A DNA stretch of 64,000 nucleotides from Blastococcus haudaquaticus. Lineage in GTDB: Bacteria > Actinomycetota > Actinomycetes > Mycobacteriales > Geodermatophilaceae. Positions within the stretch are counted from its first letter, which is position 1. Every line of letters begins with the position of its first letter. Shown piece by piece: positions 1-64,000 of this stretch. Location: assembly GCF_900230285.1 (NCBI RefSeq), contig NZ_OCNK01000001.1:558001-622000 (forward strand), written 5' to 3'. The notes under the pieces are model-generated. The model ran no database searches. It was not told the origin of the DNA and saw nothing but the letters and a program-made list of their open reading frames with translations. Made by a program: the position numbers and the translations under genes.

Positions 1-94
1 CGTTGTCGAAGTTGAACTCCGACTGCAGGGCCGGCGCGATGTTCTCGCGGTAGTGGGCGAGCATGCGGGGCAGCTCGCGCGTGGGTGCGCTCAT
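1..94 (-). CDS. rplE: 50S ribosomal protein L5 (uL5), N-terminal fragment cut by the window edge
   Basis: Only the first 31 codons are inside the window. They read MSAPTRELPRMLAHYREN and continue with ENIAPALQSEFNFDN, the usual N-terminus of L5, which binds 5S rRNA in the large subunit central protuberance. The start is the ATG at 94-92, four bases after the rplX stop, which fits the order rplN-rplX-rplE of the spc operon. The rest of the gene lies to the left of base 1. The identification rests on this short stretch and on the gene order. Confidence 0.9.
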   Translation of the reverse strand, partial: MSAPTRELPRMLAHYRENIAPALQSEFNFDN

Positions 95-98
95 GGGA

Positions 99-473
99 TC
101 AGAGGTCCTTACCGGTGCGCCGCGAGACCCGGACGTTGCGGCCGTTGTCGTCCTTGCGGTAGCCGACCCGGGTCGGCTTGTCCTCGGAGTCGACCACCAT
201 CACGTTGCTCACGTGGATGGGCGCCTCCTGCGTGACGATCCCGCCCTGCTGGGCACCGCGCTGCGTCGAGCTGATGCGGGTGTGCTTCTTGATGCGCCCC
301 ACGCCCTCGACGAGGACGCGCTGGACCGCCGGGAAGGCAGCGATGACGCGGCCCTTCGCACCCTTGTCCTTGCCGGACAGGACGAGAACGGTGTCGCCCT
401 TCTTCACCTTCATGGAAGGCGCCTTCGCCTTGGACGTGCCGGTCTTGCCGGTGCCCTTGTTCGTGGCAGCCAT
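99..473 (-). CDS. rplX: 50S ribosomal protein L24 (uL24)
   Basis: This 124-residue protein is an assembly initiator of the large subunit. A KOW motif follows [21 protein letters not shown] near residue 23, and the rest matches L24 in length and sequence. An N-terminal Thr/Lys-rich extension of about 20 residues precedes the KOW core. Two starts are possible: the ATG at 473 (10 bases after GGAGG, 2 bases after the rplN stop) or the GTG at 479, which would give a GTGA overlap with rplN but only 4 bases of spacing. I chose the ATG. It is co-transcribed with rplN and rplE. Confidence 0.95.
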
Positions 474-475
474 GA

Positions 476-844
476 TCACAGCACCTCCGGTGCGAGCGAG
501 ATGATCCGCATGAAGCGCTTGTCGCGGAGCTCGCGGCCCACGGGGCCGAAGATGCGCGTACCGCGCGGGTCGCCGCTGTCGCGGATGATGACCGCGGCGT
601 TCTCGTCGAAGCGGATGTAGGAACCGTCGGGACGACGGCGCTCCTTCACGGTGCGGACGACGACGGCCTTGACCACGTCACCCTTCTTGACGCCGGCACC
701 GGGCAGCGCGTCCTTGACGGTTCCGACGATCACGTCGCCGATGCCCGCGTAGCGTCGCCCGGAGCCGCCGAGCACCCGGATGCAGAGGATCTCCTTCGCA
801 CCCGTGTTGTCGGCGACGCGCAGTCGCGACTCCTGCTGGATCAC
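476..844 (-). CDS. rplN: 50S ribosomal protein L14 (uL14)
   Basis: This is a 122-residue L14, the standard length, at the subunit interface next to L19 and L3. It begins [20 protein letters not shown], and the start is a GTG at 844 preceded by GGGAG at a 6-base spacing; an open frame extends further upstream but has no L14-like sequence. It heads the second half of the cluster (rplN-rplX-rplE), separated from rpsQ by 227 bases that hold strong palindromes. The gene ends two bases before the rplX ATG, so translation is probably coupled. Confidence 0.97.
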
Positions 845-1071
845 GTCCAACTCCCAAAAACTTGTGGTGACAGCCGGGCCGGATCGGTGAACCGGCTGTC
901 CGGCACCCGCGTGCCGACGCACCGGCGGCGATCGCCGCCGGTGCGTCGAAGCACGGGTACCGGGATGCGGCGCGCACTGTCTGCGGACAGATGTGGTGCG
1001 CGCCAGTCGTCCAGAGTACGCGTATCGCTCTGGTCTTGTGCTACGGCCCCGGAGGACCGCTCACTGCTGGC
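845..1071. promoter_or_regulatory. rpsQ-rplN intergenic region with two palindromic structures
   Basis: Ribosomal genes here normally touch or overlap, so 227 empty bases are exceptional. The stretch holds a perfect 32-base palindrome at 916-947 and a nested hairpin at 967-1001, with a 9-bp outer stem GGCGCGCAC/GTGCGCGCC and an inner CTGTC/GACAG stem. A small GGCAC/GTGCC hairpin sits at 902-915. No T-tract follows. I infer an internal terminator or attenuator, and perhaps a new promoter for rplN-rplX-rplE, but saw no convincing -35/-10 pair. Confidence 0.5.
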
Positions 1072-1374
1072 CTACTTCGCCTTCTCGATGATCTCGACCA
1101 GACGCCACCGCTTGGTGGCCGACGTCGGCCGGGTCTCCATGATCTGGACACGGTCCCCGATACCGGCGACGTTCTGCTCGTCGTGCACCTTGAGCTTGTT
1201 CGTCCGGCGGATGACCTTGCCGTAGAGGGCGTGCTTCACGCGGTCCTCGACCTCGACGACGATGGTCTTCTCCATCTTGTCGCTGACCACGAGGCCCTCG
1301 CGGACCTTGCGGTAGCCACGGCCCGCGAGGCCGGGCCCACTGGAGACCTGACTGGTTTCCTGGGTCTCGCTCAT
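1072..1374 (-). CDS. rpsQ: 30S ribosomal protein S17 (uS17)
   Basis: This 100-residue S17 binds 16S rRNA early in assembly. The conserved core [20 protein letters not shown] is plain, followed by [14 protein letters not shown]. An N-terminal extension of about 15 polar residues is common in actinobacteria. The ATG at 1374 overlaps the rpmC stop in an ATGA quartet, so translation is likely coupled. It is the last gene of the S10-type run before the palindrome-rich gap. Confidence 0.97.
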
Positions 1375-1604
1375 GCCACACCCTCGTTCGGGGCGACCGA
1401 GAGACCCAGCTCGCGCTCGCGCATGATCGTGTAGATCCGGGCGATGTCGCGGCGGACGGTCTGCAGTCGCCGGTTGTTGTCCAGCTGGCCGGTGGCCACC
1501 TGGAACCGCAGGTTGAACAGTTCTTCCTTCGACTCACGCAGCCGCGACGCGAGCTCGTCGACAGAGAGCTCGCGCAGCTCCGGAGCGGTCAGACCGGCGG
1601 CCAT
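1371..1604 (-). CDS. rpmC: 50S ribosomal protein L29 (uL29)
   Basis: This 77-residue L29 lies near the peptide exit tunnel and takes part in docking of exit-site factors. It shows the signature [20 protein letters not shown] and the following [10 protein letters not shown]. The start is the ATG at 1604, sharing one base with the rplP stop (TGATG) and preceded by AGGAG at 7 bases; a GTG one codon earlier is possible. The 3' end overlaps rpsQ by four bases. Confidence 0.96.
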
Positions 1605-2020
1605 CACACTTCTCCTTCACGCGTGATGAAGCGGCACTTCATGGGGAGCTTGTGGATCGCGCGGCGCATGGCCTCGCGGGCCACCGGCTCGGCGACACCC
1701 GAGAGCTCGAACATGATGCGGCCGGGCTTCACGTTGGCGACCCACCACTCCGGCGAACCCTTACCGGAACCCATGCGGGTCTCGGCGGGCTTCTTGGTGA
1801 GCGGACGGTCCGGGTAGATCGAGATCCACACCTTGCCGCCACGCTTGATGTGGCGCGTCATGGCGATACGGGCGGACTCGATCTGCCGGTTGGTCACGTA
1901 CGCCGGCTCGAGGGCCTGGATGGCGTACTCACCGAAGTTGATCGCGGTGCCGCCCTTGGCCTTGCCGCCGCGGTCGGGGTGGTGCTGCTTGCGGTGCTTG
2001 ACGCGCCGTGGGATCAGCAC
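1604..2020 (-). CDS. rplP: 50S ribosomal protein L16 (uL16)
   Basis: This is a 138-residue L16, full length, located near the peptidyl transferase centre and the A-site tRNA elbow. It starts [18 protein letters not shown] and holds the conserved [23 protein letters not shown] segment typical of L16. The start is a GTG at 2020, two bases after the rpsC stop, with GAGCTG as a weak ribosome binding site. Its stop overlaps the rpmC start. Confidence 0.97.
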
Positions 2021-2022
2021 GG

Positions 2023-2961
2023 TCAGCTCCCCTGCTCGTTGGTGGTGGTGTTCTCGGTCGTCTCGGCCGCGGTGGCCTCGGCGGCAGCGGTGGCCTCCGG
2101 ACCGGCGACCTCGGCGACGGTGGTCTCGGGAGCGACCTCGCCCGAGCTCACCGCGACGGTGCTCTCGGCCGTGTCGGCAACCGGACCGGTCGAGGACTCG
2201 ACCGCGGCGCGGCCAGCCTCGGTGCCGCCGGCGGTGGTGCCCGACGAACCGGAACGACGCTGCGGGCGCTGGGCGCGCTCACGACGCTGCTGACGGTCGG
2301 CCAGGGCCTCCAGGGCCGCGCGCTCGGCGCGGGAGCCGCTGACGTCACCCTTGTAGATCCAGACCTTCACGCCGATGCGGCCGAAGGTCGTGCGGGCCTC
2401 GTAGATGCCGTAGTCGATGTTCGCGCGGAGCGTGTGCAGCGGCACCCGTCCCTCGCGGTAGAACTCCGACCGGCTCATCTCCGTGCCACCCAGGCGACCC
2501 GAGCACTGCACCCGGATGCCCTTCACCTGCGGGCTGCGCTGGGCCGACTGCATGGCCTTGCGCATGGCACGGCGGAAGCTGACGCGGCTGGAGAGCTGCT
2601 CGGCCACGCCCTGGGCGACGAGCTGCGCATCCGACTCGGGGTTCTTGACCTCGAGGATGTTCAGCTGCACCTGCTTGCCGGTGAGCTTCTCGAGCTCACC
2701 GCGGATGCGGTCGGCCTCCGCGCCGCGACGGCCGATGACGATGCCCGGCCGGGCGGTGTGGATGTCGACGCGGACCCGGTCACGGGTGCGCTCGATCTCG
2801 ACCTTGGAGATGCCGGCCCGCTCCATGCCCTTGGACATGAGCTTGCGGATCGCGACGTCTTCCTTGACGTAGTCCTTGTACAGCTTGTCCGCGTACCACC
2901 GGGACTTGTAGTCGGTGGTGATCCCGAGTCGGAAACCGTGCGGGTTGACCTTCTGACCCAC
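2023..2961 (-). CDS. rpsC: 30S ribosomal protein S3 (uS3) with long C-terminal tail
   Basis: This 312-residue S3 sits at the mRNA entry pore. The start is a GTG at 2961 ([12 protein letters not shown] follows), sharing one base with the rplV TAG stop. The KH domain motif [18 protein letters not shown] and the C-terminal [13 protein letters not shown] are intact. After the core ends near residue 215 there is a tail of roughly 90 residues: first basic ([14 protein letters not shown]), then rich in Thr, Glu, Ala and Val. S3 of many bacteria is 215-275 residues, so this tail is unusually long. It is in the S10 operon between rplV and rplP. Confidence 0.96.
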
Positions 2962-3428
2962 TAGCGGGTCCCTCCCCTCGTGTTGCTCTTGGACTGCTGG
3001 GTCGCCGGGCCGGACATGCCGGTGTCCCGGCGCGCCTTGCGCGACTTCTGCGCGAGGACGTCGCTGGTGGCGACCTCGCTCACCTCGATGGTGATGTGGC
3101 TGGTCCGCTTGTTGATGCGGAACGCGCGGCCCTGCGCACGCGGACGGATCCGCTTGAGCGTGGGGCCCTCGTCGACGTAGGCAGCGCTGACCACCAGGTT
3201 GGCGGGGTCGAGCTGCAGGTTGTGCTCGGCGTTGGCCACCGCGCTGGCGACGACCTTGGCCACCGGCTCGCTCGCGCTCTGCGGGGCGAAGCGCAGCAGA
3301 GCCAGTGCCTCGTCGGTCGGCAGGTAGCGGACCAGGTCCACCACCCGGCGGGCCTTCATGGGGGTGACGCGGACGAAGCGGGCCGTAGCCCGGGCGACCG
3401 GCGCCTCCTGTCCCAACTGGGAAGTCAT
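2961..3428 (-). CDS. rplV: 50S ribosomal protein L22 (uL22)
   Basis: This 155-residue protein lines the exit tunnel with L4. The core [21 protein letters not shown] and the tunnel loop segment ending in [17 protein letters not shown] are clear. It is longer than the usual 110-120 residues because of a basic Ser/Thr/Gly-rich C-terminal tail ([15 protein letters not shown] onwards), as seen in other actinobacteria. ATG start at 3428, 20 bases after rpsS; its TAG stop overlaps the rpsC GTG. Confidence 0.97.
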
Positions 3429-3448
3429 CTGAATCTCTCTCTACCTGG

Positions 3449-3730
3449 TCAGCCCCGCCGCGAGCGGCGGTCGTCCTTGATGTGCCCACGGAAGGTGCGC
3501 GTGGGGGCGAACTCGCCGAGCTTGTGCCCGACCATCGCCTCGGTCACGAACACCGGGACGTGCTTGCGACCGTCGTGCACCGCGAGGGTGTGGCCGAGCA
3601 TGTCCGGGATGATCGTCGAGCGACGTGACCAGGTACGGATCACGTTCTTGGTGCCCTTCTCGTTCTGCGCGTCCACCTTCTTGAGCAGGTGGTCGTCGAC
3701 GAACGGGCCCTTCTTCAAGCTGCGTGGCAT
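3449..3730 (-). CDS. rpsS: 30S ribosomal protein S19 (uS19)
   Basis: This 93-residue S19, the normal length, contacts S13 in the head of the small subunit. It begins [18 protein letters not shown] and contains [20 protein letters not shown] and [16 protein letters not shown], all hallmark S19 segments. It sits between rplB (21 bases upstream) and rplV (20 bases downstream) in the S10 operon. Confidence 0.98.
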
Positions 3731-3751
3731 CTCTGTCGGCTCCTATCCCGC

Positions 3752-4585
3752 TCAGCGCTTCTTGTTGGCGCGCCGGCGGCGCACGATCAGGGCGTCACTG
3801 GCCTTCCGCTTGCGCGTCCGGCCCTCCGGCTTGCCCTTCGGGTTCACCGGGTGGCGTCCACCGGAGGTCTTGCCCTCACCACCACCGTGCGGGTGGTCGA
3901 CCGGGTTCATGGCGACACCGCGGACGGTCGGGCGCTTGCCCTTCCACCGCATGCGGCCGGCCTTGCCCCAGTTGATGTTCGACTGCTCGGCGTTGCCCAC
4001 CTCGCCGACGGTCGCGCGGCAGCGCACGTCGACGTTGCGGATCTCGCCCGACGGCATGCGCAGCTGCGCGAAGCGGCCCTCACGGGCCACCAGCTGGACG
4101 CTGGCGCCTGCGGCGCGGGCGATCTTCGCGCCGCCACCGGGACGGAGCTCGATGGCGTGAACGACGGTGCCGACGGGGATGTTCCGCAGCGGCAGGTTGT
4201 TGCCCGGCTTGATGTCGGCCGACGGGCCGCACTCCACCGTGTCGCCCTGCTTGAGCTTCGCCGGCGCGATGATGTAGCGCTTCTCGCCGTCGGCGAAGTG
4301 GAGCAGCGCGATCCGCGACGTGCGGTTCGGGTCGTACTCGATGTGCGCGACCTTGGCGGGTACGCCGTCCTTGTCGGCCCGACGGAAGTCGATGAGCCGG
4401 TAGGCGCGCTTGTGACCACCACCCTGGTGACGGGCGGTGACCTTGCCGTGGACGTTGCGTCCACCGCGGCCGTGCAGCGGTCGGACCAGCGACTTCTCGG
4501 GATGGTCGCGGGTGACCTCGGCGAAGTCGGCGACGCTGGAGCCGCGGCGGCCCGGCGTCGTCGGCTTGTACTTACGGATAGCCAT
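3752..4585 (-). CDS. rplB: 50S ribosomal protein L2 (uL2)
   Basis: This 277-residue L2 is the expected length. It helps join the subunits and shape the peptidyl transferase centre. The sequence runs from [20 protein letters not shown] to the conserved [19 protein letters not shown] segment, with the key histidine, and ends in a basic tail. ATG at 4585, 50 bases downstream of rplW. No irregularity was seen. Confidence 0.98.
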
Positions 4586-4635
4586 TGCTGACTCAGTCCC
4601 TGTCTATATCTCTGGTCCGTGAGGTCCGGGTGCCG

Positions 4636-4938
4636 TCAGGCGCCCGGGCCCCCGAAGATCTCGATGCGGTCGCCGGGGGCGACGGAGACGATGGCGCGCT
4701 TGGTGTCCTTGCGCTTCCCCATCTGCGTGCCCCGGCTGCGCTTGCGCTTGCCCTGGCGGTTGATCGTGTTCACGCCCGTGACCTTCACGTTGAAGATCTG
4801 CTCGACCGCGATCTTGATCTGCGTCTTGTTCGCCTCGGGCAGCACGATGAACGTGTACTGGTTGCCGTCGAGCAGCCCGTAGCTCTTCTCGGAGATGACC
4901 GGGGCGAGCAGCACGTCCCGGGGGTCGCGGACGCTCAT
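4636..4938 (-). CDS. rplW: 50S ribosomal protein L23 (uL23)
   Basis: This 100-residue L23 sits at the exit tunnel and is the docking site for trigger factor and SRP. It shows [38 protein letters not shown] and [15 protein letters not shown], the full family pattern. The ATG at 4938 overlaps the rplD stop by four bases (ATGA), so translation is coupled. 50 non-coding bases separate it from rplB. Confidence 0.97.
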
Positions 4939-5783
4939 GCCTTCTCCTCGGAGTTCTCGTCGGCGGCCGGCTTCTCAGCGGCAGCCTTCTTGGCCGGGGC
5001 CTTCTTGGCAGCGGCCTTCTTGGCCGGCGCCTCGGACGCCGTGGTCTCGACGGTGCCCTCGCCCTCGGCGGGAGCGACCGACGGGATGCCGGTGACGACC
5101 GTGGTGGAGACGTCCGGCAGCTGCTTGCCCTTGGCGGGGCCGGCCACGAACTCGGCCAGCGCCGTCTCGGTGAAGACGACCTCGTCGGCGACCAGCACGT
5201 CGTAGGTGTTGAGCTGGCCGGCCTCGATCAGGTGCACCTGCGGCACGTTGCGCAGGCTCACCCAGTTGAGGACGTCGTCCCGGTCGAGCACGATCAGGAC
5301 CCGCTTCGCCTGGGTCACCGCGTTGAGGGTGGCCAGGGCGGCCTTGGTCTTGGGGGCGTCGCCGTCCACGAAGGCGGAGACCACGTGCACCCGGCCCTCG
5401 CGGGCCCGGTCGGAGAGGGCGCCGCGCAGGGCGGCGGCCTTCATCTTCTTCGGGGTCTTCTTGGTGTAGTCACGCGGCTGCGGACCGTGGACGATGCCAC
5501 CGCCGGTGAACTGCGGCGCGCGGATCGAGCCCTGACGGGCCCGGCCGGTGCCCTTCTGGCGGTAGGGCTTGACGCCACCACCGCTGACCATGGCGCGCGT
5601 CTTGGTCGCGTGCGTGCCCTGGCGGGCCGCGGCGAGCTGCGCCACGACGACCTGGTGCATCAGCGAGACGTTCGCACTGGCGTCGAAGAGCTCACCGGGC
5701 AGCGTCACGCTGCCGGAGGTCTCCCCCGCCGGAGTGCGGACGTCGACCTGACGGTCGGTGCGCGTGTCGATGGACTGGCTCAC
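4935..5783 (-). CDS. rplD: 50S ribosomal protein L4 (uL4) with Lys/Ala-rich tail
   Basis: L4 is a tunnel protein and, in other bacteria, an autoregulator of the S10 operon. The tunnel loop [19 protein letters not shown] near residue 68 and [15 protein letters not shown] identify it. At 282 residues it is longer than the usual 200-220. The extra C-terminal part is acidic, then carries AKKA-type repeats ([20 protein letters not shown]) resembling the tails of actinobacterial nucleoid proteins, and ends with acidic residues. ATG at 5783 overlaps the rplC stop by four bases. Confidence 0.96.
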
Positions 5784-6445
5784 TTCTTGTCACTCCCCAC
5801 GGGGCCGCCCTTGACCGCGGAACGGACGAGGAGCAGGCCACCCTTCGGACCGGGAACGGCACCCTTGATCAGGATGAGCCCGCGCTCCGCGTCGACCTTG
5901 TGCACGACCAGCGAGAGCGTGGTCGTCCGGACGTTGCCCATGCGACCGGCCATCTTCAGGCCCTTGAACACGCGGCCCGGGGTGGACGCGCCACCGATGG
6001 AACCGGGCGACCGGTGCTTGCGCTGGGTGCCGTGCGACGCGCCGAGGCCCTTGAAGCCGTGACGCTTCATGACGCCGGCGGTGCCCTTGCCCTTGCTGGT
6101 GCCGATGACGTCGACCTTGGCCACGCCGTCGAGGACGCCCGCGGTCAGCTCCTGGCCGACCGTGTAGTCGCCGGCGTCCTCGGTGCGCAGTTCCACCAGG
6201 TGCCGCCGCGGAGTGACGCCCGCCTTGGTGAAGTGCCCGCCCTCGGGGCGGTTCACCTTGCGCGGGTCGATCTCACCGAAACCGAGCTGGACGGCCGAGT
6301 AGCCGTCGACCTCGGGGGTGCGCACCTGGGTCACCACACACGGGCCCGCCTTGACGACGGTCACCGGCACGAGACGGTTGTTCTCGTCGAAAACCTGGGT
6401 CATCCCCAGCTTCTCGCCGAGGAGACCGCGAAATGTGCTCGCCAT
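5780..6445 (-). CDS. rplC: 50S ribosomal protein L3 (uL3)
   Basis: This 221-residue L3 is of normal length and is an early assembly protein reaching toward the peptidyl transferase centre. The extended loop [19 protein letters not shown] followed by [18 protein letters not shown] is present, including the glutamine that is methylated in E. coli. It starts [19 protein letters not shown] at 6445, 15 bases after rpsJ, and overlaps rplD at its end. Confidence 0.98.
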
Positions 6446-6460
6446 GTCTGCTGACTGCCC

Positions 6461-6766
6461 TTACTGAATGTTGACGTCGACCGAGGCCGGCAGGTCGATG
6501 CGCATGAGCGCGTCCACCGTCTTCGGCGTCGGGTCGAGGATGTCGATGAGCCGCTTGTGCGTGCGCATCTCGAAGTGCTCGAACGAGTCCTTGTACTTGT
6601 GCGGCGAACGGATCACCGCGTACACGTTCTTTTCCGTCGGCAGCGGCACCGGGCCGACCACTCGCGCTCCGGTCTTGGTGACCGTCTCCACGATGCGTCG
6701 CGCCGAGGCGTCGATGGCCTCGTGGTCGTAGGCCTTCAGCCGGATGCGGATCTTCTGTCCCGCCAT
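6461..6766 (-). CDS. rpsJ: 30S ribosomal protein S10 (uS10, NusE)
   Basis: This 101-residue S10 is the first gene of the S10 operon on this strand. It also binds NusB and NusG in transcription antitermination. [20 protein letters not shown] and the loop [20 protein letters not shown] are diagnostic. The ATG at 6766 has AGGAG upstream. The 87 bases between it and the tuf hairpin must hold the operon promoter, but no clear -35/-10 pair was seen there. Confidence 0.98.
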
Positions 6767-6853
6767 CGCTGTCTTCTGCTCCTGCCGATCGGTTGTGAAA
6801 GTTCGAGTGGGTCTGCTGACCCGTGGGTCGGGCGGTGGCCCGGCCCGGGTGAG

Positions 6854-6882
6854 GGGCGGCGGCCGGAGCCCGGCCGCCGCCC
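6854..6882 (-). terminator. Hairpin terminator downstream of tuf
   Basis: A perfect 13-bp stem, GGGCGGCGGCCGG paired with its complement, closes a 3-base loop. It begins 9 bases after the tuf stop codon. There is no T-tract, which is normal for high-GC actinobacteria. It separates the str operon (rpsL-rpsG-fusA-tuf) from the S10 operon. Confidence 0.8.
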
Positions 6883-6891
6883 GTCGGGGTG

Positions 6892-8085
<1,194 letters not shown>

Positions 8086-8186
8086 TGGGTTCCTCTCCTC
8101 GTGGTTACGCAGGTGGTGCGTGCTCTGGGGTGGGGCGTGCTGGGGTGACGGCGGGACCGCGGTGTGACGGCGGCCCGCCGCCGGTG

Positions 8187-10283
<2,097 letters not shown>

Positions 10284-10364
10284 TCTCCTGCTCCTCTTCG
10301 TTCGGGTCCGCGTGCGGAATTCCGGGGATCGCCCGGTCGTCCCGCGGGCGGCGGGCGCTGGTGG

Positions 10365-10835
10365 TTACCAGCGGTAGTGCGCGAAGGCCTTGTTCGACTC
10401 GGCCATCTTGTGCGTGTCCTCGCGGCGCTTCACAGCGGCACCGAGGCCGTTGCTGGCGTCGAGCAGCTCGTTCATCAGGCGCTCGGTCATCGTCTTCTCG
10501 CGACGGGCCCGGCTGTACTGGATGAGCCAGCGCAGTCCGAGCGTGGTGCTCCGCGAGGGACGCACCTCGACCGGGACCTGGTAGGTCGCGCCACCGACAC
10601 GGCGGCTGCGGACCTCGAGGGACGGCTTCACGTTGTCCAGCGCGCGCTTGAGCGTGACGACCGGGTCGGTGTCGCTCTTGGCGCGGGCGCCCTCGAGCGC
10701 GCCGTAGACGATCGCCTCGGCGATCGAACGCTTGCCGTCGACCAGCACCTTGTTCACCAGCTGGGTGACCAGCTGGGACTGGTAGACCGGGTCCACGACG
10801 AGCGGACGCTTCGGGGCGGGGCCCTTGCGCGGCAT
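10365..10835 (-). CDS. rpsG: 30S ribosomal protein S7 (uS7)
   Basis: This 156-residue S7 nucleates the 3' major domain of 16S rRNA and represses the str operon in E. coli. [34 protein letters not shown] and the C-terminal [14 protein letters not shown] are standard. Its ATG shares one base with the rpsL TAA stop (TAATG), giving tight translational coupling; 81 bases separate it from fusA. Confidence 0.98.
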
Positions 10836-11209
10836 TAGCTCTTCTCCTTCTTCGCGCCGTAGCGGCTGCGGGCCTGCTTGCGGCCCCGGACACCCTGGGT
10901 GTCGAGCGAGCCACGGATGATCTTGTAGCGCACGCCCGGGAGGTCCTTCACCCGGCCACCGCGCACGAGCACCATCGAGTGCTCCTGCAGGTTGTGGCCG
11001 ACGCCCGGGATGTAGGCGGTCACCTCGATGCCACTGGTGAGGCGGACGCGAGCGACCTTGCGCAGCGCCGAGTTCGGCTTCTTCGGCGTCGTCGTGTAGA
11101 CGCGCGTGCAGACTCCGCGGCGCTGGGGCGAACCCTTCAGCGCCGGAGTCTTGGTCTTCTCGACCTTGTCCTCGCGGCCCTTGCGGACCAGCTGGTTGAT
11201 CGTGGGCAT
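10835..11209 (-). CDS. rpsL: 30S ribosomal protein S12 (uS12)
   Basis: This 124-residue S12 sits at the decoding centre. It contains [19 protein letters not shown] and [14 protein letters not shown]. The lysine in PKKPNS, whose change gives streptomycin resistance in other species, has the wild-type identity. It is the first gene of the str operon. A good promoter lies about 365 bases upstream (11581-11609), so the transcript would have an unusually long leader. Confidence 0.98.
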
Positions 11210-11854
11210 GGGTGGCCTGGATCTCCTACCTGCGCTGGGTGGTGCTCTCTGGTTCCTGCTGACGACGTGGCGTGCTGTGGTGCCGTGGTGCTAGGTGCTG
11301 GTGCTCCGGTACCCGGTGCCGTCCTGCTCGGACTTCCCCATTCTGGCCACCAGCCACCCTCCGGCCCACGCGGTCGGGCGTGTCGCCCTTCCCGGGACCG
11401 GCCGATGGATGTCGGACCAGAATCGGTCGCCCCTCGCGACTCGGCGCCGCCACCTTCCGCACCACCAGGTCGTGCAGTGGTCCGAAGGTGGTCCCCGGCG
11501 ACCGGCGAGACATCAGCCTCTGGTCGCCCAGGCGCACCGCGAACGGGAGCAGGCCCAGGGCACCCTGGGCACAGCAGACCACGATACCCGTGCCTCGGAG
11601 ACCGGTCAAAGCCGGGTCCCTCACACACGCAGCCGTGGCCGGGCATCGTCCACCGGGGTGGACGACGTCCGGGGGGACGACGCCGCGGCCGGTTCTCTTC
11701 CCGGCCACCGTGCGCTCCCCGGGACGTCTCCCGGCGACGGCGCGGACGTTACCCCGACTGCGCGCCGTCGGGGAGTAGGCCGCGCGGCGGACGGGAACGT
11801 CGTACCGGGGGCCTAGCGTCCGCGATCCCCCACTCCCCTGCCCCTGGAGGACCG
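11210..11854. other. 645-base divergent intergenic region: rpsL leader and protease promoter side
   Basis: No credible gene is present; the open frames here are GC-driven. On the minus strand it holds the putative rpsL promoter and a long leader. A GCCCAGG/CCTGGGC hairpin at 11553-11570 lies at the predicted 5' end of that transcript. On the plus strand it must hold the promoter of the protease gene starting at 11855, which I could not pin down. Confidence 0.6.
11581..11609 (-). promoter_or_regulatory. Putative promoter of the rpsL-rpsG-fusA-tuf operon
   Basis: On the minus strand TTGACC (11609-11604) and TATCGT (11586-11581) are separated by exactly 17 bases, a good match to the housekeeping sigma consensus. 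Transcription would start near 11574, about 365 bases before the rpsL ATG. Confidence 0.65.
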
Positions 11855-12811
11855 TTGGACCCCGATGCCGCCCGCGAGCTCAAGGCCCGCATCCTCGAAC
11901 GCCTGCCGTCGGCGGTCGAGGCCAGTGCGCTGCCCGGCGAGCGCGACGCTCCCTGGCCATGGGTGGCCGTCGGGCTGAGCCCGACCGGTGACGGCGCCCG
12001 CGTCGCGGTGCGGTTGCAGCGCGACGGCGACCGCGCCCTGCTGCCCGACCTCGGGCGGGCGGCCGCTGCGCAGCTCGACGTCCGGGTCATCGGCCCGGTC
12101 CGTCCGCTCAGCTCCCCCGGCGCCCTGCAGCGCCGGGTGCGGCCACTGCGCCCCGGGCTGTCGGTAGCCCACGGGTCGGTCTCAGCCGGCACGCTGGGCG
12201 GGTTCGTCCGCACCGCCTCGGGGCTGGCCGTCCTGTCCAACAACCACGTGCTCGCCGCCAGCAACGCCGCGATCGTCGGGGACGCCGTGCTGCAGCCCGG
12301 CCCGGCCGACGGCGGCACCCCGGCCGACCGCGTGGCGACGCTGGCCGGCTTCGAGCCCATGGTGGCGGGACGGGCGAACCTCGTCGACGCCGCGGTGGCG
12401 ACGCTGGACGAGGGCATCGACGCGGATCCGGGCGACGTGCCCGGGGGCCCGCTGGGCGGCACGGTGCCCGACGGCCTCGACGTCGACCCGGACGAGGTGG
12501 TGGAGAAGATCGGCCGGACGACCGGGCACACCAGCGGGCGGATCACTGCGGTCGAGGTGGACGGGGTCGCGGTGCAGTACGACGAGGCCGTGTACCGCTT
12601 CGACGACCAGATCGAGATCGAGGGCGCCGCCGGCGGGTTCAGCGCCGGGGGCGACAGCGGCTCGGTGATCTGGCGCAGCCGGGACCGCGCACCCGTCGCT
12701 CTCCTCTTCGCCGGCAGCGAGACGGGCGGCGCGTCGGGTACCGGTGTCACGTTCGCCAACCCGCTCGCGACGGTCCTCGCGACCCTCGATGCGGAGTGGT
12801 TCGCGGGGTAG
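11855..12811 (+). CDS. S1-like (NAL1-type) serine protease with N-terminal accessory domain
   Basis: This 318-residue predicted protein has a chymotrypsin-like catalytic core: His131 in LSNNHVLAA, Asp178 in LVDAAVA and Ser268 in GGDSGSVIW, in the right order and spacing. The GKIGRTTGHTSGRI-like segment before the serine resembles the NAL1-type peptidase family known from plants and bacteria; that link is from memory. Residues 30-90 form a separate small domain ending VIGPVRPLSSP, matched by the 71-residue gene immediately downstream. No signal peptide is visible, so it is probably cytoplasmic. The start is a TTG at 11855 with GGAGG four bases upstream; no better in-frame start was seen. The substrate is unknown. 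Confidence 0.75.
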   Translation: MDPDAARELKARILERLPSAVEASALPGERDAPWPWVAVGLSPTGDGARVAVRLQRDGDRALLPDLGRAAAAQLDVRVIGPVRPLSSPGALQRRVRPLRPGLSVAHGSVSAGTLGGFVRTASGLAVLSNNHVLAASNAAIVGDAVLQPGPADGGTPADRVATLAGFEPMVAGRANLVDAAVATLDEGIDADPGDVPGGPLGGTVPDGLDVDPDEVVEKIGRTTGHTSGRITAVEVDGVAVQYDEAVYRFDDQIEIEGAAGGFSAGGDSGSVIWRSRDRAPVALLFAGSETGGASGTGVTFANPLATVLATLDAEWFAG

Positions 12812-12882
12812 CAGCAGCGTCCGGGCGACGCACGGTGCCCTGGAAGATGCCCAGGACGCCGTCGGCGGGGCACCATGGGGGC

Positions 12883-13098
12883 ATGACCGACAGGGCCGCC
12901 GCACGTGCCGCGAAGTCGACCCTGGCCGAACGCCTGTCCGGCGAGCCCGGCGTCGTGGGGATCGGCCTGGCCCGTCGCGCGAGCGGCTACGTGCTCAAGG
13001 TGAACCTGGCCGACGCCACCGCAGCGCCCCGCGTGCCCGGGAACGTCGACGGCGTCCGCGTGGTCACCGAGGTCATCGGGGTCGTACGCCCGCTCTGA
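12883..13098 (+). CDS. Small protein matching the N-terminal domain of the upstream protease
   Basis: This 71-residue protein of unknown function lies 71 bases after the protease gene on the same strand. Its second half, GVVGIGLARR, VLKVNLAD and VTEVIGVVRPL, lines up with WVAVGLSPTG, VAVRLQRD and LDVRVIGPVRPL of the protease N-terminal domain. It therefore looks like a free-standing copy of that domain, ending exactly where the protease continues into its catalytic part. The ATG at 12883 has GGGGG upstream. It could act as a protease partner or inhibitor; this is inference. A hairpin repeat follows at 13101. Confidence 0.65.
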   Translation: MTDRAAARAAKSTLAERLSGEPGVVGIGLARRASGYVLKVNLADATAAPRVPGNVDGVRVVTEVIGVVRPL

Positions 13099-13100
13099 CG

Positions 13101-13154
13101 GCCCCGTGCAGGGGCCCGCCGCGAGCTTGCGAGCGGTGGGGGGCACGGGGTCCT
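13101..13154 (+). repeat. Dispersed hairpin repeat, copy 1
   Basis: CCCCGTGC (13102-13109) pairs with GCACGGGG (13143-13150), around an inner arm CCGCCGCGAGC / GCGAGCGGTGG, and the element ends in GGGGTCCTT. It begins just after the stop of the 71-residue gene. It shares its layout and the GTCCTT end with five other copies in this window and probably acts as a terminator. Confidence 0.65.
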
Positions 13155-13173
13155 TCTTCGGTAACCTGCGCGA

Positions 13174-14214
13174 ATGCGCATCGGCATCCAGGCGAGCTAC
13201 AGCGGCGGTTTCCAGGAGACGGCGGCCGAGATCCGCGACCTCGAGTCCGCGGGTCTCGACATCGCGGCGGTGGCGGAGGTCTACACGTTCGACGCGGTGA
13301 GCCAGCTCGGCTACCTCGCCGCCGTGACCGAGCGGGTGGAGCTGCTCAGCGCCATCTTCCCGATCTACAGCCGCACGCCGGCCCTCACCGCCATGACGGC
13401 CGCCGGCTTGGACTTCGTCTCCGGCGGCCGGTTCACCCTCGGCCTCGGTGCCTCCGGGCCGCAGGTCATCGAGGGCTGGCACGGCGTCCCGTACGACGCG
13501 CCCCTGCAGCGCACCCGCGAGGTCGTGGAGATCTGCCGCCAGGTGTGGCGCCGGGAGCGCCTGGACCACCAGGGCAAGAAGTACACGGTGCCCTTGCCGG
13601 CCGATCAGGGCACCGGGCTCGGCAAGCCGCTCAAGCTGATCAACACGCCGGTCCGTGAGCAGATCCCCGTCATGCTGGCCGCCCTGGGCCCGAAGAACGT
13701 CGAGCTGGCCGCCGAGATCGCCGACGCCTGGGAGCCGATCTTCTTCGTGCCGGAGAAGGCGTCGTCGGTCTGGGGCGATGCGCTCGCCGCCGGGAAGGCG
13801 AAGCGCGACCCGGCGCTCGGCGAGCTGCAGGTCATCACAGGGGTGCCCGTGGCGATCGGCGACGACGTCGAGTCGCTCCTGGAGTTCGTCCGCCCGGCCC
13901 TGGCGCTCTACATCGGCGGGATGGGTGCCCGCGGGAAGAACTTCTACAACGACCTCGCCGTGCGCTACGGGTACGAGGCGGAGGCGAAGACCATCCAGGA
14001 CCTCTACCTCGACGGGAAGAAGGACGAGGCCGCGGCCGCGGTCCCGCTCGAGCTGGTCAAGGCGTCGTCGCTGATCGGCCCGGAGTCCTACGTCGCCGAG
14101 CGGATCGCCGCCTTCGGGGAGGCCGGCGTCACCACGCTGATGCTGCAGCCGCTCGACGGCAGCCGCGAGGCTCGCCTGAGGACCGTCGAGACCATGAAGC
14201 GCCTCGCCGGCTGA
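13174..14214 (+). CDS. LLM-class F420-dependent oxidoreductase
   Basis: This 346-residue luciferase-like TIM-barrel protein belongs to the family that uses reduced F420 (some members use FMN) for hydride transfer. It starts MRIGIQASYSGGFQETAAE and shows the family features SGGRFTLGLGASGPQVIEGW and VPVMLAALGPKNVELAAEIADAW (split by a few residues). The substrate cannot be told. The ATG at 13174 has no Shine-Dalgarno, and a TAACCT box ends six bases before it, so the transcript may be leaderless. It stands alone, with a hairpin behind it at 14217-14237. Confidence 0.85.
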   Translation: MRIGIQASYSGGFQETAAEIRDLESAGLDIAAVAEVYTFDAVSQLGYLAAVTERVELLSAIFPIYSRTPALTAMTAAGLDFVSGGRFTLGLGASGPQVIEGWHGVPYDAPLQRTREVVEICRQVWRRERLDHQGKKYTVPLPADQGTGLGKPLKLINTPVREQIPVMLAALGPKNVELAAEIADAWEPIFFVPEKASSVWGDALAAGKAKRDPALGELQVITGVPVAIGDDVESLLEFVRPALALYIGGMGARGKNFYNDLAVRYGYEAEAKTIQDLYLDGKKDEAAAAVPLELVKASSLIGPESYVAERIAAFGEAGVTTLMLQPLDGSREARLRTVETMKRLAG

Positions 14215-14216
14215 CC

Positions 14217-14237
14217 CGGCGGGGCCTCCTCCCGCCG
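14217..14237 (+). terminator. Small hairpin after the F420 oxidoreductase gene
   Basis: CGGCGGG pairs with CCCGCCG across a 7-base loop, starting 3 bases after the stop codon. It is a plausible terminator that insulates the next promoter at 14242. Confidence 0.5.
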
Positions 14238-14241
14238 AGTG

Positions 14242-14281
14242 TTGCCATGCAGGAAACAATCCCCTACTGTTTCCTGCATGG
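14242..14281 (+). promoter_or_regulatory. Promoter with palindromic operator covering -35, -10 and start codon
   Basis: TTGCCA (14242-14247) and TACTGT (14265-14270) are 17 bases apart, and the ATG at 14278 begins 8 bases after the -10 box, so the mRNA is predicted to be leaderless. A perfect 14-base inverted repeat, CCATGCAGGAAACA and its complement, lies at 14245-14258 and 14268-14281 with a 9-base spacer. It covers the promoter and the start codon. This is the expected form of an operator, most simply for the regulator encoded downstream at 14696. Confidence 0.75.
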
Positions 14282-14706
14282 AAACCCCGTCACCGCAGGA
14301 CGCTCGCGCGACCCTCGACCAGCTGTCCGCCGACGAGGACGCCGTCCGCTACCCGCCGCTCCCCCGCTGGTTCTTCGCGGCCCAGGCGGTCCTGACGGCC
14401 TGCCTGTGCCTGGCCCAGCTCCTGCCGCGGTCCGACGCCCGCAACGCGATGTTCGCCCTGGCCGTGGCCGCAGTCGTCCTGGGCGCCAGGTACTGGCTCT
14501 TCCGCGACCAGGTCTCCGGCGTGTGGCCGTCCCTCCGCGACACGCTCCCGTTCCTCGCCGGAATCCTCGGGACCGCCGTCGCCTGCCTGGTGATCGAGGA
14601 GACGACCGGCGCGTGGTGGTGCTGGATCATCGGCGCCGTCGTGGTCGCCGGGATCGTGCTGGGCACCGGCCGTCGCTACCGGAAGACCTACGGCGATGCC
14701 GCCTGA
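14278..14706 (+). CDS. Small integral membrane protein of unknown function
   Basis: This 142-residue protein starts METPSPQDARATLDQLSADE, a soluble N-terminus of about 40 residues. About four hydrophobic helices follow (WFFAAQAVLTACLCLAQLLP, MFALAVAAVVLGARYWLF, LPFLAGILGTAVACLVI and CWIIGAVVVAGIVLG). I do not recognise the family. Its stop overlaps the next gene by 11 bases, so it is made together with the winged-helix regulator. Membrane protein plus small regulator pairs like this are often autoregulated; the operator at 14245-14281 supports that. Confidence 0.75.
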   Translation: METPSPQDARATLDQLSADEDAVRYPPLPRWFFAAQAVLTACLCLAQLLPRSDARNAMFALAVAAVVLGARYWLFRDQVSGVWPSLRDTLPFLAGILGTAVACLVIEETTGAWWCWIIGAVVVAGIVLGTGRRYRKTYGDAA

Positions 14707-15013
14707 GGCCGCACCCGCCGACGTACCGGCGTTCGACGAGGTGATCCACGCGCCGCAGCGGCTGCGGATCTGCGCCGCGCTCAGCGCCGCCCAGAAGGTC
14801 GAGTTCGGCTTCCTGCAGGACCGCCTGGGGCTGTCCAAGTCCGCGCTGAGCAAGCACCTGTCCCACCTGTCCGACGCCGGTTACGTCAGCCAGGACCGGG
14901 CGGTGCGCGACTCCCGCAGCCGGCTGTGGCTGTCCCTCACGCCTGCGGGCACCCGCGCCTACGCAGCGCACGTCCGGGCCCTGCGGCAGATCGTGGGAGA
15001 AGCCGGCAGCTGA
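14696..15013 (+). CDS. Winged-helix transcriptional regulator (HTH_34/MarR-like)
   Basis: This 105-residue DNA-binding protein shows IHAPQRLRICAALSAAQKVEF, then the recognition region DRLGLSKSALSKHLSHLSDAGYV and a wing with DSRSRLWLSLTPAGTRAYAAH. This is the compact winged-helix type that lacks a ligand domain. The start overlaps the membrane protein gene by 11 bases. It is the obvious candidate to bind the palindrome at the promoter of its own operon. A perfect bidirectional terminator follows at 15018. Confidence 0.85.
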   Translation: MPPEAAPADVPAFDEVIHAPQRLRICAALSAAQKVEFGFLQDRLGLSKSALSKHLSHLSDAGYVSQDRAVRDSRSRLWLSLTPAGTRAYAAHVRALRQIVGEAGS

Positions 15014-15017
15014 CGCG

Positions 15018-15059
15018 CGAAAGGGCCCCGCAGGCGTTGTCGCCTGCGGGGCCCTTTCG
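15018..15059. terminator. Bidirectional terminator between the regulator gene and rpoC
   Basis: A perfect 19-bp stem, CGAAAGGGCCCCGCAGGCG (15018-15036) paired with 15041-15059, closes a TTGT loop. The stem carries AAA and TTT at its base, giving a short U-run in either direction. It sits between two convergent genes (stops at 15013 and 15074) and probably serves both. Confidence 0.9.
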
Positions 15060-15073
15060 TCACTTACCGGGGA

Positions 15074-18979
<3,906 letters not shown>

Positions 18980-19073
18980 CGTGATGACCCCTTTCCGGGG
19001 CTAGTTCTTCGCTTCTATGTCAAGTGGTTGGGTGCCGGCCGGCCCCGCATGCTCAGGGCCGGCCGGCAGCCGA

Positions 19074-22556
<3,483 letters not shown>

Positions 22557-22930
22557 GATGCGTCCTTCCAAGGACCTCACGACGTGCGGGCGGGACTGTG
22601 CGGGGTCGTCGTCGGTAATGGCGGAGCTGACCGTCTGGCCGGGCCCGGACCGTTGGCCGACCACGGATGACCGGGACCTGCTCCCGGGCACCCCTGGTGA
22701 CCCGTCTCGGCGGGGAAGCAGTCAGAGGGCAGCGCAACAGGTGACCCTACCCCTGCTCGAGCGCGCTGTCCACGTCGGGGGCGCCGGTGCGACCGGCGCC
22801 ACACCCTGCGGACTGCGGCGTCGTCGAGCGGGACGCGGCGGGCGTTGCGCGCACCATGATGCCAGCCCCGGCGGTGCCACCGGAATGCCACGCCGCACGG
22901 CTGTGGACGGCCCCGTCGCGGGACCGTCCG
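22557..22930. other. 374-base region between the mce operon end and rpoB
   Basis: This non-coding stretch must contain the rpoBC promoter, but I found no confident -35/-10 pair. It holds a hairpin at 22905-22929 directly after the last mce-operon gene, a perfect 9-bp GGCGCCGGT/ACCGGCGCC hairpin at 22780-22800, and a palindrome over the rpoB ribosome binding site at 22562-22575. Confidence 0.55.
22905..22929 (-). terminator. Terminator of the mce operon
   Basis: GGACGGTCCC pairs with GGGGCCGTCC (10 bp, one G-U) around a 5-base loop, beginning one base after the stop of the last mce-operon gene. No T-tract follows. Confidence 0.65.
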
Positions 22931-23788
22931 TCAGCTGGTGGTGAGGAGCGTCAGCTCGCTGATCTTCCAGTCGCCGTCGACCTTGACGACCCGGACCTGG
23001 ACGGTCTGCGTGCAGGACTGCGCGCCCGCGGGCGTCACCAGGCACCCCGACCCCTCCGGAGCCGGCTGCTCCCCGCTGTTCACCGACTGCACGACGTACT
23101 GGCCGAAGACCACCAGCGTCGCGGTGTCCTGCGCGTCGTTGACCTGCTGCAGCCCGACGTCGAGCACCTCGTAGCTCGTCGTCGCCGACACCTGCTCGTA
23201 GGTGTCGATGATCCCGCCCTGGCCGAGATCCTCCTCGTACTGGTCGCGGAGGTCGCCGGTCAGGACGTCGAGCTTGCCCTGGATGCTGCCCTCGGAGTCC
23301 TCGTAGTCGTAGGCGTACAGCGCCCGGACGCCGTCCCGCGTCGCCGCGAAGATCGAGGAGTCGACGTAGCTCGGGTTGAACCGCTGCCACAGGAGCACGC
23401 CGACACCGGCGGCCGCGGCCAGGCACAGCAGGGCCAGCACCAGCGCCAACGCCGAGGAGCGGCGCGCGACCGGAGCCGCCGCGGCCGCCGCGGCAGGCGC
23501 CGTGGACGCCCTCGTGGCCCGGGACGTGCGCGGGCGAGCGGTCGCGGCAGCGTCGGTGGAGCCCGTCGCCTCGTCGCTTCGGGCCGGCCGAGCCGTCGCC
23601 TCGGGACGGGTCGCCTCGGGACGGGTCGCCTCGGGACGGGGGACATCGGGACGGGGGTTGTCCCCGTCCTCGCGCTCGCGGCGGCTACCGGCCACGCGCG
23701 GGCGGGGGCTGGGGGTCGCCCTCCCGCCCGGCCGCGGCCGGGGCGTGGGCCGGGAACGGCCCTCGGGGTTCTCACTCACTCTCGACAC
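22931..23788 (-). CDS. Mce-associated membrane protein (distal of two)
   Basis: This 285-residue protein has a long Arg/Pro/Thr-rich cytoplasmic N-terminus of about 110 residues and one transmembrane helix (ALALVLALLCLAAAAGVGVLL). A C-terminal extracytoplasmic domain follows, beginning YVDSSIFAATRDGVRALYAY and ending VDGDWKISELTLL. This is the usual plan of the Mas/Mam proteins at the end of actinobacterial mce operons, thought to stabilise the importer. The N-terminal tail carries RPEAT three times, from a 15-base tandem repeat at 23595-23639. GTG start at 23788 overlaps the upstream gene by 17 bases; a GTG at 23779 is an alternative. Confidence 0.75.
   Translation of the reverse strand: MSRVSENPEGRSRPTPRPRPGGRATPSPRPRVAGSRREREDGDNPRPDVPRPEATRPEATRPEATARPARSDEATGSTDAAATARPRTSRATRASTAPAAAAAAAPVARRSSALALVLALLCLAAAAGVGVLLWQRFNPSYVDSSIFAATRDGVRALYAYDYEDSEGSIQGKLDVLTGDLRDQYEEDLGQGGIIDTYEQVSATTSYEVLDVGLQQVNDAQDTATLVVFGQYVVQSVNSGEQPAPEGSGCLVTPAGAQSCTQTVQVRVVKVDGDWKISELTLLTTS
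23595..23639 (-). repeat. Three perfect 15-base tandem repeats inside the Mce-associated gene
   Basis: GTCGCCTCGGGACGG on the plus strand occurs three times in a row, coding for RPEAT repeats in the disordered tail of the Mce-associated protein. A degenerate further half unit follows. It is a likely length-variable site. Confidence 0.8.
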
Positions 23789-24509
23789 CGGTTCCCTTGA
23801 TGCCGGACAGCAGCCAGCGGTCGTCGGACTTCTCCAGCTCGACCTCGATGCGGTAGCGCACCACCTGGGCCTGCTCGCTGGCGTTGCTCTGCTGGGTCGA
23901 CTCGATGACCAGCCACACCGTGGCGGACGCGTCCTCGGCCCTGGTCACCCCACCGCCGACCACCTCGGTGTTGACGACGGCCTCCGCGGCCGTGATCTGG
24001 TCGCGTCGGCCGTCCAGCTCGGCGACGCCCTCCTCGCGCAGGTCCCCCGTGGCCACCCGTCGCATCTGCTCGATGTCGTCGTCGAGGGTCAGGTAGTCGA
24101 ACGAGGTGAAGTCGACGACGCCGGAGCGGGCGGCCTGCAGGGCCTCCACGTAGTCCCCGGTCCGGACGGCGGACGCCTCGGGCCGGGTCAGCCACAGGTA
24201 GCCCAGCCCGCCGCACAGCAGGAGCAGCACCACCAGCAGCGTCGGGACGAGCGGGACGGACAGCCGGCCGCCGGTGCGCGCAGCACCGTCGCCGTCGTCC
24301 CCGCTCCCCCGGCGGCCCCGGCGCCGACCGGTGGATGCCTCGGCGGCCTCCGTGCCCGCGGCGGCACCGTCTCCGGTCCCGTCCGTCCCCGGCGTGGTCG
24401 GCTCCGCGCCGTCCACGGACGACCGGGCGGCCTCCTGCGGGTCGCCGCTCTCCCCGGGACCGGCGGAGGTCACGACCTCGTCCTCCCGTGGGCGCGCTTC
24501 ACTCGTCAC
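23772..24509 (-). CDS. Mce-associated membrane protein (proximal of two)
   Basis: This 245-residue protein has an acidic Gly/Ser/Thr-rich N-terminus of about 80 residues and a single membrane helix (VPLVPTLLVVLLLLCGGLGYL). An outer domain of about 140 residues with alternating hydrophobic strands (SATVWLVIESTQQSN, YRIEVELEKSDDRWLLSGI) completes it, as in its neighbour. The NTF2-like fold assigned to this family is from memory. Start GTG at 24509 with GGAG nine bases upstream. It lies between mceF and the second Mce-associated gene. Confidence 0.75.
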   Translation of the reverse strand: MTSEARPREDEVVTSAGPGESGDPQEAARSSVDGAEPTTPGTDGTGDGAAAGTEAAEASTGRRRGRRGSGDDGDGAARTGGRLSVPLVPTLLVVLLLLCGGLGYLWLTRPEASAVRTGDYVEALQAARSGVVDFTSFDYLTLDDDIEQMRRVATGDLREEGVAELDGRRDQITAAEAVVNTEVVGGGVTRAEDASATVWLVIESTQQSNASEQAQVVRYRIEVELEKSDDRWLLSGIKGTGVESE

Positions 24510-24561
24510 GCGCGCGATTCTCCCTGTTCTGTGGTGGTGCCGGTCCGCGGCGTGCCGCGGT

Positions 24562-25839
24562 TCACCCGGCGGTGGTGAAGGCGAAGGGGTTCGCCGACAG
24601 GAGCTGGCCCAGCACGTCCGGGACCACGCCCGACAGCGGCGGCACCTGGCCGGTGGTGGAGCCCTGCGGTCCGCTGGAGCGGGTCCCACCGGTCCGGCCG
24701 ATGTTCTGCTCGCCCCGGATGTTCGACCCGTTCTCGTCGTAGCCGTCACCCGGGTTCGGGTCGACGCCGTTGATGACCCGGCAGGACACCGCGTCGACGT
24801 CGGCGTTCGCCACGGCCCCCTCGCTCGGCAGCGAGGTGGTCGGGACGTACCCCGTGGTGCAGCTGTGCGGGTCGCCGGCGTTGAGCACGAAGCCGAAGTG
24901 CGACCGCATCTGCCCGTCGGGGTCGCGTCGCACGACGGTGAAGTTGCCCGAGACGACGTCCGGATAGGTCACGAGCAGCTGCTCGACGTTGTTCAGGCGC
25001 GGGATCGTGACGTCGTTGAGGATGTCGATGTTGCGGATCAGGGATCCCAGCCCCGGTCCCGCGTCCCGCACCAGCTGCTCGAGCTGCGCGCCGGCGTCGG
25101 GGGCGTTGACCACGAGCCCCCGCAGGTCGGGGTCGATCTCGACCAGGGTGTCGGTGAAGGTGCGCAGCTCCGAGGCCCACTGCTCGATGGCCGAGCGACT
25201 GGCCACCTGGGTCTCGAGCACGGTGCGCCCGTCGGTGATCAGCTGCAGCGTCTGCGGCAGGGACTGCTCGGCCCGGGCCAGCAGCACGTCACCGTTGTCG
25301 ATGAGCCGGCCGAGGTCGTCCCCCGCGCCGGCGAAGGCCGTGCCGAGCTCGTCGACGACGGTGCGGAGGTTCTCCTGGTCGATGGAGCCCACCAGCTCGT
25401 CCAGGTTGAGGAGCAGCTGCTCGACCGGCACCGGGATGCCGGTCCGCTGGGCCGGGATGACCGAGCCGTCCTCCAGGTAGGGCCCCTCGTCGGTGTCCGG
25501 GCGCAGATCGACGTACTGCTCGCCGACGGCGCTCCGGGTCGCGACGAACGCCGACGTGCCGGCGGGGATGGGGTCGGTGTCCGGGTCGATCGTCAGGGAC
25601 ACGCGGACGCCGTCGTCGACGAGCTCCATGTCGGTGACCCGGCCGACGGCGACGCCGCGGTAGGTGACCTCCGCGTTGACGAAGATGCCGCCGGAGTCGC
25701 GGAAGTCGGCGGCCACCTCGTAGCCGTTGCCGAGCACCACGCGGTCCAGGCCGACGTAGTTGAACCCGAGGTAGGCCATGCCCACGACCGCGAGTGCGGC
25801 GAAGGCCGCCAGCTTGAGCTTGGTCTTGCGCGTGATCAC
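24562..25839 (-). CDS. mceF: Mce family protein, MceF position
   Basis: This 425-residue protein has an N-terminal membrane anchor (LAAFAALAVVGMAYLGF), then an MCE domain starting GYEVAADFRDSGGIFVNAEV near residue 38. A long helical stretch follows, and a Gly/Ser/Pro-rich C-terminus. MCE proteins form a tube that carries lipids across the periplasm-like space to the YrbE permease. The GTG at 25839 overlaps the mceE stop in a GTGA quartet. It is the sixth and last mce gene. Confidence 0.88.
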   Translation of the reverse strand: MITRKTKLKLAAFAALAVVGMAYLGFNYVGLDRVVLGNGYEVAADFRDSGGIFVNAEVTYRGVAVGRVTDMELVDDGVRVSLTIDPDTDPIPAGTSAFVATRSAVGEQYVDLRPDTDEGPYLEDGSVIPAQRTGIPVPVEQLLLNLDELVGSIDQENLRTVVDELGTAFAGAGDDLGRLIDNGDVLLARAEQSLPQTLQLITDGRTVLETQVASRSAIEQWASELRTFTDTLVEIDPDLRGLVVNAPDAGAQLEQLVRDAGPGLGSLIRNIDILNDVTIPRLNNVEQLLVTYPDVVSGNFTVVRRDPDGQMRSHFGFVLNAGDPHSCTTGYVPTTSLPSEGAVANADVDAVSCRVINGVDPNPGDGYDENGSNIRGEQNIGRTGGTRSSGPQGSTTGQVPPLSGVVPDVLGQLLSANPFAFTTAG

Positions 25840-27101
25840 TGGGTCACTCCCGGGATGGACGGGAGGCCGAGCCGGCCGGTGGCCTCCTCGGCCCCAGGCA
25901 CCTGCCCGACGACGTCGGGGAGGGTCGGGAGGGACAGCGCCGACTGCTGCTGCGGGCTCGCCGCCTGGCCACCGCCCTGGGTGCCGCCCTGGTTGCCGGG
26001 CGCGGTGCCCGGCTGCCCGCACTGGGTACCGACCAGGTCCTGGGGCTGGATCTTCAGCGCCCCCGTCGTCTGATCGATCACGTAGCGGCAGAGCAGCTCC
26101 GACAGGTCGAAGTTCAGCTCTGCGGTCATGTTGGTGAACAGGCCGTAGCCACCGGTCTGGGCCTCGCGGTAGTTGAGGGCGGAGAGCGAGCTGTCCGGGA
26201 AGGGATAGGTGAGCAGCAGCTCGAGGGAGCCGGCGAGGTTCGGACCCGCGGCGGCCAGCTGGCTGAGCACCGGCTGGAGGAGCTGCAGGTCCGCGATGGT
26301 GTTCTCCGCGGACTGGTTGATGACCCGCGTGCCGACGTCGCCCAGCCGGGCCAGGCTCTCCAGCATCGAGACCAGGAGATCGCGCTGCTGGTTGATGACG
26401 TCGAGGCCGGGCCCGATCGTGTCCAACGCCGTCCTGATCGTGGCGGTGCGGGCGGCCAGCGTCTCGGCCAGCCGGTTCGCGCTGTCCAGCGCCCGGCTGA
26501 TCTCGGCCTTCTGCTCGTCCAGTCCCCCGATGAAGGTGTCGAGCTGGTCGAGCGTGTTCTTGAGCTCGCTCTCCCGGCCCTCCATGGCCTCCCCGAGCTC
26601 ACGGCTGATCGTCTGGAGCTGCGCGAGACCGCCGCCGTTGAGCACGAGGGACACCGCGCCGAGAAGCTCCTCGACCTCCACGTTGCGGTTGGTCCGGTCC
26701 AGGGGGATGACCGGCTGGTCCCGGAGGTCGCCCTGGGGCTCGGCGTTGCCCGGCGGCGCCAGCTCGACGTACTTCTCACCGAGGAGGGAGGACTGCTGGA
26801 TCGCGGCGACGGAGTTGGCGGGCAGGTCGACGTCGCCGTTGACGAGGATGGTGACCCGCGCGGTCCAGTCGTCGTCGAGCTCGATCTTCTCGACCCGTCC
26901 GACCGGGACGTCGGCGACCCGGACGGCGGACTGCTGGACGAGGTCGAGCACGTCGAGGAACTCGACCTCGACCTCGTACGGGTCGTCGCCCACGTCGGCT
27001 CCACCGGGCAGGCTGAACGAGTACGCCCCCCGGAACCCGCACCCGCTGAGCAGCACCAGGCCGAGGCCCAGCGCGGCCACCTTCCGTGCAGTACGCATCA
27101 T
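25836..27101 (-). CDS. mceE: Mce family lipoprotein, MceE position
   Basis: This 421-residue protein begins MMRTARKVAALGLGLVLLSG followed by Cys, a clear lipobox (LLSGC). It is therefore a membrane-anchored lipoprotein, as MceE (LprK-type) is in mycobacterial operons. The MCE domain follows with VEFLDVLDLVQQSAVRVADV and SLLGEKYVELAPPG; the helical region and a Gln/Gly/Ser-rich tail complete it. ATG at 27101 overlaps the mceD stop (ATGA); a second ATG one codon later is possible. Confidence 0.9.
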   Translation of the reverse strand: MMRTARKVAALGLGLVLLSGCGFRGAYSFSLPGGADVGDDPYEVEVEFLDVLDLVQQSAVRVADVPVGRVEKIELDDDWTARVTILVNGDVDLPANSVAAIQQSSLLGEKYVELAPPGNAEPQGDLRDQPVIPLDRTNRNVEVEELLGAVSLVLNGGGLAQLQTISRELGEAMEGRESELKNTLDQLDTFIGGLDEQKAEISRALDSANRLAETLAARTATIRTALDTIGPGLDVINQQRDLLVSMLESLARLGDVGTRVINQSAENTIADLQLLQPVLSQLAAAGPNLAGSLELLLTYPFPDSSLSALNYREAQTGGYGLFTNMTAELNFDLSELLCRYVIDQTTGALKIQPQDLVGTQCGQPGTAPGNQGGTQGGGQAASPQQQSALSLPTLPDVVGQVPGAEEATGRLGLPSIPGVTQ

Positions 27102-28348
27102 TCCGACGCCCCCGTGATCGCCGGCAGACCGATCGGGTTGGGCAGCGGGCCGCCGCCCCCGCCTCCCCCGGCGAGCGCCTCACGGAGCTCCTCGTAGTCC
27201 GGTCGGCCGTTGCCGTTCAGGTCGTCCAGGGTGCCGTCGGCGTCGGCGTCCCCGGAAAGCAGTCGGGCGCAGACGGCCTCGGTGGTCGTCTGCAGCGGCT
27301 GCAGCACGCCGTTCACGACCTCCCCCGCCACGGGCAGGTCCTCGATCCGGACCCGGCCCAGCTGGAACAGCGCCCCGCAGACCAGCACCTCCGCGTTCAC
27401 GGCCCCGAGCCCGTTGTCGCGAGTGTCGAGCGTGCCGTAGTCGGGGTTGTAGGCGTGTGCCAGGTTGCCCAGCGCCGCCGGGGCGACGTCCATGATCTCG
27501 GCGAGCGCGTCGCGCTGCTGCACCAGGGAGAGGGTGACGTCGGCGAGCCGGTTCACGTTGGTCGACAGCAGCGTCCGGTTGTCGCGGATGAAGCCGGCGA
27601 CGTCGGCGAGGGACTGCGAGAGCAGCCGCACGGCAGCCGCCAGGTCCTCCCGCTCGTCGGCGAGCAGCTCGGAGACCGCCGCCATGTTCTGGTTGAACTG
27701 GCCCACCTGCGCGTCGACCGTCGCCAGCGCCGTGGTGAAGGTCTGCAGGTTGTCCAGGGAGGAGAAGAGGTCGTCCCGGTTGGTGGCCAGCGTCTCCACG
27801 GCCTGCGAGAAGCCGGTGAGGGTCCGGTTCAGCGCCTCGCCGTTGCCGTCGAGGTTGGCCGCGCCGACGTCCACGAGGTCCGACAGCGCACCGTTCTCGT
27901 TGGCGCCGTCGGGGCCCAGTGCCGCGGACAGCTCGTCGAGCGCGCCGTACACCTGGTCGAGCTCGACCGGCGTCGCGGTCCGGTCCATCGGGATCTCGGC
28001 GCCGTCCTCCATGGCGGGGCCGCCGTCGTACGGCGGGGAGAACTGCACGTAGCGGTCGGAGACCAGCGACGGGGCCAGGACGACGGCCTGCGCATCGGCC
28101 GGGATGTCGTAGTCGTCGTCGATGACCATGTCGACGCGCACCCGGTCGCCCAGCGCGGTGATGTCGGTGATGTCGCCGACGTCGATGCCCAGGATGCTGA
28201 CCCCGGACCCGGGGTAGAGCCCGACGGTCTGCGCGAAGTACGCCGTGACGCGGTACTGGCCGGCCGGTCGGAGCACCGTCCAGCCCACCGCGGCCAGCAG
28301 CACGAACGCGGCGGCGAGGGCGACGCCACGCTGCAGGGAGCCGCTCAT
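27098..28348 (-). CDS. mceD: Mce family protein, MceD position, with EF-hand-like tail
   Basis: This 416-residue protein has an N-terminal anchor (LQRGVALAAAFVLLAAVGW), an MCE domain (VTAYFAQTVGLYPGSGVSIL) and a long helical region. Close to the C-terminus it carries SGDADADGTLDDLNGNGRPD followed by YEELREAL. This is a DxDxDG/NGNGxxD calcium-binding pattern like that of EF-hands, dockerins or thrombospondin type 3 repeats, which I do not know from standard Mce proteins. ATG at 28348 overlaps the mceC stop by four bases. Confidence 0.88.
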   Translation of the reverse strand: MSGSLQRGVALAAAFVLLAAVGWTVLRPAGQYRVTAYFAQTVGLYPGSGVSILGIDVGDITDITALGDRVRVDMVIDDDYDIPADAQAVVLAPSLVSDRYVQFSPPYDGGPAMEDGAEIPMDRTATPVELDQVYGALDELSAALGPDGANENGALSDLVDVGAANLDGNGEALNRTLTGFSQAVETLATNRDDLFSSLDNLQTFTTALATVDAQVGQFNQNMAAVSELLADEREDLAAAVRLLSQSLADVAGFIRDNRTLLSTNVNRLADVTLSLVQQRDALAEIMDVAPAALGNLAHAYNPDYGTLDTRDNGLGAVNAEVLVCGALFQLGRVRIEDLPVAGEVVNGVLQPLQTTTEAVCARLLSGDADADGTLDDLNGNGRPDYEELREALAGGGGGGGPLPNPIGLPAITGASE

Positions 28349-29376
28349 CCTGTCTCCTCCGAGCAGCCGACGGGCAGGGGTGACTGCGAGACGCTGCCGC
28401 AGACCACGGAGCCGAGCGCCGAGGGCAACAGGTCGTTGACGAAGCTGTCGAACCATCGGCCGTTGCCGAGGGTGTTGGCGAACACGCGCACGAACGGCGC
28501 GAAGTTGTTCACCGTCTCGGCGAGGGCCGCCCGGTTCCGGCTGAGGATGTCGGTCACCGTGGACAACTGCTGCAGCGTGGGCGTCAGCGCCTCGCGGTTG
28601 TCCGCCACCAGGCCGGAGAGCTGGGTGGCCAGCTCCTGCACGTTGGTGAGGATCGAGTCGATCAGCGCCCGCCGCTCCTGCACCTCGGTGAGCAAGGTGT
28701 TGGAGTCGAGGATGAGCTCCGTGAACTCGCCGTTGCGGTCGGCGAGCACCTGCGTCACCTGCCGCGTGGCCGACAGCAGCTGCTGGAGCTGCTGGTCGCG
28801 CGAGGCGATCGTGTCCGAGAGCCGGGCCAGCCCCTGCAGGGAGGTCCGCACCTCGTCCGGGGTCTCGGCGAAGGTGTCCGCCAGCACCTCGAAGGAGCTG
28901 GCGAGCTGGGCCGTGTCGAGCTCCTCCACCGTGGTCGACAGGTCGGCGAAGGCCTCGACGACGTCGTAGGGGGACGCCGTCCGTTCCAGCGGGATCGGCT
29001 GCTCGGGGTCCAGCTCACCGGAGCCGCGGGGCACGAGCGCCAGGTACTTGGCACCCAGGACGGTCTCGATCTTGATGGCCGCCTCGGAGCGGTCACCGAC
29101 GAAGGCGTCCCGGACCCGGAACTCGACCAGGACCGCCCCGTCCTCCAGCGCCAGGCTCTCGACCTTCCCGACCTTCACCCCCGCGACCCGGACGACGTCG
29201 TCGGGCTTGAGGCCGGCGGCTTCGGAGAACTGCGCCTTGTAGACCGTGCCGCCACCGATGAGCGGCAGCGACTGCGCGTTGAAGGCGAGGAAGACCAGCG
29301 TCGCGATGACGCTCAGGCTGATCGCGCCGATCGTCACCGGGTTGCGCTGCCGGAAGGGCTTGGATTCGCGTGCCAT
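28345..29376 (-). CDS. mceC: Mce family protein, MceC position
   Basis: This 343-residue protein starts MARESKPFRQRNPVTIGAIS with a membrane anchor (TIGAISLSVIATLVFLAF). The MCE domain holds YKAQFSEAAGLKPDDVVRVA and VLGAKYLALVPRG, followed by helical repeats. The ATG at 29376 shares one base with the mceB stop (TGATG). The open frame runs further upstream into mceB, but the anchor and spacing support this start. Confidence 0.88.
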   Translation of the reverse strand: MARESKPFRQRNPVTIGAISLSVIATLVFLAFNAQSLPLIGGGTVYKAQFSEAAGLKPDDVVRVAGVKVGKVESLALEDGAVLVEFRVRDAFVGDRSEAAIKIETVLGAKYLALVPRGSGELDPEQPIPLERTASPYDVVEAFADLSTTVEELDTAQLASSFEVLADTFAETPDEVRTSLQGLARLSDTIASRDQQLQQLLSATRQVTQVLADRNGEFTELILDSNTLLTEVQERRALIDSILTNVQELATQLSGLVADNREALTPTLQQLSTVTDILSRNRAALAETVNNFAPFVRVFANTLGNGRWFDSFVNDLLPSALGSVVCGSVSQSPLPVGCSEETG

Positions 29377-30437
29377 CAGCTGCAGCCCTCCGCTCCGCTG
29401 TCGAACCGGAACTGCTGGCCGGTCTCCGTGCCCCCGGTGAGCGGTGTGGCGGGGAGCGTGACCGTGCCGCCGGCGGAGCACAGGAAGAAGTTGAACCAGC
29501 TGCCGTTGATCGCCGTCCGCGTGATCAGGTCGATCTTGACCGGCGAGAGCTGCAGGAACTCCTCCACCACGTCGCCGTCCTCGGCGAGGTTCGTCGAGAG
29601 GTCGCCCAGCGCCTGGATGTCGGCCGCGAGCGGCGCCCGCGCGTCCGCCAGGAAGTCGCTGGTCGCCACCGCGAGGGTGTCGATCGTCTGCAGCGAGTCG
29701 AAGATGGCCTCCCGGTCACCGGCCAGGCCGGTGACGAACTGCTGCAGGCTGACCACGAGGTCCGACAGCTGCTGGTCGCGCTCGGCGACCGTGCTCATCA
29801 CCGTCGTCAGGTTGTCGATCATGCTGCCGATGACGGCGTCCTTGTCCGCCAGCGAGTCGCTCAGCGAGGCGACGTGGGACAGCAGGCTCTCCACGGTTCC
29901 GCCCTCGCCCTGGAACACCTGGATGATCTCGAAGGACAGCCGGTTCATGTCGGCCGGCGACAACGCCTGCAGCAGCGGCCGGAAGCCCCCGAAGAGCGTG
30001 GTCAGGTCCAGCGCGGGCGTCGTCCGGGACAGCGGGATGGTCGCGCCCTCGTCGAGGGTCTCCCCCGACGAGCCCTCGCTGTCGGTGAGGGCGATGTAGC
30101 GCTGTCCCACCAGGTTCCGGTAGCGGATGGTCGCCTCGACCGCGGCGGGCAGCGGGACGTCGCTGGACACCTCGAGCTCGACCTCGGCCACCGGCCGGTC
30201 GGTGCCCTCGGCCAGGCCGATGGCGGTGACCTGGCCGACGCGGACACCGGAGATGCGCACCTCGTCGCCCTCGACCAGGCCGGCGACGTCGGTGAACTCC
30301 GCCCGGTAGGCCAACTGCTCGCCGTAGCCCGCGTTGGTGATGGTGCTGATCAGCACGTAGCTGGCCAGGATCGTCACCAGCGCGAAGACGATCAGCTTGA
30401 CCAGCGGGGCGACCATCCCCCGCATCTTCTCCTTCAT
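29376..30437 (-). CDS. mceB: Mce family protein, MceB position
   Basis: This 353-residue protein begins MKEKMRGMVAPLVKLIVFAL, with the anchor helix VKLIVFALVTILASYVLI. The MCE domain has YRAEFTDVAGLVEGDEVRIS and RNLVGQRYIALTDSEG, then a long helical region ending in a small domain with two cysteines. ATG at 30437 overlaps the mceA stop (30434) by four bases. Confidence 0.88.
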   Translation of the reverse strand: MKEKMRGMVAPLVKLIVFALVTILASYVLISTITNAGYGEQLAYRAEFTDVAGLVEGDEVRISGVRVGQVTAIGLAEGTDRPVAEVELEVSSDVPLPAAVEATIRYRNLVGQRYIALTDSEGSSGETLDEGATIPLSRTTPALDLTTLFGGFRPLLQALSPADMNRLSFEIIQVFQGEGGTVESLLSHVASLSDSLADKDAVIGSMIDNLTTVMSTVAERDQQLSDLVVSLQQFVTGLAGDREAIFDSLQTIDTLAVATSDFLADARAPLAADIQALGDLSTNLAEDGDVVEEFLQLSPVKIDLITRTAINGSWFNFFLCSAGGTVTLPATPLTGGTETGQQFRFDSGAEGCS

Positions 30438-31801
30438 CGCAGCATCACCTGCGTCCCCCGCAGGAGCGGCGTCAGCGTCGACGCCGCCAGGTCCGACACC
30501 TGTGCCGGCTCGCGGCCGGTCTGGTAACCGAGGATGTTGCGCACGAAGTCCAGTTCCGCTGTCGATCCGGGCAGGTTGAAGGGCAGCGACTGCCCGGCCG
30601 ACGGGTTGGGGTCACCGGCGCCCGGCGGGAGGTCGTTCGGTCCGCTGCCACCCAGGCACACCGGGTTGCCGGTGGAGGGGTTGTCCACGGAGTCGACCCC
30701 GTCGGCCGGCGGGGCCGGGCAGTAGTACTCCCCGGCCTGCGCCGCGGCCATCAGCCCGTCGATGTCGGCCAGACCCTGGCAGTCGGGCCCGGACTGGTCG
30801 AGGTACTCCGGCTGGTCGCCCGGTACGTACGGGTTCCGCGGCGGGAAGCTCACCACGATGTTCAGGTTCAGCGCGGGGTCGCCGTCGCCCCCGAAGGACT
30901 CCGTGGTCAGCGGTGCCGCCCGGGTGAGTCCCTCGAGGATGCAGGGGTAGCTGGGCGAGTACTTCGCGAAGACGCCGAGCACCGGACGCGACGACGCGGC
31001 CATCGAGATGATGTTCTGCTCGTTGACCTCGAGGAATCCGGCCGTCGTCGCTGCCGAGCTGTCGCCGACGGTGAAGGTCCGGCGCAGCTGCTCCTGCTGG
31101 TCGACGATGGTCGTGTTGGTGATCGCCAGGTTGTCCAGGACGGCCAGCAGGTCGTCGGCGGCCGAGTCGTAGGTGTCGGCGAAGTCGGCCAGCAGGGTGA
31201 TGTCCTCCTGCAGCTCCGGCAGCACGGTGTTGATCTCCCCGAAGTAGCGGCCGGTCGTCGCCAGGTTGGCGCCGAGGTCGTCGCCGCTCCCCCGTAGGGC
31301 GTCGGCGACCGCACCCAGGGTGAAGCTGAGATCCTGCGGCTGCACGGCCTGCAGCAGCGGCAGCATGTCGTCGATCACGCGCTGCAGCTCGATGGCGTTC
31401 TCGCTGCGGTCCTCCCCGATGACGTCGCCGTCGGCCAGGCGCTCCTGGCTCGGCCGCTCGGGCAGCTCGAGGGAGACGTACCGCTCGCCGAACAGCGTCT
31501 TGGGCAGCAGGCGCGCGTTGACGTCCGCCGGGATCTGGTCGAGGTACTCGGGGTTGATCGCCAGCTCGATCGTGGCGCCCTCGGCGCTGGCCTCCACCTC
31601 GCGGACGTCACCGACGATCACCCCGCGCACCTTGACGTCGGAGGCCTCCTGCAGCTGGTTGCCCGCCGTGTCGGTCTCGAGCGTCACGCGGGCGACGTCG
31701 GTGAACGCCTTGTTGTACTGCGCCACCGCCGCCGCGAGGAGGAGGAGCAGGACGACCAGGAACGCCAGGCCCTGGATCCGGATCCGGATCTTCTTGCTCA
31801 C
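30434..31801 (-). CDS. mceA: Mce family protein, MceA position
   Basis: This 455-residue protein is the first and longest mce gene. Anchor GLAFLVVLLLLLAAAVAQY, MCE domain VARVTLETDTAGNQLQEASD through TLFGERYVSLELPERP, helical region, and a C-terminal Pro/Gly-rich domain with several cysteines (CILEGLTRA, PDCQGLADI, YYCPAPPADG) typical of MceA. ATG at 31801, seven bases after yrbEB. Confidence 0.9.
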   Translation of the reverse strand: MSKKIRIRIQGLAFLVVLLLLLAAAVAQYNKAFTDVARVTLETDTAGNQLQEASDVKVRGVIVGDVREVEASAEGATIELAINPEYLDQIPADVNARLLPKTLFGERYVSLELPERPSQERLADGDVIGEDRSENAIELQRVIDDMLPLLQAVQPQDLSFTLGAVADALRGSGDDLGANLATTGRYFGEINTVLPELQEDITLLADFADTYDSAADDLLAVLDNLAITNTTIVDQQEQLRRTFTVGDSSAATTAGFLEVNEQNIISMAASSRPVLGVFAKYSPSYPCILEGLTRAAPLTTESFGGDGDPALNLNIVVSFPPRNPYVPGDQPEYLDQSGPDCQGLADIDGLMAAAQAGEYYCPAPPADGVDSVDNPSTGNPVCLGGSGPNDLPPGAGDPNPSAGQSLPFNLPGSTAELDFVRNILGYQTGREPAQVSDLAASTLTPLLRGTQVMLR

Positions 31802-31808
31802 GCCGCGC

Positions 31809-32675
31809 TCACCCCGCGATCCGGACTGTGGTGGTCGAGCCCCAGATGGCCAGGGACAGGAACAGGTCGATGATGTTCACCGCGACGATCGAGAAGCGCA
31901 CCGCGCGGCCGACCGCCAGGCCCACGCCCGCCGGCCCGCCGCTGGCGCGGTAGCCGTAGTAGCAGTGGGTCAGGATGATCACGACGGCGAAGACGAGCAC
32001 CTTGAGGAACGACCACAGCACGTCCTGCGGAGGCAGGAACAGGTTGAAGTAGTGGTCGTAGGTACCCGTCGACTGGCCGTAGGCCTGCGTGGCGATCAGC
32101 CGGGTGGCGAAGTAACTGGTCAGCAGCCCCAGCACGTACAGCGGGATGACGGCGATGAAGCCGGCGACGATGCGGGTCGTCACCAGGAACGGCAGCGACG
32201 GCACGCCCATGACCTCGAGGGCGTCGATCTCCTCGTTGATCCGCATCGCGCCGATCTGCGCGGTGAACCCGCAGCCGACGGTGGCCGACAGCGCGAGCCC
32301 GGCCACCAGCGGCGCGATCTCGCGGGTGTTGAAGTACGCGGAGAGGAAGCCGGTGAACGCCGACGTGCCGAGCTGGTCGAGGGCCGCGTACCCCTGCAGC
32401 CCGACCTCGGTGCCGGTGAAGAACGACAGGAACGCGATGACGCCGACGGTGCCGCCGATGACCGCGAGCGCGCCGGTCCCGAAGGTCACCTCGGCCAGGA
32501 GCCGGAACGTCTCCCGCTTGTAGCGCTTGAGGGTGCGCGGGGTCCAGGCCAGGGCCCGGCCGTAGAACCCGAGCTGGTCGCCGAGGTCGTCGAGGGTGTC
32601 CAGCGGCTTCTTGCCGACCCGCTTCAGCTTCCGCAGGCCGACCTTGACCCGGTCACCGGGTGAGAGCAGCGCCAT
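31809..32675 (-). CDS. yrbEB: YrbEB-type ABC permease (MlaE family)
   Basis: This 288-residue multi-pass membrane protein is the second permease of the Mce importer. The family motif is seen as FTAQIGAMRINEEIDALEVM and GVPSLPFLVTTRIVAGFIAV. Another ABC-type contact region lies near FYGRALAWTPRTLKRYKRET. The ATG at 32675 shares one base with the yrbEA stop; a GTG one codon upstream (32678) would give a GTGA overlap. It pairs with YrbEA to form the channel energised by MceG. Confidence 0.9.
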   Translation of the reverse strand: MALLSPGDRVKVGLRKLKRVGKKPLDTLDDLGDQLGFYGRALAWTPRTLKRYKRETFRLLAEVTFGTGALAVIGGTVGVIAFLSFFTGTEVGLQGYAALDQLGTSAFTGFLSAYFNTREIAPLVAGLALSATVGCGFTAQIGAMRINEEIDALEVMGVPSLPFLVTTRIVAGFIAVIPLYVLGLLTSYFATRLIATQAYGQSTGTYDHYFNLFLPPQDVLWSFLKVLVFAVVIILTHCYYGYRASGGPAGVGLAVGRAVRFSIVAVNIIDLFLSLAIWGSTTTVRIAG

Positions 32676-33490
32676 CACTGCCCCTTCGGTGGGACGAGCT
32701 GGAAGTAGATCGCGGTGATCACGAAGTTCACCGCGAACAGCAGCAGGAACGTGATGACGACGGACTGGTTCACCGCGTCACCGACGCCCTTGGGCCCACC
32801 TCCGGCGCGCAACCCCTTGTAGGACGCGACGATGCCGGCGATCAGCCCGAAGATCAGCGCCTTGAGCTCGCCCGACCAGAAGTCCTCGACCTGGGCGAGC
32901 GCGCTGAAGGAGGCCAGGTAGGCCCCTGGTGTGCCGCCCTGGAGGACGACGTTGAAGAAGTAGCCACCGGCGACACCGACGACGCTCACCAGTCCGTTCA
33001 ACAGGACCGCGACCAGCATCGAGGCCAGCACGCGGGGCACCACGAGGCGCTGGATCGGGTCGATGCCCAGCACCTCCATGGCGTCGATCTCGTCGCGGAT
33101 CTTCCGGGCGCCGAGGTCGGCGCAGATGGCCGATCCGCCGGCGCCGGCGATCAGCAGGGCCGTGACGATCGGGCTCGCCTCGCGGAGGACCGCCAGGACG
33201 GATGCGGACCCGGTGAACGACTGCGCGCCCAGCTGCCGGGTGAGCGAACCGAGCTGCAGCGCGATCACCGCGCCGAAGGGGATCGCCACCAGGGCCGTGG
33301 GGATGATCGTGACGCTGGCGACGAACCACGCCTGCTGGAGGAACTCCCGGATCTGGAACGGCCGCTTGGGCAGCGACCGGATGACGTCGAGCGCGAACGC
33401 GAAGAGGTTGCCGCTGGCCGCGAGCGGGCGGGTCGGCGAGAACTTGCCGTCGAGCAGGCCGGGGGCCTTCGGCTTGTCGGTCGCCGTCAC
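32675..33490 (-). CDS. yrbEA: YrbEA-type ABC permease (MlaE family)
   Basis: This 271-residue permease has about five membrane helices and the MlaE signature AICADLGARKIRDEIDAMEV followed by LGIDPIQRLVVPRVLASML. The glutamate-rich EIDAMEVLG loop contacts the ATPase in this family. The ATG at 33490 overlaps the mceG stop by four bases. It lies second in the operon. Confidence 0.92.
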   Translation of the reverse strand: MTATDKPKAPGLLDGKFSPTRPLAASGNLFAFALDVIRSLPKRPFQIREFLQQAWFVASVTIIPTALVAIPFGAVIALQLGSLTRQLGAQSFTGSASVLAVLREASPIVTALLIAGAGGSAICADLGARKIRDEIDAMEVLGIDPIQRLVVPRVLASMLVAVLLNGLVSVVGVAGGYFFNVVLQGGTPGAYLASFSALAQVEDFWSGELKALIFGLIAGIVASYKGLRAGGGPKGVGDAVNQSVVITFLLLFAVNFVITAIYFQLVPPKGQ

Positions 33491-34614
33491 GCCTCACCGC
33501 CCTGCCGCGGCAGCACGGCGGTCGCGGTGGAGCCGGCCTGCGCCTCGGGCGCCCAGTGCCGCCCACCGGCTCCCGTCGTCGGCTCGAACGCACCCGCGTC
33601 CGCCTTCGCGAGGAGGTCGTCCGGCAGCGACTTCCGGATGGCCGCCTGGGTCTCCTCGTCGAACTCGTGCAGCATGCGGGCGACGCGCTCCTGGCGGCGC
33701 TTCTCGGCCTTGCGCTCGGGCAGACCCTCCGTGGGCGTCAGCTGCGGCGGGACGGCGTCCCCACCGGAGGCGCCCTTGGGGCCGACCCCGTTGTGCGAGT
33801 CCCCGCCGCGCGCCTCAAGGGCGGCCATCTCGGCCTCGACCTGGGCGACGTCCTTCTCCTCGCTCATCCCGATCGGGCCCTCGCGCCGGCCGTTGAGGAA
33901 CTGGCGGACGACCGGCTCCTGCGAGGTGAGCAGCTGCTCGCGGGGGCCGAACATCACCAGGTTGCGGCGGAAGAGCAGGCCGAGGTTGTCCGGCACGGTG
34001 CGGGCGGTGCCGATGTCGTGCGTGACGATGAGGAACGTGGCGTCGATCTGGGCGTTGAGGTCGACGATGAGCTGGTTGAGGTAGGCGACGCGGACCGGGT
34101 CGAGACCGGAGTCCGGCTCGTCGAACAGGATGATCTCGGGGTCGAGCACCAGGGCGCGGGCGAGGCCGGCGCGCTTGCGCATGCCTCCGGAGATCTCGCC
34201 GGGGAGCTTCCCCTCGGCGCCCTGGAGGCCGACCATGTCCATCTTCTCGAGGACGATCGACTTGACCTCGGACTCGCTCTTCTTGGTGTGCTCGCGCAGC
34301 GGGAACGCGATGTTGTCGAAGAGGTTCATGGAGCCGAACAGCGCGCCGTCCTGGAACAGGACGCCGAAGAGCTTGCGGATCTCGTAGAGCTGGTGCTCGC
34401 TCGTCCGGACGATGTCGGTGTCCTTGATGACGATCGAGCCCTTCTCGGGCTTGAGCAGGCCGACCAGCGACTTCAGGAACACCGACTTGCCGGTGCCCGA
34501 CGGGCCGAGCAGCACGGAGATCTCCCCGGGCGGCAGGGTCAGGGTGACGTCGCTCCAGATGTTCTGGCTGCCGAACGACTTGGTCAGACCCTCGACCTCA
34601 ACTGCGACGCCCAC
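33487..34614 (-). CDS. mceG: Mce importer ATPase (MceG/Mkl, MlaF-like)
   Basis: This 375-residue ABC ATPase drives the Mce lipid importer. It has Walker A GPSGTGKS (residues 37-44), Q-loop Q88, signature ISGGMRKR (141-148), Walker B IILFDEP (161-167) and H-loop H199. After residue 260 there is a charged C-terminal extension of about 110 residues with ERKAEKRRQERVARMLHEFD, as in actinobacterial Mkl proteins. I start it at the GTG at 34614, which follows GGAGGGG; the open frame continues upstream but without family sequence. It is the first gene of the operon. Confidence 0.92.
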   Translation of the reverse strand: MGVAVEVEGLTKSFGSQNIWSDVTLTLPPGEISVLLGPSGTGKSVFLKSLVGLLKPEKGSIVIKDTDIVRTSEHQLYEIRKLFGVLFQDGALFGSMNLFDNIAFPLREHTKKSESEVKSIVLEKMDMVGLQGAEGKLPGEISGGMRKRAGLARALVLDPEIILFDEPDSGLDPVRVAYLNQLIVDLNAQIDATFLIVTHDIGTARTVPDNLGLLFRRNLVMFGPREQLLTSQEPVVRQFLNGRREGPIGMSEEKDVAQVEAEMAALEARGGDSHNGVGPKGASGGDAVPPQLTPTEGLPERKAEKRRQERVARMLHEFDEETQAAIRKSLPDDLLAKADAGAFEPTTGAGGRHWAPEAQAGSTATAVLPRQGGEA

Positions 34615-34773
34615 GACTGCCTGCCCCTCCGCTCCGGCTGCGTTGCCGGTTCCCCGCCCCGTCGCGATGACGAGCCCCGGCAGTGTCCGATGTCGTGGGC
34701 CCGTCCGCATGTCGGACGCCCACAACCCGCTTCTACTGACGAGTAACGACGTCGCGGGCAACAGGTTACGTGT

Positions 34774-34792
34774 GTCACGCAGTTTGCGTGAC
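34774..34792. promoter_or_regulatory. Palindromic operator-like site upstream of the mce operon
   Basis: GTCACGCA and TGCGTGAC form a perfect 8-base inverted repeat with a 3-base centre. It lies directly upstream of a TAACCT box on the minus strand, where a -35 element would sit, 160 bases before the mceG start. It is shaped like a GntR or TetR family operator; the regulator is not in this window as far as I can see. Confidence 0.5.
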
Positions 34793-34834
34793 CCGGGTCT
34801 CCATCAATCCCCCACTCGGGTCCCGCCCAGGAAC

Positions 34835-34876
34835 GCAGCAGGGGCCGCCCTCCCGGAGGAGGACGGCCCCTGCTGC
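34835..34876 (-). terminator. Strong hairpin terminator downstream of rplL
   Basis: GCAGCAGGGGCCG pairs perfectly with its complement; the stem then continues through CC/GG pairs to a small loop, about 19 bp in all with one mismatch. It lies 86 bases after the rplL stop, beyond the repeat copy, and ends the rplJL transcript before mceG. Confidence 0.8.
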
Positions 34877-34906
34877 CGTGCGGTGGTGCTGGTGACGCGA
34901 TGGAAC

Positions 34907-34958
34907 GGCCCCGTCCCGGGCCCCGCCCTGAGCTAGCGAAGGGTGGGGAGGACGGGGT
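34907..34958 (-). repeat. Dispersed hairpin repeat, copy 2
   Basis: GGCCCCGTCC at 34907 pairs with GGACGGGGT at 34950; the centre is CCGCCCTGAGCTAGCGAAGG. It ends four bases before the rplL stop codon complement, so it is the first structure downstream of rplL. Confidence 0.6.
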
Positions 34959-34961
34959 ACG

Positions 34962-35354
34962 TCACTTGACGGTGACGGTGGCGCCGGCGCCCTCGAGAGA
35001 GGCCTTGGCCTTCTCGGCAGCGTCCTTGGCGACCTTCTCCAGGACCGGCTTCGGTGCGTTGTCGACCAGGTCCTTGGCCTCCTTGAGGCCGAGCGAGGTC
35101 AGGCTGCGCACCTCCTTGATGACCTGGATCTTCTTGTCGCCGGCAGCCTCGAGGATGACGTCGAACTCGTCCTGCTCGGCAGCGGCCTCGTCGCCACCGC
35201 CGCCGCCACCGGCGGCAGGGGCGGCCGCGACGGCCACGGGGGCAGCAGCGGTGACGTCGAACGTCTCCTCGAACTGCTTCACGAAGTCGGACAGCTCGAG
35301 GAGGGTCATCTCCTTGAAAGCGTCGAGCAGGTCGGCGCTGGAAATCTTGGCCAT
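34962..35354 (-). CDS. rplL: 50S ribosomal protein L7/L12 (bL12)
   Basis: This 130-residue stalk protein recruits translational GTPases. The N-terminal dimerisation helix ([20 protein letters not shown]), an Ala/Gly-rich hinge ([15 protein letters not shown]) and the C-terminal factor-binding domain ([20 protein letters not shown], then [11 protein letters not shown]) are complete. It follows rplJ by 17 bases and is ended by two hairpins. Confidence 0.98.
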
Positions 35355-35371
35355 GTCGGTCTCCTTCTGGG

Positions 35372-36013
35372 TCAGTCGTCGCTGGCCGCGTCGGCGGCAG
35401 CGGTGGTGGTCTCGGGGGTGGTGTCAGCAGCAGCGTCGTCCGAGGCGGGGGCCTCGGAGGCCGTGTCGTCGGCAGCGGGAGCCTCGGCAGCCGGTGCGTC
35501 GGCGGCCTTCTTCTCCTGCAGCGCGGCGGCGAGGCGGGCGACCTGCGACAGCGGGGCCTGGAACAGCCCGGCAGCCTTGGTCAGGTTGCCCTTCATGGCG
35601 CCGGCCAGCTTGGCCAGCAGGACCTCACGGGGCTCGACGTCCGCGAGGCGGGTGACCTCGGAGGCGTCGACCGTGCGACCGTCGACCACGCCGCCCTTGA
35701 CGACGAGCAGCGGGTTGGCCTTCGCGAAGTCGCGGATGGCCTTCGCGGCCTCGACCGGGTCGCCCTGGATGAAGGCGATCGCGGTGGGGCCGTTGAGCAA
35801 CGGGGCGAGGTCGGAGAAACCGACCGCGTCCGCCGCCCGCTTCGTCAGGGTGTTCTTGACGACGGCGTAGCTGCTGCCCTCACCGAGGGAACGGCGCAGC
35901 TGGGTCAGCTGCGCCACGGTGAGCCCGCGGTACTCGGTGAGCACGGCCGCACTCGAGTTCTGGAACCGGTCGGTGATCTCGTCGATCACCGCGGCCTTTA
36001 CCTGCGTGGGCAT
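35372..36013 (-). CDS. rplJ: 50S ribosomal protein L10 (uL10) with acidic tail
   Basis: This 213-residue L10 anchors the L12 stalk. It starts [20 protein letters not shown] at 36013 after AGGAGG. The RNA-binding core contains [20 protein letters not shown] and [14 protein letters not shown]. The last 50 residues are an Ala/Asp/Thr/Glu-rich tail longer than in most bacteria. L10-L12 commonly represses its own leader, and a strong hairpin lies in the leader at 36089-36114. Confidence 0.97.
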
Positions 36014-36285
36014 GGGCCTCCTCTCGTCTGTCGGGCGACCACCCGTCGGCGCGCGACTGCGTGCGACGAGGGACCCGGAGACGAGGAACGCCCCGGCGCA
36101 GAGCGCACGGGGCGAGGGGCAGGATGCGCTGTTCGTGCTGCAACCTGACGATCGATCCGTCCACCTGCGCGGGTCGCCCGGGGCTCCGGGACCTTCGATC
36201 GCACGCGGACGTGCGACGACCAGCGGTCTTGGGGGGAACGGGCACCAGCGTACGCGATGCCGGCGGCGCGCCGCCGCGGGGGCGG
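36014..36285 (-). promoter_or_regulatory. rplJ leader region
   Basis: This 272-base non-coding stretch holds a 12-bp stem with one bulge at 36089-36114 (CGCCCCG and GCGC blocks) shortly before the ribosome binding site. A perfect 16-base GC palindrome lies near 36260, behind the acetyltransferase gene. By analogy with other bacteria the leader would bind L10-L12 for feedback control; the exact L10 kink-turn motif was not identified. Confidence 0.45.
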
Positions 36286-37218
36286 TCAGAGCCCACCGCG
36301 CCCCGGTCCGTCGGCGGCAGCGCCGCGCTCCCACCCACGGCGGTTCTCCCCGACCGGGTGCCAGCCGAAGCGGCCGAACCAGCCCACGAGCGGGAGCTCG
36401 TCCTCCCCTACGGCGACCAGGAAGCGCCGCGTCCCGCCCAGCCGCAGCCAGGCGACGAGGTGGTGGACCAGCCAGGTTCCGACTCCTTGGCGGCGCCACC
36501 CCTCCGTCACGTGCAGTTCCGCGAGGTCGGCCCAGCCGTCCATCCGCATCAGACTGCCGCCACGGCTGTGGTCGTCGTCCGCCTCGACGAAGCCGATGAC
36601 GTCACCGTCGGCGACCGCCTGGAACCGTGCGCCGAAGGTGCCGACCGCTCGACGGAGCGTCAACCGGGGCGAGGGAGGGGCGCCGGGCGGCGGCACCCCG
36701 TCCAGGGTGCCGACGAGGGTCGTCTCCACCCGTCCCGGCGAGGCGGCGAAGCCGACCGCGCGCAGGGTGCGGGCGACGTGCGGCCAGCTGTCGGGGATGC
36801 CGTAGGTGGCCGGGGTCGGCAGGTCCCCGTCGGCGAACTGGCGCCGGGCCTGCCACGCCTCCAGGGCCCGCACGCAGGCATGGGCCAGGCGCAGACCGGC
36901 CGCCTCCGCGGCCGGCCAGTGCACCAGCCAGGCGATCTCCCCCGCGTCGCGCCAGTCCGGCCCGACGTCCGCCTCTCCGCGATAGCGGCGCAGGTGCGCC
37001 GCCGCGACCACCCGGCCGTCGGCCTCAGCGACGAGCGTCAACCGGTGGGAGACCCACGGGTCGGTGACGTACTGCCCGGGATCGCGCTCGATCTGGGCGA
37101 GCAGGGCGGCCGTCGACAGCGCCCACCCGGGGACGACGGTGGCCACGTGCGCATTGACCAGCGAGGTGAGCTGCTCACGGTCGGCACGGCGGAACGGACG
37201 GACGACGGGCTCGGACAC
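36286..37218 (-). CDS. GNAT family N-acetyltransferase, two-domain
   Basis: This 310-residue protein is long enough for two GNAT folds. The N-terminal half has [20 protein letters not shown] and [17 protein letters not shown]. The C-terminal half has the better acetyl-CoA loop, [20 protein letters not shown], followed by [15 protein letters not shown]. The substrate is unknown. It lies between the rplA and rplJ units on the same strand, after a strong terminator, so it is probably transcribed alone. Confidence 0.82.
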
Positions 37219-37308
37219 GGCGGCACCCCAGGGCCGAGCGCCCGGGACGGGCGCAGTGGTCGCTGAGCCGCTACCGGTGCGGCACGGCGCGACCCTAGCA
37301 GCGCAGAG

Positions 37309-37337
37309 GGCCCCGCAGCGCAGTGCGCTGCGGGGCC
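37309..37337. terminator. Perfect hairpin upstream of the acetyltransferase
   Basis: GGCCCCGCAGCGC pairs over 13 bp with its complement around AGT. It lies 79 bases after the rplA stop and directly behind repeat copy 3, so it probably ends the rplKA transcript. Confidence 0.8.
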
Positions 37338-37354
37338 TCGTGACGTGCTGGAGC

Positions 37355-37414
37355 GGCCTCCTCGCAGGGCCCCGCCACGAGCGTCAGCGAGCGGCGGGGG
37401 GCGAGGAGGTCCTT
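37355..37414. repeat. Dispersed hairpin repeat, copy 3
   Basis: CCTCCTCGC (37357-37365) pairs with GCGAGGAGG (37401-37409), centre CCCCGCCACGAGCGTCAGCG, ending GGTCCTTT on the plus strand. It abuts the rplA stop (37417). Confidence 0.65.
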
Positions 37415-37416
37415 TC

Positions 37417-38136
37417 TCAGGCGGTCGGCTCGTCCACCAGCATGTTGCGGGTGCGGTTCGGGTCGACCGGGATGCCCGGGCCCATGGTGGTCGAGACGGT
37501 GACCTTCTTGAGGTACCGGCCCTTGGCCGAGGACGGCTTGGCCCGGAGCACCTCGTCGAGGGCGGCGGCGTAGTTCTCCACCAGCTTGTCCTCGTCGAAG
37601 GAGGTCTTGCCGATCACCAGGTGCAGATTGGCCTGCTTGTCGACGCGGAAGTTGATCTTCCCGCCCTTGATGTCGTTGACGGCCTTGGTGACGTCGGGCG
37701 TCACGGTGCCGGTCTTGGGGTTCGGCATCAGGCCGCGGGGGCCGAGGATGCGCGCGATGCGGCCGACCTTGGCCATCTGGTCCGGCGTCGCGATCGCGGC
37801 GTCGAAGTCCAGGAAGCCGCCCTGGATGCGCTCGATCAGGTCGTCGGAGCCCACGACGTCGGCACCGGCGGCCTCGGCGTCGGCGGCCTTGTCACCGGTC
37901 GCGAAGACGATGACGCGGGCGGTCTTGCCGGTGCCGTGCGGCAGGTTGACCGTGCCGCGGACCATCTGGTCGGCCTTGCGCGGGTCGACACCCAGGCGCA
38001 TGGCCACCTCGACGGTGGCGTCGTAGGACGTCGTCGACGTCTCCTTGGCCAGCTTGGCGGCCTGGAGCGGGGAGTACAGGTTGTCGCGGTCGACCTTCTC
38101 GGCCACTGCGCGGAACTTCTTGCCGTGCTTCGCCAT
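37417..38136 (-). CDS. rplA: 50S ribosomal protein L1 (uL1)
   Basis: This 239-residue L1 lies in the mobile L1 stalk. It begins [20 protein letters not shown] and contains [20 protein letters not shown] and the conserved [16 protein letters not shown]. The ATG is at 38136. A repeat with terminator shape lies between it and rplK, which is unusual for this gene pair. Confidence 0.98.
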
Positions 38137-38206
38137 GATGTTTCCTCTCCGGGGCGCGTGCCCCGGTCATGTGGTGAACGGGCCGGCGACGGCCCTCCCA
38201 CGATTG

Positions 38207-38262
38207 AAGGACCCTCTCCTCCCCACCCCTCGCAAGCGCGGAGCGGTGCCCTGGAGAGGGCC
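38207..38262 (-). repeat. Dispersed hairpin repeat, copy 4, inside the rplK-rplA operon
   Basis: In the minus direction GGCCCTCTCC pairs with GGAGAGGGTCC, and the element ends GGTCCTT. It begins 8 bases after the rplK stop and lies before rplA, so read-through here sets the rplA level unless rplA has its own promoter. Confidence 0.65.
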
Positions 38263-38269
38263 GAAGTAC

Positions 38270-38701
38270 TCAGCCCTGGACGGTGATGCCCATCGACCGG
38301 GCGGTGCCGGCGATGATCTTCTCGGCCTGGTCGAGGTCGTTGGCGTTGAGGTCGGCCATCTTGGTGGTGGCGATCTCGCGGACCTGGTCACGGGTGACCG
38401 TGGCGACCTTGGTCTTGTGCGGCTCACCCGAGCCCTTGTCGACACCGGCGGCCTTGAGCAGCATGCGCGCGGCCGGCGGGGTCTTGGTGACGAACGTGAA
38501 CGACCGGTCCTCGAAGACCGAGATCTCGACCGGGACCACGTTGCCGCGCTGCGACTCGGTCGCGGCGTTGTAGGCCTTGCAGAACTCCATGATGTTGACG
38601 CCGTGCTGGCCGAGCGCCGGACCCACGGGCGGAGCGGGGGTGGCCGCACCGGCGTTGATCTGGAGCTTGATGACCGCGGTCAACCGCTTCCTGGGGGGCA
38701 T
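38270..38701 (-). CDS. rplK: 50S ribosomal protein L11 (uL11)
   Basis: This 143-residue L11 binds the GTPase-associated centre of 23S rRNA. It shows [38 protein letters not shown] and the C-terminal [10 protein letters not shown]. The ATG at 38701 lies 44 bases after nusG. In other bacteria L11 is also needed for RelA activation and thiostrepton binding. Confidence 0.98.
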
Positions 38702-38745
38702 GACTTCCTTCTATCTCTGCTGAACGGGTGCCGGGGGGCGCCGGT

Positions 38746-39645
38746 TCAGATCTTCTGGACCTGGCTGAACGACAGCTCGACGGGCGTCTCGCGGCCGAAG
38801 ATGGAGACGAGCACCTGCAGCTTCTGCTGCTCGGCGTTGATCTCGTTGATCGTGGCGGGAAGGGTCGCGAACGGCCCGTCCATGACCGTGACCGACTCGC
38901 CGACCTCGAAGTCGACGACGGCGACCGGCGCTGCGGCAGCCCCACCGGTGGTCGCCTCGGCCCCGGCGGTGCGGGCCGCCTGCGGCGCGGTGGCCGGGAC
39001 GAGGATCTTCACGACCTCGTCGATGGTCAGCGGTGAGGGCTTGGAGGTTGCCCCGACGAAGCCCGTGACGCCGGGGGTGTTGCGCACGGCGCCCCACGAC
39101 TCGTCGTTGAGCTCCATGCGCACGAGGAGGTAGCCCGGCAGGACCTTGCGGTTGACCTGCGCGCGCTTGCCGTTCTTGATCTCGGTGACCTCCTCGGTGG
39201 GCACCTCGATCTGGTAGATGTAGTCCTCGACGTCCAGGGACTGGATGCGCGCTTCGAGGTTGGTCTTCACCTTGTTCTCGTAGCCGGCGTAGGAGTGCAC
39301 GACGTACCAGTCGCCGGGGGCGATCCGGAGCGCCTTCTTCATCGCCTCGACCGGGTCCTCGTCCTCCTCGACCGCAGGCAGGTCGGAGTCGGGGGCCGGA
39401 GCGGCCAGCGGGTCGGACACCAGGCTGTCGGGGGCGCCGCCCTCGATCTCCGGCGTCACGTCGGAGACCTCGCTGTCGGTGTCGAGGTCCGTGGTGTCGA
39501 TCGACCCCTCGGCGGCACCGGTCTCGCCGGCGCCCGTCTCGAGGTCGACGCTGCCGCGCTGCTCGAAGGCGGCGTCATCGAGGTCCGTGGCGGTGACGCC
39601 TTCGACCGGGGTGGCGGTCTCGAAGGGCTCGCGGGGGTCGGTCAA
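38746..39645 (-). CDS. nusG: Transcription antitermination/pausing factor NusG
   Basis: This 299-residue NusG starts with an acidic, probably disordered extension of about 105 residues. The NGN domain ([20 protein letters not shown]) and a C-terminal KOW domain ([20 protein letters not shown]) follow. A linker of roughly 30 Ala/Thr/Pro residues joins the two domains. The acidic extension is typical of actinobacteria. It lies in secE-nusG-rplK-rplA order, 47 bases after secE. Confidence 0.97.
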
Positions 39646-39692
39646 GGTTTCGTCTCTTTTCCAGGATCAGGAGGCGTGCAGGCGGGCGGAGG

Positions 39693-40208
39693 TCAGCCGA
39701 AGACGGCGATCACGCCCTTGGCGAAGAGCAGGTCCAGGCCGGCCACCAGCGCGACGATGAACGCCACGAAGATGATGACCACGGTGGTGTAGGTGATCAG
39801 CTCGCGGCGGCCCGGCCAGATGACCTTGCGCAGCTCGGCGACGACCTCGCGCAGGAACCGCGCCAGCGAGCGCTTCTGCCCGCTCTCGGTACGCGCCCGC
39901 TCGGCGGCCGCCCGCGACCGGGTGGCCGAGGTGGCGCCGGCCGCTGCGGGCCGCGCCGTACGGCGGGTCCGGGTCGCGGGCTCGTCGTCGTCCTCGTCGT
40001 CGTCGTCGGCGGTGATCCGGCCGCCGCGACGCCGGGTCGGGGTGGCCACGACCTTGTCCTCGTCGGCCTCCGCCTCGGCGGCGAGCGCGTCCTCGGCTGC
40101 CTCGAGCTCCGCGGCGTCGTCGACCCCCGGGGCCTCGCGGTCGAGCTGCTCGTCGGTCAGCTCGGCGTCGCGAGGGTCGTCCTCGCGTCCCGGCTTCTCG
40201 TCGCTCAC
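39693..40208 (-). CDS. secE: Preprotein translocase subunit SecE
   Basis: This 171-residue SecE stabilises SecY. The essential part is the last 60 residues: an amphipathic helix ([20 protein letters not shown]) and one membrane helix ([20 protein letters not shown]). The first 110 residues are highly acidic, then Arg/Ala-rich, and have no known function. ATG at 40208. tRNA-Trp lies just upstream, as is usual for secE. Confidence 0.95.
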
Positions 40209-40284
40209 TGCGCCTCGCTCGCCTCGTGGTGGCGGCCGCTCCGATGAGCGGCCGGATGGTCGGTCGGTTCCTGTCGTGCGGTGG

Positions 40285-40357
<73 letters not shown>

Positions 40358-40463
40358 AGTCCCCTGGACGGGGCCCGGGACTGCCCGCCTCACCACGGCA
40401 GCGCGGAGCCTCGGAGAGGTTCCGGGGCACGCCGGTGGCGGGGTCAGCTGCCCCAGGACGGCC

Positions 40464-40494
40464 AGTGTACGGGACCGCGCGGGTGCACAGCCAA
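40464..40494 (-). promoter_or_regulatory. Possible promoter of the tRNA-Trp-secE-nusG unit
   Basis: On the minus strand TTGGCT (40494-40489) and TACACT (40469-40464) are separated by 19 bases, slightly long. Transcription would begin about 100 bases before the tRNA. It lies in a 282-base divergent gap (40358-40639) shared with aspC, which otherwise shows nothing. Confidence 0.4.
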
Positions 40495-40639
40495 CGTCCC
40501 ACCGACCCCTCCCCCGTCCGTCACCCCGGGGCATCGGACCGGTCGTCGTCGGCACGACTCAGGCGCTCCCCGTGGTCCGGCGGGCCGTCGCGCACGTGCG
40601 GCTCCGTCGCGGGCCCGCGGACTTTGACACGATGGAGGC

Positions 40640-41887
40640 ATGACCGCCGTCTCCTCGGAGTCCGCCAGCCCGTCCGCCCCCACGAGTGCGAGCCGCATCT
40701 CGCGCCGCATCGCCGCGATCAGCGAGTCCGCCACCCTGGCCGTCGATGCCAAGGCCAAGGCGCTCAAGGCGGCGGGCAAGCCGGTCATCGGCTTCGGTGC
40801 CGGCGAGCCGGACTTCCCGACGCCGGACTACATCGTCGAGGCCGCCGTCGCCGCGTGCCGCCAGCCGGCCATGCACCGCTACACCCCGGCCGGCGGTCTG
40901 CCCGCACTGAAGGAGGCGATCGTCGCCAAGACGGCGCGCGACTCCGGGCTGCAGGCGACCCCCGCCAACGTCCTGGTGACCAACGGCGGCAAGCAGGCGG
41001 TCTACGAGGCCTTCGCCGCACTGCTGGACCCGGGTGACGAGGTCCTGCTGCCCGCGCCCTACTGGACCACCTATCCGGAGGCGATCCGGCTGGCCGGCGG
41101 GGTGCCCGTCCCGGTCGTCGCCGACGAGCAGAGCGGCTACCTGGTCTCGGCCGCCCAGCTGGAGGCCGCGCGCACGCCCCGCACCAAGGTGCTGCTGTTC
41201 TGCTCGCCGTCCAACCCGACCGGCGCGGTCTACCCGGCGGAGCAGGTCGAGGAGATCGGCCGCTGGGCGCTGGACGCAGGCATATGGGTGCTCACCGACG
41301 AGATCTACGAGCACCTCACCTACGGCGGGGTGACCGCCCCGTCGATGCCCGTCGTGGTGCCCGAGCTGGCCGAGCGCTGCGTCGTCGTCAACGGGGTGGC
41401 GAAGACGTACGCCATGACCGGCTGGCGGGTGGGCTGGATCGTCGGGCCGACCGACGTCGTGAAGGCGGCGACCAACCTCCAGTCGCACGCGACCTCCAAC
41501 GTCGCCAACGTCTCCCAGGCCGCCGCGATCGCAGCCCTCACCGGCGACCTCTCGGCGGTGGCCACCATGCGGGAGGCGTTCGACCGCCGGCGCCGGACCA
41601 TCGTGTCGATGCTGCGCGAGATCCCCGGCGTCGCCTGCCCCGAGCCGCAGGGCGCGTTCTACGTCTACCCCTCGGTGAAGGGTCTGCTGGGCCGCCCCAT
41701 CGCCGGGCGGACGGCGGAGTCCAGCGTCGAGCTCGCGGAGATCATCCTGGAGGAGGCCGAGGTGGCCGTCGTCCCGGGCGAGGCGTTCGGGACGCCCGGG
41801 TACCTCCGCATGTCCTACGCCCTGGGCGACGACGACCTGGTCGAGGGCGTCTCCCGCATGCAGCGGCTGCTCACCTCCGCCGAGTAG
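40640..41887 (+). CDS. aspC: Pyridoxal phosphate-dependent aspartate aminotransferase
   Basis: This 415-residue class I aminotransferase swaps amino groups between aspartate and 2-oxoglutarate. The substrate pocket sequence [15 protein letters not shown] near residue 51, SNPTGAVY (191-198), [10 protein letters not shown] and the PLP lysine K255 in [16 protein letters not shown] are all present. It has a polar 25-residue N-terminal extension. ATG at 40640 after GGAGG. It is convergent with the M1-like peptidase gene, only 14 bases apart. Confidence 0.92.
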
Positions 41888-41901
41888 GGCTGTCGCGGTC
41901 C

Positions 41902-43338
41902 TCAGCGAGGGACGTCGTCCTTGCCCAGCGCCTCCGCCGTCTCCAGCACCTCGAGCGCGGCGGGCAGGTCGGTGAGGGCGCGGTGGACGTCGGTGGGCGT
42001 GGCGATCTGCCATGCCGTCGCGTCCACGTAGCAGCGGATGGCGGCGGTGAACGCCTCGTCGCCGACCGTCCGCTGCGCCTCGAGCAGGGCCGCGCCGCCC
42101 TTGTCGTAGACCAGCCGGAAGTAGCTGCGGGGGCTCTCGAACTCGTCCATGGCGGCGCCGACCGGCCCGGCCAGCGTGAGCGCCTGCTCCGACACGAGAC
42201 CCGAGCCCGGGTCGACGGTGGCCTCCGCCCACGATGCGAAGGCCTCGTCCAGCCACGGATCGCGGAACTGTGAGTTGCCGACCATCCCGTAGAACCACTG
42301 GTGGGCGACCTCGTGGACCAGGACCTGCCGGCTCGGGGTGGCCTCGAGGATCATGCTCGGGTACTCGATGCCGCCTCCGAGGTCGGGCAGCAGGGCCACG
42401 CTGAGGGTGCCGTAGGGGAACGGGCCGAGGAACGCCTCGAGGTCGGTGATCGCGGCCACGGCCCACGTGCTGAACACGTCGCCCGGCACATCCCCGTCGG
42501 GGAGGACGCCGGTCGTCACCCGGGTGCCGCCGGGCGTCGTCGCCCGGGTCGTGGTGAACGGTCCGGCGGCGACCGCGACGTCGCGGGCCACCGGCTCCCG
42601 CGACGTCCACGTGCGGCGGCCGTCCGCCGGAGCGGACGGCGCGGCGACCGCACCGGTCATGAGGACGGTGAGGTCCTCTGGCGCGGAGACGGTCACGACG
42701 GTGTCCGCGGCAGGACTGGTGGCCGTCTCGCCGCTCAGCGGGACGAAGGGGTCCTTCGCCCACCCCACGCCCGGCTCCCAGGCCAGCAGCGGAGCACCAC
42801 TGGCCCACCACGCGGCCGGGCCGTCGACGCCGACCCGGTCGAACCCGCCGCTGCCGAGGGTGAGCGTGAAGTCCAGGGACACCTCGGTCGACTCCCCCGC
42901 CTCGAGCTCGTCCTCGAGCTCCACCACGTAGAGGCCGCCCGGGTCGCTCGCCCCCGCAGCCTCGTGGCGCCCCGCCGCGACGTCGTCCCCTCGGACCTCG
43001 TCGACGACCAGGCGGTTGCCGGCCGGAGCGGACTCCGGGCTGTTGGGCACCAGCCGGAACACCAGCTCCCGGACGTCCAGGTCGGGGGTGAAGGCGATGG
43101 TCTCGGTACCGGTGACGCTGCGCCGGTCGTCCGCGAGCCGGAAGTCGAGCGCGATCTCGGGGCGGTCGGGGTCGGGGTCGGCCCGCTCGGCCGGGCAGCC
43201 CTCCTCGTCGGCGGCCGCCGGTGGCGCTTCAGAGGGCGTGGGCCGCGGGGGCGGCGCCGACACGGTGTCGGCGAACGAGGTGCAGCCGGACAGGACCAGG
43301 ACGCCGGCGACCAGGAGAGCCGGCCGCCGGGTCCTCAT
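41902..43338 (-). CDS. M1-family (gluzincin) metallopeptidase lipoprotein
   Basis: This 478-residue predicted lipoprotein has an N-terminal signal RRPALLVAGVLVLSGC with the lipidated cysteine at residue 19, then a Pro-rich linker. The zinc site is complete: H342-E343-x-x-H346 in VLVHEVAHQWFYG, and E365 in WLDEAFASW, exactly 18 residues after H346. The exopeptidase-type GxMEN loop is replaced by GGGIEYPSM, so aminopeptidase activity is plausible but not certain. The ATG at 43338 overlaps the hadB stop, linking it to the hadAB operon. Confidence 0.88.
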   Translation of the reverse strand: MRTRRPALLVAGVLVLSGCTSFADTVSAPPPRPTPSEAPPAAADEEGCPAERADPDPDRPEIALDFRLADDRRSVTGTETIAFTPDLDVRELVFRLVPNSPESAPAGNRLVVDEVRGDDVAAGRHEAAGASDPGGLYVVELEDELEAGESTEVSLDFTLTLGSGGFDRVGVDGPAAWWASGAPLLAWEPGVGWAKDPFVPLSGETATSPAADTVVTVSAPEDLTVLMTGAVAAPSAPADGRRTWTSREPVARDVAVAAGPFTTTRATTPGGTRVTTGVLPDGDVPGDVFSTWAVAAITDLEAFLGPFPYGTLSVALLPDLGGGIEYPSMILEATPSRQVLVHEVAHQWFYGMVGNSQFRDPWLDEAFASWAEATVDPGSGLVSEQALTLAGPVGAAMDEFESPRSYFRLVYDKGGAALLEAQRTVGDEAFTAAIRCYVDATAWQIATPTDVHRALTDLPAALEVLETAEALGKDDVPR

Positions 43339-43757
43339 GCCAGCGTGACGACGGCGCGGGCCAGGGAGAGGACCTTGTCGCCGCCGCTGGTGACCGTCAG
43401 GTCGACCCGCGCCCGGCCGTCGTCCAGCAGCGCCCCGACCTTGCCGCGCACGGTCACCTCGGCGCCCTCGTCGTCGTCCGGGACGACGACCGGCCGGCCG
43501 AAGCGCACGTGCTGCTCGACCACCGCCGACGGGTCGCCCGTCCACGCGGTCACGGCCCGTCCGGCCAGCGCCATGGTGAACATGCCGTGCGCGATGACGC
43601 CGGGCAGGCCGACCGCGGTGGCGGTGCGGTCGTTCCAGTGGATCGGGTTGAAGTCGCCCGAGGCACCGGCGTAGCGCACGAGGTCGGCGCGGGTGACACG
43701 GAAGACCTGCTCGGGCAGCTCGCTGCCCACCTCGATGCTGCCCGCCCCGACGCTCAT
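43335..43757 (-). CDS. hadB: MaoC-like (3R)-hydroxyacyl-ACP dehydratase, HadB type
   Basis: This 140-residue single hot-dog protein carries the hydratase catalytic pair D35 and H40 in GASGDFNPIHWND. It is the catalytic partner of a HadAB heterodimer that removes water during fatty acid elongation. The ATG at 43757 overlaps the hadA stop by four bases, and its stop overlaps the M1-like peptidase gene. In mycobacteria hadABC acts on mycolic acid precursors; here only A and B are found. Confidence 0.88.
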   Translation of the reverse strand: MSVGAGSIEVGSELPEQVFRVTRADLVRYAGASGDFNPIHWNDRTATAVGLPGVIAHGMFTMALAGRAVTAWTGDPSAVVEQHVRFGRPVVVPDDDEGAEVTVRGKVGALLDDGRARVDLTVTSGGDKVLSLARAVVTLA

Positions 43758-44200
43758 GCGATGCCCCTGGCCACGAGCATGGACGTCGCCGTGCAGACCG
43801 GCTCGCCGTCCTCGGTCGCGAGGTCGACGCGCGCCGTCAGCATGTCGTTGCCGGCCACCGTGCGGGCCGCGTCGATCGTCGTGGTCGCGACGAGCCGGTC
43901 GCCCGCGCGGATCGGGCGGTGGTGGGCGAACCGCTGCTCGCCGTGCACCACCCGGCCGTAGTCGATGCCCACGTCGGGATCCTGCAGCACCACCATCGCC
44001 GCCTCCAGGCTGACCACGATGGCGAACGTCGGGGGTGCGACGACGTCGGGGTGGCCGGCTGCGCGGGCGGCCTCGACGTCGCGGTGCACCGGGTCGTCCG
44101 ATCCGATGGCCGTGGCGAACTCGGCGATCTTCGCCCGGCCGACCTCGTAGACGGCGGAGGGCGGGTAGCTGCGCCCGACCAGTTCCCGGTCCAGCGCCAT
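43754..44200 (-). CDS. hadA: MaoC-like dehydratase non-catalytic subunit, HadA type
   Basis: This 148-residue hot-dog protein has GRSYPPSAVYEVGRAKIAEF, then GSDDPVHRD where the catalytic subunit has GDFNPIHWND, and PPTFAIVVSLEA. It matches HadA, which shapes the substrate channel rather than supplying the catalytic pair. It follows rpmG by 32 bases on the same strand, the same order as in mycobacteria (rpmG2-hadA-hadB). Confidence 0.87.
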   Translation of the reverse strand: MALDRELVGRSYPPSAVYEVGRAKIAEFATAIGSDDPVHRDVEAARAAGHPDVVAPPTFAIVVSLEAAMVVLQDPDVGIDYGRVVHGEQRFAHHRPIRAGDRLVATTTIDAARTVAGNDMLTARVDLATEDGEPVCTATSMLVARGIA

Positions 44201-44232
44201 GCTCCCGCCCTCGGCTCAGCTGCGGACGCGCG

Positions 44233-44397
44233 TCAGCGCGTCTCGCGGTGCAGCGTGTGCTTGCGCTCGCGCGGGCAGAACTTCATCAGCTCGAGCCGGT
44301 CGGGGTCGTTCCGACGGTTCTTGCGGGTGATGTAGTTGCGGTTCTTGCACTCCTGGCAGGCCAGGGTGATCTTCGGACGGATGTCGGTCGCTGCCAT
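44233..44397 (-). CDS. rpmG: 50S ribosomal protein L33 (bL33)
   Basis: This 54-residue L33 begins [20 protein letters not shown] and ends KHTLHRETR. The first zinc pair is CQEC. The second, normally CPxC, reads CPRE, so the fourth cysteine is missing. It is a mixed form between zinc-binding and zinc-free L33. The start is the ATG at 44397. It heads rpmG-hadA-hadB and lies downstream of tRNA-Met and tRNA-Thr on the same strand. Confidence 0.95.
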
Positions 44398-44494
44398 GAG
44401 GAGTGCTCCTAGCCTTGTTCGTCCGCGGCGGCGACTGCCGACGCGGGTCCTGCTGCGGTGCGGACGGACCCCGGGGTGCAGGATCCGTCGGGAG

Positions 44495-44568
44495 TAGCGG
44501 TGACCGGACTTGAACCGGTGACACAGCGATTATGAGCCGCTTGCTCTACCAGGCTGAGCTACACCGCC
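44495..44568 (-). tRNA. tRNA-Met (anticodon CAT, elongator type)
   Basis: The 74-base tRNA begins GGCGGTGTAGCTCAGCCTGG on the minus strand. The anticodon loop CTCATAA contains CAT, and the T arm is CCGGTTCAAGTCCGG. The acceptor stem closes with a G-U pair at position 1, unlike the initiator tRNA, which has a mismatch at this site and a run of G-C pairs in the anticodon stem. Confidence 0.93.
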
Positions 44569-44614
44569 GGGATGACCTGCGGCCCGGTCTCACGACTGGA
44601 CCGGCTGGTCACTG

Positions 44615-44687
44615 AGCCCCTTTACGGAATCGAACCGTAGACCTTCTCCTTACCATGGAGACGCTCTGCCGACTGAGCTAAAGGGGC
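44615..44687 (-). tRNA. tRNA-Thr (anticodon GGT)
   Basis: The 73-base tRNA begins GCCCCTTTAGCTCAGTCGGC on the minus strand. The anticodon stem TCTCC/GGAGA encloses ATGGTAA, with anticodon GGT. The T arm TACGGTTCGATTCCGTA is intact. It lies 46 bases upstream of tRNA-Met, so the two tRNAs and rpmG may share a transcript. Confidence 0.96.
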
Positions 44688-44755
44688 GTGCTCGAAGAGC
44701 CGTCCGGAACTGTACCCGACCCGCGCCGTCCGATCGGTCAGGGGGTCGGCCGGCC

Positions 44756-47302
44756 TCAGGTCCGGACGAACAGCCGCCGGTGCGTCGCTCCCGGAGCCGC
44801 CGACCGGACGCCCGTGCGGGCCAGGAGCCAGCTCTCCAGCCGGTCGTCCGGCAGCGGCCGGCTGACCAGGAAGCCCTGCAGCTTGTCGCAGCCCATCTCG
44901 GCCAGGAGGTTGCGGGTCAGCTCGTCCTCGACGCCCTCGGCCACGACGCGGAGACCCAGGTTGTGGGCCAGTTCGATGATCGAGCGGGCGATGAACGACT
45001 CCCCCTGGCTGGTGCTCATCCCGAGGACGAAGGACTTGTCGATCTTCACCTCGTCGATCGGCAGCTGGCGGAGCTGGGAGAGCGACGAGTAGCCGGTGCC
45101 GAAGTCGTCCATCGACAGGCGCAGGCCCAGCCCGTGGAGGTCGGCGAGCACCGTGCTGTCGCGGACCGAGTCGTCGACGACGCTGCCCTCGGTGAGCTCC
45201 AGCGTGAGCAGCTCCCCCGGCACGCGGTGCCGCTGCAGGGCTCCCCGCACGCGGTCGACGAGGTCGGGCTCGGTGAGGCTGTGGACCGAGAGGTTGACCG
45301 CGACCGACAGCGCGATGTCCTGGTCCAGCCAGCGCCGGCACCGGGCGAGCGCGAGGTCCAGGACGTGGTCGGTGACCGCGCCGATGCGGCCGATCTGCTC
45401 GGCGAGGTGGATGAAGTCGTCCGGCGCGATGGCCCCGTACCGCGGGTGCGCCCACCGCACCAGGGTCTCCACCGACACGATGTCGGAGGTCTGGGCGTCG
45501 ATGATGGGCTGGAAGACCACGCTGATCTGGCCGTCGGCCATGGCCTGCTCGAGCTCGGTACCCAGCTGCAGTCGGCGGAGGCTCTGCTGGTCGAGGACCG
45601 GGTGGTAGCTGGCCACTCCGCCGGAGTCGGCCGCGGCGAGCAGGGCGACGTCGGCCCGCTGCATGAGCATCCCGGAGTCGGCGCCGTGCACCGGCGCGGC
45701 CGCCACCCCGATGGTGAGCGTGACCTCCAGGTCCAGGCCCGCGACACGGGCCCGGGTGGAGGCGGCCTCGCGCAGCCGGCGGGCGGCCCGCTCGGTGGCC
45801 TGCAGCGAGAGCCCCGGGAGCAGGACGGCGAACTGCTCGCCCTCCATGCGGGCCAGGACGGCGGCCGGCGGCGCGTGCTCGCGGAGCAGGCCCGCCGTGA
45901 CCAGCAGCAGCTCGTCGCTGGCCGCGTGCCCGAGGGTGTCGGTGACCTCGGTGTAGTTGCCCAGCGCCGCGAGGATGAGGCCGGCGCGCGCGGCGACGGG
46001 GTCGGCGGAGAGCACCTGGTCGATCTCGGCGGCCAGGCGCTGCCGGTTCGGCAGGCCGGTCAGCCGGTCGTGGTCGGCGTCGTAGCGGATCTGGGTGAGC
46101 AGCTGCTGGTGGCGGATGGCCGCGTTGACGTGGGTGAGCATCGAGTCGAGGGCGGCGCGGTCGTTGTCGCCGAAGGAGTGGATGTCGCTCCGCCGGTCGC
46201 AGACCTCGAGGTAGCCCGGCTCCCCCGCGGCGGTCATGACTGCGGCGCCGAGCAGGTCGGAGACACCGCGGCGGTTCAGTGCCGCCGCCTCGACCTCGTC
46301 GGCGCGGGCCAGCGACACCCGCACGGGCCCGTCGGCCGAGTCGACCGCCCGGCGGCGGAAGACGTCGTCCGGGTCGCCCGGGCCGTCGTACCAGACCGCC
46401 CCGTTGTCGGCCACGACGACCATCCGGGGCTCTTCGTCCAGGTACGGGGGCAGCCACAGCGCGACCCGGTCCGCGTTGAGGAGCTCCCGGACCGCCTCCA
46501 CGATCTGGCGCGTGCCGGCCTCGTCGGGCGAGACCTGCTCGACCCGGCGGGCGAAGTCGTAGACGCGCTCGACGCTGTGCCCCTCGCGGGTCACGGCGGC
46601 GAAGCGCCGGTAGACCAGCGCCAGGGCGACGACCAGCGGGGCGATCAGCAGCCAGGCCCACGGGGTGGCGCCGACCAGCAGCAGGACCGCGAGGCCGACG
46701 ACGACGGAGACGGGGCCGATCATCAGCGCGGGGATCAGGAACGAGGCCCACAGCGTGCGGCCGGGGTACCCCTGGGTCGCGGTGATGGCGGCCGCGATGA
46801 GGACGACGCCGAGGATGCTCGCCGCCAGCACGGCGACGAGGTAGGAGACCCAGACGAGCGGCTCGGAGATGTCGCCCAGCGGCATCACCTCGAGGACCGC
46901 GACCGCGGCGCAGGCCTCCAGGACGACCACGGTGACGTTGAAGACCGACTTGGCGCGCGAGTAGCCCTGGACGAGGGAGACGATGCCGACGGCGAAGCCC
47001 CACGCCACCGCCGTCCAGGCGCCACCGACGGCGACCAGGGCCATGACGAAGGCGAGTTCGCTGGGCGACCAGGAGAAGCCCTGCTTGCGGAACTCGAAGT
47101 CGACGTTGAAGGACTCGGCGGCCACCAGACCGACGAACACGGCCAGCAGCAGGACGGGGTCCACGGCTTCGGCTCGCGGCACGAGAACCCACAGGGACAC
47201 CGGGACGGCGACGGCCAGGCCCATCCACGCGACGGTCCACGGGCTGAGTCGCAGCGGCCGGCTGGGCACGCGCTCGTCCTGCTCGGCCACTCGTACCTGC
47301 AT
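44756..47302 (-). CDS. Membrane-bound GGDEF-EAL protein (probable c-di-GMP phosphodiesterase)
   Basis: This 848-residue protein has an N-terminal block of about seven membrane helices (residues 20-250), a GAF-like sensor part, a GGDEF domain and a C-terminal EAL domain. The GGDEF site reads MEGEQF, which cannot support cyclase activity. The EAL domain has ETLVRW instead of EALxRW but keeps NLS, ELTEGS, DDFGTGYSSL, KIDKSF and EGVEDE, so hydrolysis of c-di-GMP is likely. I start it at the ATG at 47302 because a good promoter lies at 47329-47356; an in-frame TTG at 47356 would fall inside the -35 box. Confidence 0.88.
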   Translation of the reverse strand: MQVRVAEQDERVPSRPLRLSPWTVAWMGLAVAVPVSLWVLVPRAEAVDPVLLLAVFVGLVAAESFNVDFEFRKQGFSWSPSELAFVMALVAVGGAWTAVAWGFAVGIVSLVQGYSRAKSVFNVTVVVLEACAAVAVLEVMPLGDISEPLVWVSYLVAVLAASILGVVLIAAAITATQGYPGRTLWASFLIPALMIGPVSVVVGLAVLLLVGATPWAWLLIAPLVVALALVYRRFAAVTREGHSVERVYDFARRVEQVSPDEAGTRQIVEAVRELLNADRVALWLPPYLDEEPRMVVVADNGAVWYDGPGDPDDVFRRRAVDSADGPVRVSLARADEVEAAALNRRGVSDLLGAAVMTAAGEPGYLEVCDRRSDIHSFGDNDRAALDSMLTHVNAAIRHQQLLTQIRYDADHDRLTGLPNRQRLAAEIDQVLSADPVAARAGLILAALGNYTEVTDTLGHAASDELLLVTAGLLREHAPPAAVLARMEGEQFAVLLPGLSLQATERAARRLREAASTRARVAGLDLEVTLTIGVAAAPVHGADSGMLMQRADVALLAAADSGGVASYHPVLDQQSLRRLQLGTELEQAMADGQISVVFQPIIDAQTSDIVSVETLVRWAHPRYGAIAPDDFIHLAEQIGRIGAVTDHVLDLALARCRRWLDQDIALSVAVNLSVHSLTEPDLVDRVRGALQRHRVPGELLTLELTEGSVVDDSVRDSTVLADLHGLGLRLSMDDFGTGYSSLSQLRQLPIDEVKIDKSFVLGMSTSQGESFIARSIIELAHNLGLRVVAEGVEDELTRNLLAEMGCDKLQGFLVSRPLPDDRLESWLLARTGVRSAAPGATHRRLFVRT

Positions 47303-47328
47303 CTCCGCCGGGGAAGTTGGGCGCGCCG

Positions 47329-47356
47329 AGGCTAGCAGCGGGCCGCCCCTGGACAA
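47329..47356 (-). promoter_or_regulatory. Promoter of the GGDEF-EAL gene
   Basis: TTGTCC (47356-47351) and TAGCCT (47334-47329) on the minus strand are 16 bases apart. The start would be near 47322, 20 bases before the ATG. It lies behind a strong terminator, so the gene is transcribed separately from the peptide gene. Confidence 0.6.
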
Positions 47357-47393
47357 GGGTGATCGACCCGGAGTGGTGAGACGGATACCGGGC

Positions 47394-47429
47394 CCATCGG
47401 AGCCGCCGGTCTGCTGGCGGCCCCGATGG
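47394..47429 (-). terminator. Terminator of the GAKWNR peptide gene
   Basis: CCATCGGGGCCGCC pairs with GGCGGCTCCGATGG, 14 bp with one G-U, loop AGCAGACC. It begins 20 bases after the TGA of the small gene at 47450 on the same strand. This supports a real transcript covering the small frame. Confidence 0.8.
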
Positions 47430-47449
47430 ATCGGCCGGGACGGTCTAGG

Positions 47450-47557
47450 TCAGGCGGTGGTGCTGCGGTTCCACTTGGCCCCGCGGTTCCACTTGGCCCC
47501 ACGGTTCCACTTGGCTCCACGGACCTGGATCTGACCGGACTGCACGTTGCTACCCAC
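47450..47557 (-). CDS. 35-residue peptide with three GAKWNR repeats
   Basis: The predicted peptide starts GSNVQSGQIQV and then has RGAKWNR repeated three times, ending STTA. It is strongly basic, with three tryptophans. The 18-base DNA repeats differ only at third codon positions (GGA/GGG/GGG and CGT/CGC/CGC), which argues for selection on the peptide. The GTG at 47557 follows GGAGG by four bases; a TATATG box lies at 47606-47601, and a good terminator follows. A longer reading of 75 residues from a TTG at 47677 has no ribosome binding site. I know no function; it could be a secreted, signalling or membrane-active peptide. Confidence 0.45.
   Translation of the reverse strand: MGSNVQSGQIQVRGAKWNRGAKWNRGAKWNRSTTA
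47465..47518 (-). repeat. Three 18-base tandem repeats (GAKWNR codons)
   Basis: The unit GCGGTTCCACTTGGCCCC on the plus strand occurs three times without gaps, with two substitutions in the third copy, all silent in the reading frame of the small peptide. An alternative role as a binding array for a protein is not excluded. Confidence 0.85.
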
Positions 47558-47766
47558 GACGCCTCCAAAGGCATGAGAAATGACCGCGATCTGCGGCAGC
47601 CATATACGCGCGGGGGCAGAGCGTCGTTCAGTACGGACCGCGCTGGAGACATTGCTTCCCGTCACCCGAATGGACAAGCATCGAAGATCACGACCGGGTG
47701 AACGGCACTCGCGTCGTCGCTCTGCGTAAACGAATCAGGACTCGAAGTCATCGAACGGGTGACGGC
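47558..47766. other. Lower-GC gap upstream of the GAKWNR peptide
   Basis: This 209-base stretch between the small peptide and the 701-residue gene is visibly less GC-rich than its neighbours. It carries GTCACCCG at 47660, CGGGTGA at 47694 and CGGGTGAC at 47757, in mixed orientation. No gene is supported; a promoter for the peptide is expected here. Confidence 0.4.
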
Positions 47767-49872
47767 TCAGTCAAACTGCCGTCCGGTCGACTTCGGCCCG
47801 CCCAGACCTTCGAGCACCACTCGCCACCGCTCCGGGGAGATCGGCGGGTCCGGGTCGCCCAGCACGCCCGACGTCCGCCGGTAGGCCGCCTCGGCCTGCG
47901 CTCTCGCGGCGTCGACGCGGGCACTCAGGTCGGGAGGGAGCGTGGCGACGACGTCTGCTCCCGCTACGTCCTCGCCGTAGCGCAACCCTCTGTCGGGCCC
48001 CTGGGTGAAGGTTCCGTCGGCGTTCAGCAGTGGCGGGCCGACGACCTTCAGCCCGTCGGCGATCACGGACACCAGCGGGACGCGGGAGAACGAGGCCACC
48101 TCCAGCACCAGCCCGGCCGAGAAGTTCCAGACCAGCGCCCGCTGCTGCGCCGCGTGCTCGAGCTCGTAGCCGTCCAGTGCATGGCTCAGCCGCTGCCCGT
48201 ACTCCTGGACGGCCACGTAGGCCCCCGGAACGGCGAAGAGGGGCAGTGGTTCGGCCCGGCTGCTGCCCGCGAGGTCGTGGGACTGACCGGCGACCCATGA
48301 CGTGAGTGCTCCCTCGACCGTGGCGGCCGCCTGCCGGTCCACGGTCAGGTAGCCCAGTCCCTGGATGAGGTGGCGCGGCCCGTCCCCGCCGCCCTCGCCC
48401 GCCGCCGACGCGAGCGCGGCAGCCGCCACCTCCACGCGGGCGGCCACCGCACGACCCAGGGCCGGCGCGAGACTCTCGACCGTTCCCCGGTCCGCCGCCC
48501 AGTCCCGCGGACTCGCCTCGGGCAGTCCCCCGCCCACGGCTTCGAGGGCGTACCGGACGGCCTGCTCACCGGCTACTCCGGGCGCGACAGCGGCGTTCTC
48601 GATCACCCGGCCCAGCGCGGCGGCGTCGTCGGCCCAGCTGCGGCCCAGGAGCACGACCCAGGCATCGGGGGACCCCAGGAGCGCAGCGGCCGCGCCGGCA
48701 TCGCCACTGCGGGCCAGGGAACCGACCACCAGGGGGAGCGGATCATCGCGCCGGGTTCCGCGCGCCCCGAGATGGACGGAGACGCGGTCGGCGGCGGCCG
48801 CCCCCGCCCAGTCGCGGGTCATCACGTGCTCGCGGGCGACGATCTGGCGGCCCCACGCAGCCACGGTGGACGCCCCTGGCCCGTTGGATCCAGCGCGCGC
48901 GGCCAGGACCGCGCCCATCCCGACTGCCACGAGGTCGGCTTCGATGGTCTCGTCCCGGGCACGCACGAGCGGTGCTGCCAGAAGTGCACCCACTCGCGGG
49001 TCCGTGCCCTCACCCACGGCACCGAGCGAGGAGGACAGCAGACGTGCGACTGCGCTCGACGGCCCGTGCACGTCGTCCCCGAATGCTCCATCGCCCAGGA
49101 GTCTGAGGGCGGCGCGGAGCCCATCGGCGCCCAGGCCGAGCAGCAGCGCCTGCGCGAAGGGCGCGGACCCGGCAAGGAGCAGGTGGTCCTGCGCGACGTC
49201 GTTGCACGACGAGTCGTCGGCGAGCAGCGCACGAGCCACGACCACGCCGCGGCGGCTCAGGTGGGGGTCTCCCCAGCCCGGCAGCTCCGCGGCGAGGTGG
49301 ACGGCCACCCGGTCGCCGTCGCCGGCGCGGCCGGTGCCGCCCAGCGGACGGCTCGCGTCGGCCAGCACCCTGGCAGTCGCTGCCGCGTCCTCGGCGAGCG
49401 CCTCGAGCACCGCCTCGTGCCTGCGGCGCCGGGCGGCGTCGGCTGCCTCGACCTCGGCCACGATCCCGGCCCACCCCCCGCCTCCGGTCATGACGGCGAC
49501 CTGGGGGTCCGCCAGGTCCCCCAGGCGCAGCTGGGCGGATCGGAAGTCCTCGTCCTGCTCGTCGCGGAGCAGCTCGACCCGCCGTCGCGCATCCCGCAGC
49601 GCCTCCGCATGACTGCTCAGCCGTCCCGCCGCGGTGAGCACCGCCGCCGTCGACGTGCCGGCCAGTCCGGCGACGCGGGCGATCTGGCCCGTCGCTGCCA
49701 CCGCGTCGTCGCCCACCCAGCCGGAGACCGAGGCGCCCGGGCCGTGCAACCGGTCGTCCACGCCGGCCAGGTGGAAGGCGGCACCCGCGAGGTCGCGGAC
49801 CAGGTCGTCGACGGCGCCGGGATCCCCCGGGGGCATGTCGAGGGGCACGGGGCCGGGGAGCACGACCGTCAC
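47767..49872 (-). CDS. Large protein with WXG100-like N-terminus, possible type VII secretion substrate
   Basis: This 701-residue protein has no signal peptide. The first 130 residues are helical with SGWVGDDAVAATGQI, a WxG-like turn, and a heptad-rich LRDARRRVELLRDEQDEDFR helix, resembling WXG100/PPE-type N-termini. The remaining 550 residues are mainly Ala/Leu/Gly/Val-rich helices; a likeness to large DUF6571-type actinobacterial proteins is from memory only. The GTG at 49872 overlaps the stop of the 94-residue gene (GTGA), so the two form a pair. No toxin motif was recognised. Confidence 0.6.
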   Translation of the reverse strand: MTVVLPGPVPLDMPPGDPGAVDDLVRDLAGAAFHLAGVDDRLHGPGASVSGWVGDDAVAATGQIARVAGLAGTSTAAVLTAAGRLSSHAEALRDARRRVELLRDEQDEDFRSAQLRLGDLADPQVAVMTGGGGWAGIVAEVEAADAARRRRHEAVLEALAEDAAATARVLADASRPLGGTGRAGDGDRVAVHLAAELPGWGDPHLSRRGVVVARALLADDSSCNDVAQDHLLLAGSAPFAQALLLGLGADGLRAALRLLGDGAFGDDVHGPSSAVARLLSSSLGAVGEGTDPRVGALLAAPLVRARDETIEADLVAVGMGAVLAARAGSNGPGASTVAAWGRQIVAREHVMTRDWAGAAAADRVSVHLGARGTRRDDPLPLVVGSLARSGDAGAAAALLGSPDAWVVLLGRSWADDAAALGRVIENAAVAPGVAGEQAVRYALEAVGGGLPEASPRDWAADRGTVESLAPALGRAVAARVEVAAAALASAAGEGGGDGPRHLIQGLGYLTVDRQAAATVEGALTSWVAGQSHDLAGSSRAEPLPLFAVPGAYVAVQEYGQRLSHALDGYELEHAAQQRALVWNFSAGLVLEVASFSRVPLVSVIADGLKVVGPPLLNADGTFTQGPDRGLRYGEDVAGADVVATLPPDLSARVDAARAQAEAAYRRTSGVLGDPDPPISPERWRVVLEGLGGPKSTGRQFD

Positions 49873-50153
49873 CGGGCACGCGTCCCGCGGTCCGGGTCGA
49901 GCAGCGCTCGGTCGAGGTCCACCCAGGAGTCGGCGACCGCGGCCACCGTGCCGGCCAGCCACTCGAGCTCGCCCGCGAGGGCCTGGCCCACCATGCGCTG
50001 CACGTCGAGGAACGCCTCGACACCGGCCTGCAGCGCCGCCCCGACGTCCCCCGGCCGGTCGAGCCGGGGTGCGATCTGCGCGGCCTCCGCCGCGACGTCG
50101 CGCAGGCTGCCGGCGAGTGCGTGCACCTCGACGGTGGGCATCTCGATGGACAT
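49869..50153 (-). CDS. Small helical protein, possible WXG100/EspC-like partner
   Basis: This 94-residue protein starts MSIEMPTVEVHALAGSLRDV and is predicted to be two helices, with ELEWLAGTVAAVADSW in the second. Its size and layout fit the small partners of type VII secretion substrates, though the exact WXG motif is absent. It overlaps the 701-residue gene by four bases. There is no Shine-Dalgarno; an internal ATG at codon 5 is an alternative start. Function unproven. Confidence 0.55.
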   Translation of the reverse strand: MSIEMPTVEVHALAGSLRDVAAEAAQIAPRLDRPGDVGAALQAGVEAFLDVQRMVGQALAGELEWLAGTVAAVADSWVDLDRALLDPDRGTRAR

Positions 50154-50235
50154 GGGCGCAGTGTGGTCGAGCGGACGGCTCGCGCGGGAGCGCCGTCCAC
50201 AGGCGCCGCCGCCGGACGCGCCGCCACCCGATCGG

Positions 50236-50266
50236 GTGTCCACAGTGTCCACAGATCCTGTCCACA
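50236..50266 (+). promoter_or_regulatory. Three DnaA-box-like sites in a divergent promoter region
   Basis: GTGTCCACA at 50236 and 50245 and CTGTCCACA at 50258 each differ by one base from the actinobacterial DnaA box TTGTCCACA. They lie between the divergent starts at 50153 and 50304. A TGGACA in the other orientation follows at 50272. Confidence 0.45.
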
Positions 50267-50303
50267 GGCAGTGGACAGCGCTTCGCGCACCTACGCTGCC
50301 CGC

Positions 50304-50735
50304 GTGCGGAGGGACGGCAGGAACGGCGAGTGCGGCTCGACGTTGCCCTTCGTGCTCGTCTGCTGGCTCGTCGCGGCGCTGATGGCGTTCGGTGCGATCG
50401 CGGCCTCCGACGCCTTCCTGGAGCAGCAGGAGGTCCAGTCGGTGTGCGACGGGGCGGCCCTGGCGGCCGCGAACCGCACGGCCGAGGACGTCGTCTACAG
50501 CGTGGGGGTCGGCAGCGAACTGCCGCTGACCCGGGCGACGGCGCAGGCGGCGGTGGCCGACCAGCTCGGCGACGGCGGCACGGAGCTCGACACGTGGTCG
50601 GCGGAGACCGACGGCGCGGAGGTCACCGTCCGCTGCACCCGCTATGCGGACATCGCCTTCGGCTGGCTCTTCCTCGGCGGGGAGCAGCTCGAGCGCACGG
50701 CCGTCGCGAGCGCCCGCGCGCCGACCCTGCCCTGA
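50304..50735 (+). CDS. TadE/TadG-like pilus-assembly protein
   Basis: This 143-residue protein has a basic start (RRDGRNGECGSTLPF) and then a single membrane helix (VLVCWLVAALMAFGAIAAS). After it comes the Tad signature: a hydrophobic helix turning into DAFLEQQEVQSVCDGAALAA with A-A-N repeats. It corresponds to the small TadE/G-like proteins of actinobacterial Flp pilus loci, although no other tad gene is in the window. GTG start at 50304 with a TACGCT box seven bases before it, so it may be leaderless. A perfect terminator follows. Confidence 0.7.
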   Translation: MRRDGRNGECGSTLPFVLVCWLVAALMAFGAIAASDAFLEQQEVQSVCDGAALAAANRTAEDVVYSVGVGSELPLTRATAQAAVADQLGDGGTELDTWSAETDGAEVTVRCTRYADIAFGWLFLGGEQLERTAVASARAPTLP

Positions 50736-50742
50736 ACGGGCG

Positions 50743-50777
50743 AGCGGCCCCCGACCTGGAGGGTCGGGGGCCGCTCG
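50743..50777 (+). terminator. Perfect hairpin terminator after the TadE/G-like gene
   Basis: GAGCGGCCCCCGACC pairs over 15 bp with GGTCGGGGGCCGCTC, loop TGGAG, beginning 8 bases after the stop. It lies just before tRNA-Tyr on the opposite strand and could also stop tRNA read-through. Confidence 0.85.
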
Positions 50778-50787
50778 TACCGGGCGT

Positions 50788-50868
50788 GGCGGGTGAAGGA
50801 TTCGAACCTTCGTAGGCTAAGCCGACGGATTTACAGTCCGCTCCCATTGGCCACTCGGGCAACCCGCC
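50788..50868 (-). tRNA. tRNA-Tyr (anticodon GTA)
   Basis: The 81-base tRNA begins GGCGGGTTGCCCGAGTGGCC on the minus strand. The anticodon loop CTGTAAA contains GTA, and a long variable arm typical of tyrosine tRNA precedes the T arm GAAGGTTCGAATCCTTC. It is on the minus strand between two plus-strand genes. Confidence 0.96.
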
Positions 50869-50959
50869 GTGCGGTGGTACCGGAGCAGCGTACAAGAACG
50901 GCGGACGCGTTCCTCGGAAACCCCCGGGGCGCGATCCGCCCAGGGGAAAGGGAAGAGCC

Positions 50960-51451
50960 ATGGCCGACGCGTCCTTCGACGTCGTGAGCAAGATCGACCG
51001 CCAGGAGGTCGACAACGCCCTCAACCAGGCCGGCAAGGAACTGTCGCAGCGCTTCGACTTCCGCGGCACCAACGCCACCATCGCGTGGGCCGGCGAGGAC
51101 GGCGTCTCGCTGCAGGCCGACACCGAGGAGCGCGTGGTCGCCGCCCTCGAGGTGTTCAAGGAGAAGCTGATCAAGCGCAGCATCTCGCTGAAGGTCCTCG
51201 ACGCCGGCGAACCGCAGGCCTCGGGCAAGGTCTACAAGATCGGTGCCACCATCAAGCAGGGCATCGAGTCCGACGTCGCCAAGAAGATCGCCAAGCTGAT
51301 CCGGGACGAGGGGCCGAAGGGCGTCCAGGCGCAGATCCAGGGCGACCAGCTCCGCGTGAGCGGGAAGAAGCGTGACGACCTGCAGGCGGTGCAGCAGCTA
51401 CTGAAGGGCGCCGACCTCGACGTCGCCCTGCAGTTCGACAACTACCGCTGA
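50960..51451 (+). CDS. yajQ: YajQ family c-di-GMP/nucleotide-binding protein
   Basis: This 163-residue protein is the full family length with two ferredoxin-like halves. It starts [20 protein letters not shown] and has [16 protein letters not shown] and [20 protein letters not shown]. YajQ proteins bind c-di-GMP in Xanthomonas and were also reported to bind nucleic acid. The ATG at 50960 follows GGGAAGAG. The gene lies a few kb from the GGDEF-EAL gene, which may be coincidence. Two overlapping hairpins follow the stop. Confidence 0.93.
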
Positions 51452-51457
51452 CGTGAT

Positions 51458-51496
51458 GAGCCTCCGGACGGCCCCTCGGGCCCCGTCCGGAGGCTC
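51458..51496 (+). terminator. Hairpin terminator after yajQ
   Basis: GAGCCTCCGGACGG pairs with CCGTCCGGAGGCTC (14 bp) around a C/G-rich loop, 7 bases after the yajQ stop. Its 3' arm is also the 5' arm of repeat copy 5. Confidence 0.8.
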
Positions 51497-51534
51497 GCCG
51501 CGAGCGAGCGAGCGGTGAGAGGGACGGGGTCCTT
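51478..51534 (+). repeat. Dispersed hairpin repeat, copy 5
   Basis: CCCCGTCC (51481-51488) pairs with GGACGGGG (51522-51529), centre CGCCGCGAGCGAGCGAGCGG, end GGTCCTT. It follows yajQ in the plus direction and is the most complete copy in the window. Confidence 0.7.
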
Positions 51535-51537
51535 CGA

Positions 51538-51560
51538 CCGCCCCGGGGAACCAGGGGCGG
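51538..51560 (-). terminator. Small hairpin downstream of htpX
   Basis: CCGCCCC pairs with GGGGCGG around GGGGAACCA, 18 bases after the htpX stop on the minus strand. It is a plausible terminator for htpX facing the yajQ terminator. Confidence 0.5.
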
Positions 51561-51578
51561 GGCCGAGGGGGTCCTTCC

Positions 51579-52454
51579 TCAGCCTTGCCCGAGCTCCCCG
51601 GCCATGCCCTCCAGCCGGGCGATCCGCTCCGGCATCGGGGGGTGCGACGCGAACATCGACGCCATGCCCTGCCCCCGGAACGGGTTGGCGATCATCAGGT
51701 GGCTCTGGGTGACCAGTCGGTCCTCCTGCGGCAGGGGCAGCGCGGTGGCGCCGTGCTCGATCTTGCGCAGCGCGCTCGCCAGCGCCATCGGGTCGCCGGA
51801 CAGCACCGCTCCGGACGCGTCGGCCTGGAACTCGCGGCTGCGGCTGACCGCCATCTGCACGAGCCCGGCGGCGAGCGGACCGAGGAGCATCAGCAGCAGG
51901 CCGCCGAGGACGTTCCCGCCGCCGCGGTCGTCGGAGCGGCCGCCGAACAGCGACGCGAACATCGCCATGTGCGCCAGGTAGGTGATCACCGTCGCCATCG
52001 CCCCGGCGACGGAGCTGATCAGGATGTCGCGGTTGTAGACGTGGGACAGCTCGTGCGCGAGCACGCCGCGCAGCTCCCGTCGGTCGAGCAGCTCGAGGAT
52101 GCCCTGGGTCACGCAGACCGCGGCGTTGCGCGGGTTGCGGCCGGTCGCGAAGGCATTGGGCTGGGTGGTCGGGCTGACGTAGAGGCGCGGCATCGGCTGC
52201 CGGGCCTCGGTGGCCAGCTCGCGCACCATCGCGTACAGCTGCGGCGCCTGCGTCTCGGTGACCGGGAAGGCGCGCATGGCGCGCAGGGCCAGCTTGTCGG
52301 AGTTGACGTACGCGTAGCCGTTGACGCCGAGAGCGACGACCAGGGCGATGAGCAGACCCTGGCGCCCGCCGATCAGGGAGCCGGCCGTCAGGATGAGGCC
52401 GCCCATGAGCCCGAGGAGGACGGCGGTCTTCAGTCCGTTGCTCCAGCGCTGCAC
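51579..52454 (-). CDS. htpX: Membrane zinc protease HtpX (M48)
   Basis: This 291-residue protease is involved in quality control of membrane proteins. It has two N-terminal helices (residues 10-50), the zinc site H134-E135-x-x-H138 in [13 protein letters not shown], two further helices, and the third ligand region [17 protein letters not shown]. The GTG at 52454 ([18 protein letters not shown]) is chosen because the family starts just before the first helix; no strong ribosome binding site is seen. It is divergent from korA. Confidence 0.93.
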
Positions 52455-52647
52455 GTCCGGTCCAACGCGACGGCGGCGGACGCCGTTCCCCGCACCGTTG
52501 CCGCCCGCACCTCGTCGGGATGAGGCACGGGGCAGCGGAATGAGGCATGACCCGGCCCTGTTAGGGCACCCCAAGAAGGCGTGTCCGGATGCACACCCCG
52601 GCCGCGGACACACGCACGTAACCTCGGCCGGTGGAGGTACACCACTC

Positions 52648-54633
52648 ATGACTGCGATCGAACGGCCCGAGACGGCCCCCAGCTCGGCGCCCGGCGGCCT
52701 CGTCAAGAGCGTCGTCGAGCTCGACCGCGTCGTCATCCGGCTCGCCGGTGACTCGGGCGACGGCATGCAGCTGACCGGCAACCGGTTCACGAGCGAGACG
52801 GCGAGCTTCGGCAACGACCTCTCCACGCTGCCCAACTTCCCGGCCGAGATCCGGGCACCCACGGGGACCCTGCCGGGCGTCAGCTCCTTCCAGCTGCACT
52901 TCGCCGACCACGACATCATGACGCCGGGCGACGCACCCGACGTCCTGGTGGCGATGAACCCGGCCGCGCTGAAGGCCAACCTGGTCGACCTCCCCGGCGG
53001 CGGCCTGCTCATCCTCGACTCCGACGAGTTCTCGCCGCGGAACCTGGCGAAGGTCGGGTACGCGTCCAACCCGATCGAGGACGGCTCGCTCGAGGGCTGG
53101 CAGACCGTCAGCGTGCCGCTGACCTCCATGACGACCGACGCCCTCAAGGACTCCGGGCTCGGCAAGAAGGAGGCCGAGCGGTCGAAGAACATGTTCACCC
53201 TCGGCCTGCTGTCCTGGATGTACCACCGGCCCACCGAGGGCACCATCCGCTTCCTCGAGCGGACGTTCCGCCGTAAGCCCGAGATCGCCGCCGCCAACAT
53301 CGCCGCGTTCCGGGCCGGCTACAACTACGGCGAGACGACGGAGGCCTTCGCGGTCTCCTACGAGATCAAGCCCGCCCCGATGGCGCCGGGCCGGTACCGC
53401 AACATCTCGGGCAACACCGCCCTGTCGCTGGGGCTCGTGGCCGCCGGACAGCGGTCCGGTCTGCCGATCTTCCTCGGGGCCTACCCGATCACCCCGGCGT
53501 CGGACATCCTCCACGAGCTGTCCAAGCACAAGTCGTTCAACGTCCGCACCTTCCAGGCCGAGGACGAGATCGCCGGCATCGGCGCCGCCATCGGAGCCTC
53601 CTTCGGCGGGGCGCTCGGCATCACCACGACGTCGGGCCCCGGCGTCTCGCTGAAGTCCGAGGCCATCGGCCTGGCCGTCATGACCGAGCTGCCGCTGGTC
53701 ATCGTCGACGTGCAGCGCGGCGGTCCCTCGACCGGGCTGCCGACCAAGACCGAGCAGTCGGACCTGCTACAGGCGATGTTCGGCCGCAACGGCGAGGCCC
53801 CGGTCCCGGTGATCGCACCCCGCTCCCCCGGCGACTGCTTCGACGCCGCGATCGAGGCGACGCGGATCGCGCTGACCTACCGCACCCCGGTCATGCTGCT
53901 CTCGGACGGCTACCTGGCCAACGGGGCCGAGCCGTGGCAGGTCCCCGACGTCGACCAGCTGCCCGATCTCACCGGGACGGTGAACTTCGCGACCGAGCCG
54001 AACGGTGCGGCGGCCGACGGCGAGGAGGGGGTCTTCCTCCCCTACCTCCGCGACGAGGAGACCCTGGCCCGCGCCTGGGCGGTGCCGGGCACCGCCGGGA
54101 TGCAGCACCGGATCGGCGGGCTCGAGAAGGCCGACCGCACCGGCAACATCTCCTACGACCCGGCCAACCACGACTTCATGACCCGCACCCGGCAGGCCAA
54201 GATCGACGGCATCGCCGCGTCGATCCCCCTGACCGACGTCGAGGACCCGGACGGGAACGCCTCGGTGGCCGTGATCGGCTGGGGGTCGACCTACGGGCCG
54301 ATCGGCGCCGCCTGCCGGCGGATCCGCCGGTCGGGCCGCTCGGTGGCGCAGATCCACCTGCGGCACATCAACCCGATGCCGGCCGACCTCGGCGAGGTCC
54401 TAGGGCGGTACGACCGGGTGATCTGCCCGGAGATGAACCTCGGCCAGCTCTCCCTGCTGCTGCGGGCGAAGTTCCTGGTCGACGTCGAGAGCCACACCCA
54501 GGTCCGCGGTCTGCCCTTCCGGGCCGCCGAGCTGGCCGCGGTGATCCAAGAGGTCATCGACCGCACGAGCGAGCCGGTCGCCCCGCAGGTGGGCGAGGCC
54601 GGCATCACCGCAGGAAACGGAGCAGTCCAGTGA
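52648..54633 (+). CDS. korA: 2-oxoacid:ferredoxin oxidoreductase, alpha subunit (fused gamma-alpha)
   Basis: This 661-residue subunit has an N-terminal gamma-type domain ([20 protein letters not shown]) and then the pyrimidine-binding alpha domain ([38 protein letters not shown]). With KorB it oxidises 2-oxoglutarate to succinyl-CoA using ferredoxin, a common actinobacterial alternative to 2-oxoglutarate dehydrogenase. ATG at 52648 with GGAGGT 10 bases upstream. Its stop overlaps the korB start. The exact 2-oxoacid cannot be told from sequence alone. Confidence 0.93.
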
Positions 54634-55721
54634 CCACCGTCGAACTCGGCATGCCTGCCGAGGGTCCGATCGCCGACGCGGTCGCTGCCTCGGTCGCGAC
54701 GCAGGGCCCCAAGCAGACAGAGCTCAAGGCCAAGGACATGAAGACCGACCAGGAGGTGCGCTGGTGCCCCGGGTGCGGTGACTACGTCATCCTCAACGCG
54801 GTCCAGAGCTTCCTGCCCAGCCTCGGCATCGCCCGCGAGGACATGGTCATCGTGTCCGGCATCGGCTGCTCGTCGCGCTTCCCGTACTACCTGAACACCT
54901 ACGGGATGCACTCGATCCACGGCCGCGCCCCGGCCATCGCGACCGGCCTGGCCGCGTCGCGTCCGGACCTGTCGGTGTGGGTGGTGACCGGGGACGGCGA
55001 TGCGCTGTCCATCGGCGGCAACCACCTGATCCACGCGCTGCGCCGGAACGTCAACATGACGATCCTGCTGTTCAACAACCGGATCTACGGCCTGACCAAG
55101 GGCCAGTACTCCCCCACCTCCGAGGTCGGGAAGGTCACCAAGTCCACCCCGATGGGCTCGCTGGACCACCCGTTCAACCCTGTCTCGCTGGCGATCGGCG
55201 CCGACGCGACGTTCGTGGGCCGGGCGATGGACTCCGACCGCAAGGGCCTGACCGAGGTGCTGCGCCAGGCCGCCGAGCACCAGGGGACCTCGCTGGTGGA
55301 GATCTACCAGAACTGCAACATCTTCAACGACGGCGCGTTCGAGCTGCTGAAGGACCCGGCCACGGGCACGCAGTGGTCGATCCCGCTGGTGCACGGCGAG
55401 CCGCTGGTCTTCGGCCCCGACGGCGCCTCCTGCGTGGTCCGCGACGACTTCGGCGGGCTGCGGATCGCCGAGACCAACCAGGTGGACGCGTCGGAGATCG
55501 TGGTGCACGACGCGCACCGCGAGAACCCGGCCTACGCGTTCGCGCTGTCCCGGCTCTCCAGCCAGGACCTGCGCTACACCCCGATGGGCGTCTTCCGGTC
55601 GGTGCGCAAGCCCACCTACGACGCCATGATGACCGAGCAGCTCGACGTCGCCCGCGTGCAGGAGCCGGCCGACCTCGGCGCCCTGCTCGCCGGCGGCGAC
55701 ACGTGGGAGGTCAAGGCCTGA
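54630..55721 (+). CDS. korB: 2-oxoacid:ferredoxin oxidoreductase, beta subunit
   Basis: This 363-residue thiamine-diphosphate subunit has VRWCPGCGDYVILNAVQSF with cluster cysteines, GIGCSSRFPYYLNTYGMHSI, the TPP/Mg motif GDGDALSIGGNH, and FNNRIYGLTKGQYSPTS. The GTG at 54630 overlaps the korA stop (GTGA). Together KorA and KorB make a complete enzyme; the ferredoxin partner is not in the window. A hairpin repeat separates it from the convergent lipoprotein gene. Confidence 0.95.
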   Translation: MTTVELGMPAEGPIADAVAASVATQGPKQTELKAKDMKTDQEVRWCPGCGDYVILNAVQSFLPSLGIAREDMVIVSGIGCSSRFPYYLNTYGMHSIHGRAPAIATGLAASRPDLSVWVVTGDGDALSIGGNHLIHALRRNVNMTILLFNNRIYGLTKGQYSPTSEVGKVTKSTPMGSLDHPFNPVSLAIGADATFVGRAMDSDRKGLTEVLRQAAEHQGTSLVEIYQNCNIFNDGAFELLKDPATGTQWSIPLVHGEPLVFGPDGASCVVRDDFGGLRIAETNQVDASEIVVHDAHRENPAYAFALSRLSSQDLRYTPMGVFRSVRKPTYDAMMTEQLDVARVQEPADLGALLAGGDTWEVKA

Positions 55722-55724
55722 GGG

Positions 55725-55779
55725 AGGACCTCGTCCTCCCCACCCCCTGCACGCTCGGGGCGGGACCCGGGACGAGGCC
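55725..55779. repeat. Dispersed hairpin repeat, copy 6, between convergent genes
   Basis: AGGACCTCGTCC at 55725 pairs with GGGACGAGGCCT at 55769, and the GGTCCT end is read on the minus strand. It fills the 58-base gap between korB and the next lipoprotein gene and would act on both. Confidence 0.6.
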
Positions 55780-56904
55780 TCAGCGGGGTGTGACCCGCAT
55801 GAGCTGGTCCTCCCCGCCTCCGTTGTCGGTGGTCAGGTACAGGGCACCGTCGTTCCCCTGGACGACGCTCCGGAGCCGCCCGCCGACGCCCTCGAGCTCG
55901 GGGATCCGGAACTGCTCCTGCAGGGCGCCGTCGTCGTCGAGGCGCAGCGCCAGCACGCCCTGCTCCTTGAGCAGGGCGACGAGCAGCAGTCCCTCGTAGT
56001 CGCCCCACTCCTCGCCCTCGAGGAACGTCGCCCCGCTGGTGGCCAGCGTCGGCGCCCCCGAGGACCACACCGCGGCGACGGCACCGACGATCGCCGGATC
56101 GGTCATGGGCACGCTCTCGTCGTAGCTCCCGTCGCCGTCGGGGTCCCAGCCGTAGTTGGCGCCGTCCCGCAGGAGGTTCACCTCGTCGTCCCGGTCGGGG
56201 CCGTGCTCGACGGCGAACACCTGGTTCGTCCCCGGGCGCACCGCCAGGCCCTGCACGTTGCGGTGGCCCAGGGTGAGCACCTGCCGCTCACCGGTGGCCG
56301 GGTCGACGCGGAGGACCTTCCCGCCGAGCGACCGGGGGTCCTGCGGCACGCTGCCGTCGGCGGTGTCACCGGTGCCCACCAGCAGCGTGCCGTCCGGCGC
56401 GAACCGCAGCCGGCAGCCGCCGTGCCGGCCCGAGCGGTCGTTCAGCGGGATGCCGCCCACCAGCGGGTCCGCCACCCGCGTCGCCGAGGACCAGTCCGGC
56501 GCGGCGGTCCAGGCCACCACGACGATCTCGCCGTCCTGGCTGCCCTGGCAGCTGTAGAACCGGCGGTTGTCCGCGAAGGACGGGTCCAGCTCCAGGCCCA
56601 TGAGGCCGGTCTCGCCGTCGGCGAAGAGGTCACCGAGGTCCGCGTCGACCGCCCGTGCGCCGTCGTCGAGCACGGCGGTGAACCCGCCGCCCCGCTCGTC
56701 GACCAGGAGGGTCCCGTCCGGGGCCTGGACCACGTCCCACGGGTGATCGAGCCCGTCGGCGACGACCGCCACCTCCAGAGCGGGCGCCCCCGCGGACGGC
56801 GTCGTGCCGGAGGCCGCCGGAGGAGCGCCGGCCACGTCGGGCTGCTCCGTCGAGCACCCCGCTGCCAGCAGCACCAGCACGGCCAGGCCGGCAAGGGTCC
56901 GCAT
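55780..56904 (-). CDS. PQQ-type sugar dehydrogenase-like lipoprotein
   Basis: This 374-residue protein begins MRTLAGLAVLVLLAAGCSTE, a lipoprotein signal with Cys17. A six-bladed soluble glucose dehydrogenase-like beta-propeller follows: LDHPWDVVQAPDGTLLVDER, GLMGLELDPSFADNRRFY and LTLGHRNVQGLAVRPGTNQVF. The histidine-rich catalytic site (LGHRN) fits the Gdh/L-sorbosone dehydrogenase family; whether PQQ is bound is unknown. Start taken at the ATG at 56904; an ATG at 56916 is possible but lies almost on top of the only GAGGG. It follows the prenyl synthase gene by about 16 bases. Confidence 0.85.
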   Translation of the reverse strand: MRTLAGLAVLVLLAAGCSTEQPDVAGAPPAASGTTPSAGAPALEVAVVADGLDHPWDVVQAPDGTLLVDERGGGFTAVLDDGARAVDADLGDLFADGETGLMGLELDPSFADNRRFYSCQGSQDGEIVVVAWTAAPDWSSATRVADPLVGGIPLNDRSGRHGGCRLRFAPDGTLLVGTGDTADGSVPQDPRSLGGKVLRVDPATGERQVLTLGHRNVQGLAVRPGTNQVFAVEHGPDRDDEVNLLRDGANYGWDPDGDGSYDESVPMTDPAIVGAVAAVWSSGAPTLATSGATFLEGEEWGDYEGLLLVALLKEQGVLALRLDDDGALQEQFRIPELEGVGGRLRSVVQGNDGALYLTTDNGGGEDQLMRVTPR

Positions 56905-56920
56905 GGGGGCCAGCATGCCC

Positions 56921-57997
56921 TCAGCTGGTGCGCGTCACCACGTAGTCGCAGAGCGCGGACAGTGCGTCCCGCACGTCGCCGGCCGGCACGCCCGCCAGCC
57001 GGGCGCGGCCGCGGTCGGCGTACTGCGCCAGCACCGCGTTGGCGCGCTCCAGCGCCGCGGACGAGCGCAGCAGCTCCAGGGCCTCGGCGTGCTCGTCGTC
57101 GTCGGTGACCGGGCGGGCGACCAGCTCACGCAGCCGAGCCTCGGCGGGGTCGTCGCCGGCCAGGGCGAACAGCGCCGGCAGCGTGGCGATCCCCTCGCGC
57201 AGGTCGGTCCCGGGCAGCTTCCCGGAGGTGCCGCCCTGGCTGACGATGTCGAGCAGGTCGTCCGACAGCTGGAAGGCGACGCCGACCTCCTCGCCGAACG
57301 CGGTCAGCTCACGGACGAGGGACTCGTCGAGCCCGGCGAACCGCGCCCCGAAGCGAGCCGAGGTGGCGACCAGCGAGCCGGTCTTGTCCGCGAGGACGTC
57401 GAGGTAGTGCGCGATCGGGTCGGCGCCGGGCTTCGGGCCGACGGTCTCCATGATCTGCCCGGTGACGAGCCGCTCGAAGGTCTGCGCCTGGATGCGCACC
57501 GCCTCCGGTCCGAGGTCGGCCAGCAGGTCCGAGGCCCGCGCGAAGAGCAGGTCGCCGGTCAGGATGGCGATGCTGTTGGTCCACCGGCTGTTGGCGCTGG
57601 GCGCCCCGCGCCGCACGACGGCCTCGTCCATGACGTCGTCGTGGTACAGCGTGGCGAGGTGGGTCAGCTCGCAGACGACGGCGGCCTCGGTGACCCCGGG
57701 CGCCTCCGGGTCGCCGAGCTGGGCGGCCAGCAGCGCCAGCATCGGGCGGAACCGCTTGCCCCCGGCGGACATGAGGTGCCCGGCCGCCTCGCTGATGAAG
57801 GCGTGCTCGCTGCCGACCGCCTGGGCGAGCGCGGACTCGACCCGGGCGAGCCCCTCGGCCATCGCGGCACCGAGCTCGCCCTCGGGCAGCCAGGGGCCGA
57901 TGGTGGACGCTGGCGTGGAGATCCGGCGGTACCCCTGGAGGCTGCCGCCCTGGAACTCGGGAATGGTGCCCTTGTCTGCGGCACGGGCTCCGGTCAT
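56921..57997 (-). CDS. Long-chain polyprenyl diphosphate synthase
   Basis: This 358-residue trans-prenyltransferase has the first aspartate motif D120-D121-V-M-D124 in HDDVMDEAVVRRG and the second D246-D247-L-L-D250 in QLSDDLLDI; GGKRFRPML binds the pyrophosphate. It condenses isopentenyl diphosphate with an allylic starter, most likely for the menaquinone side chain. This fits its place directly behind nuoN, sharing one base with its stop (TGATG). Chain length cannot be read with confidence. Confidence 0.9.
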   Translation of the reverse strand: MTGARAADKGTIPEFQGGSLQGYRRISTPASTIGPWLPEGELGAAMAEGLARVESALAQAVGSEHAFISEAAGHLMSAGGKRFRPMLALLAAQLGDPEAPGVTEAAVVCELTHLATLYHDDVMDEAVVRRGAPSANSRWTNSIAILTGDLLFARASDLLADLGPEAVRIQAQTFERLVTGQIMETVGPKPGADPIAHYLDVLADKTGSLVATSARFGARFAGLDESLVRELTAFGEEVGVAFQLSDDLLDIVSQGGTSGKLPGTDLREGIATLPALFALAGDDPAEARLRELVARPVTDDDEHAEALELLRSSAALERANAVLAQYADRGRARLAGVPAGDVRDALSALCDYVVTRTS

Positions 57998-59553
57998 CAA
58001 CCGACGAAGATAGCCGCGCGCTCGGCCAGGTCGAGCACCGACCCGGGCACGATGCCCAGCGCCAGCGTGGCCGTGGCGGTGATGGCCAGCACGATGGTGG
58101 TGGGCATGCCCGGCACCCCGACCGTCGGCCCCTGCCCCCGTTCGGCGCCGGCCGGCGGCGAGAAGTACATGAGCACGATGACCCGCAGGTAGAAGAAGGC
58201 GGCAACCGCGCTCGCGAGCAGGGCGACCAGGGCCAGCGGCCAGGCACCCTCCTCGATCGCCGCCCGGAACACCGCGAACTTCCCGGTGAAGCCGGCGGTC
58301 AGCGGGATGCCGGCCAGCGCCAGCAGGAACAGCGTCATCACCGCGGCGACCAGCGGGGAGCGGGACGCGAGCCCCGCCCACTGCGACAGGTGCGTGGCCT
58401 CGCCGTCTCCGTCGCGCACGAGGGTCAGGACGGCGAAGGCGCCCAGCGTCGTCAGCCCGTAGGTGAGCAGGTAGAACATCGTCGCCGCCAGGCCCGAGCC
58501 GTCGCCGGCCGCACCCAGACCGATGACGCCGGTGAGGAGGAAACCGGCGTGCGCGATCGAGGAGTAGGCCAGCATCCGCTTGAGGTCGGTCTGCGTCAGC
58601 CCGAGGACGGCGCCCACGACCATCGAGACGATCGCCACCGCGTAGACCAGCGGCCGCCACGTCCACTCGGCGGTGCCGAAGGCGACGTAGAGCAGCCGCA
58701 GGATGGCCCCGAACGCGGCCACCTTGGTGCACGCCGCCATGAAGGCCGTCACGGGCGTCGGGGCGCCCTGGTAGACGTCCGGCGTCCAGGTGTGGAACGG
58801 CGCGACGCTGGCCTTGAAGAGCAGGCCGACGACGAGCAGCGCCAGCCCGAGCACGAGCAGCACGTCGGTGCCGCCGGCGAGGCTGGCCGAGCGGATGTCG
58901 CCCAGCCGGACGCTGCCGGTGGCGCCGTAGACGAGCGCCAGCCCGTACAGGAAGAACGCCGACGCGAAGGCACCCAGCAGGAAGTACTTGACCGCCGCCT
59001 CCTGGGAGAGCAGCCGGCGCCGGCGGGCCAGGCCGCTGATCAGGTACAGCGGCAGGCTGAGCACCTCGAGCGCCACGAACATGATCAGCAGGTCGTTCGC
59101 GGCGACGAACAGCATCATGCCGCCGATGGCGAAGGTCGCCAGGGGGTAGACCTCGGTCTGCACCCGCTGCACGGTGAGCAGTTCCCGGTCGCGCGGGCTG
59201 CCCGCCGGCACCGCGGCCGACACCACGAACGCCGACCGTGCCGGGTCCAGGGCGCGCTCGGCGAACAGCAGCAGCGACAACGCCCCGAGCCCCGCGATGG
59301 TCGCCTGCAGGAACAGCGCGGGGCCGTCGACCGCGAGTGCACCGGCCGCGGTGATCTCCCGCTCGAAGTCGACGGTCAGAAGCAGGGTGGTGACCAGCGC
59401 GCCGAGCGTGCCCACGAGCGCGACCGTCACCTGCACCGGGTGCCGGCTCTCGCGTGGCCAGAACGCCTCGACGAGCACGCCGATGCACGCCGCGCCGAAG
59501 ACGAACAGCAGCGGCGCCAGCGCGGCGAGCGAGAGGTCGGGTGCCTCGATCAC
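57997..59553 (-). CDS. nuoN: NADH-quinone oxidoreductase subunit N
   Basis: This 518-residue antiporter-like membrane subunit has about 14 helices. It includes LALVGTL-type helices, PFHTWTPDVYQGAPTPVTAF with the conserved region near the proton channel, and LTQTDLKRMLAYSSIAHAGF with the channel lysine. The ATG at 59553 overlaps the nuoM stop by four bases. It is the last gene of the complex I operon here and is coupled to the prenyl synthase. Confidence 0.95.
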   Translation of the reverse strand: MIEAPDLSLAALAPLLFVFGAACIGVLVEAFWPRESRHPVQVTVALVGTLGALVTTLLLTVDFEREITAAGALAVDGPALFLQATIAGLGALSLLLFAERALDPARSAFVVSAAVPAGSPRDRELLTVQRVQTEVYPLATFAIGGMMLFVAANDLLIMFVALEVLSLPLYLISGLARRRRLLSQEAAVKYFLLGAFASAFFLYGLALVYGATGSVRLGDIRSASLAGGTDVLLVLGLALLVVGLLFKASVAPFHTWTPDVYQGAPTPVTAFMAACTKVAAFGAILRLLYVAFGTAEWTWRPLVYAVAIVSMVVGAVLGLTQTDLKRMLAYSSIAHAGFLLTGVIGLGAAGDGSGLAATMFYLLTYGLTTLGAFAVLTLVRDGDGEATHLSQWAGLASRSPLVAAVMTLFLLALAGIPLTAGFTGKFAVFRAAIEEGAWPLALVALLASAVAAFFYLRVIVLMYFSPPAGAERGQGPTVGVPGMPTTIVLAITATATLALGIVPGSVLDLAERAAIFVG

Positions 59554-61124
59554 TGGTCGATCCCTCCGAGGTCGTCCATGGTGGCGCTGACGGCCGGCTC
59601 GATGACGTCGAGCAGCGGCTGCGGGTAGACGCCGAGGGCGATGATCAGCGCGACGAGCGGCGTCACCACGGCCAGCTCGCGTCGGCTGAGGTCGAGCACG
59701 CGCAGCGAGCGACGGGGGGCCGTGAGCACGGCCGTCGCCCCACCGGTGCCGGGCGCCGGTTCCGCGGGGTCCTCCTGCAGCAGCACCCCGCGGGCCGGGC
59801 CGTGCATCGTGCGCTGGTACATCAGCAGGATGTAGAGCGCGGCCAGGATGATCCCGACGGTGGCGATGATCGTGAACACCGGCTCCTCCGGAAACGAGCC
59901 GATGAGCACCAGGAACTCGCTCACGAAGCTGTTGGTGCCGGGCAGGGCCAACGAGGCGAGGCCGGCGACGAGGAAGGCGCCCGCCAGCAGTGGTGCCTTC
60001 GCCGCGACGCCGCCGTAGTCGCCGATCTGCCGGGAGCCGCCCCGGGCGATGAGCATCCCGACGACCAGGAACAGCAGGCCGGTCGCGATGCCGTGGTTGA
60101 CCATGTACAGCACCGCACCCGTGGCCGCCTCGGTGGTGAAGGCGAAGATGCCCAGCGCGATGAAGCCGAAGTGCGAGATGGACGTGTAGGAGACCAGCCG
60201 CTTCATGTCGCTCTGGCCCATGGCCAGCAGCGCCGCGTAGAGGATGCCGACCACCGCGAGCACCAGCACGAACGGCGCGAAGAACCGGGAGGCGTCGGGG
60301 AACAGCGGCAGGCAGTAGCGCAGGAAGCCGAACGTGCCGACCTTGTCCAGCACGCCCACCAGCAGCACCGCCCCGCCGATGGGAGCCTCGGAACCCGAGT
60401 CGGGCAGCCAGGTGTGGAAGGGCACCAGCGGCGCCTTGATCGCGAAGGCGATGAAGAAGCCCAGGAACAACAGCTTCTGCACGCCGGGGTCGATGTCGAG
60501 CTGGCGCAGGGCGTCGAAGGCGAAGGTGCCCTCGCCCAGCTGGCTGTTGCTCACCACGTAGAGCCCGATGACGGCGGCGAGCATGATCAACCCGCCGACC
60601 AGGCTGTAGAGGAAGAACTTCACCGCCGCGTACTGCCGGCGGGGTCCGCCGAAGCTTCCGATGATGAAGTACATCGGGACGAGCATCGCCTCGAAGAACA
60701 CGTAGAAGAGGAAGACGTCGGTCGCCGCGAAGACGCCGACCATCATCGCCTCGAGCAGCAGCAGCCAGGCGAAGTACGCCTTCATCGACCGTTGCTCGGG
60801 CAGCTCGTCGTTCCAGGACGCCCCGATCACCACGGGGACCAGCACGCCGATGAGCAGCAGCATCACCAGGGCGATGCCGTCGATCCCGAGGGCGAAGGAG
60901 ACCCCGAAGTCCTCGATCCAGGTCACCGAGCTGGTGAGCTGGAAGCGGTCACCGCCGGTGTCGAACGCGATCGCCGTGAGGACGGCGAGCAGCAGGACGA
61001 CGAGGCTGACGCCGAGCGCCACCTGCTTCGCCAGCAGGTCGCGGCCCTTGGGCAGCGCCGCGACGACGGCCGCACCGACCGCGGGGACCGCGATCATCAG
61101 CAGGAGCCAGGGGAAGTCGGTCAC
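59550..61124 (-). CDS. nuoM: NADH-quinone oxidoreductase subunit M
   Basis: This 524-residue antiporter-like subunit has about 14 helices. PLVPFHTWLPDSGSEAPIGG and GQSDMKRLVSYTSISHFGFI mark the proton channel with its lysines, and FFEAMLVPMYFIIGSFGGPR the conserved glutamate. ATG at 61124, 34 bases after nuoL. It pumps protons in the membrane arm of complex I. Confidence 0.96.
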   Translation of the reverse strand: MTDFPWLLLMIAVPAVGAAVVAALPKGRDLLAKQVALGVSLVVLLLAVLTAIAFDTGGDRFQLTSSVTWIEDFGVSFALGIDGIALVMLLLIGVLVPVVIGASWNDELPEQRSMKAYFAWLLLLEAMMVGVFAATDVFLFYVFFEAMLVPMYFIIGSFGGPRRQYAAVKFFLYSLVGGLIMLAAVIGLYVVSNSQLGEGTFAFDALRQLDIDPGVQKLLFLGFFIAFAIKAPLVPFHTWLPDSGSEAPIGGAVLLVGVLDKVGTFGFLRYCLPLFPDASRFFAPFVLVLAVVGILYAALLAMGQSDMKRLVSYTSISHFGFIALGIFAFTTEAATGAVLYMVNHGIATGLLFLVVGMLIARGGSRQIGDYGGVAAKAPLLAGAFLVAGLASLALPGTNSFVSEFLVLIGSFPEEPVFTIIATVGIILAALYILLMYQRTMHGPARGVLLQEDPAEPAPGTGGATAVLTAPRRSLRVLDLSRRELAVVTPLVALIIALGVYPQPLLDVIEPAVSATMDDLGGIDQ

Positions 61125-61158
61125 CGTCGGGGTGCCTTTCGCTCGCGAGGGACGCTGC

Positions 61159-63066
61159 TCATCCCGCCGTCACCGCCAGGAGAGCGCCCGCGACCAGCAC
61201 GGCGCCGCCGAGCATCCCGAGGGCGTAGGTGCGCACGAAGCCGGTCTGCGCCCGGCCGAGCCGGGACGACGAGCCGCCGAGCGTGGCGGCCAGCCCGTTG
61301 ACGGCGCCGTCGACCCCGCGGTTGTCCACCCAGACCAGTGCCCGCGTGAGCCACTGGCCGGGGCGCATGAACAGCGACTCGTTGATCGTGTCGGCGTAGA
61401 GGGCGTTGCGGGCGGCACGGGTCACCGGGGAGACCCGCACCGGCGCGGTCACCGGTACCTCGCGCCGGCCGACGAACAGCCAGGCGGCGAGCACGCCGAG
61501 CAGCATGATCACGGTCAGCGCGATGCCGATGGTGGCCGGGGCGATGACGTGCGCGGCCTCCTCGGGCTCGCCGAACACCGGCTCCAGCCAGTCGCTCAGC
61601 GGGAAGATGGAGACCAGCAGCGCACCGGAGAAGACCGAGCCGACGGCGAGCACCACCATCGGCGCCGTCATCACCGACGGCGACTCGTGCGGGTGCACCC
61701 CCTCCTCCCAGCGGGCCCGGCCGAAGAAGGTCATGAGCATCAGCCGGGTCATGTAGAAGGCGGTGAGCCCGGCGGCGAGGACGGCGATCCCGCCGGTCGT
61801 CCAGCCGAGCCAGTCGTCCCGGTCGAACGTGGCCTCGATGATCGCGTCCTTGGTGAAGTACCCCGACAGGAACGGGAAGCCGATCAGCGCGAGGTAGCCC
61901 AGTCCGAAGGTGACGAAGGTGACCGGGAGCTTCTTCCACAGCCCGCCGAACCGGCGCATGTCCACCGAGTCGTTCATGGCGTGCATGACCGAGCCCGCGC
62001 CGAGGAACAGCCCGGCCTTGAAGAACCCGTGCGCCAGCAGGTGGGCGAGCCCGGCGACGTAACCGGCCGGGCCCAGCCCGACGGCCAGGAACATGTAGCC
62101 GATCTGGCTGACCGTCGAGTACGCCAGCACCTTCTTGATGTCGTCGTAGGCGCAGCCGGCGATGGCGCCGATGAGGAGCGTCAGCGCCCCGATCGCCATG
62201 ACGACTGTGCGGGCGGTCTCGGTGAGGTCGTAGATCGGCGCGGAGCGTGCGATGAGGTAGACGCCGGCGGTGACCATGGTCGCGGCGTGGATGAGGGCGG
62301 AGACCGGGGTCGGACCCTCCATGGCGTCGGGGAGCCACGCCTGCAGCGGGAACTGCCCGGACTTGCCGCAGGCACCGAGCAGGAGCAGCAGCCCGATCGC
62401 GGTGATCGTCCCGCCCGCGAGGGTGCCGACGCCGCCGAAGACGCCGGCGTAGGACGTCGTCCCGAGCTGGGCGAACATGAGGAAGATCGCCAGGGCCAGA
62501 CCGACGTCGCCGACCCGGTTCATGATGAACGCCTTCTTGGCCGCCGTGGCGGCCGCCGGGCGGGTGTACCAGAAGGCGATCAGCAGGTAGGACGCCAGAC
62601 CGACGCCCTCCCAGCCCACGTAGAGCGCCACGAAGCTGTTGCCGAGGACGAGCAGCAGCATCGCGGCGACGAACAGGTTCAGGTAGGCGAAGAACCGGCG
62701 GCGCGCGGGGTCGTGCGCCATGTAGCCGATCGAGTAGACGTGGATCAGCGAGCCGACGCCGGTGATGAGCAGGGCGAAGATCGCCGACAGCGGGTCGAAC
62801 AGCAGCCCGGCGCGCACGTCGAGGTCGCCGGTGGAGATGAACGTGAACAGGTCCACGTCGGCCGACCGCTCCTCGAGCCCGGCCAGCTGGAACGTGCACA
62901 GCAGCGCGAGCACGAACGCGGCGACGACGGTCGCCGTCCCGAGCAGGTGGCCCCAGCGGTCGGTGCGCCGGCCGCCCAGCAGCAGCACCGCGGCGCCGGC
63001 GAGCGGCAGCGCGATCAGCAGCCAGGAGGCGCCGAGCAACCCCTCGGCGGGCAGAACTTCAGACAC
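61159..63066 (-). CDS. nuoL: NADH-quinone oxidoreductase subunit L
   Basis: This 635-residue subunit is the largest antiporter-like subunit, with 16 or more helices including a long lateral helix. FPLQAWLPDAMEGPTPVSAL and CAYDDIKKVLAYSTVSQIGY are the channel motifs. FKAGLFLGAGSVMHAMNDS and the distal C-terminal region around LFMRPGQWLTRALVW follow. ATG at 63066, 19 bases after nuoK. Confidence 0.97.
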   Translation of the reverse strand: MSEVLPAEGLLGASWLLIALPLAGAAVLLLGGRRTDRWGHLLGTATVVAAFVLALLCTFQLAGLEERSADVDLFTFISTGDLDVRAGLLFDPLSAIFALLITGVGSLIHVYSIGYMAHDPARRRFFAYLNLFVAAMLLLVLGNSFVALYVGWEGVGLASYLLIAFWYTRPAAATAAKKAFIMNRVGDVGLALAIFLMFAQLGTTSYAGVFGGVGTLAGGTITAIGLLLLLGACGKSGQFPLQAWLPDAMEGPTPVSALIHAATMVTAGVYLIARSAPIYDLTETARTVVMAIGALTLLIGAIAGCAYDDIKKVLAYSTVSQIGYMFLAVGLGPAGYVAGLAHLLAHGFFKAGLFLGAGSVMHAMNDSVDMRRFGGLWKKLPVTFVTFGLGYLALIGFPFLSGYFTKDAIIEATFDRDDWLGWTTGGIAVLAAGLTAFYMTRLMLMTFFGRARWEEGVHPHESPSVMTAPMVVLAVGSVFSGALLVSIFPLSDWLEPVFGEPEEAAHVIAPATIGIALTVIMLLGVLAAWLFVGRREVPVTAPVRVSPVTRAARNALYADTINESLFMRPGQWLTRALVWVDNRGVDGAVNGLAATLGGSSSRLGRAQTGFVRTYALGMLGGAVLVAGALLAVTAG

Positions 63067-63085
63067 AGCTGTCCCCGTCTCGCCG

Positions 63086-63385
63086 TCAGTACTTCAGCAG
63101 GTTGGCGTCGTCGACCGAGGCGGACCGCCTGGTGCGGTAGATCGACATGATGATGGCGAGGCCGACGACGACCTCCGCCGCGGCCACGACCATGACGAAG
63201 AAGGCCATGATCTGGCCGTCGATGGTGCCGGTGGCGCGGGCGAAGGTGACCAGCGTCAGGTTCACCGAGTTCAACATCAGCTCGACGCACATGAACACGA
63301 CGATCGCGTTGCGCCGCACGAGGACACCGACCGCGCCGATCGTGAAGAGGATCGCGGCGAGCACCAGGTAGTACGTCAGCGTCAT
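63086..63385 (-). CDS. nuoK: NADH-quinone oxidoreductase subunit K
   Basis: This 99-residue subunit with three helices carries the conserved membrane glutamates in [13 protein letters not shown] and [11 protein letters not shown], both needed for proton transfer. The ATG at 63385 overlaps the nuoJ stop (ATGA) and gives the usual 99 residues; an upstream ATG would add five residues. Confidence 0.97.
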
Positions 63386-64000
63386 CGGTCCGTGCTCCAC
63401 TCACCGGCTGCGGGGCCGCCCGGCGCGGGGTCCAGGGTGCCCAGGGCGGCGTCGGGGGTGCCGAGCTGCTCGCGGCCGGTCGGCCGGGGCATCTGATCGG
63501 GCGTCTCCGGCTCGATGCCGGTCGCCAGGCTCGCCTCCGACGGCGTGCCGTCGGGGAGGATCGCCGGCACGGCCACCGAGTTGGCGCGGGCGAAGACGCC
63601 GGGCCCGGGCAGGGTCTGCGGCTTCTCCGAGGTGAGGAACCGGGCGCGCGAGAGCTCCTTCTGCGTCTGACGGCTGCCCGGCTCCCGCTCGATGTGCGCC
63701 AGCACCATCGCCCCGACCGCGGCGGTGATCAGCAGCGCGCTGGTGACCTCGAAGGCCAGTAGGTAGTCGGTGAACAGCGACTCGGCGATCGCCGCGATGT
63801 TGCCCTGCTCGCCCTGGACGGCGTCGAGGCCGGTGGCGGTGAGCTCCTGCGTCGCCCGCGCGATGCCGGCGCCGACCAGGGCGGCGAAGCCGAGCCCCAG
63901 GACGATGGCTGCCACCCGCTGCCCGCGCAGCGTCTCGACCACGGAGTCCGAGGAGTCGCGGCCGACCAGCATCAGCACGAAGAGGAAGAGGATCATGATC
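63382..64000 (-). CDS. nuoJ: NADH-quinone oxidoreductase subunit J, 5' part outside the window
   Basis: The last 205 or so codons of nuoJ are present. The segment [20 protein letters not shown] is the conserved helix of NuoJ, normally near residue 60, and two more membrane helices follow. The C-terminal 90 residues form a Pro/Thr/Gly-rich tail ([20 protein letters not shown]) typical of actinobacterial NuoJ. The start lies beyond base 64000. Gene order J-K-L-M-N is the standard nuo order. Confidence 0.92.

What the first reader, a model, noticed from the sequence alone, without database searches (positions are those of the whole stretch)
47394..47766. Tiny gene for a cationic peptide with three perfect GAKWNR repeats, with its own terminator, upstream of a GGDEF-EAL gene
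The minus-strand frame 47557-47450 encodes a short basic peptide with RGAKWNR three times in tandem. The 18-base DNA units differ only at silent third positions, as expected when the peptide is conserved. A GGAGG precedes the GTG, a TATATG box lies upstream, and a 14-bp hairpin begins 20 bases after the stop, so it looks like a complete small transcription unit. I know no family for it. Trp-containing short repeats at the ends of some actinobacterial secreted proteins come to mind, from memory only. A secreted, membrane-active or signalling peptide linked to c-di-GMP is possible.
Basis: partly seen in the sequence, partly recalled or inferred. Interest (0 to 1): 0.75.

Follow-up and report, generated by a model that had tools for sequence, protein, structure and literature searches.

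The report
Tryptophan-repeat peptide paired with c-di-GMP sensor
A tiny, species-specific peptide made of repeated tryptophan units sits beside the gene for a membrane sensor enzyme of the messenger c-di-GMP, and similar repeats, often as tails on secreted proteases, sit beside related sensors in many other actinobacteria, which suggests an undescribed signal-and-receptor pair.

Summary
In detail: 35-aa ORF 47557-47450 (-), GGAGG before GTG, three RGAKWN units differing only at silent sites, hairpin after the stop. The TATATG box is not conserved. The peptide is a conserved family: 57 loci (window plus 56 Geodermatophilaceae), 2-5 units each, all units identical in protein in 53 of 57, although the unit changes between species. 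An orthologous membrane-GAF-degenerate GGDEF-EAL gene follows in 52 of 56; the other four are cut off.

The pairing is wider. Relatives of that membrane domain elsewhere in Actinomycetota are often preceded by unrelated ORFs with tandem GxxW units, mostly tails of secreted S8 subtilases: 31 of 57 in a class sample and 17 of 28 in a phylum sample, against 2 of 40 control EAL genes, both of which proved to carry the domain. In reverse, 29 of 33 testable Trp-repeat loci adjoin such a domain. The domain evolves about five times faster than the EAL domain and tracks the peptide unit; its model resembles ECF S-components. I infer that the Trp units are ligands, or ligand precursors, of this sensor. 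I found no description in nine literature searches. Translation, binding and signalling were not shown; how the leaderless peptide would leave the cell is unknown.

The parts
47450..47557 (-). 35-aa peptide ORF, GTG start, MGSNVQSGQIQV-(RGAKWN)x3-RSTTA
47468..47521 (-). three 18-bp units RGAKWN, silent differences only
47562..47566 (-). GGAGG ribosome-binding site
   Evidence: GGAGG or a near form (such as GGGAG) before the start in the aligned relatives
47604..47643 (-). invariant leader core GCGGTCCGTA..GACGCTCTGCCCCCGCG (5' UTR, inferred)
   Evidence: no covariation, so no RNA structure claimed
47649..47677 (-). putative promoter TTGTCC-17-CAATGT (inferred from conservation)
   Evidence: not found by the consensus scan
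47395..47428 (-). 14-bp hairpin after the stop codon, probable terminator without T tract
   Evidence: folded well (z below -2) in 40 of 57 loci by a rough shuffle test
47329..47334 (-). TAGCCT, probable -10 of the GGDEF-EAL gene (inferred)
   Evidence: kept in 20 of 21 aligned loci
44756..47290 (-). membrane domain-GAF-degenerate GGDEF-EAL protein (c-di-GMP phosphodiesterase by motif; start at GTG 47290 inferred)
46551..47233 (-). fast-evolving membrane domain, S-component-like model (protein numbering 20-240; about 8 helices)

Best explanation
The peptide is the minimal form of a Trp-unit (GxxW) partner of the membrane sensor domain of the adjacent c-di-GMP phosphodiesterase. The array carries several copies of one short linear motif. 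The S-component-like domain binds that motif and so sets, through the GAF and degenerate GGDEF domains, the activity of the EAL domain. In other lineages the same role is played by Trp-unit tails of secreted subtilases, which may tether the protease to the receptor or be cut off as signal peptides, or by small secreted Trp-unit proteins. Shown: the gene, its conservation at the protein level, the two-way genetic linkage to this domain and not to EAL genes at large, the fast evolution of the domain and its correlation with the unit. Inferred: binding, the direction of signalling, and that the EAL domain is active. Unknown: whether and how the leaderless Geodermatophilaceae peptide crosses the membrane.
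For: Conserved adjacency: 52 of 56 loci, the other 4 cut off by the locus end. Units identical in protein in 53 of 57 arrays; 393 silent against 18 non-silent codon differences in 1368 comparisons. Class sample: 31 of 57 domain genes have a Trp-unit ORF ending 12-314 nt upstream on the same strand, against 2 of 40 EAL controls, Fisher p 1.9e-7; both positive controls carry a divergent copy of the domain. Phylum sample 17 of 28. Reverse: 29 of 33 testable Trp-repeat loci adjoin the domain (grouped by hand). The partner ORFs are unrelated apart from the unit. Membrane domain: mean distance 0.50 against 0.24 GAF, 0.135 GGDEF, 0.093 EAL. Unit distance follows it after control for the other domains and third codon positions: partial r 0.37, 0 of 1000 permutations (also 0.42, 0 of 2000). 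GGDEF motif degenerate and EAL motifs kept in 37 of 37. Fold like ECF S-components, which bind small ligands; that fold also occurs in receptors with GGDEF and EAL outputs (PMC11109136, passages).
Against: The window peptide and some others (PGTGWHLIT, DGNTWTF, GVNWA, GATWA) have no signal peptide. Linkage is not universal: 26 of 57 class-sample and 11 of 28 phylum-sample domain genes fail the rule; of 20 class-sample negatives looked at more widely one has a divergent Trp-tail subtilase next to it, 16 have nothing, and three have clusters of 3-4 Trp in frames that I judged noise. With a threshold of two Trp the class test is not significant (37 of 57 against 21 of 40). Four Trp-repeat loci do not adjoin the domain. 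Mantel tests on related sequences overstate significance, and a fast domain resolves close relatives better. Foldseek E is only 0.08 at best. No binding or expression data. G024 and G031 have the receptor but no peptide that I could find.
Confidence: 0.45

Rival explanations
1. The Trp units are a surface anchor or structural tail (for cell wall, membrane or matrix). The membrane c-di-GMP enzyme senses or controls the anchored state, but the units are no signal.
For: The commonest partner is a C-terminal tail of a secreted subtilase with up to 25 units, a usual place for anchors.
Against: Leaderless peptides of 18-42 aa with nothing to anchor; the unit follows the fast membrane domain.
Confidence: 0.2
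2. In Geodermatophilaceae the cationic peptide stays in the cytoplasm and binds the enzyme, or nucleic acid, from the inside.
For: No signal peptide; Arg/Lys in nearly all units of this family (pos. 4 K or R in 51 of 57).
Against: Homologous positions elsewhere are taken by proteins with signal-peptide-like stretches, so the Trp units act outside there; the unit tracks the membrane domain rather than GGDEF or EAL.
Confidence: 0.15
3. The Trp-codon-rich ORF is a cis-acting leader that senses charged tRNA-Trp or ribosome stalling and controls the GGDEF-EAL gene.
For: A Trp-codon-rich stretch ends 12-314 nt before the domain in the 31 positives of the class sample.
Against: Residues around Trp are conserved as protein with silent codon variation; hairpin and a separate promoter-like site lie between; divergent arrangements exist (L243, L268, L269).
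Confidence: 0.07
4. A Trp- and Arg-rich antimicrobial or membrane-active peptide, next to the enzyme by inheritance only.
For: Composition like RW-type antimicrobial peptides (recalled).
Against: Linkage recurs across unrelated Trp-unit proteins, many with uncharged units (GASWT, GQAWS, GSSWS).
Confidence: 0.05

Closest known systems
Peptide pheromone-receptor loci of the agr/com type (recalled)
   Same: Variable short peptide beside a variable membrane sensor domain joined to a conserved output domain.
   Different: Output is GGDEF-EAL, not a histidine kinase; tandem homogenised Trp units; no signal peptide and no obvious maturation or export gene at the window locus.
Lap system: LapD receptor and LapG protease (recalled)
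   Same: Membrane GGDEF-EAL protein genetically coupled, in many lineages, to a secreted protease.
   Different: Subtilase instead of LapG; EAL motifs intact; S-component-like membrane domain; the window locus has no protease.
S-component fold of ECF transporters and 5TMR receptors (PMC11109136)
   Same: Foldseek: only coherent group among the 50 matches shown (RibU, ThiT, FolT, BioY), probability up to 1.00.
   Different: No sequence match: no 5TMR or ECF family among Pfam hits up to E 10; best Foldseek E 0.08; longer domain.
Mycosin-like S8 subtilases (TIGR03921)
   Same: Best NCBIfam match of the two Trp-tail subtilases scanned, L107 and L112.
   Different: 130 and 107 bits against a cut-off of 279; C-terminal Trp-unit tail.

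Membership tests
agr/com-type peptide signalling | precursor with export signal | tested here: not met
   no hydrophobic stretch in the window peptide; met by some small partners elsewhere
agr/com-type peptide signalling | peptide and sensor domain variable together, output domain conserved | tested here: met
   with the stated caveat on Mantel tests
agr/com-type peptide signalling | histidine kinase output | tested here: not met
   GAF, GGDEF, EAL
agr/com-type peptide signalling | mature peptide binds and activates the receptor | not testable with these tools
   needs binding or c-di-GMP assays
LapD/LapG | degenerate EAL that binds but does not cleave c-di-GMP | tested here: not met
   EAL motifs kept in 37 of 37
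LapD/LapG | LapG-type protease partner | tested here: not met
   partners read here are S8 subtilases or small peptides
S-component/5TMR fold | S-component fold | tested here: inconclusive
   pLDDT 75, Foldseek probability 0.98-1.00 for the top S-components but best E 0.08
S-component/5TMR fold | sequence match to a known family | tested here: not met
   no such Pfam match for two members up to E 10
Amino-acid attenuator leader peptide | run of cognate codons, antiterminator, biosynthetic genes downstream | tested here: not met
   Trp spaced every 6 codons, GGDEF-EAL downstream
Rfam riboswitch (leader) | match to a known RNA family | tested here: not met
   no relevant match at E up to 10
RiPP precursor | modifying enzyme nearby | not tested
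   ORFs at 44.5-50.5 kb listed but only four proteins scanned with HMMs

The most novel reading that the evidence does not exclude
A peptide-signalling system spread over Actinomycetota: short tandem Trp units, tuned per species and per receptor, released from tiny precursors or from subtilase tails (perhaps by the subtilase itself), are read by S-component-like membrane domains that control c-di-GMP breakdown; concerted evolution of units and receptors creates private signal types.
Probability: 0.3. Interest if true: 0.93.

Novelty: new variant of a known kind. Interest (0 to 1): 0.8.

Why it matters
Ligands of most membrane c-di-GMP enzymes are unknown (general knowledge). Here the genomes themselves name a candidate ligand for a whole class of them, with a short motif that can be synthesised and tested, and they link an undescribed repeat on secreted subtilases to intracellular signalling. 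It would also be a new family of very small proteins.

Tried and rejected
Leader as a known riboswitch: a likeness to the cobalamin riboswitch that I thought I saw was not borne out. Leader as a structured RNA: RNAalifold over 57 leaders gave six invariant pairs and one weak three-pair helix, so no structure is claimed. TATATG as promoter: rejected. Viral origin: the leader pattern gave 0 hits in viral contigs. Loci L031-L086 were picked by the leader pattern, so leader conservation among them is circular; the peptide-based search does not depend on it. Receptor-by-unit matching between paralogues of two genomes: reciprocal-best pairs share 2.8 of 4 flanking residues (5 pairs) against 1.0 (7 other pairs), too few to weigh (a first run had a one-base frame slip of mine; the same slip puts one domain base into the upstream regions, too little to matter). 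Literature: (open-access PMC only; listings seen) found no description of the peptide, the Trp tails or the pair; one paper, PMC11109136, was opened (abstract, outline and found passages).

Rows left out. Class sample: of 68 places besides the window, 3 with under 190 nt upstream and the 8 weakest were not fetched. Of the 57 fetched, 6 had 40-412 nt upstream (1 of these 6 positive) and stay in the count; with at least 900 nt upstream the count is 30 of 51. L119 and L135 show Trp repeats below the rule. Antisense clusters: 6 of 57 cases, 2 of 40 controls, 4 of 28 in the phylum sample. Phylum sample: loci came for 30 of 67 places; L210 (the window) and L211 (same place as L114) were left out; 3 of the 28 counted had 233 nt or less upstream. 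Controls: I picked 42 rows from the capped list, leaving out domain genes by eye; one was dropped by a filter and the first 40 of the remaining 41 used, from 20 of the 30 genomes. Five outlier loci were dropped and restored. In the reverse count one of the four non-adjacent loci (G351:C4) has its other side cut off by the contig end, and one (G051) looks like a chance frame.

Full report
What is there. On the minus strand at 47557-47450 lies a 35-codon ORF with a good ribosome-binding site, three RGAKWN units that differ only at silent sites, and a strong hairpin after the stop. The genus is Blastococcus by inference: genome G011 is called 'same genus', and its contig C28 has the length of the B. 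tunisiensis contig NZ_FOND01000001.1.

It is a gene. A search of 61 genomes and inspection of the hits gave in-frame homologues in 20 other genomes; a search by the receptor added eight more. That makes 29 of the 37 genomes of the family in the sample, own included; two further ones have a version with a signal-peptide-like stretch and GVSWN or GVSWG units (counts by hand). G024 and G031 have the receptor but no peptide that I could find; in the other four no orthologue of the pair was found. A pattern from the conserved leader found 56 stretches in named genomes, all Blastococcus, Geodermatophilus, Trujillonella or other Geodermatophilaceae except one record labelled 'Bacillus sp. AZ43', unverified, which carries a Blastococcus-type locus. 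In these 56 plus the window, peptides are 18-42 aa with 2-5 units; all units are identical in protein in 53 of 57; codons between units differ 393 times silently and 18 times not, in 1368 comparisons. Between species the unit changes mostly at its third and sixth residues (RGAKWN, RGVKWT, RGHKWS, RGNRWG and others), while Arg, Gly, a Lys or Arg, and Trp mostly stay. So the array is homogenised within a species, diverges between species, and is under selection as protein.

Its neighbour. The orthologous membrane-GAF-GGDEF-EAL gene is found directly after the peptide in 52 of 56 loci (match starts 289-501 nt after the leader core); the other four stretches end 176-535 nt after the leader. The gene upstream varies. 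In 37 of 37 full-length orthologues, window included, the GGDEF motif is degenerate (EGEQF in 26, other forms in 11) and the EAL motifs checked are kept. Between peptide and enzyme lie the hairpin and a TAGCCT site, kept in 20 of 21 aligned loci, that looks like a promoter of the enzyme gene.

The wider pairing. Several relatives of the membrane domain outside the family also have a Trp-unit ORF directly upstream, of otherwise unrelated sequence: DGNTWTF, DGGSWTF, DGAGWG; paralogues inside the family have GVSWN, SLRWGGVDY or a subtilase tail. I tested this on a class sample: 148 genomes, 32 with the domain, window's own included; 57 loci from 30 genomes fetched. By a fixed rule (three or more Trp whose five-residue contexts agree at four or more positions, in one ORF, sense strand) 31 of 57 are positive, each ending 12-314 nt before the domain; antisense 6 of 57. 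Of 40 EAL genes from 20 of the same 30 genomes 2 are positive (Fisher p 1.9e-7). Both carry a divergent copy of the domain (E 3e-13 and 1e-14), which leaves 0 of 38; two more controls have very weak domain scores (E 2e-5 and 1e-3) and no Trp cluster in the sense strand. With the rule loosened to two Trp the test fails (37 of 57 against 21 of 40, p 0.29), since G+C-rich frames give chance pairs. A phylum sample gave 17 of 28. In the other direction, a generic Trp-unit query in 20 genomes chosen because they have the domain gave rows that I grouped by hand into 36 loci: 29 adjoin a domain copy (three as a second tandem ORF about 2 kb away, two divergently), 4 do not, 3 end at a contig end. Of 20 negative domain genes examined over a wider stretch, one has a divergent adjacent Trp-tail subtilase, 16 have nothing, and three gave clusters of 3-4 Trp in frames that I take for noise. 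The link is strong but not universal.

Forms of the partner. Of the 31 class-sample positives, 24 are long ORFs with DTG and HGT motifs, most with GTS, and most with a hydrophobic stretch near the N-terminus, that is, probably secreted subtilases; one is a tail cut off by a contig end; six are small (motif reading by script and eye). Of the six, five have a hydrophobic segment followed by units (GTSWH, GSGWH, GATWN, SNGWQ, SHTWE) and one is leaderless, as here (PGTGWHLIT). Other leaderless ones are DGNTWTF, GVNWA and GATWA. Pfam was run on two of the subtilases only (PF00082). The window peptide is thus the minimal form.

The receptor. AlphaFold2 with 40 family sequences gave nine helices and a small hairpin (pLDDT 75, pTM 0.72). 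Foldseek against the PDB returned ECF transporter S-components as the only coherent group among the 50 matches shown (RibU, ThiT, FolT, BioY; probability up to 1.00, best E 0.08). A published study reports that this fold is shared by S-components and 5TMR receptors, some with GGDEF and EAL outputs (PMC11109136; abstract and passages). In 37 loci the membrane domain is the fast part of the protein: mean distance 0.50 against 0.24, 0.135 and 0.093 for GAF, GGDEF and EAL. Unit distance correlates with it after control for the other domains and third codon positions (partial r 0.37, 0 of 1000 permutations; 37 loci; the same with 32 loci after dropping five outliers), and not with GGDEF or EAL; GAF shows a weaker residue (0.19, 18 of 1000). 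Mantel tests on related sequences overstate significance, and a fast domain resolves close relatives better, so this is support, not proof.

Reading. A variable short motif, repeated and homogenised, beside a variable membrane domain on a conserved output module, is the pattern of a ligand and its receptor. The S-component likeness suggests a pocket for a small ligand; a Trp side chain with its neighbours would be a fitting one (inference). Where the units are the tail of a subtilase, the protease may be tethered to the receptor or may release the units. Where the peptide has no signal sequence its route is open, and action in the cytoplasm remains possible. None of these steps was shown here.

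Known or new. No Pfam or NCBIfam model that I could relate to it matched the peptide, the tails of two subtilases or the membrane domain of two members, and nine literature searches in open-access PMC found no description. I file it as a new variant of a known kind, because the proposed logic (a peptide beside its membrane receptor) has precedents, although no defined family that I tested fits.

Noticed in passing
L042, leader copies at 7146-7171 and 4975-5000 (minus): Geodermatophilus sp. DSM 45219 has a second copy of the promoter/leader element about 2.2 kb upstream of the normal one, followed by a different small ORF (MKNLAKEVGRTVRAAMRGWPEAARLCVILAVAAALIAVLQVVTHLAG) instead of a Trp peptide, so the element can serve another gene.
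   Followed up: partly
window 47600-47760 (minus) and homologues: Conserved GTCAC/GTGAC repeats surround the inferred -35 of the peptide gene in most of the 21 aligned loci, like operator sites; regulator unknown.
   Followed up: no
window 47767-50252 (minus): Two genes upstream: a 127-aa ORF with a very weak EspC-like Pfam score (E 0.044) and a large ORF without a Pfam family; a relative of the large one lies upstream in part of the Blastococcus loci.
   Followed up: partly
G281:C39, G205:C21, G327:C81: Two Trp-tail ORFs in tandem before one receptor gene.
   Followed up: no
L268, L269 (genome G351): Leaderless Trp-unit peptides (GVNWA x10 or more, GATWA x6) lie divergently next to receptor genes.
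   Followed up: partly
L058: Record named 'Bacillus sp. AZ43', marked unverified, holds a Blastococcus-type locus (GGDEF-EAL 90% identical to the window's), so the name is probably wrong.
   Followed up: no
L260, L263: Subtilase tails GASWY and GANWY next to a more divergent version of the membrane domain, so the domain family reaches beyond the profile's first cut-off.
   Followed up: partly
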